Shown one piece after another: positions 1-34,662 of a DNA stretch of 34,662 bases. Positions within the stretch are counted from its first letter, which is position 1. The number at the start of each line of letters is the position of its first letter. The notes under the pieces were generated by a model. It searched no databases and was not told the origin of the DNA. It saw only the letters and a program-made list of their open reading frames with translations. Source of the stretch: Alphaproteobacteria bacterium (lineage in GTDB: Bacteria > Pseudomonadota > Alphaproteobacteria > Micavibrionales > Micavibrionaceae); the NCBI GenBank assembly GCA_018608245.1, contig JABAZY010000045.1, positions 1 through 34,662 of the forward strand, read 5' to 3'. Position numbers and translations under genes: made by a program.

Positions 1-1
1 A

Positions 2-532
2 CGTGCAGAGGAAGAGGGGCGCGAGCCTATATTGCTGAGTGCAGGTATTGGTATTAACACAGGACCTTGTTCTGTGGGTAACATGGGCTCTAAACAACGC
101 TTTGCCTATTCGGCGCTTGGCGATGCGGTGAACTTGGCCTCACGGTTGGAGGGGCAAACGAAAACCTATGGTGTTGAAATGTTGATTGGGGAAGATACTT
201 ATAAGAAAGTATCTGAGTTGGCATTTTTAGAGCTAGATTTAATCAAGGTTATTGGTCGTGAAGCGCCAGTGAAGGTTTATACATTGATTGGTGATGAGGA
301 ATATGCGCAAAGTGAAGAATTTAAGAAATGGCGTACAGCACATAATGGTATGTTGGCGGCCTATCGTGCGCAAGATTTTGATTGTGCCGCGCAAGATTGT
401 AACGACGCCATGATAGCTGCTGATGGTCATTTGGAAGAGTTTTATAAACTATATTTAAAACGTATCGCAAAATTCACAAAAAAACCGCCACCAGAGGACT
501 GGGACGGTATCTTTGTTGCTGAAAGCAAATAA
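2..532 (+). CDS. Class III adenylate cyclase, C-terminal part (5' end outside window)
   Basis: This is the end of a class III nucleotidyl cyclase that makes cAMP from ATP. The frame is open to the left edge, so the gene starts before the window; 176 residues are visible. The catalytic-domain end is clear: GIGINTGPCSVGNMGS, then SALGDAVNLASRLE. In that second motif the Asp is the position that usually selects adenine, and the Asn and Arg are the transition-state residues, so the visible half of the active site is intact. After the cyclase domain come about 80 residues with no recognised domain. Alphaproteobacterial proteins of this type often carry CHASE2 or other sensor domains upstream, which cannot be seen here. 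Its stop lies 2 bases from the stop of the convergent FecR/FG-GAP gene. The next gene but one has a cyclic-nucleotide-binding domain, so a local cAMP circuit is plausible. Confidence 0.85.
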   Translation, partial: RAEEEGREPILLSAGIGINTGPCSVGNMGSKQRFAYSALGDAVNLASRLEGQTKTYGVEMLIGEDTYKKVSELAFLELDLIKVIGREAPVKVYTLIGDEEYAQSEEFKKWRTAHNGMLAAYRAQDFDCAAQDCNDAMIAADGHLEEFYKLYLKRIAKFTKKPPPEDWDGIFVAESK

Positions 533-534
533 TG

Positions 535-3240
535 TTAAGCGGTCGTGGACACGTTCACTTCGTTTTCAATGTATAAATTATAGTTACCAATTGAATATTG
601 TGTGAAGTCTTGACCATTTGATAATAATTCTGGGATAACCGCAAGCGTTGCATCATCAACGATATCTTGGCTGTCAGCATTTAACCCAACGTTTATTTGT
701 GCTAGTGCATCAGTTTCGTTAGCTGAATTTGCTAACCCATTTATGATTAAGTTTGAACCAGTATTTCCAACAATGTGAAGGTTCTTAACATCACTTGTTT
801 TCATGATATTAAATAAATTTTCAATGCTCAATGTCGCTGTATTGTCCATAAGTTCAAGTTCTTCAATTTGGTCAATTTGTTCGAAATTGATATTGGTGAA
901 ATCAAGGTCAGAGTTTATGCGAATTGCATCCGTTCCTTTGCCACCATCAATATTTCTAAAGTCTGCTTCACCATTAGCCGTGACATCAGAAATTTCGAAT
1001 GTTTGGTGTGGAGCATTTACACCGTTCAGGCTAACATCATCATGACCATTCTCATTTAATAGGTTTGTATAACCTATAACATTTTCACCAGTTCCAGCTG
1101 CGATACCTGTGTAATTAATTGGCGTAGTATCTGGCTCGCCTTCCTTAATCGTTGAACCATCACCAAATGTGTATCGGAAGTCATCAAAACCATCATTATT
1201 AACATCACCAGATTCAAAAATTCCAAAATTAACAGGGTTTTTCCCAGCAGGTATTGGTGTAATAAGATCTGGAACGCCGCCTAATGCGATTGTCCCTGTA
1301 AGCGCGCCACCACCTTCAATGATATAAGTGAAAATTTGTGACCCATCTGTCGTAGAAATAGCGATATCGTCATAGCCATCGCCGTTATAATCACCAATGC
1401 TTGCGCTATCGTCGCAACGATTGTCCAAGAATCTATTTGCAGATGTGAACTCAATGAGATTATTCGTTGAAGCGACAGCATTTCCATTTAAAATAAATGC
1501 TTCAAAGTCTGTGCCAGGGCCGTTTATTGGTTTATCTAACGTGACTAATATGTCGCTGTAACCATCACCATTGATATCGCCTGCAGTTGTTATTGCATTA
1601 CCGCCCTCATTTGCGCTTATACCATCAAATGTTGCCATAGCGTTATATGGATCATCACCAGAATAGATATATAATTTTCCACGGTAAGCTCCTGAGATAT
1701 CAAAATCAGAATCAGCAATCGCAAAGTCGGCTATACCATCACCATTATAATCTCCAACACCTACTGCCTCTTCACCAAACGCTAAACTATTAGTGCCTGT
1801 TTCGGTTGTAGATGTCGCTGCAGATAAAGTTACAGTTCCGCCGCCGCCACCATAAATAATGTCAACTAAACGATTACTTTGATTTGAGTTTATATTATTA
1901 ATCTCATCAACACGTGTGTTTCTTAGAAAATCCATGAAACCGTCATTATTAATATCACCAATTCTCGTGAATAAGGAATTTATGTTAGATACTTGTGGTG
2001 GTGAAATAATTGTATTTGGATCTTGTAGCTCATGTGCTGGTGGCTTTACGCCATCAGGGGCAACGTCATACGTCCCTGCAGCGGTTTGTACAGTACTGTT
2101 ATCAAGTTGTATTTGCTCTTTGGTTAAGTCGTCTCTTAAAGGTTTTTCTGTGACAGTAGACGGATCAAGTTGCAGTATAACCTCTTCTGGTTGAGCCTCC
2201 ACTTCTACTTTTTCTTCAACTTGTGCTTGTACCTCTGCTTCTTCAGCTTCAAGCTCAATTTTTATTTCTTCTGCTTTTTCTTCTTCAGCTTCTAGTTTGT
2301 CTTCTGCTTTTTGTGCTTCGTTGGCAGAGTCATTAATTGAGCTGAATAATTTTGGAATAACAGAACTGGCAGAGCCATAATTGTCATTCATGTCAGTGGC
2401 TTCTAATGTACCAATATTCTTAATGGTAGAATTTAAACCTGTCAGTTTCACAGTTTCAAACTGCTCAGATAAAGTTGTCTCACCTGTTGCATTTTTAACA
2501 ACGATAGCGCCTTCAATCACAGTTACATCGCTTTCACCGTCAGGATTAATACGACCTGCGATAATTGTTCCACGAATACCGATAGAACCGACAGGTGTTT
2601 CAATAGTAACATCGTCTGGATCTTCACGACCAATTAAACCACTGGTGTAAACAAATACACCACGCAGAACAGAAAGGTTTGTAACACCGCTTTCATCTTC
2701 TGCGTTAAATTCATAATCATCAATGCTCATACGGGCATTTTCACTGACAGCCATGCTGGTTTCATCCGTGAATAAAATATTTACAGCACCTGTTTGGGAT
2801 GTTTCAATGATGTCACCTTCATAAATAGGCATACCTAATGATATAGGGCTTGATGTTCCATCTGCATGTTGCACAGTCGCAACACCTGTTACTTCTTCAA
2901 CGGCACCAACTGGACTTTCGTCTGTCATGCTAGAGCTTTGTGCGTATTCAGGGGATGATTGCGCAAATGAGTTAACTAGAGCAGGGCTTAATGTTGAACC
3001 ATTAGGAGCTTCGATTGATGGGGCAGGGGTTGCAAGAAAGTAATCTTGTACCACGACGCTTTGACCATCTGCTGTCTCTAAAATAAGATCTTGTCCATCA
3101 CGAACCATGGTTGAATCGGCGATAAAATCGCTATTTGTCACCTCAATAGTGTCTTTTCCCATTGCATTAACGGTTATTTGATCAGAATTATCAGTTAATC
3201 CTGTATTTTCTGAAAAGTTGTTATCTGTTAAACGTGCCAT
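535..3240 (-). CDS. FecR-domain / FG-GAP repeat surface or type I secreted protein
   Basis: A 901-residue acidic protein, probably cell-surface or secreted. I chose the ATG at 3240 because AGGGGAA lies just upstream; an 18-residue longer frame lacks such a site. There is no N-terminal signal peptide, which fits type I secretion. About residues 110-270 are a FecR-like domain with the hallmark ETPVGSIGIRGT. Residues about 304-354 are a Glu/Ala-rich probable coiled coil. About residues 428-690 hold five FG-GAP-type repeats with calcium-loop signatures such as GDINNDGFMD, GDYNGDGIAD and GDYNGDGYDD, as in integrin-like beta-propellers. The C-terminal about 150 residues resemble the ends of large RTX/VCBS adhesins. 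Only one cysteine is present. It lies between an adenylate cyclase and a cNMP-EAL protein. The precise role (adhesin or matrix protein) is inferred from family architecture. Confidence 0.8.
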   Translation of the reverse strand: MARLTDNNFSENTGLTDNSDQITVNAMGKDTIEVTNSDFIADSTMVRDGQDLILETADGQSVVVQDYFLATPAPSIEAPNGSTLSPALVNSFAQSSPEYAQSSSMTDESPVGAVEEVTGVATVQHADGTSSPISLGMPIYEGDIIETSQTGAVNILFTDETSMAVSENARMSIDDYEFNAEDESGVTNLSVLRGVFVYTSGLIGREDPDDVTIETPVGSIGIRGTIIAGRINPDGESDVTVIEGAIVVKNATGETTLSEQFETVKLTGLNSTIKNIGTLEATDMNDNYGSASSVIPKLFSSINDSANEAQKAEDKLEAEEEKAEEIKIELEAEEAEVQAQVEEKVEVEAQPEEVILQLDPSTVTEKPLRDDLTKEQIQLDNSTVQTAAGTYDVAPDGVKPPAHELQDPNTIISPPQVSNINSLFTRIGDINNDGFMDFLRNTRVDEINNINSNQSNRLVDIIYGGGGGTVTLSAATSTTETGTNSLAFGEEAVGVGDYNGDGIADFAIADSDFDISGAYRGKLYIYSGDDPYNAMATFDGISANEGGNAITTAGDINGDGYSDILVTLDKPINGPGTDFEAFILNGNAVASTNNLIEFTSANRFLDNRCDDSASIGDYNGDGYDDIAISTTDGSQIFTYIIEGGGALTGTIALGGVPDLITPIPAGKNPVNFGIFESGDVNNDGFDDFRYTFGDGSTIKEGEPDTTPINYTGIAAGTGENVIGYTNLLNENGHDDVSLNGVNAPHQTFEISDVTANGEADFRNIDGGKGTDAIRINSDLDFTNINFEQIDQIEELELMDNTATLSIENLFNIMKTSDVKNLHIVGNTGSNLIINGLANSANETDALAQINVGLNADSQDIVDDATLAVIPELLSNGQDFTQYSIGNYNLYIENEVNVSTTA

Positions 3241-3415
3241 TTTTATTCCCCTGTGAATATTTCCCTGTAATCTTAAATGATTGTTTTTAAACAATATTTA
3301 ATAAATTTTTATACGAATATGCCTTTAATACTATTTAAGCCATACCTTCCAAGTATATAGAGAATGTATTAACAGAATTTGAAGATTAGCTAAAAATTTA
3401 TCTTAAATCTGAGAT

Positions 3416-4618
3416 TTATTGATTTTGAACAAATCCAATGGTGTCTTCTTTAGGCATTGGACGGGCGAAATGGTATCCTTGTACCTTGTCGCAGCCTAGC
3501 TTTTTCAATATTTTGGCTTCTTCTGGGTGCTCAACACCCTCACCAATAATCTCCATATCTAGGTTTTTCCCGAGTGATATGATCGCTTTAACGAGTTCTA
3601 AAACGGCTTTATCGGTTCCCATTTCCCTGATAAAAGCTTGATCAATTTTTAGAATATTAATCGGGAAATGGTGCAGATAGCTTAATGAGCTATAACCAGT
3701 TCCAAAGTCATCAATAGAAACGGACATGCCAGCATCACGACATTTTTGTAAAGTTTTCTTGGCGTTTTCTGGTTGATCCATTAATAAGCGTTCGGTAATT
3801 TCTAAATGAATATTTTGCGTTCCAATATTTTCTTCTTTTAATACAGAAGAGGTGAATTCAAAAAAATCTGCTTCAGCAAAATCAGCGCTTGAGAAGTTTA
3901 CGCTCATAAATAAGTCTTCACCTGTTACATCCATGATATTGCGTAAGGTACGGCAAGCACGCCTTAGCGCCCAACGGCTCGCTTTTACAATCAAGTTGCT
4001 TTCTTCCGCAATAGGGATGAAAATATTAGGTGGGATGTTTCCTTTTTCTGCATGTGTCCAACGCATTAAGGCTTCAAAACCATCCACTTTATTTGTTTTA
4101 AGGTTTATAATTGGTTGGTAATGAAGATCCAGTTCATCATTATCAATCACATCTTTAAATTCATTCGCAATGGTAATTGTTTCAATCGCATCCGTTTGAT
4201 TGACGAATTCTTTTTCCATGCTTTCTAATTGATCGTTTTGCCCAAGGATATGAGCGCGCGTCATCATGTCGCGATAGCGGGTTAAAATAACTTGCGCTAC
4301 GGTACTGACAACGGGATCCGTTTTTTCTAATCGGTTGTTAAAATCCTGACGGGTGATCTCCAGCATTTTACAATCTTCCAATGCTTTAATCGTAGCTGTG
4401 CGTGGTTTTTTATCAACAATGGCCATTTCACCAATAATAGAGCCAGCACTTCTTGTGCCTATACGTTGCACTAATCCGCGGTCTTTTTCGATGATGATTT
4501 CGACTAAGCCAGATTCAATAATATAAGCGGCATTACCCTCATCACCCTGTCTCATGATGATATCGCCTGCTTTAAATGTCTTTTTATTACTAATCTCACT
4601 GTTCATATTCTTGACCAT
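3416..4618 (-). CDS. Cyclic-nucleotide-gated EAL-domain c-di-GMP phosphodiesterase
   Basis: A 400-residue cytoplasmic two-domain protein. Residues about 14-100 are a CRP-like cyclic-nucleotide-binding domain, with a canonical phosphate-binding cassette at 63-76 (GEMAIVDKKPRTAT). Residues about 150-395 are an EAL domain that should hydrolyse c-di-GMP. The catalytic set looks complete: E182 of FEALMRW, N241, E273 of LEITE, DDFGTGYS at 303-310, K324, E360 of GEGVE and Q380 of VQGYHFARPM. So this is probably an active enzyme controlled by cAMP or cGMP, not a degenerate receptor. No GGDEF domain is present. The start is uncertain between codons 1 and 5, since neither has a strong ribosome site. 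A perfect 18-bp palindrome lies 22 bases upstream. Its neighbours are an FG-GAP/FecR surface protein and, beyond it, an adenylate cyclase. Confidence 0.9.
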   Translation of the reverse strand: MVKNMNSEISNKKTFKAGDIIMRQGDEGNAAYIIESGLVEIIIEKDRGLVQRIGTRSAGSIIGEMAIVDKKPRTATIKALEDCKMLEITRQDFNNRLEKTDPVVSTVAQVILTRYRDMMTRAHILGQNDQLESMEKEFVNQTDAIETITIANEFKDVIDNDELDLHYQPIINLKTNKVDGFEALMRWTHAEKGNIPPNIFIPIAEESNLIVKASRWALRRACRTLRNIMDVTGEDLFMSVNFSSADFAEADFFEFTSSVLKEENIGTQNIHLEITERLLMDQPENAKKTLQKCRDAGMSVSIDDFGTGYSSLSYLHHFPINILKIDQAFIREMGTDKAVLELVKAIISLGKNLDMEIIGEGVEHPEEAKILKKLGCDKVQGYHFARPMPKEDTIGFVQNQ

Positions 4619-4640
4619 ATAGAGAAATCATTACCGATTG

Positions 4641-4658
4641 ATTAAGGATATCCTTAAT
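4641..4658. promoter_or_regulatory. Perfect 18-bp palindrome, candidate operator
   Basis: ATTAAGGATATCCTTAAT is its own reverse complement. It sits in the divergent gap between the EAL gene and the DUF3307 gene, 22 bases from the EAL start. It resembles a paired TTAA site, but the half-sites are 8 bases apart rather than the 7 of the Caulobacter CtrA consensus. The regulator is unknown. Confidence 0.45.
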
Positions 4659-4744
4659 TTTAATTAAAACAATGATTCTCTTTGATTTTTATTGATTAAC
4701 TGTCATAATAATCAAAGTTTAATTCTAAGCAGATATATCCTATT

Positions 4745-5140
4745 ATGACCCTTATTTCCCTCCTATACATATACATAGCTTTTCGTTTAAAGCATTTTAT
4801 GTGTGATTTCATCCTACAGACTGATTGGATGGCATTGTCCAAGGGGCAGCCTGGAAAAGAGGGCTATAAAGCGTTATTTTCTCATACAACTATCCATGCT
4901 ATTGGGACATTACTTATTATTTTGGTGTTCATGCCGTCTTTATGGTGGTTAGCATTGATTGATTTTGTGGTGCATAGCATTGTTGATCGTTTTAAGGGCG
5001 TTATTACCCTTAATAAGCATTGGAATACAAAAGATACAGCTTTTTGGTGGGCTTTTGGTGCGGATCAAGAACTGCATAATTTCACGCATTTGGCCTATAT
5101 TGTCGCTATCGTCATCTATCAAGGTGGCCTTGCTTTATAA
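4745..5140 (+). CDS. DUF3307 family integral membrane protein
   Basis: A 131-residue membrane protein with about three hydrophobic segments. It matches the DUF3307 pattern: an N-terminal KHFMCDFILQTDWMA, then HTTIHAIGTLL, a membrane segment with DFVVHSIVDRFKG, and a C-terminal FWWAFGADQELHNFTHL. The repeated His/Asp pairs inside or next to membrane helices suggest a metal site, but no function is established for the family. Length is normal for the family. No convincing Shine-Dalgarno sequence precedes the ATG. It is divergent from the EAL gene and stands 97 bases before rpmJ, which has its own promoter. Confidence 0.8.
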   Translation: MTLISLLYIYIAFRLKHFMCDFILQTDWMALSKGQPGKEGYKALFSHTTIHAIGTLLIILVFMPSLWWLALIDFVVHSIVDRFKGVITLNKHWNTKDTAFWWAFGADQELHNFTHLAYIVAIVIYQGGLAL

Positions 5141-5170
5141 CTTTTAGGCTAAACAGGGCTTATATTGGGG

Positions 5171-5200
5171 TTGACAGGGAGCGCGATTCCCTTGTAATGT
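5171..5200 (+). promoter_or_regulatory. Probable sigma-70 promoter of rpmJ
   Basis: A consensus -35 TTGACA at 5171-5176 is followed by TAATGT at 5195-5200 with an 18-base spacer; TGTAAT at 5193-5198 with a 16-base spacer is an alternative. It is 38 bases before the rpmJ start. No ribosomal-protein neighbour shares the transcript, so rpmJ is probably monocistronic. Confidence 0.6.
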
Positions 5201-5237
5201 CCGTCCATAATTAACCATTAACGTATTAGGTAGACCG

Positions 5238-5363
5238 ATGAAAGTTGTTAACTCTTTGAAAACATTAAAAAAACGTGACAGAAATTGTCGTGTTATCCGT
5301 CGTCGTGGCCGCGTTTATGTGATTAATAAGATCAATAAGCGTTTTAAAGCACGCCAAGGATAA
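5238..5363 (+). CDS. rpmJ: 50S ribosomal protein L36 (zinc-free type)
   Basis: A 41-residue, very basic protein starting [17 protein letters not shown] and ending NKRFKARQG, which matches alphaproteobacterial L36 end to end. It is a small structural protein of the large ribosomal subunit. It has only one cysteine, so it is the form lacking the Cys/His zinc ligands (YkgO-like), which is the usual and often only form in Alphaproteobacteria. It is preceded by a good promoter and followed by a clear intrinsic terminator, so it is a complete one-gene unit. No strong Shine-Dalgarno site is visible before the start. Confidence 0.95.
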
Positions 5364-5387
5364 GATTATTTCTTATAATAATTATTG

Positions 5388-5414
5388 AAACCCGCTGATT
5401 TAAGCGGGTTTTTT
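5388..5414 (+). terminator. Rho-independent terminator of rpmJ
   Basis: The arms AAACCCGCT (5388-5396) and AGCGGGTTT (5403-5411) pair perfectly around a 6-base loop and run into T6. It is 25 bases after the rpmJ stop and separates rpmJ from mreB. Confidence 0.9.
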
Positions 5415-5489
5415 GTTGCCTTATCAACTGTGTAAAGATGGTGACAATTGCAAAACAGTTGGTGCATGCGGGTCTCAACCCTGTTATAA

Positions 5490-7199
<1,710 letters not shown>

Positions 7200-7246
7200 T
7201 AAATCTAAAAATTCATCATTGACTGGAATATCGGGTACTAATTGGG

Positions 7247-7456
7247 TTAATTTTTTTTGTCTATTTCAAACGTTTGACCCATTTGAAATAGTTCATATCT
7301 ACCTATGTTTTTATTATCTTTAAGTGTAGTAGAAATTTCAAGTATTTCACCCAGAATGGTTTTAAGTCGTTTGAAGTAACCATCGTAATTGATACCCCTG
7401 CCCAAAGTTAGGGTTGGGGCAGCATTCATCGTGTCTGAATAGGCAGCATTACTCAT
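7247..7456 (-). CDS. N-terminal part of the frameshifted putative metallopeptidase gene
   Basis: A 69-residue frame starting MSNAAYSDTMNAAPTLT, with an AAGAG ribosome site. It has no recognised domain. It ends at a stop just after eight consecutive A residues on the coding strand (7251-7258 in window coordinates). A -1 shift there carries translation directly into the frame of the HECVH protein, so this is most simply the N-terminus of that gene. It lacks a signal peptide. A promoter-like block with TTGACA lies 50-60 bases upstream. It could also be a separate small protein, but the continuous downstream frame makes that less likely. Confidence 0.55.
   Translation of the reverse strand: MSNAAYSDTMNAAPTLTLGRGINYDGYFKRLKTILGEILEISTTLKDNKNIGRYELFQMGQTFEIDKKN
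7251..7258 (-). other. A8 slippery run joining two halves of a gene
   Basis: On the minus strand the sequence reads GAC then eight A, then TTAACC. Codons of the upstream frame are GAC AAA AAA AAT TAA. Slipping back one base gives AAA TTA ACC CAA, which is the downstream frame. C AAA AAA A is a classical -1 or transcriptional slippage motif. A lost A in the genome or assembly gives the same picture. Confidence 0.6.
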
Positions 7457-7483
7457 TATAAACTCTTATAAAATTAAGGGTTT

Positions 7484-7513
7484 ATGGATATAGAATAATT
7501 TAAATTATGTCAA
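7484..7513 (-). promoter_or_regulatory. Promoter-like block repeated at 32813-32841
   Basis: The minus strand has TTGACA (7508-7513), then TATATC (7487-7492) after a 15-base spacer. The sequence is almost identical to the block before the 74-residue gene at 32555-32779, which has two extra A in the spacer and so a perfect 17-base spacing. It lies about 30-55 bases before the start of the frameshifted peptidase gene. Confidence 0.45.
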
Positions 7514-7524
7514 TTATAAATTGG

Positions 7525-8397
7525 CTATTTAGATGCTGATTTGACTGTATTGGCTAGTAAGCAGGCGATTGTCATGGGACCAACGCCGCCTGGGACGGGG
7601 GTCATGGCGGATGCGATGCCTTTGACGGCTTCAAAATCTACATCACCACAGAGCTTGCTTTTTTCGCCTTCAGCGGCTGGGGGCAGGCGGTTAATGCCAA
7701 CATCAATGACGATAGCACCTTTTTTGACCCAATCAGCTTGCACCATTTTCGGGCGACCAACGGCCGCGACCAAAATATCAGCTTGCGCACAAACTTTATC
7801 CAAATCTTGTGTGCGGGAATGGGCGATTGTCACCGTGCAGTTTTCTTGCAGTAATAATTGCGCCATTGGCTTACCAAATAAATTTGAACGTCCGATAACA
7901 ACTGCATTCAATCCAGTTAAATCTTCGCGTACTGATTTAATTAAACGCATTGATCCTTGCGGTGTGCAGGGCACCATGCCGTCTGTCATTCCTAAAAATA
8001 ACTTTCCTGCATTGGCTTGTGTTAAACCGTCAACATCTTTTTCAGGCACAATTGTTTGCACCAATTCTTCTTGCTCTAAGGATAAATGTTGCGGTAACGG
8101 AAGCTGTAACAAGATGCCATGAACTTTATCATCAGCATTTAGTTTTTCGATTGTGGCACGAATTTCATCGGCTGTTGTGTCCTCTGACAGGCGGTGCTCG
8201 TGGCTTTCGATCCCTGCTTGCTCACAGGCATTGACTTTGTTTCTGACGTAAACATGAGAGGCAGGATCATCACCGACTAGAATAACAGCTAGTCCAACCG
8301 TTTTTTCTTGTGCTTTTAATTCGTTCACTTGGGCGGTAACGGCGGCGCGTAAATCGGTAGCGATTGCTTTGCCGTCAATAGTAATTGTGTCGCTCAT
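7525..8397 (-). CDS. folD: Bifunctional methylenetetrahydrofolate dehydrogenase / cyclohydrolase
   Basis: A 290-residue cytoplasmic enzyme of one-carbon metabolism. It oxidises 5,10-methylene-THF with NADP and hydrolyses the product to 10-formyl-THF, which PurH (also in this window) uses. Family signatures are all present: [14 protein letters not shown] near residues 50-65 with the catalytic Lys, [12 protein letters not shown], the DVDGL motif, [16 protein letters not shown] for nucleotide binding, and the C-terminal [15 protein letters not shown]. Length is normal. It is 15 bases downstream of yggT on the same strand, so the two probably share a transcript. Confidence 0.97.
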
Positions 8398-8412
8398 TAT
8401 AAAGGTACCTGC

Positions 8413-8694
8413 TTAGAAGAAAATTGGAATAATGACATAGCTTTTAATAAGCTGAATACCAAAGATAATAATAATTGGCGTGATATCAATTCCTGCAATT
8501 GATGGGATATATTTACGCAAAGGTTTATAAACAGGATCGGTAATTTTTGAAATAAGTTGAATTAAGTTCGCAGCCTTTGCATTGCGCACATTAATAACTT
8601 CAAACACGATCAACCAACTTAAGACCACTTGCAGGATGATAATCCAGAAAAAGACATCCAGTGCTAGCATCAATATATATCCGATAGTTTCCAT
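8413..8694 (-). CDS. YggT family membrane protein
   Basis: A 93-residue protein with two hydrophobic segments (about residues 5-32 and 68-93) separated by a short basic loop containing NLIQLISKITDPVYKPLRKYI. The pattern of a PxYxPxR-like loop between two helices is that of the YggT family (CCB3/YggT), small inner-membrane proteins linked to cell division, osmotic behaviour or cytochrome assembly in different organisms; the molecular role is not settled. A good ribosome site (GGAGAA) precedes the ATG. It is the first gene of a yggT-folD unit. Confidence 0.9.
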   Translation of the reverse strand: METIGYILMLALDVFFWIIILQVVLSWLIVFEVINVRNAKAANLIQLISKITDPVYKPLRKYIPSIAGIDITPIIIIFGIQLIKSYVIIPIFF

Positions 8695-8746
8695 GAAATT
8701 TCTCCGTTTTTCTGAACTTCTTTAGGCTTTTGTAAACAAATTCGGC

Positions 8747-8752
8747 TATAAT
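8747..8752 (+). promoter_or_regulatory. Candidate -10 element for the HExxH protein gene
   Basis: A consensus TATAAT lies 33 bases before the ATG at 8786, inside the divergent yggT gap. No good -35 stands at the right distance, so this is a moderate call. Confidence 0.4.
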
Positions 8753-8785
8753 GGGAATAGTTAACTGGTAAAAGGGGCAAATATT

Positions 8786-9469
8786 ATGTTTGGTTTGGAA
8801 TTATTAATGGCTGGGGTCGTGTCTATGCCAGTCACAGAAGTAAGAGCTTCCGCAGTCAATTGCGTGCCAAAGGTCGCCCCTCAGGTCAATGTTATCCCTT
8901 CAAAGAGCCGTGTGAAGTATGATTTATCTAAATCACGTGATGCGCTTAAAAATTTCGATATTGATACTATCTCGCCTTATGGACCAGAGCATAAGACCCA
9001 TGTCGGGGGCTTAATGTCAGGCTCTATTCAGGTGGCACGCTCTATCGGTTTTATGCATGAAACCTATGATACGCTGGGTAATGGCTGTATTCATATTAAA
9101 ACAATCGATGTCAAAATCCATATTGATCCCACAATTTATATAGCAAGTGAGTACGGCAAAGGTAGTTGCCATTACAATGAGATCTTAACGCATGAAAAGA
9201 AACATGTGCGCGAAGACCAGCTTGTGGTGAACAAATACGCCCAAAAGATAGGGAAATCACTCGCAAAGGTGATGGATGACAATGGCCCAGTGTTTGGCCC
9301 CTATAAAATTGAAGAATTACCTGCTATTCAAAAAAATATAGAAACGACGCTAAATAGTGTGATTAGTAGTTTTAACGAAGAAATGAACGAAGAACGCTCA
9401 AAGCGTCAGCAAGCGATTGATAGTCGTGAAGAATATGATGGAATTTCCGATAAATGTAATGGTTTCTAG
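8786..9469 (+). CDS. Putative exported HExxH metalloprotease-like protein
   Basis: A 227-residue protein. The first 23 residues (MFGLELLMAGVVSMPVTEVR, then ASA) look like a signal peptide ending in an AxA site, though it lacks the usual positive charge. The central region carries ILTHEKKHVRED, with HEKKH (136-140) as an HExxH zinc motif, and a preceding beta-rich stretch (HIKTIDVKIHIDPTIYI). This layout recalls DUF922-type periplasmic zincins, but I am not certain of the family. The C-terminus is helical, charged and rich in Glu/Arg/Ser. Four cysteines (26, 101, 128 and 225) could form disulfides in the periplasm. A good AAGGGG ribosome site precedes the ATG, and a strong terminator follows. 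It stands alone. Confidence 0.65.
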   Translation: MFGLELLMAGVVSMPVTEVRASAVNCVPKVAPQVNVIPSKSRVKYDLSKSRDALKNFDIDTISPYGPEHKTHVGGLMSGSIQVARSIGFMHETYDTLGNGCIHIKTIDVKIHIDPTIYIASEYGKGSCHYNEILTHEKKHVREDQLVVNKYAQKIGKSLAKVMDDNGPVFGPYKIEELPAIQKNIETTLNSVISSFNEEMNEERSKRQQAIDSREEYDGISDKCNGF

Positions 9470-9502
9470 CCGTTAATCTTAAGCCTACAGTTGAAAACAT
9501 AA

Positions 9503-9536
9503 AAAAATCACTGCTTATGGCTAAGCAGTGATTTTT
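9503..9536. terminator. Bidirectional intrinsic terminator
   Basis: The 15-base arms (AAAAATCACTGCTTA and its exact complement) flank a TGGC loop, with A-run on one side and T-run on the other. It is 34 bases after the stop of the HExxH protein gene and ends that transcript. Confidence 0.9.
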
Positions 9537-9539
9537 AAA

Positions 9540-9860
9540 TTATTTAACGGATATGTGTGTAGTAAATCAAAAGTATAATTAAAAGTGTAAAATAGGAGAG
9601 GTGTAAATTCTTTCTATCTTTTAAGTATTACAGGAAATTATGGCAATAATATGTATTTAAGTGCCTTTTTTAAGAAAATTTGTGTAATTTTATTTCAAAA
9701 AGATGATTTTAAGCAGGGTTATCGCTGTATTCAGCCGTAATATTTTTGCGCCCATACGCTTATTTATTACTTATTTTGGGACATGATTCACAAATTATGT
9801 TAGAATTTTTTACGTTTTTATTCGAAAACTTATCATTGTAAATCAAAAGGATACGACTTC
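9540..9860 (+). other. AT-rich gene-free stretch before acnA
   Basis: No convincing open frame is seen. TAGAAT at 9801-9806 is a possible -10 element for acnA (54 bases before the start), but the -35 region is weak. AAAGG stands before the acnA ATG. The long leader could hold regulatory sequence, but I see no clear hairpin or known riboswitch. Confidence 0.4.
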
Positions 9861-12524
9861 ATGACACGCACCGGACAGGACACATTGGGAACACGTCAAA
9901 CTTTGACCGTTGAGGGTAAAGAATATGATTTTTTTAGCTTGAAGGCAGCCGCTGAGAAAATTGGTGATATTTCAAAGCTTCCTTTTTCTCTAAAAGTGCT
10001 GTTGGAGAACTTACTGCGCTATGAAGATGGACGTTCCGTGCATACAGATGATATTCAGGCGATTGCTGATTGGTTAAAGACAAAATCATCCGACAAAGAA
10101 ATTGCGTATCGTCCCGCCCGTGTTTTGTTGCAAGATTTTACAGGTGTACCAGCCGTGGTGGATTTAGCGGCCATGCGCGAAGCGATCAAAAGCTTGGGCG
10201 GTGATGTTGAAAAGATTAACCCGCTTTCGGCTGTTGATTTGGTGATTGACCACTCTGTGATGGTTGATGCGTTTGGTAGTGATAGTGCGTTTGAAATTAA
10301 TGTTGAGCGTGAGTTCGAACGTAATGGAGAGCGTTATGAGTTTCTAAAATGGGGGCAGGGTGCGTTTGATAATTTCCGCGTGGTGCCGCCGGGTACAGGT
10401 ATTTGTCACCAAGTGAATTTGGAATATTTAGGGCAAACTGTTTGGTTGGAAAAAGACCAAAATGGAACAGAAGTTATTTATCCTGACACGCTTGTGGGGA
10501 CTGACTCACATACGACTATGATTAATGGTTTAGCCGTTCTTGGTTGGGGTGTTGGTGGTATCGAAGCGGAAGCCGCGATGCTTGGCCAACCTGTGTCTAT
10601 GTTGATCCCAGAAGTTGTTGGTTTTGAGCTGATTGGCGAGATGAAAGAGGGTGCAACGGCGACTGATTTGGTTTTGACCGTTGTTGAAATGCTGCGTAAT
10701 TTGGGCGTGGTTGGAAAATTTGTTGAATTTTACGGCGATGGTTTGGATAACTTATCACTGGCTGATCGTGCGACGATTGCGAACATGGCGCCTGAGTATG
10801 GCGCGACTTGTGGGTTCTTCCCAGTAGATGATGAAACTATTCGTTATTTGAATTTCTCTGGTCGTGATGCGCACCGCGTGAAAGTGGTTGAAGCCTATGC
10901 CAAAGAACAAGGCATGTGGAGAGAAAAAGGCCATGCGCCAGAATTCACAAAAACGCTTAAGTTGCAGTTGAATGAAGTTGAACCGTCTATTGCTGGACCA
11001 AAACGTCCACAAGATAGAATTTTACTATCGAATGCGGCAAAGGCCTTTTCAGAATTAGAAGTGAGCGGTAAAACCACAAAAGTAGAAGGGACGGATTACG
11101 ATATAACAGACGGTCATGTTGCTATTGCAGCGATTACATCATGTACAAATACGTCTAACCCCGATGTGATGGTGGCCGCTGGTTTGGTGGCGCGTAACGC
11201 GTTGGCAAAAGGGTTGAAAGTTAAGCCGTGGGTGAAAACATCATTAGCCCCTGGGTCACAAGTGGTGACGGAATATCTTGAGAAAGCAAATTTGCAAGAT
11301 GATTTGGATGCGCTTGGGTTTAATTTGGTTGGCTATGGTTGTACGACCTGTATCGGTAATTCGGGGCCGTTGGATGCGCCGATTAGAACGGCGATTGAAG
11401 AAAATGATTTAACTGTTTGTGGTGTGTTGTCAGGAAACAGAAATTTTGAAGGGCGTATCTCTCCACATGTTCAGGCAAATTACTTGGCATCACCGCCATT
11501 GGTTGTGGCCTATGCGTTGGCAGGATCTTTGAAAATTGATCTTTATAAAGATGCACTTGGTCAGGACAAGGAAGGTAATGATGTTTACCTAAAAGATATT
11601 TGGCCGAGCAATAAAGAAATTAGCGATACAGTAGCAGAGTGCCTAACACCACAAATGTTCAAAGACCGCTATGGTGATGTGTTTAAAGGCACGAAGGAAT
11701 GGCAAGAAATTGGTGGTGATAATGCTGACAAAACTTATAACTGGGCGCCAGGTTCTACATATGTGAAGAACCCCCCATTCTTTGATGGCATGACCAAAAC
11801 ACCAGAAGCAACAGCAGATATTAACGGCGCAAAATGCTTGGCGTTGCTGGGACGTAGTGTAACAACGGATCATATTTCACCAGCAGGGGCGATTAAAAAT
11901 GATGGCCCAGCAGGGGAGTATTTAAAGTCTCACCAAATTTCCGCGAAGGATTTCAACTCGTTTGGATCACGTCGTGGTAATCATGAAGTTATGATGCGTG
12001 GAACATTTGGTAATATTCGTATTAGAAATTTATTGCTTGATGATGTTGAGGGTGGCTTCACGAAGTACCTACCAACGGGTGAGCAAATGAGTATTTATGA
12101 TGCGAGCATGAAGTATCAAGAATCTGGCACACCGTTAGTTGTGATTGCGGGTGCGGAATATGGAACAGGATCATCGCGTGACTGGGCAGCGAAGGGCACA
12201 AGATTGCTTGGTGTTAAAGCTGTGATCGCCGAGAGTTTTGAGCGTATTCACCGTTCTAATTTGGTTGGTATGGGCGTGCTTCCGTTATGTTTTAAGGATG
12301 GTGTAACGCATGAATCGTTAAAACTTGATGGCTCTGAAACTTATGATATCTCTGGTATCGCAGGCGATATTAAACCGCTTCAAGATATGACCTTAACGAT
12401 AACCCGCGCTGATGGAACATCTGAAGAAGTACCATTACTCTGCCGTATCGACACCGTCGACGAAGTAGACTACTACCGCCACGGCGGAATCCTTCATTAC
12501 GTGTTGAGAGATTTAGCGGCTTAG
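9861..12524 (+). CDS. acnA: Aconitate hydratase A
   Basis: An 887-residue TCA-cycle enzyme interconverting citrate and isocitrate with a [4Fe-4S] cluster. Full length for the AcnA/IRP1 family. The three cluster cysteines are present: C428 in SCTNTSNP, and C494 and C497 in [10 protein letters not shown]. Other family signatures include [19 protein letters not shown], the [20 protein letters not shown] region, the C-terminal swivel domain [11 protein letters not shown], and [20 protein letters not shown]. No break or missing part is visible. A small GNAT gene starts 8 bases after the stop with its ribosome site just past it, so the two may be cotranscribed. Confidence 0.98.
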
Positions 12525-12532
12525 AGGTAGTA

Positions 12533-13006
12533 ATGGAATATCAGATAAAATTAATGGAAGAGAATCAGCTTAAAGAAACGATTGATGTTTGCGTTAATTG
12601 TTTTGGTAAAGATTGGCGTAAAATTGCTGAAGCTGATTTTCCCGAGTGCGTAGGAACTTACCCCTACAAGCCAACTGCTTTAGTTGCATTGGATGATAGT
12701 AAAGTTATAGGTATGTCTGTAGTGACTCCTGTTTTCTTTGCGCAAAATTCTTATAGTATTGCGTGGTTATGTGTTGAAGAAGAATATAGAAGCCAAGGTT
12801 TAGGCACGACATTGGTACAAAAATCAGAAGAATATATTTTGGAGAGAGTATCACCCTCTAACAATGCAATGGTAATGTTAGCATCGGGGATAGATTCTAA
12901 GTATTATGAATCTTTAGGATACTCGAAAAAGTGTACTACACCTGATGACGACCCATTAATGGTAAAACACTTAAAACCATTAAACAACCCAATCGGAATC
13001 GTCTAA
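12533..13006 (+). CDS. GNAT family N-acetyltransferase
   Basis: A 157-residue cytoplasmic acetyltransferase. The acetyl-CoA-binding motif A is YRSQGLGTTLV, after the beta-4 strand SIAWLCVEEE; the C-terminus has YYESLGYSKK. The substrate is unknown. It begins 8 bases after acnA with GAGG as ribosome site. Its last 27 bases overlap the convergent gene at 12980-13939. It resembles the GNAT protein at 14629-15087: both share IAWLCV, a QGLG loop and a closing PLM-V/I-K, so they are probably paralogues about 1.6 kb apart in opposite orientation. Confidence 0.85.
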   Translation: MEYQIKLMEENQLKETIDVCVNCFGKDWRKIAEADFPECVGTYPYKPTALVALDDSKVIGMSVVTPVFFAQNSYSIAWLCVEEEYRSQGLGTTLVQKSEEYILERVSPSNNAMVMLASGIDSKYYESLGYSKKCTTPDDDPLMVKHLKPLNNPIGIV

Positions 13007-13939
13007 CTCACCTTCTTCTAGCATGTTTTTGATGAGGGGTTTTAGGGCTTGTACGGCGAAGTCTTCGGCGCGGTAGACCATTTCCTTGAAGTTTGGACGG
13101 TCTGGGCGGTAGTTAACATTATACTGCCCTTCGTAATTTGAGATTGCGCGGTTTAAATTACCTAAACGGTTTGTCGCTTTTTCGCGTTGTTTATCTTCAT
13201 CAGAATATTTTTCGATTAAGCGGTAATCATTCTTTTTGTTGAGCATACCAATTCTAAAGGCGAGCTGGGTGGCTTCTAAAAATACTGCTGCCACGGTTAA
13301 TGTCGTGTGCGCGTTCATTGTTTTTAATTCGCTACCTTCTTTAGGGCGAGCGGTGTAGTTAAAGGTGGTCGCGCCGTTAGCGGTTCTAATAATAACACCA
13401 CATTTCACTTCGTCAGACTTGTTAGACAGGACAAGGGCGACATTTGAATCGTAACCAATTTTGACTTTCTTACCCGCTATTGCAAAAGCTTTTTCTGCAA
13501 ATTCAACGGACTGCACATATTCTTGATGACTTGCGGCGTGGCATTGCTCGATGATATCTAAAAACGCATGGTGTTCACCATCTTGAAAAATTGCGCGGCC
13601 TTTATAATAAAGTGCGCCCCAAATTTTAGGGTTCCAGTTTTTTTCATAGCCTTTAATGACATTCGCCCAAATTGTTTTCCATGAAATGGGCGTGGCACGA
13701 TTAACGATTGATCCGCGTTCTTGGAACTCTTTGGCGACTGCGGCGGCAAGGCGCGCACAGCTATGCATATTATGTGTTCTGATAATAATGGTTTCGTTAT
13801 CAATGCCATCTGGGCTGACGAGGGACAAGCTTATGCGGTTACTGAGCGCAATTAAGGGCGCAACTGTTTTGCCGTCCGTGGATTTTTCTTCCTCGATCAC
13901 AAACTTTTCGCGCAGTAATGATGTTTTTAAATCAACCAT
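12980..13939 (-). CDS. Conserved-looking protein of unknown function
   Basis: A 319-residue soluble protein that I do not recognise. It has no signal peptide or membrane segment. The first 90 residues look beta-rich with a short helical region (CARLAAAVAKEF). The middle contains NPKIWGALYYKGRAIFQDGEHH, and the C-terminal third is helical and charged, ending in an acidic DDSDWVV tail. Codon use matches the neighbouring housekeeping genes, so I regard it as a real gene. It lies between two related GNAT genes and overlaps one of them by 27 bases tail to tail. The ribosome site is weak. No function can be given. Confidence 0.7.
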   Translation of the reverse strand: MVDLKTSLLREKFVIEEEKSTDGKTVAPLIALSNRISLSLVSPDGIDNETIIIRTHNMHSCARLAAAVAKEFQERGSIVNRATPISWKTIWANVIKGYEKNWNPKIWGALYYKGRAIFQDGEHHAFLDIIEQCHAASHQEYVQSVEFAEKAFAIAGKKVKIGYDSNVALVLSNKSDEVKCGVIIRTANGATTFNYTARPKEGSELKTMNAHTTLTVAAVFLEATQLAFRIGMLNKKNDYRLIEKYSDEDKQREKATNRLGNLNRAISNYEGQYNVNYRPDRPNFKEMVYRAEDFAVQALKPLIKNMLEEGELDDSDWVV

Positions 13940-14082
13940 ATCTAGTTACAGTAACATAATGATTTAAAAGCGTGAATCGTTTTGTTTACTATTGTTGTCA
14001 TAATTAATAATTGTTTTCCTTTTCTTAAAGGGGATTATCCTTTATTTTGTGCATCATCAATATCATTAGCGTAGGAGCATTT

Positions 14083-14628
14083 ATGAGTAAGAAAACGGTT
14101 TTAATTGGGTTAGGCGTTGTATCTATTGTGGGGCTTGGTTTCTTGTACCAAACAGTGCCACCTGAATCCGAAATTCGTAAGGTTTCCATGATTAATAATG
14201 ACGGGCAAGAAATTGGTATTGCGCAATTAACTGAGACCAAGGCTGGTGTTTTGTTGGATTTAAAAATATCTGGGCTGACCCCAAATGGTGAGCATGCTAT
14301 TCATATTCATGAAAAAGGCGATTGCGCGCCGATTGATAGTTTCAAAAATGCAGGGGGGCATTACAACCCTATGGATAAAAAACATGGTATGAAACATCCA
14401 GAAGGACAACATGCTGGCGACATGCCGAATTTAAAACCTGATGCCAAGGGATCAGTTGACCTTAGAATTTTAAACAGGCAGGTGACATTAGGTAGTGGCA
14501 CAGACGAGCGCGCAACCGTTTTTGACGCTGACGGCTCGTCAATCATGATCCATGCCGGTGCCGACGATCACATGTCCCAACCATCAGGTGCTGCGGGTGG
14601 TCGTATTGTTTGTGGTGTGGTTAAGTAA
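14083..14628 (+). CDS. sodC: Superoxide dismutase [Cu-Zn]
   Basis: A 181-residue periplasmic enzyme that dismutates superoxide. I take the ATG at 14083 because GTAGGAG precedes it; the frame is open 12 codons further up without support. An N-terminal hydrophobic helix (VLIGLGVVSIVGLGFLY) is an uncleaved anchor or signal sequence. Metal ligands are visible in HAIHIHEKGDC, GGHYNP, and the HPEGQHAGDMPNL zinc loop, with the last copper ligand in IMIHAGADDH. The disulfide cysteines are in EKGDC and RIVCGVV. All expected catalytic parts are present. Its stop abuts the stop of the convergent GNAT gene. Confidence 0.93.
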   Translation: MSKKTVLIGLGVVSIVGLGFLYQTVPPESEIRKVSMINNDGQEIGIAQLTETKAGVLLDLKISGLTPNGEHAIHIHEKGDCAPIDSFKNAGGHYNPMDKKHGMKHPEGQHAGDMPNLKPDAKGSVDLRILNRQVTLGSGTDERATVFDADGSSIMIHAGADDHMSQPSGAAGGRIVCGVVK

Positions 14629-15087
14629 TTATTTCTTAGCTAGAATTTTTTTAATCATTAGAGGTTTACCCGAATGATCACTCGCGATTGTTTTGTACCC
14701 GCGCTTTAGATAAAAATCCTCGCGATTTTTTGTGACGAGCACGAAACTACCTTCCCCATTATTCCAAAATTGTTCTTGGCAGTAATTTTCGCAATGTTGT
14801 AATAATGCGTTGCCTAAGCCCTGTCTTTGATAATCTGGATGAACGCACAACCATGCAATGCCTCTGACCTTCGGTGCAATATAGGAAATAACAGATTGAA
14901 TTGTACCAACTACAGTTCCATCTTTTAACTTGGCAACTAAGTTAACGGGTGGGTAGGGGGTATCTGTTAGGTGTAGTCCAAAGTCTATTTTGGCGCAGTC
15001 ATATTGATCTTTTCCTAATGCTAGCGCGCAAATATTTGCCGCTGCATCGACATCTTCTGCGGTGGCAATATCAATCGTATAATCCAT
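14629..15087 (-). CDS. GNAT family N-acetyltransferase
   Basis: A 152-residue acetyltransferase with motif A YQRQGLGNALLQH after RGIAWLCVHPD and a C-terminal FYLKRGYKTI. The substrate is unknown. Its ATG comes 3 bases after the stop of the SIMPL gene, which suggests translational coupling in a two-gene unit. It shares IAWLCV, the acetyl-CoA loop and the closing PLMIKK with the GNAT protein at 12533-13006, indicating a local paralogue pair. Its 3' end directly abuts sodC with no terminator between. Confidence 0.85.
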   Translation of the reverse strand: MDYTIDIATAEDVDAAANICALALGKDQYDCAKIDFGLHLTDTPYPPVNLVAKLKDGTVVGTIQSVISYIAPKVRGIAWLCVHPDYQRQGLGNALLQHCENYCQEQFWNNGEGSFVLVTKNREDFYLKRGYKTIASDHSGKPLMIKKILAKK

Positions 15088-15090
15088 TAT

Positions 15091-15813
15091 TTATGGCTTT
15101 AAAATTGCTCTGGCGCTAACGGATAGGGTGATGGTTGTTTCACCTACTGCTGCAACGGGTGCCGCCATGCCTTCTTGAGCCATGTCCATAGAGACCATAC
15201 CGCGGGCATAGTTCTGAATTTGTTGATACGGAGCGTTACCACCTTGGACGTTTACATCACGTAATTCAGCTGTGGATTTACCCAATGCTTTGGCGGCGCG
15301 GTTGGCACGCTCCTGTAATTGTTGTAGGGCATCTTCCATTAAGCTGTCTTGAATGCTCACGGATGTTTCTGGCGCTAACATATAAGATAGGCCATTCATG
15401 TTTAATTTCATGTCTTGCAATTTACCTGCTAGTTCCAAAATATCTTCTGCATTTTTTGACTTTAGGGTTAAAGATTGTGACCCGCGCCATTTCTTTTCTT
15501 TTGTGCGCGGTTCTGCAAATTCATAAACTTGGTATGATCCTGTGTTCACTTTTACGCTATCAACTTTCTTCGCTGTTTTAACGGCGTCGTTCATCGCTTT
15601 ATTAATTTCATCTTGCAGCGCGCGGGCATCTTTGTTGGTGGTTTGATACGTTAAATTGGCGACCAGCAAATCTTGCTCAACTTCGCGTCGTTCTGTGGCG
15701 GAGATACTTAAAATTACTTGCCCATCAGGCATCGCCAAAATTGGATCTTCTACTTGCGCCATTGCTGGTATCGCCATTGTTAAGAGTAATAATGTTGAAA
15801 GTAGAGTGCGCAT
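15091..15813 (-). CDS. SIMPL (DUF541) domain periplasmic protein
   Basis: A 240-residue exported protein. A clear signal peptide covers residues 1-19 (MRTLLSTLLLLTMAIPAMA, cut before QVEDP). The rest fits the SIMPL/DUF541 domain: VILSISATERREVEQDLLVANLTYQT near the start, then SYQVYEFAEP and KWRGSQSLTLKSKN in the middle, and the ETTITLSVSARAIL ending strand. The family includes oxidative-stress-related BP26/YggE proteins that form channel-like rings; the biochemical role is not established. A strong AGGAG ribosome site precedes the start. It is the first gene of a unit with the GNAT gene. Confidence 0.9.
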   Translation of the reverse strand: MRTLLSTLLLLTMAIPAMAQVEDPILAMPDGQVILSISATERREVEQDLLVANLTYQTTNKDARALQDEINKAMNDAVKTAKKVDSVKVNTGSYQVYEFAEPRTKEKKWRGSQSLTLKSKNAEDILELAGKLQDMKLNMNGLSYMLAPETSVSIQDSLMEDALQQLQERANRAAKALGKSTAELRDVNVQGGNAPYQQIQNYARGMVSMDMAQEGMAAPVAAVGETTITLSVSARAILKP

Positions 15814-15973
15814 TTGAGGCTCCTATTATTTAAGTAATTGAGAAAGCTAGCATACTGTTTTCAAAGGGAATGTGCAAGAAAATCACTTTTTTCCGAAGGG
15901 TTTGGGTAAGTGAGGACGTATTAACGGTATAAGCCTGCATAAAAGTAGGCACCATTAAAGAAGGAATGAAAAT

Positions 15974-16495
15974 ATGTTAATTAAAACCCTTAAAATGGGC
16001 GCATTTGCGCTTATCCTACTCTCATGGGCCGGCGAGGCGCAAGCGCGTGAGTATTGTCGTGAATATCAAAAGACCATCTACGTGGGCGGTAAGGCCGTTG
16101 AAGGCTATGGCACGGCCTGTCGTCAAGAAGATGGTGCTTGGGAAATTTCCAAGCTTAAAGGCTCTGATCGTGCGCAAACCAAAGTGCGTGAGTATATCGT
16201 TGATGATCTAAACCGTCAGGGCGCACGTGAAATTATTGTGGTGAATGAACCGCGTTATTATAATCCACCACCAGTTGTGGTCGTGCGTGATTATAGTGGT
16301 TATCCACGTGGCTATAGTAAGTACCATCACAATAAGAATTTTTATTGGACACATAATGGCCGTGATGCGCGTCATTACTATAAAAATAAGCATGTGAAGA
16401 AGCACTCTAAAAAGAGTAGCCACAAAAATTACAGCCATCACAATAACTATAAATCCAAAGATGGTTTAAGCATTACCTACAATACCCGTTGGTAA
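15974..16495 (+). CDS. Small exported protein with His/Lys/Tyr-rich tail
   Basis: A 173-residue protein with a signal peptide (about residues 1-24, ending GEAQA before REYCREY). Residues about 25-65 hold a short domain with two cysteines and YGTACRQEDGAWEI, which resembles the small C-terminal domain of outer-membrane surface antigens of the 17-kDa type. The tail from about residue 90 is extremely rich in Tyr, His, Lys and Asn (for example SKYHHNKNFYWTHNGRD), which could bind metal, nucleic acid or polysaccharide. I do not recognise a specific family. It has an AAGGA ribosome site and a terminator downstream, so it is transcribed alone. Confidence 0.7.
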   Translation: MLIKTLKMGAFALILLSWAGEAQAREYCREYQKTIYVGGKAVEGYGTACRQEDGAWEISKLKGSDRAQTKVREYIVDDLNRQGAREIIVVNEPRYYNPPPVVVVRDYSGYPRGYSKYHHNKNFYWTHNGRDARHYYKNKHVKKHSKKSSHKNYSHHNNYKSKDGLSITYNTRW

Positions 16496-16512
16496 TATCC
16501 CTCTCCCAAACT

Positions 16513-16545
16513 AAACCCCGTCTATTAATTTAGGCGGGTTTTTTT
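16513..16545 (+). terminator. Intrinsic terminator after the His/Tyr-rich protein gene
   Basis: An imperfect stem pairs AACCCCGTCTA with TAGGCGGGTT around a short AT loop and runs into T7. It starts 18 bases after the stop. Confidence 0.75.
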
Positions 16546-16600
16546 ATGCTCCGTATAATCCATTGAATCATAGAGGTAATTTGAGTTACTCAGTTTGTTC

Positions 16601-17092
16601 CTAAGAGTCAGAGGAGGGGCAACTCTTCCGACCACGAATTTGTATGATGATAGAACGGAGTATATCATAAACGAGCCTACGAAATAAATTAAAGTTTCCT
16701 AAAATAGATGATAGAAGTCCTGAAAGTAAAATCATGTAGATAAATTTCCATGGAGAGGTATAATAAATTTTTATCTCTTTTGTATTGATAGGGTTTATTT
16801 TAACAGTGAATGTATCATCTATTTCAAATTTAGGCACACCAATGGATTTAGTAGTAATAATGGTTCTTTCTCTGTTCTTATAATTATAATTAATATTGTG
16901 ATTATAAACAGGCTTTATGTTCTGAGGGTCATCGGCATTTATATATTTATCCAAATGCGTTATTTTTCCTTGAACTGTATCCCATTTACCGTAGAAGAAA
17001 TATTCGCTATAAATAAGGTATCCGCTATATGATACTAGGCTGATGCCAAGATAAAATAAGAGAAAACATATATTTGGAATTATATTTTTCAC
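16601..17092 (-). CDS. DUF3592 family membrane protein
   Basis: A 163-residue protein with two membrane helices (about residues 5-28 and 113-133) enclosing an extracytoplasmic beta domain: WDTVQGKITHLDKYI, then YNYKNRERTIITTKSIG, then DTFTVKINPINTKEIKIYY. This is the DUF3592 layout (a W-x-x-V-x-G-K-I start and a VKINPxNxKE strand). Function is unknown. It uses a GTG start with GAGGGGG about 8 bases upstream. The gene is more AT-rich than its neighbours and opens a small accessory-looking patch (16600-19030). Confidence 0.75.
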   Translation of the reverse strand: MKNIIPNICFLLFYLGISLVSYSGYLIYSEYFFYGKWDTVQGKITHLDKYINADDPQNIKPVYNHNINYNYKNRERTIITTKSIGVPKFEIDDTFTVKINPINTKEIKIYYTSPWKFIYMILLSGLLSSILGNFNLFRRLVYDILRSIIIQIRGRKSCPSSDS

Positions 17093-17183
17093 CTAAACCC
17101 CCTCGTTTGACGCACTTTAAAGCGAACCTAACGTCCGTGTAGCGTTAATATTAGGAGTATATCATGAATTTGTTTAAGTTATC

Positions 17184-17858
17184 TTAATTAACTAGAGTTA
17201 TTTCATTTCCGTCTAATAAGTACTCTTTATCCACTTTAAAGGTTTTCTGAGGAACAGGATTTTTTGCGTGTGGGTTATGGATGAAGTAGAGGGGTGGGTT
17301 TGTTTTGTGCAACGCTTGGTGGAAAGGGTTTATCATTGAGAAAATTATACCGCTTACGTCGCCATGATCCTCTGTAAAAAATAAGCCTTTGGTTATTTCT
17401 ATGTCTGCGTCGATGGGCCATAATAGGGAGCCGTTTATGGCGATGATGAAGGGCGCATCATCTTTTATCGCGCCTGCGCACTTATGTTTTAAGAATTGCT
17501 TTTTCTTGACCTCTATAGCGCTTGAAAGGCGGGATGAGGGAGCGTCGTGACGGGTGTTTTTCTCTGGCGCCGTGGCCTCGATCCATATGGTGCCATTGAT
17601 CAGGAAGTCTAGGCCGTTGCCTACCATTTTTACCTCTAAATTTTGGGCAGATAACGCCTTAAATAAATACATCTCCCAATAGCGTTGCTGAATTCTGGCG
17701 GTTTTTTTACTTTTGATTGTTTTTAAGATTTGCCTTTTCTCTGGCGTGAACGACGAAAAGTCTTTCCACAGGGTACTAAAATCCTGAATGAATAATTCTC
17801 TTTCATCCACTGAGAAATTTCTAAACGCTGAAATATAAGATTTAATGTGGTCGTGCAT
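17184..17858 (-). CDS. Unknown protein, possible PD-(D/E)XK nuclease fold
   Basis: A 224-residue soluble protein without signal or membrane segments. The N-terminal 75 residues are helical and charged. The centre reads RYWEMYLFKALSAQNLEV then GLDFLINGTIWIEATAPE: a helix with Glu, then an Asp strand, then a Glu strand. That order, followed by a Lys-rich helix (SAIEVKKKQFLKHKC), is how restriction-like PD-(D/E)XK nucleases often look, but here it is pattern similarity only and could be chance. The rest has alternating strands and no recognised motif. It lies 40 bases downstream of the Fic gene on the same strand, so the two may be one unit. Confidence 0.55.
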   Translation of the reverse strand: MHDHIKSYISAFRNFSVDERELFIQDFSTLWKDFSSFTPEKRQILKTIKSKKTARIQQRYWEMYLFKALSAQNLEVKMVGNGLDFLINGTIWIEATAPEKNTRHDAPSSRLSSAIEVKKKQFLKHKCAGAIKDDAPFIIAINGSLLWPIDADIEITKGLFFTEDHGDVSGIIFSMINPFHQALHKTNPPLYFIHNPHAKNPVPQKTFKVDKEYLLDGNEITLVN

Positions 17859-17898
17859 CTGTATTCTTGGTAAGCAAGTGTAATTAATTTAATTTTTG

Positions 17899-19032
17899 TT
17901 AATCTCTGAATAATTCAAGATACCTATCAAATATATATATTTTATTTCTTTTGTTGTTAGTGATTTCTTTGAGTATGTTTTTCTTTTCAAACTCCCTAAT
18001 CAGGCTACTGCTCGATTGTGATGTTGTGTTGAGCAGGTTGCTTGCATTTTTTATAGTTATCGCAGGGCGATCGTATAAATAGTTTAAAAGAGTTTTTGCA
18101 TTTTCTGCTCGTTGCCCAAATTGTGCGATAACTATATCTGTTTCTGCTTTTAGTTTTAAAATTTCTTGAAAAGTATATTTTCCTCTCTCAGCTGTTTCTA
18201 TTATTGCAGTTAAGAAAAATTTTATCCAATGGCTTAAATCATGAGAAGACCTTACTGTTGTTAAGGCGTCATAGTAAGCTCCTTTGTTCCTTTCTAAATA
18301 GTCAGATAAATATAAACATGGTTTATTTAAAAAATTTTCAGACACCAAATATAGTGTGATCAAGAGACGTCCTATACGACCATTTCCATCTTGAAAGGGG
18401 TGTATTGTTTCAAATTGGTAATGTGCAATTGCTATACGAATAAGGTAAGGGACATTAATGTTTTCATTGTGTAAAAAGTTTTCTAAATCCCCCATTAATG
18501 AATTTACTTCTTCGTGATAAGGTGGAATAAAAATAGCATTACTAAGATTAGTTCCTCCAATCCAGTTTTGAGAACTTCGAAATTCTCCAGGACCTTTATT
18601 TTTACCTCGTACGCTTTGCATTAAAAGATTATGTGTTTTCTTTATTAAACGAGAAGAAAGAGGGAACTCTTCCAATTCTTTTAAGGCATGACTCATTGCC
18701 TCAATATAATTCTGTACTTCTTGCCAGTCATCTCGTTTTTCCGGAGAAATTTGTTCTAATTCCTTAACTGCATCTTCAACGTTTGTCTGTGTGCCTTCAA
18801 TTCTACTGGACTTACTTGCTTCTTTTCTAATATGCATTGAAACGAATAGATCAACATTATCTACAATATACGAAAAGGCGTTTAACTCACTAATTTCTTG
18901 AGTGGCTTTTTCAAGTAACGTATTTATAATGGGGTCGCGCCAAGTCCATTCATGATTAATAGTTCTTGGTGAAAAGCTTTTATATTTATATTGCTGTATT
19001 TGAACGCCTGAGGTGAATTCTTCTATTTGCAT
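17899..19032 (-). CDS. Fic/DOC family protein (probable AMPylase)
   Basis: A 377-residue Fic protein that probably transfers AMP from ATP to a protein target. Three parts are seen: an N-terminal Fic_N-like helical domain (1-100), the Fic core (about 110-290) with the complete active-site motif HPFQDGNGRIGR at 211-222, and a C-terminal winged-helix-like domain (about 300-377). The auto-inhibitory motif SSRIEG (75-80; S-x-x-x-E-G) lies N-terminal to the core, making it a class II Fic enzyme, normally self-inhibited by that glutamate. The active site is intact. It has no separate antitoxin gene, in keeping with class II. Base composition is AT-rich. The ribosome site is weak. Confidence 0.93.
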   Translation of the reverse strand: MQIEEFTSGVQIQQYKYKSFSPRTINHEWTWRDPIINTLLEKATQEISELNAFSYIVDNVDLFVSMHIRKEASKSSRIEGTQTNVEDAVKELEQISPEKRDDWQEVQNYIEAMSHALKELEEFPLSSRLIKKTHNLLMQSVRGKNKGPGEFRSSQNWIGGTNLSNAIFIPPYHEEVNSLMGDLENFLHNENINVPYLIRIAIAHYQFETIHPFQDGNGRIGRLLITLYLVSENFLNKPCLYLSDYLERNKGAYYDALTTVRSSHDLSHWIKFFLTAIIETAERGKYTFQEILKLKAETDIVIAQFGQRAENAKTLLNYLYDRPAITIKNASNLLNTTSQSSSSLIREFEKKNILKEITNNKRNKIYIFDRYLELFRD

Positions 19033-19125
19033 TTCTTATATTTCAACTTATTTAATTATTTATATAAGATTTTATCTATTTTTCTTGTGCAAGTCAACTC
19101 AAATGTAAGAATTTTGGTGTTTTCC

Positions 19126-19326
19126 TTACTTATAAATCCTGTAATGTGAATTTTTCTCTGTTTTTGCTGTTATAGAATAATCAACATTACTTTCTTCTGT
19201 CTCCGTTAAGGTCAAAACCTTTACAGGGACGGTCACGACTTTTTTGGTGATGTTGGCGCCTGCGCGGACGATGCCACAGCCTGAGAGTAAGGGCGTTAGG
19301 AGGGCTAATAGTAATAGTTTCTTCAT
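19126..19326 (-). CDS. Small lipoprotein
   Basis: A 66-residue predicted lipoprotein: MKKLLLLALLTPLLSGC carries a lipobox LLSGC, so the mature protein would start at Cys17 and be lipid-anchored. The short mature part (ITKKVVTVPVKVLTLTETE) has no known domain. I chose the ATG at 19326 because AAGGAAAA precedes it. The longer frame to 19440 is the translation of a palindromic repeat and not genuine N-terminus. It follows lepA on the same strand. Confidence 0.7.
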   Translation of the reverse strand: MKKLLLLALLTPLLSGCGIVRAGANITKKVVTVPVKVLTLTETEESNVDYSITAKTEKNSHYRIYK

Positions 19327-19343
19327 TCTATTTTTCCTTTTAT

Positions 19344-19426
19344 CGTCATTGCGCGCGTAGCGTGGCAATCCAGTTTCTTGGGATAGTGTTCTGGATTGCT
19401 TCGTCATTTCATTCCTCGCAATGACG
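19344..19426. repeat. Palindromic dispersed repeat (RPE-like)
   Basis: The element begins CGTCATTGCGCGCGTAGCG, continues to GGCAATCCAG, and ends CTGGATTGC ... CGCAATGACG, so its two ends are inverted copies. A related half-copy lies at 25129-25167. This is the type of repeat that, translated, gives the VIARNE...PRYARNDD sequence often seen in alphaproteobacterial annotations. It fills the gap between lepA and the lipoprotein gene. Confidence 0.8.
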
Positions 19427-19436
19427 GTTGATCGCA

Positions 19437-21248
19437 TCATTTATCATCACCCATCTTCAGGGCATTGATAAACGCGCTTTGGGGGATGTCTACGTTTCCG
19501 TACTGACGCATTTTCTTCTTACCTTTTTTCTGCTTGTCGAGCAGTTTACGTTTACGGGAGACATCACCGCCGTAACATTTGGCGGTCACGTCTTTACGCA
19601 TCGCGGAGATATGTTCGGCGGCGATAATTTTACCCCCCAAACAAGCTTGCACGGCGATTTTGAACATTTGACGTGGGATAAGCTCCTTGAGGCGTTCGCA
19701 TAGGCCACGGCCACGGAATTCGGCGGCATCCTTATGCACAATCATCGCAAGGGCATCGACGTTTTCTTGGTTCACGCGGATTTCTAATTTCACCAAGTCA
19801 TTGGCTTTGTAGCCATCAAGGGAGTAGTCGAAGGACGCATAACCACGCGAGATAGATTTAAGGCGGTCATAAAAATCAAACACAACTTCGTTCAACGGCA
19901 AGCGGTAAACAAGCATCGCACGATTACCCGCGTAAGTGAGTTCGATTTGTTCACCACGACGTTCTTCACATAGTTGGAGGAGACCACCTAAATATTCATC
20001 GGGGACTAAAATAGTTGCCTTGATCCACGGCTCTTCGATTGACTCGATCCGTTGAACCTCTGGCATATCGACAGGGTTATACAGCTCGATCTGTTCGCCG
20101 TTGGTTAGGTTGATTTTATAGACCACGCTGGGCGCGGTGGGGATGAGGTCTAGGTCAAACTCACGCTCTAAACGTTCTTGAATAATTTCCATGTGGAGCA
20201 GTCCAAGGAACCCACAACGAAAACCAAGGCCGAGGGCTTGTGAGCTTTCGACTTCATAATGCATGGAGGAGTCATTGAGCGCTAGCTTGCCCAAGCTCTC
20301 ACGTAGTTTTTCGTATTCACTTGAATCTGCTGGGAAGAGGGAGCAGAACACCATCGGAATGGACGGCTTGAACCCTTTGAGTGGTTCGGCGCAAGGGTTT
20401 TTCTCATCGGTAATTGTGTCGCCGACTTTTGTTTCGGTAATGTCCTTGATGGAAGCCGTGATAAAGCCCATTTCGCCCGGGCCAAGCGCGTCGAGCAAAA
20501 CATGTTTCGGCGTGAAGATACCAACGCGGTCAAGCTCACGCGTGGCGCCATTGGACATGAATTTAACCTTTTGGCCTTTGCGTAAAGAGCCATCAATAAC
20601 ACGCACCAAAATAACCACACCTAGATAGATGTCGTACCAACTATCGATAAGTAGGGCTTTGGTGGGCGCGTCGGCGTCGCCTTCGTGGGGTGGTGGGAGT
20701 TTGGTGATAATGGATTCTAAAAGCTCATCGATATTCAAACCTGTTTTACCAGACACGGCGACGGCATCATCGGCGGGGAGGCCAATCACATCTTCGATTT
20801 GTGTCTTGGCCTTTTCGATGTCGGCGGCGGGTAGGTCGATTTTATTAATAACGGGGAGAATCTCGTGGTTATTCTCAACGGCTTGGTAGACGTTGGCGAG
20901 GGTCTGCGCCTCAACCCCTTGGGTGGAATCAACGACCAAAAGCGAGCCTTCGCAGGAGGCCAGTGAGCGGGAGACTTCATAGGCGAAATCCACGTGTCCT
21001 GGGGTGTCCATTAGGTTTAGCTGATACTCAATGCCGTCTTTGGCGGTATAGGCTAGGCGTACTGTCTGTGATTTGATGGTAATTCCGCGCTCACGCTCAA
21101 TATCCATGTTATCAAGGACTTGCTCGCTCATTTCGCGCTCTTCCAGCCCGCCACAGGTCTGAATTAGGCGGTCGGCGAGGGTGCTTTTACCGTGGTCAAT
21201 ATGCGCGATAATCGCAAAATTACGAATTTCTTTTAATGGCTTTGTCAT
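19437..21248 (-). CDS. lepA: Elongation factor 4 (LepA)
   Basis: A 603-residue translational GTPase that acts on the ribosome, reported to back-translocate or to help initiation and assembly. I set the start at [11 protein letters not shown] (21248), which matches the family; 12 extra upstream codons are not supported. GTPase motifs are intact: [17 protein letters not shown], and NKIDLP. The effector and C-terminal parts follow, with [18 protein letters not shown] and the LepA-specific C-terminus [42 protein letters not shown], quoted here only as a location near residues 500-580. Length is normal. A terminator from the upstream gene separates it from the 556-residue protein gene. Confidence 0.97.
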
Positions 21249-21285
21249 AGAGCAAGACAATAAGGTTACCCGCCAAAAACGCAAG

Positions 21286-21318
21286 AAAAAACAGCCTAAT
21301 CAAGTGATTAAGGCTGTT
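21286..21318 (-). terminator. Intrinsic terminator of the 556-residue protein gene
   Basis: On the minus strand AACAGCCTTAATCA pairs with TGATTAGGCTGTT (one bulged T) around a CT loop and runs into T6. It is 18 bases past the stop at 21336 and upstream of lepA. Confidence 0.85.
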
Positions 21319-21335
21319 ATAAGGTTGGTTAAGAA

Positions 21336-23006
21336 TTATGAATCCATGCCTAAATTATATTGAGTGCCACTATCTACTTCTCTAACAGTATCTCTTAATG
21401 ATTGTTTTTGCTCATCGGTCAGTGGTAGGTCATTAATGCCGTCAAAAGCTTTTCCTAAAAGTGTTGTAGATGCTTGTAATTGTTCATCTGTATCTACTTT
21501 TTGTTCTTCAACTGTGGTGCCTTTGATTGCTCTACCATATTCGGTTGAAAAGGCTGAAGCTGAATTTTTGGCAACATCTTTTAGCGCTTCTTCTAAACTT
21601 GCTTGTTCAGCAGCATCTAAGCCAAAAGATTCCATTTGCTCTACTAATTCTTTTTCCATCACGTTATTCACTTTTCTAAAAGCGGAAGTTGCGTGGTCAT
21701 TTTTCCCCAATGCAACTACACCGTCTTTTACAGGGGGATAAGCAGGATCGTTATTGCTGATTTCTTGATCACTGCCTGCTAATCTACCTATATTGATGCC
21801 CATGCCTTCGACATAACCCATAAGCTCTGGACCATATTTTTGGAAATACTGTGCGTATGGACCAATCATGTGCTCGATTAAACCCATGTAAGGAGTAATC
21901 ATGTCTCTCAACGCTTGAGCTTGCCCCTCTGACATACCTGAATTTTCAACAAGTTGGGTGATCGCAAAGTCTGCACCGCCCACTGGTTTGGGGGATAGCA
22001 AATCCTTAAGGAACTGCATCTTCATTTTCTGATCAACCGTCGCAAAAGCGTTGGTTACACCGCCTGCGTCACGGATAGCTTTGACCATTTCGTGAAGAGC
22101 TTCGGTTTCTGCTACTTTTAATGTTCTTAAATCTTCCGCTTGTGCCTGCGTGATTCCTGGCGTGCTATCATTATCATATGTATTTTTACGGGTAGCGTGT
22201 TCATCCTTCGCATCGTTGTAAACTTGTATAGTGTCGCCAAGCCTATTCAATAATGTCATATCGTAAGATGGGTCATTCCCGATGGTGTTTAAAACACCTT
22301 TTAAGGGGCCAGTTACGTTTGGATCTAAAAATTGATTACCATTTGTATCAGTTTTTACAAGTGACTTGGTGATTGAGCTGACTAAACTGGTGCCACCAGA
22401 AGCAGCAGCTTGGTCTATTTTATCCTTAAGATATATACCAAACTGTGGGTTTGTCTGAGCATGCTTAAAAGCTTGCTCTAATTCGGTATCCATTTGAACC
22501 GCTTCAGCCAATTTGTTTAAATCATCAGCGCCAGTAGTAGCAGTAGTAGCAGTAGTAGTAGCAGCAGTAGCAGTAGCAGTAGCAGTAGCAGGGGTTACAG
22601 TTAAAGTTGTACCTGTTGCATTTGCCAAATCCTGTAAAGCATTTGCATTACCTGCTTTATAATCTGTTAAAATTCTGTCTAGCTCTGCTATTTTTGAGTC
22701 TGGGTTTTCTAAAAGTGCACTAACATAAGAAGGGTTTTGAACAGCAATTTCTGCAAATTGCTGTTGAAAGTTAGTATCAGATGTTTCTATTTTTGTTACA
22801 AAATCTAAAGATTTTTCAATACTGGCTGTATATTGATCATAACCAGTTCTATCCCATAATTTAGCGCTTGAACTACCAACTAATGTAGTTTGAGCGCCTG
22901 TGAGGCCATCTTTGATGGTTGTAAAACGATCAGCAACAGGTGTAGTTTTAAGTGCCTTACTTAAATCGCTTACAGCTTTGTCAATTTCTGGTTTTACTAA
23001 ATCCAT
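21336..23006 (-). CDS. Unknown cysteine-free acidic protein, 556 residues
   Basis: I do not recognise this protein. It is largely helical and acidic, contains no cysteine, and has no obvious N-terminal signal peptide or membrane helix. Residues about 1-130 form one helical region. Residues about 138-158 are an Ala/Thr linker encoded by a triplet repeat. From about 160 to 556 come several helical segments, including GGADFAITQLVENSGMSEGQ and a moderately hydrophobic MITPYMGLIEHMIGPYAQYF. AAGAG precedes the ATG. The gene has its own promoter block, which is a near-copy of the one before the 283-residue gene, and its own terminator. Together with the two upstream genes it forms a cysteine-free set; secretion or surface location is inferred. 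Confidence 0.75.
   Translation of the reverse strand: MDLVKPEIDKAVSDLSKALKTTPVADRFTTIKDGLTGAQTTLVGSSSAKLWDRTGYDQYTASIEKSLDFVTKIETSDTNFQQQFAEIAVQNPSYVSALLENPDSKIAELDRILTDYKAGNANALQDLANATGTTLTVTPATATATATAATTTATTATTGADDLNKLAEAVQMDTELEQAFKHAQTNPQFGIYLKDKIDQAAASGGTSLVSSITKSLVKTDTNGNQFLDPNVTGPLKGVLNTIGNDPSYDMTLLNRLGDTIQVYNDAKDEHATRKNTYDNDSTPGITQAQAEDLRTLKVAETEALHEMVKAIRDAGGVTNAFATVDQKMKMQFLKDLLSPKPVGGADFAITQLVENSGMSEGQAQALRDMITPYMGLIEHMIGPYAQYFQKYGPELMGYVEGMGINIGRLAGSDQEISNNDPAYPPVKDGVVALGKNDHATSAFRKVNNVMEKELVEQMESFGLDAAEQASLEEALKDVAKNSASAFSTEYGRAIKGTTVEEQKVDTDEQLQASTTLLGKAFDGINDLPLTDEQKQSLRDTVREVDSGTQYNLGMDS
22533..22591. repeat. AGT/AGC trinucleotide microsatellite
   Basis: About 20 consecutive AGT or AGC triplets on the plus strand, read on the minus strand as ACT/GCT and encoding a Thr/Ala linker. 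Changes in triplet number would keep the frame and change linker length. Confidence 0.85.
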
Positions 23007-23043
23007 TTATTTCTCTTAACCTTTGTTTTCTTATTTATACCTA

Positions 23044-23108
23044 ATTATAGTAAATACGAGGTTAAGATTACAAATAAAGTGATATTATTGTTTTATATCA
23101 GCTAGTTA
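23044..23108 (-). promoter_or_regulatory. Promoter of the 556-residue protein gene (copy of block at 24870-24934)
   Basis: On the minus strand, -35 TTGTAA (23068-23073) and -10 TATAAT (23044-23049) stand 18 bases apart. Upstream, 23084-23101 is identical over 18 bases (ATTATTGTTTTATATCAG on the plus strand) to 24910-24927, followed by a matching TxGTTA. The core is 37 bases before the start codon. Confidence 0.7.
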
Positions 23109-23151
23109 GAATGTTTTGCCAAGGATTGGAAAGTCCGATTTTGGGCAAAAT

Positions 23152-23187
23152 AAAAGCCGCTAGAACATCTATATTTCAGCGACTTTT
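23152..23187 (-). terminator. Intrinsic terminator of the 228-residue protein gene
   Basis: On the minus strand AAAAGTCGCT pairs with AGCGGCTTTT (one G-U pair) around a 16-base loop, followed by ATTTT. It is 20 bases after the stop. A second, weaker hairpin (TTTTGCC/GGCAAAA) spans 23114-23150. Confidence 0.7.
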
Positions 23188-23207
23188 GGGTGTTTTAAAT
23201 GGGTAAT

Positions 23208-23894
23208 TTACGTGACTGCGCCAGTTGGTGGGAGAGGGCCGCTTGGGGTAATAACACCAGAGGTAAGTGATGTTGTAACCCCAGCCGTTGCTGTCGCTGT
23301 GCTAGCGGCTAATCCACCGACGTTAAAGCTTGTTGTCGGCGATCCAACAGGGGCATTTGTCGCTGCGTTGGCAGAGGCTCCTGTTACAATACTCGTTACT
23401 GGTGAGCCTGGCCCTGCTGTTGAAGGCGTTGTTGCGCCACCAGCTCTAATGCCTGATACTGATGGGAAGGCATTGGTCAATGGTGGTGTTGAACCAGCAG
23501 CTGCTGGTGATGATGCGTTAGGGTTAGTGGCTGAAGGGGTAGCTGATGAGTTCTCTAAAGCATCTTTTTTTGCTCTAAGGCCTGCAAGTGTTCTGGCGGC
23601 ATCTTCTTTTTCAATGCCTTTTATAATTAATCCTACGGTGCCAGCAACGCCTTGGGCTATCATGATAGTCGGCTGTAGCTCTTCTTGAGTCTGTTTGTCC
23701 AACGTGCTAACTAAAACTTTAGCTGTACCAACGGTTCCCGCTGAAAAAGCAGTATTCGTCATGGATAATTTGCCTTTAAACGCATCTTTTTCCATGCCAC
23801 CAATAGAGGTCTCTAACGAAGATATACTACTTCTTGTATCTCTTGCTTTGTTTGCGTCAATGACGGCTTGTGTATCTGTTGTTATTTGTGTCAT
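23208..23894 (-). CDS. Unknown cysteine-free protein with Pro/Ala/Ser/Thr-rich tail, 228 residues
   Basis: I do not recognise this protein. Residues 1-115 are helical and hold a hydrophobic stretch (TIMIAQGVAGTVGLIIKGI) that could insert in a membrane. Residues about 116-228 are a low-complexity Pro/Ala/Ser/Thr/Gly tail, likely disordered, resembling secreted or surface linkers. It has no cysteine and no signal peptide. The ribosome site is weak (GGAA about 8 bases before the ATG). A TTGTAA box at 23934-23939 matches the -35 box of its two neighbours, although no -10 lies at normal distance. A long opposing frame on the plus strand is a compositional shadow. It sits between the 283- and 556-residue genes on the same strand. 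Confidence 0.7.
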   Translation of the reverse strand: MTQITTDTQAVIDANKARDTRSSISSLETSIGGMEKDAFKGKLSMTNTAFSAGTVGTAKVLVSTLDKQTQEELQPTIMIAQGVAGTVGLIIKGIEKEDAARTLAGLRAKKDALENSSATPSATNPNASSPAAAGSTPPLTNAFPSVSGIRAGGATTPSTAGPGSPVTSIVTGASANAATNAPVGSPTTSFNVGGLAASTATATAGVTTSLTSGVITPSGPLPPTGAVT

Positions 23895-23952
23895 TTTTTA
23901 AATTCCATATTTCTTTAATATATACGCTTAATATTACAAAATTTCAAGTAAA

Positions 23953-24804
23953 TTATTCCATATCTAAAGTATTTAGATTGTTTGGTGAGGTGCCCAAGCC
24001 TTTTGCTACTCCTAACACCCCTCCACCTAATACAAAGCCACCTGCTGCATTCGCTAATTGTGCTGTTGGGCTACTCCAATCAACTTCAAGTGCGCCGTTA
24101 AATGCCCCTTGATAAGACTTGCTAGCTGCCAAAGTGAATTTATCAGAATAATCTACATCTATGCCGTCAACAGCACCAACCATTTTTAATCCACTATCTA
24201 TAATATCGACAGCTTGACCAAATAACCATGAAGGAGATGTAACAACTCCGTGGCCTAAAGCCTTTAGTGTATTTGATGCTAAATCTTCAGCGACAGCGCT
24301 ATCATTTGTGGCATTCACAAACTCAGATCCCATATTTTTAATATAGGCTACAGGGCTCTTAGTTACTGATGGGATAGGCTCCATAACATTACCATTAGCA
24401 TCTCTCACTATATCATCCCCAGCAGTATCAAGTGTGCCTTGATCTATGGGCGCAAGGGTTGTTCCGTTAAATGCTAAAGGAGGTCTCCCTTGTTGCTTAC
24501 TTCTAAATAAGTTGATGAAGTATAGTCCAGTTTCTGGACCAAAAATGGGTGCCATTATCGTGTTCCACATCGTGGCTAGGTTTTCAAATTTACCCATCCA
24601 GCCTTCAAGTTTAGTATCATTGCCAACTTGCGCAGTTTCTTTGGAACCAACGGTAGCAATATTAGCTAAAGCATGTGCAGCACCTGGGGCGGCATCTGTG
24701 GCTTTGCCCATAAGAATGTTTCTACCCGCGCCATCAAAGCCGACTTCATCGACTGCTGCTGTACCAACTCCAGCCATTATTAATCCAGGGATCCATCCTA
24801 CCAT
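23953..24804 (-). CDS. Unknown cysteine-free Gly/Ala-rich protein, 283 residues
   Basis: I do not recognise this protein. The N-terminus (MVGWIPGLIMAGVGTAAVDE) and C-terminal region (NAAGGFVLGGGVLGVAKGLG) are glycine-rich and hydrophobic; the middle is mixed, with ENLATMWNTIMAPIFGPETG and an acidic SPSWLFGQAVDIIDSGLK segment. It has no cysteine. The two hydrophobic, glycine-rich ends could be membrane-active, but no classical signal peptide is present. A strong AGGAGA ribosome site precedes the ATG. It is the first of three same-strand genes and has a promoter block nearly identical to that of the 556-residue gene. Confidence 0.7.
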   Translation of the reverse strand: MVGWIPGLIMAGVGTAAVDEVGFDGAGRNILMGKATDAAPGAAHALANIATVGSKETAQVGNDTKLEGWMGKFENLATMWNTIMAPIFGPETGLYFINLFRSKQQGRPPLAFNGTTLAPIDQGTLDTAGDDIVRDANGNVMEPIPSVTKSPVAYIKNMGSEFVNATNDSAVAEDLASNTLKALGHGVVTSPSWLFGQAVDIIDSGLKMVGAVDGIDVDYSDKFTLAASKSYQGAFNGALEVDWSSPTAQLANAAGGFVLGGGVLGVAKGLGTSPNNLNTLDME

Positions 24805-24869
24805 TTTATCTTCTCCTAATTTCTACCCTAAATAGGGGGTTAAAAACTGTTTCTTTTATTTATAATCAA

Positions 24870-24934
24870 ATTATATCTAATTCGACTGTGTTATTACAAA
24901 TGGGAGCAGATTATTGTTTTATATCAGTTGGTTA
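24870..24934 (-). promoter_or_regulatory. Promoter of the 283-residue protein gene (copy of block at 23044-23108)
   Basis: On the minus strand, -35 TTGTAA (24894-24899) and -10 TATAAT (24870-24875) are 18 bases apart. The upstream 18-base block at 24910-24927 is identical to 23084-23101. The leader to the ATG is about 60 bases and contains a small ACCCTA/TAGGGG hairpin. Confidence 0.7.
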
Positions 24935-25092
24935 TATCTATTCACCGCTTCTTCTATTTGCTGGATTATCCGTAAAAACCGGGGTATCCCTTCATTCTGC
25001 CCCTATTATATGTCCGCAATTATTAAGAAATGTTTAATATTTGCATAATGCACACAGGGTTTTAGTTCTTATGTATAGGGATATTATATCAT

Positions 25093-25117
25093 AAAACGGC
25101 TTTTTATGTCGTTTTTT
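25093..25117 (+). terminator. Terminator-like hairpin with no plus-strand gene upstream
   Basis: AAAACGGC pairs with GTCGTTTT (one G-U pair) around TTTTTAT and runs into T6. No plus-strand gene precedes it for over 2 kb, so it may end a small RNA. Confidence 0.45.
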
Positions 25118-25128
25118 CGGGGTGAGTG

Positions 25129-25167
25129 CTGGATTGCCGCGTTGGCTACGACGCCTCGCAATGACGG
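25129..25167. repeat. Half copy of the RPE-like palindromic repeat
   Basis: CTGGATTGCCGCG ... CGCCTCGCAATGACGG matches the right arm of the element at 19344-19426. Confidence 0.75.
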
Positions 25168-25240
25168 GAAGAAGGGTATTGTGTCTAATACCATAGCGCG
25201 ATTACGCACTAAAAGCCTCTAAATAAGCTAATTTTACACC

Positions 25241-25269
25241 GCCGTAGGGCCCTTGCGTCCCTGAGGCTC
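25241..25269. repeat. 29-base hairpin repeat, copy 1
   Basis: GCCGTAG ... CTGAGGCTC with outer GCC/GGC and AGGG/CCCT pairing. The centre differs from copy 2 at 25294-25322. Confidence 0.65.
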
Positions 25270-25293
25270 GCTTATAAAAAGTAAACTGACAAG

Positions 25294-25322
25294 GCCGTAG
25301 CGTGTTTACACGCCTGAGGCTC
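25294..25322. repeat. 29-base hairpin repeat, copy 2
   Basis: It has the same ends as copy 1 (GCCGTAG, CTGAGGCTC), but the centre is a perfect CGTG-TTTA-CACG hairpin. It lies 12 bases after the purH stop, so it could also act in purH 3'-end formation. Confidence 0.65.
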
Positions 25323-25333
25323 TTTTCTTGTCT

Positions 25334-26959
25334 TTAATGCCTAAAGTGGCGCATTCCGGTGTAAACCATGGCTAAACCACGTTCATCAGCGGCTTTGATG
25401 ACTTCTTCGTCACGGATAGAGCCACCCGGTTGGATAACGGCTGTCACACCTGCTTCAGCGGCGGCAATTAGGCCATCAGCGAAGGGGAAGAAGGCATCGG
25501 AGGCCACAACAGAGCCTTTGGCAAGAGATTGGGTTAATCCAAGTGCTTCTGCGGCTTCCATTGCCTTAATCGCGGCAATACGTGAAGAATCAAGTCTGTT
25601 CATCTGTCCCGCGCCAATACCGACGGTTGCACCGTCTTTAGCGTAGACAATGGCGTTTGATTTAACGTGTTTGGCGACCTTGAAGGCAAAGAGCATATCG
25701 CGGAATTCTTCTTCTGTTGGCTCACGCTCAGAAACAACATTTAGCTCTTCGCGGGTAATAACGCCATTGTCGCAATCTTGTACTAATAGACCACCAGCTA
25801 CGCGTGATACGAGTCGTCTCGTATCATGTATATCAGGGAGCCCGCCAGTGGTTAAAACACGAAGGTTTTTCTTGGTTTTAAGAACATCAAAAGCACCAGC
25901 CTCAATGTCTGGCGCGATGATAACTTCACTGAATACTTCAATAATTTGTTTGGCTACATCAGCGGTCAATGTTCTGTTCAGGGCAATAATGCCACCAAAG
26001 GCACTGACGGGGTCGCATTGTAGGGCGCGACCATAAGCCTGAAGCACGTTATCGCCTGTCGCAACACCACAAGGGTTGGCATGTTTAATAATCGCTACAG
26101 CGGGTGCATCAAATTCAGCCACCATCTCAAAAGCGGCGTCTGTGTCATTGATATTATTGTAAGAAAGCTCTTTTCCTTGGATTTGTTTTGCGTGCGCTGC
26201 GCCTGGGCGTTCCGATCCATCAACATGGTAAAGTGCTGCATTTTGATGTGGGTTTTCACCGTATCTTAATGGCTGTAATAATGTGCCAGAAAAACTGATA
26301 CGGCGGGGGAACGATTCGTCTTCAAGTTGTTTGGTAAACCAGCTAGAAATGTTCGAATCGTAAGTCGCTGTCATGGCATAGGCATTGGCGGCTAATTTTT
26401 GGCGAAGCTTATAAGTGGTCGCACCGTGATGATCTTTTAGTTCCTCGATTACCTCTTCGTAATCTTGAGGATCAGTGATGATGGTTACGAATTCATGGTT
26501 TTTTGCGGCAGAGCGGATCATGGCTGGGCCACCAATATCGATATTCTCAATACATTCATCGTATTCTGCGCCCTTGGCGACAGTTTCGGAGAAAGGGTAG
26601 AGGTTAACAACCACTAGATCAATGTCACCAATATCATGATCTTTTTGTGCCTGAACGTGGCTTTCAACGCTACGACGGGACAAAATACCACCATGAACTT
26701 TGGGGTGAAGGGTTTTCACACGGCCATCCATCATTTCTGGGAAACCAGTATGTTCGGATACGTCCTTAACCTTAATGCCAGCTTCTGACATTGCTTTGGC
26801 TGTACCACCTGTTGAAAGGATTTCTACGCCATGTTCTGCGAGTGCTTTGGCAAAGTCAATCAACCCTTCTTTATCAGAAACGGAGAGCAGGGCACGTTTG
26901 ACCTTTACTTCACGGGGGTCACGAATAGTTTGGCGTTTTTCAGCAGTGTTAGCAGACAT
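25334..26959 (-). CDS. purH: Bifunctional AICAR transformylase / IMP cyclohydrolase
   Basis: A bifunctional purine-synthesis enzyme for the last two steps to IMP: formyl transfer from 10-formyl-THF to AICAR, then ring closure. The N-terminal MGS-like domain starts [18 protein letters not shown] and holds STGGTAKAM and [10 protein letters not shown]; the C-terminal transformylase domain has [15 protein letters not shown], the catalytic KHANPCGVA, and near the end [17 protein letters not shown]. Length is about 541 residues from the start I chose (MSANTAEK). In-frame ATGs 5 and 12 codons further upstream are possible, none with a clear ribosome site. FolD in this window makes its cofactor. Two hairpin repeats lie just past the stop. 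Confidence 0.96.
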
Positions 26960-27037
26960 AGAATCGTTTTTCATGTTGTTTAAAAGGATAAGCATAAATT
27001 TATAGACTAAGCGCCGTTTTTCGCAAGTCTTAAGGTG

Positions 27038-27083
27038 TATCTATCACTCATTATTATATTGACATAATAATAAGTGATAGATA
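27038..27083. promoter_or_regulatory. 46-bp inverted repeat overlapping divergent promoter elements
   Basis: Arms of 20 bases (27038-27057 and 27064-27083) pair with a single mismatch around a 6-base loop. TTGACA (27059-27064) spans the centre, with TAAGCT 17 bases on as a possible -10 toward the gene at 27115. On the other strand TATAAT lies at 27054-27059, toward purH. The position suggests an operator for both genes. Confidence 0.6.
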
Positions 27084-27114
27084 AGCTTTATCAATTCAAA
27101 AATAGGAAGATATT

Positions 27115-27366
27115 ATGACGGATATTCGTAAAATTGGCGCTTTTAAGTTTTGGGACCTCGTTGAAGATGTGGAACCAGTTAATCGCGTAGCTAACTTTGA
27201 TAATGGAACATTAGGAATTGCTACAATTAAGCAAGTTCTTGGAACTGCTTTTAGATACAATTATCCAGATTCTGTTCTTGTGGAATTGGAAGCGGCAGAA
27301 ATTGCATATGACGGTAGTGCGCCGTCTACTCTTCCGGGGCAACAGTTTCCTTTTTTGGGCAGTTAA
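27115..27366 (+). CDS. Small protein of unknown function, 83 residues
   Basis: I do not recognise it. The frame is preceded by a good ribosome site (AGGAAG before the ATG) and by a promoter-like inverted repeat, so I take it as a real gene. The sequence is mixed alpha/beta with an acidic start (FKFWDLVEDVEPVNRV) and no signal peptide, membrane helix or cysteine. Its last 41 bases overlap the end of chpT on the other strand. Function cannot be guessed. Confidence 0.6.
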   Translation: MTDIRKIGAFKFWDLVEDVEPVNRVANFDNGTLGIATIKQVLGTAFRYNYPDSVLVELEAAEIAYDGSAPSTLPGQQFPFLGS

Positions 27367-28024
27367 GCAAAAATTCTATGCGGGCATCTGCTTGCGATTT
27401 AATGGATAGATTATAGCCATAAGAATCAGCCAATACGCCAATGGCATAGGGGTGAACGAGGCGTGGGTCGAGATCATCAGGCTCAATTTTTTGTGCCATG
27501 GCTTCTTCGACATTGTCACGCACGGTTGCGCCTTCACCCTCGGCGATCACGCTTGTGTGGCCACTATCATCACCCATCGCTGGACGGACAGAGATATAAC
27601 CCCCTTTAGGTAGACATTCCATCGCCAGCATTAATGAACACATCAGCATCTTGCAATAAGCAGGCGGTAGGGGCTTATCGTCACTATTTGGCCCCAGATT
27701 ACCGTAAGGGTCCCATGTTTGGCTTATTTTACCTTCGCCTTTAATTAGCGCTGAAAAAGCCTTTTGGACATCTTCGGGCTTCATGTTTGGATCACGCCCA
27801 CCTGCGCCATAGGCCATACGGAAGGCGGCAAGTTTAGAGGCGGATTGTTCTGCGCTATAGGCGATTAGGTCAAGGGCTTCATCGCCAGCATCTTCGCCCA
27901 TTTCGCGCATAAATTCGATACCATTATTAATCGCGCCGACAGGGCTGATAATATCGTGACAAATGCGGGAAGCGAGCAGTTCTAGGACAGAAGCGACATG
28001 GTTGGAATCATAAGTTTTAGACAT
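27326..28024 (-). CDS. chpT: Histidine phosphotransferase ChpT
   Basis: A 232-residue phosphotransferase that carries phosphate from the hybrid kinase CckA to the response regulators CtrA and CpdR, controlling the alphaproteobacterial cell cycle. The dimerisation helices come first, with the phosphorylated His at residue 23 in SRICHDIISPVGAINNGIE, then EALDLIAYSAEQSASKLAAFRMAYGA, then a degenerate HATPase-like domain ending in a beta sheet. It matches the ChpT family rather than an ordinary histidine kinase because it lacks an ATP-binding N/G-box set. The presence of this gene is the strongest lineage marker in the window. It overlaps the small convergent gene at its 3' end. Confidence 0.9.
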   Translation of the reverse strand: MSKTYDSNHVASVLELLASRICHDIISPVGAINNGIEFMREMGEDAGDEALDLIAYSAEQSASKLAAFRMAYGAGGRDPNMKPEDVQKAFSALIKGEGKISQTWDPYGNLGPNSDDKPLPPAYCKMLMCSLMLAMECLPKGGYISVRPAMGDDSGHTSVIAEGEGATVRDNVEEAMAQKIEPDDLDPRLVHPYAIGVLADSYGYNLSIKSQADARIEFLLNCPKKETVAPEE

Positions 28025-28120
28025 GAATAAACCTTAAGTGTTGAATCAAATTTTTTTAACAGTTTACCCGATTATCATTTTAAGGGTAGTGGATATTTTT
28101 TTAATATGAAAAGACATTCC

Positions 28121-28148
28121 TTGACGGGATATATTATCAAATTATAAA
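28121..28148 (+). promoter_or_regulatory. Probable promoter of the 75-residue protein gene
   Basis: TTGACG (28121-28126) and TATAAA (28143-28148) are 16 bases apart. It is 39 bases before the GTG start at 28188 and supports that gene as real. Confidence 0.55.
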
Positions 28149-28187
28149 GAGAGTAATTGAGTACTAATTACTAAAAAGAATAGCGTA

Positions 28188-28415
28188 GTGTCAGAGAAAT
28201 CAAATAGTTCAGAAGCACCGAAATGGTTCCAGATTTGTTATTTAGGAGCAATTGCCTTTACCATAGCTTCAAATATTGGCGTAAAAGATTCATCTGAAGG
28301 TGCGCAGGAGTCTATGCCCACTGATGTTATAGATATACGAGAAGGACAGTTATTAGAAACGCAAAAAGCGAACGTTTCTAAGCCTCAAACTGAAAATCCA
28401 CCCCAACCTGATTAA
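28188..28415 (+). CDS. Small single-pass membrane protein, 75 residues
   Basis: A small protein with one probable membrane helix (about residues 12-30, WFQICYLGAIAFTIASNIGV), followed by an acidic, Gln/Pro-rich tail. No domain recognised. It uses GTG, the only start codon in the frame after an upstream stop at 28158. A good promoter precedes it. Its last 38 bases overlap the phosphohexomutase gene in the other direction. Moderate confidence that it is expressed. Confidence 0.5.
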   Translation: MSEKSNSSEAPKWFQICYLGAIAFTIASNIGVKDSSEGAQESMPTDVIDIREGQLLETQKANVSKPQTENPPQPD

Positions 28416-29817
28416 CTTCGGTTTCAACCATTTTTTTAAGATCATTAAGCGCATCTTCGCTGTTGGCTTCTACGCGGCTGACTAAAACATCTTGCGTGTT
28501 TGACGGACGGATTAACCACCAACCTTCTGGCGTGGTTACGCGGATACCATCAATATCATTGATCTGAAATACTGGGCTTTCTTTCGGGCGTAGGTTTTTG
28601 ACAATTTTAGGAACGATATCAAACTTAACGGCTTCATCCACTGCCATACGAATTTCTGGCGTGTTGAATAATTTTGGTAAATGCGCGGATAGGGATGAAA
28701 AAGGCGCTGGCGTTTCTGTAATGGCATTGATTAAACGGATTGAACAATAAAGCGCATCGTCAAAACCGTAATAACCATCCTTGAAAAAGATATGACCGCT
28801 AAGCTCACCAGCCAAAGGAGAATCTTCCTCGACCATTTTGGCTTTGACCAATGAGTGCCCTGTATTCCACATAATGGCTTTACCACCTAAGCGCTCAATC
28901 TCATCAAACATAACTTGGGAGCATTTAACGTCACCGATAATGGCCGCGCCTGGGTTACGGGATAGAACGTCTTTGGCGTAGATCGTAATCAGCGCGTCAC
29001 AACGTAGGATATTCCCTTGCTCATCCACTGTTCCAATGCGATCACCGTCACCGTCAAAAGCGATCCCTAAATCATAGTTGTTATCTAATACAGCCTTTTG
29101 TAGATCAACCAAATTTTTATCAACGGTTGGATCTGGGTGGTGGTTTGGGAACTCACCATCAATATCATCGTAAAGCAGAATATGTTTACCCGGAAGTTTG
29201 GCGACCAAGCGGCGAAGAATTTCTCCTGCTGCGCCATTACCATTATCCCACACGATGTTTAATTCACGTGTTGCTGGTTTTAAATCTTTTAGTAAGCGTT
29301 CAACATATTCATCTTGGATATCAACTTCTGTGACGTCACCGTGACCAGTTTCGAAGTCGCCAACTTCAGCCATTTTGCCTAAATCTTGAATAGCATCACC
29401 ATAGATAGGCGATTTTTGTAGGGTCATTTTAAAGCCGTTATACTCCGATGGATTATGCGATCCTGTAATCATGATACCGCCATCAGCATTACGATCTTTC
29501 ACGCCAAAATAAAGCATAGGGGTTGGGCCTAAGCCAAGGTTTTCAACGTTAACGCCTGTACTGATAAGCCCAGAGATCAAGCTTTGGGCAAAGTCAGGAG
29601 AGCTAGCGCGACCATCGTAAGCAACACATACATGGCCAGTTTTTTTTGAGCCATTATCACGAATTATTTTTGTACCAAACGCACAACCAAGCGCGAAGGC
29701 GTCTTGATTATTTAAGCTCTCACCCACAATACCGCGCACATCATATTCACGTAAGATAACAGGTGAGAATGTATGTGCGTGTTGGATGTAGTCTGTTGTT
29801 TGGATCGTTTGAGCCAT
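28378..29817 (-). CDS. Phosphomannomutase / phosphoglucomutase
   Basis: A 479-residue alpha-D-phosphohexomutase interconverting hexose 6-phosphate and hexose 1-phosphate for envelope polysaccharides. Four family landmarks are visible: the phosphoserine loop TGSHNPSEYNG (S120), the metal loop AFDGDGDRIGTVD, the sugar loop LAGELSGHIFF and the phosphate-binding RPSNTQDVLVSRVEA near the C-terminus. The N-terminal REYDVRGIVGESL is also typical of AlgC-like enzymes active on both mannose and glucose phosphates; actual preference cannot be read from sequence. It follows galU by 22 bases with a good AGGAAA ribosome site, so galU and this gene form a UDP-glucose unit. Confidence 0.95.
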   Translation of the reverse strand: MAQTIQTTDYIQHAHTFSPVILREYDVRGIVGESLNNQDAFALGCAFGTKIIRDNGSKKTGHVCVAYDGRASSPDFAQSLISGLISTGVNVENLGLGPTPMLYFGVKDRNADGGIMITGSHNPSEYNGFKMTLQKSPIYGDAIQDLGKMAEVGDFETGHGDVTEVDIQDEYVERLLKDLKPATRELNIVWDNGNGAAGEILRRLVAKLPGKHILLYDDIDGEFPNHHPDPTVDKNLVDLQKAVLDNNYDLGIAFDGDGDRIGTVDEQGNILRCDALITIYAKDVLSRNPGAAIIGDVKCSQVMFDEIERLGGKAIMWNTGHSLVKAKMVEEDSPLAGELSGHIFFKDGYYGFDDALYCSIRLINAITETPAPFSSLSAHLPKLFNTPEIRMAVDEAVKFDIVPKIVKNLRPKESPVFQINDIDGIRVTTPEGWWLIRPSNTQDVLVSRVEANSEDALNDLKKMVETEVNQVGVDFQFEA

Positions 29818-29839
29818 GATGAATTTCCTAAATTTAAAA

Positions 29840-30727
29840 TTAAACTTTTTGAGTTTTTAACATTTCACGAACGTCGTTACCGATGTTTTTATCTGCCAGA
29901 CCATAAGATACATTCGCGCTGATAAAGCCAAGGCGGCTTCCGCAATCAAAATGTTGACCGTCAAAACGTAAGCCGCTAAATGGTTGATCACCAATGAGTT
30001 TCGCCATTGAGTCAGTTAATTGAATTTCGTTTCCTGCACCTTTTTCAAATGCTTTTAAGTGGTCAAATACTTCTGGCTGTAAAATATAACGCCCAATAAT
30101 AGAAAGGGTAGAAGGGGCCTCTTCTGGTTTTGGTTTTTCGACAAGCCCCTTAATGCCGACATGTTTACCGTCATCACCATCAATATCCAAAATACCGTAT
30201 TTGTTAGTTTCTTCGCGTGGGACATCCTTAACCGCAACTACGTTTCCACCATGTTCGTTATAGGCTTCGATCATTTGTGATAGGCAGCCTTTTTCATGAA
30301 GGACCAAATCATCAGGCAATAAAATTGCAAAAGGTTCGTCGCCAATTAAACGGCGCGCACACCAAATAGCATGCCCAAGTCCAAGTGGTTGAGCTTGACG
30401 GGTTAGGAATAGTTTTCCTTCTGGCATTTGGCAATCTTGAACCTTGGCAACCATATCGTGTTTGCCACGGGCTTTAAGGATTTCCATCAATTCTGGTTGA
30501 TGATCAAAATGCTCTTCCAACATTTCTTTTTGGCGACCAGTTACGAAGATAAATTCTTCAATTCCTGCGTCACGGGCTTCTTCATAAACGTGCTGAATAA
30601 GCGGACGGTCATTGATAGGGAGCATTTCCTTAGGCATGGCTTTGGTCGCAGGAAGGAAGCGTGTTCCAAGACCAGCTACGGGGAAAATGGCTTTGCGGAT
30701 AGGGCGTTTAAAATTCTTGTCAGTCAT
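29840..30727 (-). CDS. galU: UTP-glucose-1-phosphate uridylyltransferase
   Basis: A 295-residue nucleotidyltransferase making UDP-glucose from UTP and glucose 1-phosphate, the product of the neighbouring mutase. The signature FPVAGLGTRFLPATKAMPKEMLPI region is intact (residues about 15-38, the last part given as position only), as are LPDDLVLHEKG with the metal Asp, GLVEKP, and NEIQLTDSM. Length is normal. No Shine-Dalgarno is visible, and promoter-like elements end so close to the ATG that the message may be leaderless. It is divergent from the aminopeptidase P gene. Confidence 0.97.
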   Translation of the reverse strand: MTDKNFKRPIRKAIFPVAGLGTRFLPATKAMPKEMLPINDRPLIQHVYEEARDAGIEEFIFVTGRQKEMLEEHFDHQPELMEILKARGKHDMVAKVQDCQMPEGKLFLTRQAQPLGLGHAIWCARRLIGDEPFAILLPDDLVLHEKGCLSQMIEAYNEHGGNVVAVKDVPREETNKYGILDIDGDDGKHVGIKGLVEKPKPEEAPSTLSIIGRYILQPEVFDHLKAFEKGAGNEIQLTDSMAKLIGDQPFSGLRFDGQHFDCGSRLGFISANVSYGLADKNIGNDVREMLKTQKV

Positions 30728-30735
30728 AGTCGCTA

Positions 30736-30771
30736 GATATACCTTGTATCATCAAAAAATCAACTTATATT
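30736..30771. promoter_or_regulatory. Overlapping divergent promoters of galU and pepP
   Basis: For pepP (plus): TTGTAT at 30744-30749 and TATATT at 30766-30771, 16 apart, 28 bases before the ATG. For galU (minus): TTGATT at 30758-30763 and TATATC at 30736-30741, 16 apart, only 8 bases before the ATG. The two share sequence and would compete. Confidence 0.5.
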
Positions 30772-30798
30772 AATAGGTTAAAGGATATTAGGCAAACC

Positions 30799-32550
30799 AT
30801 GAATTCAGCAGAAAAATTATCGAAATTACGCAGTTCTATGCAAGAAAACGGCCTGAATGGCTATTTAGTTCCCCATGCGGACGAATATCAGGGTGAATAT
30901 ACCCCAAATTGCGCTGAAAGATTGGCTTGGTTGACGGGATTTAGCGGATCAGCAGGCTTTGCTGTCGTGTTAGATGATATGGCTGTAGTTATGAGCGATG
31001 GACGTTACACCATTCAATTAGAAAATCAGGTCGATGGGAAAGTATTCACGCTAGAGAATTCGCAAGAAATTAAAATGGAAGAATGGATTAGTGAACATGC
31101 GCCCAAGGGCGATGTGATTGGATATGACCCAAAATTACATACGGCATTAGAAATTGAAAAATTAGAGAAGGCGGGGGTTCAGCTAGTAGCGGTTGAAGAA
31201 AATTTGATTGATCAAATTTGGGATAATCAGCCAGCATTTCCATCTTCTGAAATTTTTCTTTTCTCTGATAAAATTGCAGGACGAACTGCACAAGAAAAAA
31301 TAGAATTGATAGCGAGTAAGTTAGTGCAAGAAAAAGCGGATGCTATTGTTTTAACGATGTCAGATTCTATTGCTTGGTTGTTGAATATTCGGGGGACGGA
31401 TGTACCTCATATTCCTATAATTTTGTCATATGTTATTATCCATGCAGATGCGCGCGTGCAATGGTTTGTGGATGTTGGTCGCTTAACGGTTGATGCGGTT
31501 AATCAGTTGAAAAAATTTGTTGATATTCTACCACCAAGTGAGCTGGTTAATCAGTTGGAATATTTAGGAAAGAATGAAGCATCTGTTGGTATCGATCCTA
31601 AACGCTCATCTATTTGGTTTCAAAATAAATTAAGTGAGCATGGCGCAAAGATTGTTATCTTTGATGACCCATGTATTTTACCGCGCGCGTGCAAAACGAA
31701 CGCTGAGCAAGCTGCTATGCGTGAGGCTCACGTCCGTGATGGAGTGGCGCTGGTGAAGTTTTTAAAATGGTTTGAAGAAAATGCACCTTCAGAGAAATTA
31801 ACGGAACTATCTGTCGAAGAGAAATTAGAAGAATTTCGTGCTTTAGTGCCTGAATTTAAAGAGCCAAGTTTTTCAACGATTGCGGGTTATGGTGCGAACG
31901 GTGCTATTGTTCATTATCGTGCGGATGCACAATCAAGCGCTACGATTGAGCTAGATAATTTGTTACTGCTTGATAGTGGTGCGCAATATATTGATGGCAC
32001 AACGGATATTACACGGACGTTGCCTGTCGGGGAAGTGAGCGATGAGATTAAGCGGTCTTTTACACTTGTTCTAAAAGGTCATATTGCGTTGGCGATGGCG
32101 GAATTTGAGGAGGGTACATTGGGCGCGGAGTTAGATAAGCTAGCACGCGCGCCGTTGCAGGCTGAGGGGAAAGATTATTCCCACGGTACAGGACATGGCG
32201 TGGGCTGTTATTTATCTGTGCATGAAGAAGCGGCTCATATCAGCCCGCGTGGGTTAGAGCCTCTACGTGCAGGAATGATTATTTCGAATGAACCTGGTTA
32301 TTACGAAACGGGTGAGTATGGTATTCGTATCGAGAATTTGGTGTTGGTACAAAAAAATGCAAATGACAACTTATTTTTTGAAACAATTACGTTGGCGCCA
32401 ATTTCAACAGATCTAATCGTTAGTGATATGTTGAGTGAAACGGAAACTGAGTGGCTAAATAATTATCATGCGCGCGTCTTAAAAACTTTATCACCATTGT
32501 TGGATGAAGTGGAGAAGGTTTGGTTAACAGCGGCTACGCAAGAAGTTTAG
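30799..32550 (+). CDS. Aminopeptidase P family protein (M24B metallopeptidase)
   Basis: A 583-residue cytoplasmic metallopeptidase releasing N-terminal residues before proline. It has the three-part layout of eukaryotic-type X-Pro aminopeptidase: two creatinase-like N-terminal domains (about 1-310) and a C-terminal pita-bread domain. All five metal ligands are present: D392 (LLDSGAQY), D403 (TDITRT), H466 (GTGHGVG), E498 (NEPGYY) and E512 (RIENLV). It is longer than E. coli PepP but normal for this subfamily. AAAGGATATTAGG precedes the ATG. The downstream gene is convergent, 4 bases away. Confidence 0.93.
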   Translation: MNSAEKLSKLRSSMQENGLNGYLVPHADEYQGEYTPNCAERLAWLTGFSGSAGFAVVLDDMAVVMSDGRYTIQLENQVDGKVFTLENSQEIKMEEWISEHAPKGDVIGYDPKLHTALEIEKLEKAGVQLVAVEENLIDQIWDNQPAFPSSEIFLFSDKIAGRTAQEKIELIASKLVQEKADAIVLTMSDSIAWLLNIRGTDVPHIPIILSYVIIHADARVQWFVDVGRLTVDAVNQLKKFVDILPPSELVNQLEYLGKNEASVGIDPKRSSIWFQNKLSEHGAKIVIFDDPCILPRACKTNAEQAAMREAHVRDGVALVKFLKWFEENAPSEKLTELSVEEKLEEFRALVPEFKEPSFSTIAGYGANGAIVHYRADAQSSATIELDNLLLLDSGAQYIDGTTDITRTLPVGEVSDEIKRSFTLVLKGHIALAMAEFEEGTLGAELDKLARAPLQAEGKDYSHGTGHGVGCYLSVHEEAAHISPRGLEPLRAGMIISNEPGYYETGEYGIRIENLVLVQKNANDNLFFETITLAPISTDLIVSDMLSETETEWLNNYHARVLKTLSPLLDEVEKVWLTAATQEV

Positions 32551-32554
32551 ATTT

Positions 32555-32779
32555 TCACAAGCTGAAATTATCGAATAAACGCCTATTCATCATCTGTTGC
32601 CAAAGGAAAAATTCTGTTTCAGCATCAAGAGTGAGTGGTTCTGTTTCTTCTTGGGGAATAGATGTCGGCGGCTCAATAGGTGTTTGAGGAGTAGCTGAGG
32701 CATCATCCGCAGCATGCGCGCCAGTGGCTAAGCTAAAGGCTATTAAGCTAGTGGGTAGCAAAGAAGCTATTTTTCTCAT
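32555..32779 (-). CDS. Small exported protein, 74 residues
   Basis: A 74-residue protein with a good signal peptide (MRKIASLLPTSLIAFSLATG, cut after AHA). The mature part is an acidic Pro/Thr/Glu-rich linker followed by an amphipathic helix (FFLWQQMMNRRLFDNF). No family recognised. It has a near-consensus sigma-70 promoter upstream (32813-32841), inside the gap before dapB. This promoter's sequence is almost identical to the block at 7484-7513. Confidence 0.7.
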   Translation of the reverse strand: MRKIASLLPTSLIAFSLATGAHAADDASATPQTPIEPPTSIPQEETEPLTLDAETEFFLWQQMMNRRLFDNFSL

Positions 32780-32812
32780 TATTCTATTCCATATATCGTG
32801 TATTTAAATGGA

Positions 32813-32841
32813 ATATAGAATAATTTTTAAATTATGTCAAT
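32813..32841 (-). promoter_or_regulatory. Near-consensus promoter of the 74-residue exported protein gene
   Basis: On the minus strand TTGACA (32836-32841) and TATATT (32813-32818) are exactly 17 bases apart. The start codon is 33 bases on. The block is shared with 7484-7513. Confidence 0.75.
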
Positions 32842-32844
32842 AAA

Positions 32845-33555
32845 TCAAAGATCTAGCACATCGCGCATGGAGTATAGCCCTGCTGGTTTTTTGTTGATCC
32901 ATCTAGCGCCATGAAGGGCGCCTTTAGCAAAGAGAGAACGGTCGGTTGCTTTATGACCTAATTCTAAGCGCTCACCTGCGCCAAAGAACGTTACCATATG
33001 TTCACCGACAACATCACCACCACGTTGAACGGCGTAACCGATGTCACCTTCGTTGCGTTTACCTTCGCGGTCTGTAACAAAGTCACCGCCTTTGCGTCCA
33101 GCTTGCGCGGATTTTCCTAATGCTAATGCGGTGCCAGACGGGCTATCGATTTTATGATGATGGTGGGTTTCAAAAATTTCGATGTCCCATTCTTTGGATA
33201 GGCGTGCGGCAGTTTGCTCCACGAGCGCCATGAGCAAGTTAACGCCAACGCTCATATTGGCCGCATATAAAATAGCGGTGTTTTTAGCGCAACTTGCTAA
33301 TTCTTTTTCTTGTTCATCAGTCAAACCAGTTGTACCAATGATTAAAGGTGTTTTGGTCTGTGCTGCAAGTTTAGCGTGATTGATAGTAGCTTCTGGGCGC
33401 GTGAAATCAATGATCGCATCTGCTTTTTCAAATAGAGGCAGGGGATCATCACCCATATCAATGCCACCAGCAAAGTTTAGGTCACTTGTGTCTTCAATTA
33501 GATGTATAAGGCTTTGCCCCATACGTCCTTTATATCCTGTAATACCAATATTCAT
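32845..33555 (-). CDS. dapB: 4-hydroxy-tetrahydrodipicolinate reductase
   Basis: A 236-residue NAD(P)H-dependent enzyme of lysine and diaminopimelate synthesis, feeding peptidoglycan. Nucleotide motif GITGYKGRMGQSL at 4-16, the GTTGL loop, catalytic HHHHKIDSPSGTA (131-143) and the C-terminal GARWINKKPAGLYSMRDVL are all present. It is shorter than the E. coli enzyme (273), mainly by loops, as in many alphaproteobacteria; no catalytic part is missing. AGGTAAG precedes the ATG. It begins 4 bases after the stop of the kinase gene, so the two are probably cotranscribed. Confidence 0.96.
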   Translation of the reverse strand: MNIGITGYKGRMGQSLIHLIEDTSDLNFAGGIDMGDDPLPLFEKADAIIDFTRPEATINHAKLAAQTKTPLIIGTTGLTDEQEKELASCAKNTAILYAANMSVGVNLLMALVEQTAARLSKEWDIEIFETHHHHKIDSPSGTALALGKSAQAGRKGGDFVTDREGKRNEGDIGYAVQRGGDVVGEHMVTFFGAGERLELGHKATDRSLFAKGALHGARWINKKPAGLYSMRDVLDL

Positions 33556-33559
33556 TTTG

Positions 33560-34402
33560 TTACTTACCTGTCGAAATATGTTTTTCTAAAATCTGACTTG
33601 CCTTGATTGCGCGCCGACCATAATGGTCTTTGACGTTTCTTGCCCAGCAGGCAGAAACACAACCATGAATAAAGCCATAATCTATTATGCGCTGCGGATC
33701 AATATTCATTTCTTTGCTCATGATATCAACTTGTTTCAAAAGCCGGTCTTCACTATGGCGTAATTCTAGGTATCGTGAGGGGTTGTGGAGGCTTGCTGCA
33801 CAATCATAGGCACGCTCACCAACCAGCCCACGGGGGTCAATGGCTACCCATTCATCACCACGGCGCATCACGTTTCTATGGTGCATATCACCATGCAGCA
33901 GTGCGTCATCCTCTTTAGGGTTTGCAAATATTGTATGCGCAAAATCAGCAGCTTTTTTGATAGTGTCAGGGGCATCATCCGCCGTATCAGCATATTTATA
34001 AAGATCTTCCATATGGTTATTTACGGGCAAGAACTGAAATCTAGTAGGTACAGGTTTTTTATGAATTTTATTTAATATTTTGGCCATGATAAGCGTGGCC
34101 TCTTCATCTTTTTCTTTGTTTTGATCTTTACCAATAAAAGAAATAAGCATTGGCCCATCAATGTACTCTAATAGACAAGCGCCACGATCAAATTGTCTAA
34201 CTTGAACTGAAGTTTCTCGGGTAATAAATAAAAATTCAGGACCTCGTATTTCATGGATACGCCCAATTTTTGTGTAGAGTTTTAACACAAAAATTTTACC
34301 CTTGTTACGCACTTTGTATAGGTGACTAGTAGTTGTTTTGGTGATTAATTCAGGATCAGTTAAAGCCCAAAAAATTAAATATTCTTGTAATAGTTTGTCC
34401 AT
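33560..34402 (-). CDS. APH(6)/hydroxyurea-resistance-type small-molecule kinase
   Basis: A 280-residue kinase-fold protein. The catalytic loop HGDMHHRN (170-177) and metal motif IDPRG (188-192), then LVGERAYDCAASLHNP, match the APH_6_hur family (streptomycin 6-kinase type). An N-terminal lobe with VFVLKLY-like lysine strand (FVLKLYTKIG) is present. In chromosomes these proteins often phosphorylate unknown small molecules; a resistance role is possible but not shown. The start has no clear ribosome site. A second, truncated copy stands 9 bases upstream, so this is the intact member of a tandem pair. It leads into dapB. Confidence 0.85.
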   Translation of the reverse strand: MDKLLQEYLIFWALTDPELITKTTTSHLYKVRNKGKIFVLKLYTKIGRIHEIRGPEFLFITRETSVQVRQFDRGACLLEYIDGPMLISFIGKDQNKEKDEEATLIMAKILNKIHKKPVPTRFQFLPVNNHMEDLYKYADTADDAPDTIKKAADFAHTIFANPKEDDALLHGDMHHRNVMRRGDEWVAIDPRGLVGERAYDCAASLHNPSRYLELRHSEDRLLKQVDIMSKEMNIDPQRIIDYGFIHGCVSACWARNVKDHYGRRAIKASQILEKHISTGK

Positions 34403-34411
34403 TTTAAAACT

Positions 34412-34624
34412 CTATTTTTTACTAATATAAGGTTCAAGTATTTTACTTGTATTAAGTGCATCCTGTCCATACTCACCATCATCTTGTTTTGTCCAACAGG
34501 ATGATAGTGCGCCACAAATATAAGCGTAATCAATAATACGTTGTGGATCAATATTCATTTTATGCCCAAAGATATTAGCTTGTTTTAACAAGCGATCTTT
34601 GTTTTCCGTGGTGATCTCAAGTGG
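34412..34624 (-). pseudogene. Truncated tandem copy of the APH(6)-like kinase (C-terminal 70 residues)
   Basis: The minus strand translates to a 70-residue C-terminal piece clearly homologous to the end of the neighbouring kinase: DRLLKQANIFGHKMNIDPQR against DRLLKQVDIMSKEMNIDPQR, and IIDYAYICGALSSCW against IIDYGFIHGCVSACW, ending KILEPYISKK against QILEKHISTGK. Similarity stops at about 34619-34624, where an in-frame TGA appears. The catalytic half is missing within the window. It may be a gene cut by an inserted element, or continue beyond it. Confidence 0.75.
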
Positions 34625-34662
34625 TCAACGCAACACTTTACTCTAAAATAGGAAAGAGGGAG
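34620..34662. mobile_element. Possible insertion-sequence end
   Basis: The sequence GTGGTCAACGCAACACTTTA begins exactly where kinase homology ends. It resembles from memory the terminal repeats of some IS families (IS30/IS481/IS3 type, CAAGNGGTCNNNGCAACAC). It is followed by a purine-rich GGAAAGAGGGAG that could be a ribosome site. Only the first 43 bases are in the window, so this is tentative. Confidence 0.3.

What the first reader, a model, noticed from the sequence alone, without database searches (positions are those of the whole stretch)
21336..24804. Three adjacent unrecognised proteins with no cysteine in 1,067 residues: candidate novel exported system
Three same-strand genes (283, 228 and 556 residues) contain no cysteine at all and show glycine-rich hydrophobic ends, a disordered Pro/Ser/Thr tail and an Ala/Thr linker, features of secreted or surface proteins. 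None matches a family I know. Two have the same duplicated promoter and two have clear terminators, so they are separately but probably coordinately transcribed. This is the best candidate for an undescribed system in the window; that they act together is inference.
Basis: partly seen in the sequence, partly recalled or inferred. Interest (0 to 1): 0.75.

Follow-up and report, generated by a model that had tools for sequence, protein, structure and literature searches.

The report
Fast-evolving cysteine-free protein locus near lepA
Between two housekeeping genes, relatives of the bacterial predator Micavibrio often keep a variable set of unusual proteins that contain no cysteine and change very fast, probably proteins sent out of the cell; no database family we searched describes them, and their function is unproven.

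Summary
Three same-strand genes (A 283, B 228, C 556 residues) lie between purH and lepA, read as coding, contain no cysteine, and match no Pfam, PHROGs, NCBIfam or PADLOC family above cut-off. A and C share an exact 18-base upstream box plus TTGTAA-N18-TATAAT. Hairpin terminators follow B and C, so the likely units are A-B and C. The genome belongs to the Micavibrio family.

C is a real protein family: 12 of 142 genomes of the order, in three genera. In all 12 it lies just upstream of lepA, with a Gly-rich, hydrophobic A-like neighbour (judged by eye). Its median identity is 26%, against 79% for neighbouring PurH. Window A and B have no detectable homologue.

Elsewhere in the family the same gap often holds giant proteins, about half of them cysteine-free, with a small ~120-residue protein (P1). 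P1 occurs in 87 of 104 genomes and, at other sites, is often beside cysteine-free partners. C is probably a distant relative of those partners (masked hhalign 82.5%; reversed controls 0.4-2.7%). P1 was not found in the window genome.

Best reading: a lineage-specific locus of rapidly evolving exported proteins, probably aimed at other cells. Export, route and target are inference.

The parts
21336..23006 (-). Gene C, 556 aa, Cys-free, predicted all-helical (low-confidence model); two NP-x-aromatic motifs (residues 91 and 186) on either side of an Ala/Thr linker
23208..23894 (-). Gene B, 228 aa, Cys-free, disordered-looking Pro/Ser/Thr/Ala tail; no homologue found
23953..24804 (-). Gene A, 283 aa, Cys-free, Gly/Ala-rich hydrophobic ends; no homologue found by sequence, but A-like genes hold this place in relatives
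23044..23073 (-). Promoter-like TTGTAA-N18-TATAAT of gene C
23084..23101 (-). 18-base upstream box CTGATATAAAACAATAAT of gene C
24870..24899 (-). Promoter-like TTGTAA-N18-TATAAT of A-B
24910..24927 (-). Identical 18-base upstream box of A-B
21278..21330 (-). Hairpin plus T-run, likely terminator after C (z -4.87)
23140..23200 (-). Hairpin plus T-run, likely terminator after B (z -3.34)
19437..21284 (-). lepA, conserved downstream flank of the locus
   Evidence: a match in 104 of 104 genomes, some only to fragments or related GTPases
25334..26995 (-). purH, upstream flank of the locus

Best explanation
The locus is a fast-evolving exported-protein set that belongs to the Micavibrio lineage, carried at a fixed place between purH and lepA. 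SHOWN: C is a conserved family at this place; in all 12 genomes where it was found it has a Gly-rich, hydrophobic A-like neighbour (by eye); both kinds are almost always Cys-free; in the window A-B and C have near-identical promoter sequences; C diverges far faster than its neighbour PurH. INFERRED: the proteins leave the cell without a Sec signal. The likeliest route is a type I exporter, of which the genome has the HlyD parts. C is a soluble helical-repeat protein that works with A; A engages a membrane through its Gly-rich segments; B is a disordered linker or accessory. The target is probably another cell's envelope (prey or competitor), because this would explain both Cys-freedom and the rapid sequence change.
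For: C family: leave-one-out profile E from 2.8e-45 to 1.1e-10 for 11 of 11 members, best of 20 shuffles per member 0.38; found in 12 of 142 genomes of the order (9 of 10 of the window's genus, 2 of 2 and 1 of 1 in two others; the miss, G003, is 77% complete). The member in G011 was not used to build the profile and again lies between lepA and a Gly-rich Cys-free gene. Cys-freedom: C 12 of 12; A-like 11 of 12, G004 having one Cys and G011 being a fragment; background 5 of 86, one of them a gene of this locus. Hyper-divergence: PurH median 79% identity (45 pairs; G103 has no PurH in the fetched stretch), C median 26%, maximum 40% (55 pairs). Shared promoters; visibly similar elements upstream of A-like and C genes in relatives (by eye, untested). 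Two HlyD-type (TIGR01843) genes over the curated cut-off in this genome, a level reached in 1 of 14 control genomes. In M. aeruginosavorus ARL-13, type I secretion rises in the attachment phase and most of the highly expressed attack-phase genes are hypothetical (PMC3189940, section 14). Family-wide parallel: Cys-free genes beside P1 in 10 of 14 loci (partner chosen by eye) against 16 of 203 other genes there.
Against: No signal peptide is evident by eye, a lipobox is impossible without Cys, there is no RTX repeat and no strong transmembrane window, so nothing in the sequence proves export. The C model has low confidence (pLDDT 56.5, pTM 0.35) and finds no structural relative. Window A is not detectably homologous to other A-like genes. 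The ABC and TolC parts of a type I exporter were not searched. 15 of 40 family regions have no Cys-free gene of 200 aa or more at this place, so the pattern is common but not universal. That this organism preys on bacteria is not shown; at least one Micavibrionales genome is described as photoheterotrophic (PMC9933672, start of abstract in the listing). Cys-freedom also occurs in low-complexity cytoplasmic proteins (general knowledge).
Confidence: 0.5

Rival explanations
1. The proteins stay inside: a rapidly diverging scaffold or cell-pole/envelope organiser (helical repeat C plus low-complexity A and B), with Cys-freedom a by-product of composition.
For: C is predicted all-helical, at low confidence, and its profile resembles designed helical-repeat proteins; no export signal is seen; linkers and tails suit scaffolds.
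Against: C is largely not low-complexity outside its linker yet lacks Cys in 12 of 12 members; divergence to 26% beside 79% for PurH is unusual for a scaffold with fixed internal partners.
Confidence: 0.22
2. C is an escort (chaperone-like) protein for A: its paired NP-capped helices hold the hydrophobic Gly-rich segments of A until A is delivered, as Sti1/ubiquilin-type domains do for hydrophobic segments (function recalled, no call).
For: C lies near a hydrophobic Gly-rich gene in 12 of 12 genomes (by eye); same promoter; NP motifs at residues 91 and 186; one of 11 C members matches PF17830 STI1-HOP_DP, weakly (E 0.098).
Against: 10 of 11 members do not match that domain, and a further scan of 10 C and partner proteins gave none; no structure of sufficient quality.
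Confidence: 0.1
3. Remnant or cargo of a phage or mobile element sitting at a hotspot between lepA and purH.
For: The gap holds different gene sets in different genera; two relatives' A-like fragments match phage lysin, tape-measure and unknown profiles through Gly-rich segments (best E 1.7e-6 and 3e-6).
Against: The window proteins hit no PHROG; C has no match in 50,697 phage records; C is confined to three genera at one fixed place, which looks vertical; in the window the three genes fill the gap and none looks like an integrase (by eye).
Confidence: 0.06
4. Little-constrained orphan genes kept by chance between two essential genes.
For: Window A and B have no homologues; very low identities.
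Against: C is retained in 12 of the 13 genomes of its genera, the exception being incomplete, with promoter-like sequences and terminators in the window and coding bias; Cys-freedom persists despite divergence.
Confidence: 0.05

Closest known systems
P1-partner proteins of the same bacterial family (uncatalogued in the libraries searched; found here)
   Same: Often Cys-free, fast-evolving, helical NP motifs, Ala/Pro-rich linker, disordered tail; masked profile comparison with the C family 82.5% probability.
   Different: They are encoded beside P1, a small protein not found in the window genome; the shared stretch is only about 55 columns.
Type I secreted (RTX) proteins, including RTX lipases and S-layer proteins
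   Same: Some subclasses lack cysteine, and RTX proteins leave by type I secretion (PMC3034196 sections 27 and 29, passages); the window genome has two HlyD genes.
   Different: No GGxGxD repeats in A, B or C; no exporter gene within the locus.
Effector plus dedicated small chaperone pairs (type III chaperones, type VI Eag chaperones; known from the abstracts listed)
   Same: In other genera a small ~120-residue protein repeatedly sits beside a larger variable partner.
   Different: P1 matches no Pfam family above cut-off and no clear solved fold was found; it was not found in the window genome; no injection machine was looked for in this genome.
M. aeruginosavorus lepA-upstream locus (G037 and G038)
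   Same: Same place; P1 and Cys-free proteins (209-438 aa in G037, 227 aa in G038).
   Different: No profile similarity to C or window A in three G037 proteins compared; one weak match to the A-like profile (27.7%, 42 columns, Gly-rich).

Membership tests
C family (defined here) | Matches a profile built without it | tested here: met
   Leave-one-out E 1.1e-28 for window C
C family (defined here) | Located just upstream of lepA, same strand | tested here: met
   12 of 12 C-bearing genomes; at most one ORF of 70 aa or more between in the 10 relatives checked
A-like proteins of relatives | Sequence similarity of window A to them | tested here: not met
   No hit in leave-one-out (where only 4 of 11 members are found at E below 0.001) or hhalign
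A-like proteins of relatives | Gly-rich hydrophobic Cys-free protein upstream of C | tested here: met
   Position and composition; likeness judged by eye
P1-partner family | Sequence relationship of C to P1 partners | tested here: inconclusive
   hhalign with linkers masked: 82.5% with the widest partner set, 59.8% and 13.2% with two smaller sets; single C members 1.1-41.8%; reversed controls 0.4-2.7%. The HMMER hit of window C vanished on masking (1.2e-5 to 2.2)
P1-partner family | Encoded beside P1 | tested here: not met
   No P1 in the window genome with two profiles
RTX / type I secretion substrates | GGxGxD calcium-binding repeats | tested here: not met
   0 in A, B, C
RTX / type I secretion substrates | Type I export machinery in the same genome | tested here: inconclusive
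   HlyD part only: two TIGR01843 genes over cut-off; ABC and TolC parts not searched
RTX / type I secretion substrates | Uncleaved C-terminal secretion signal | not testable with these tools
   No predictor available
Anti-phage defence systems | Match to a PADLOC model | tested here: not met
   0 families for A, B, C
Sti1/Hop DP domain proteins | Match to PF17830 | tested here: inconclusive
   1 of 11 C members, E 0.098; window C none
Phage virion proteins | Match to PHROGs or phage records | tested here: not met
   Window trio 0 PHROGs, C 0 of 50,697 phage records; A and B not searched in phage records; two relatives' A-like fragments do match

The most novel reading that the evidence does not exclude
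The Micavibrio family has an undescribed export-and-attack system: large, mostly cysteine-free, rapidly diversifying proteins, each matched in most genera to a small P1/P2 protein (escort or immunity), encoded at several genomic sites and very often at the lepA-purH gap. The window's genus has lost P1 at this gap and runs a P1-free form, in which C and the Gly-rich A form a two-part membrane-active complex delivered to other cells.
Probability: 0.25. Interest if true: 0.85.

Novelty: new variant of a known kind. Interest (0 to 1): 0.58.

Why it matters
How epibiotic predators such as Micavibrio attack and drain prey is an open question; the ARL-13 genome paper reports that most of its highly expressed attack-phase genes are hypothetical (PMC3189940, section 14). 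A fixed genomic address with fast-evolving, cysteine-free proteins, and a small marker protein (P1) present in 87 of 104 genomes and often beside such proteins, gives a short candidate list that can be tested directly in a cultured predator.

Tried and rejected
Direct family searches of A, B and C in Pfam, PHROGs, NCBIfam and PADLOC: nothing above cut-off (one sub-threshold Pfam match of A, E 0.085). PHROG hits of two relatives' A-like fragments to lysin and tape-measure profiles were judged a Gly-rich composition effect because the window trio has none; this was not tested further.

An apparent HMMER hit of window C to the P1-partner family (E 1.2e-5) was rejected as driven by the Ala/Thr linker: masked, it fell to 2.2. 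Only the masked profile-profile result is used, and it is called probable, not shown.

Homology of C or A to the giant proteins of other genera: none seen in the groups compared.

STI1-type chaperone fold for C: one of 11 members at E 0.098 and none on a second set of 10 C and partner proteins; kept only as a rival.

Profile hits of C to two designed repeat proteins (E 2.8e-12 and 4.3e-7) are sums of repeated weak matches (best single stretch 0.0019), so they support 'helical repeat' at most.

Structure search with the C model gave nothing usable; the model is weak. P1 was folded fairly well (pLDDT 79, pTM 0.67), but neither Foldseek (best E 0.022) nor VIA-align (best Z 2.9) found a clear relative; this does not exclude a known fold.

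Literature: listings (titles and starts of abstracts of the listed papers only); in none did I see this locus described. The search for Micavibrio with lepA, secreted and hypothetical returned 0 papers. PMC3189940: abstract, passages and sections 5, 10 and 14 seen; its supplementary expression tables could not be read. PMC3034196 and PMC7551394: passages only.

Rows dropped before counts: in the Fisher test (13 of 14) I left out the lepA piece of L083 and a 201-residue ORF of L086 with one Cys; with that ORF it is 13 of 15. The inside set used ORFs of at least 150 aa and the background at least 200 aa, and one of the five Cys-free background genes is an A-like gene of this very locus (L093). 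In one search one P1 copy of L175 without a same-strand partner was left out, and five P1 loci (L162, L163, L165, L174, L178), where my small P1 profile did not mark P1, were not counted; partners were picked by eye. In one search the partner ORFs were pre-filtered for at most 2 Cys.
Full report
WHAT WAS CHECKED. The three ORFs exist as described: C 21336-23006, B 23208-23894 and A 23953-24804, all on the minus strand between purH (25334-26995) and lepA (19437-21284). None has a cysteine. At the local rate of 0.95% Cys, 1,067 Cys-free residues have a chance of 3.8e-5. Codon scores are near those of known genes and above the other five frames; the closest rival is an antisense frame of B, 0.095 against 0.169.

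TRANSCRIPTION. An exact 18-base box lies upstream of both A and C, in each case followed at the same spacing by TTGTAA-N18-TATAAT. At up to 3 mismatches the box is not rare in the genome (15 places, reversed control 9), but only three places have 0 or 1 mismatch. Hairpins with T-runs follow C and B, and none separates A from B. The likely units are A-B and C. The third good copy of the box (one mismatch) lies upstream of what I read as the start of the 16S rRNA gene on another contig (the rRNA reading is by eye and recalled). In relatives, boxes with 1 to 3 mismatches sit upstream of A of G004, C of G103 and C of G005; elsewhere the best match has 4 to 8. Similar -35/-10-like elements are visible upstream of most first genes (by eye, not tested).

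WHOSE GENOME. The window is one contig of a 2.02 Mb genome. Its family includes a genome whose single contig is 2,481,983 bases, exactly the size of Micavibrio aeruginosavorus ARL-13 (PMC3189940 section 5). Record titles of related loci include 'Micavibrio sp.' and 'Micavibrionaceae'. Whether the window organism is a predator is not known.

RELATIVES OF THE THREE PROTEINS. Plain searches of 104 family genomes found no homologue of A or B and four distant ones of C, all just upstream of lepA. I fetched the region upstream of lepA in 40 of the 104 genomes (lepA places). In the window's genus and two others this region holds a C-type gene and, further upstream, a Gly-rich hydrophobic gene (by eye). 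C lies just upstream of lepA with at most one ORF of 70 aa or more in between. C is a genuine family: leave-one-out profile E-values run from 2.8e-45 to 1.1e-10 in 11 of 11, with no shuffled control below 0.38. Searched over 142 genomes of the order, the profile finds C in 12: 9 of 10 of the genus (the miss is 77% complete), 2 of 2 of a second genus, 1 of 1 of a third. One of the 12, G011, was not in the profile and has the same arrangement. The A-like genes are weakly related at best: 4 of 11 are recovered by leave-one-out at E below 0.001, and window A is not among them; later attempts also failed. B-position genes in G005 and G001 are not significantly similar to B.

HOW FAST, HOW CYSTEINE-FREE. 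PurH has a median identity of 79% (45 genome pairs) and C of 26%, never above 40% (55 pairs). Despite this, C is Cys-free in 12 of 12 and the A-like gene in 11 of 12, against 5 of 86 background genes, one of them from this locus. Of all 40 fetched regions, 25 have at least one Cys-free lepA-strand ORF of 200 aa or more between lepA and purH and 15 have none; 38 of 73 such ORFs are Cys-free.

THE FAMILY-WIDE PARALLEL. In other genera the gap holds giants of 1,086 to 2,101 residues in 13 of 40 regions, seven of the 13 Cys-free, in many cases with one or two small proteins of ~120-150 residues that I call P1 and P2. P1 is in 87 of 104 genomes, in up to 11 copies. Away from lepA it again sits beside a variable partner, Cys-free in 10 of 14 loci against 16 of 203 other genes there. 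One partner family occurs in 12 genomes: 11 full-length copies were read, all Cys-free (after a filter for at most 2 Cys), and P1 was found in 11 of the 12 loci. The window genome has no P1 by two profiles. P1 is predicted as four strands, a helix and two strands, without a clear relative among solved structures.

IS C ONE OF THESE PARTNERS? Probably. With low-complexity linkers masked, the C profile matches the widest partner profile at 82.5% probability over 55 columns; with two smaller partner sets it is 59.8% and 13.2%; single C members give 1.1-41.8%; reversed and unrelated controls give 0.1-2.7%. A first HMMER hit proved to be a linker artefact. C and partners also share a layout of NP-capped helices, an Ala/Pro/Thr linker and a disordered-looking tail (by eye). 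No similarity of C to the giants was found.

MECHANISM. Shown: conserved place, conserved C with a hydrophobic Gly-rich neighbour, shared promoter sequences in the window, no cysteine, very fast change. Inferred: export without a Sec signal, probably by a type I exporter (two HlyD genes over the cut-off; other exporter parts not searched), and action on another cell. Cys-freedom is known in some type I substrates (PMC3034196 passages; PMC7551394 passage), but A, B and C lack RTX repeats, so they are not filed there. [quoted passage not shown] Against export: no signal is evident by eye, no transmembrane window was found and the C model is weak.

VERDICT. 'Novel exported system' is reasonable but unproven; the trio as such is not conserved by sequence, whereas C with an A-like neighbour is.

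Noticed in passing
L055:7296-7700, L048:1011-1376 and 87 of 104 family genomes: P1, a ~120-residue protein family with no Pfam match above cut-off, in up to 11 copies per genome, often beside a variable Cys-free gene; P2 is a divergent relative in tandem in several loci.
   Followed up: partly
L048, L049, L051, L053, L054, L055, L066 upstream of lepA: Giant proteins of 1,377-2,096 residues without a single cysteine; four of the seven were scanned and have no Pfam family above cut-off; they are only loosely related to each other.
   Followed up: partly
G000:C63:741-758 (L184): The 18-base box of A and C recurs with one mismatch upstream of what looks like the 16S rRNA gene, hinting at a shared control element.
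   Followed up: no
window 535-3294: A 919-residue protein with FecR-like start and FG-GAP-like repeats (by eye) and one cysteine, likely another surface protein.
   Followed up: no
L041, L043, L044, L048, L053, L055, L062, L064, L070, L071 just upstream of lepA, opposite strand: A small membrane-anchored-looking protein ending in Cys-Gly recurs divergently from lepA (by eye); the window has no room for it.
   Followed up: no
L057:3157-4521 (beside the locus in G103): A Cys-free 454-residue protein that looks flagellin-like by eye sits next to the A-like gene.
   Followed up: no
window 17899-19032: A Fic-domain-like protein (by eye) downstream of lepA; not found in the 40 lepA-upstream regions, which do not cover that side.
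   Followed up: no
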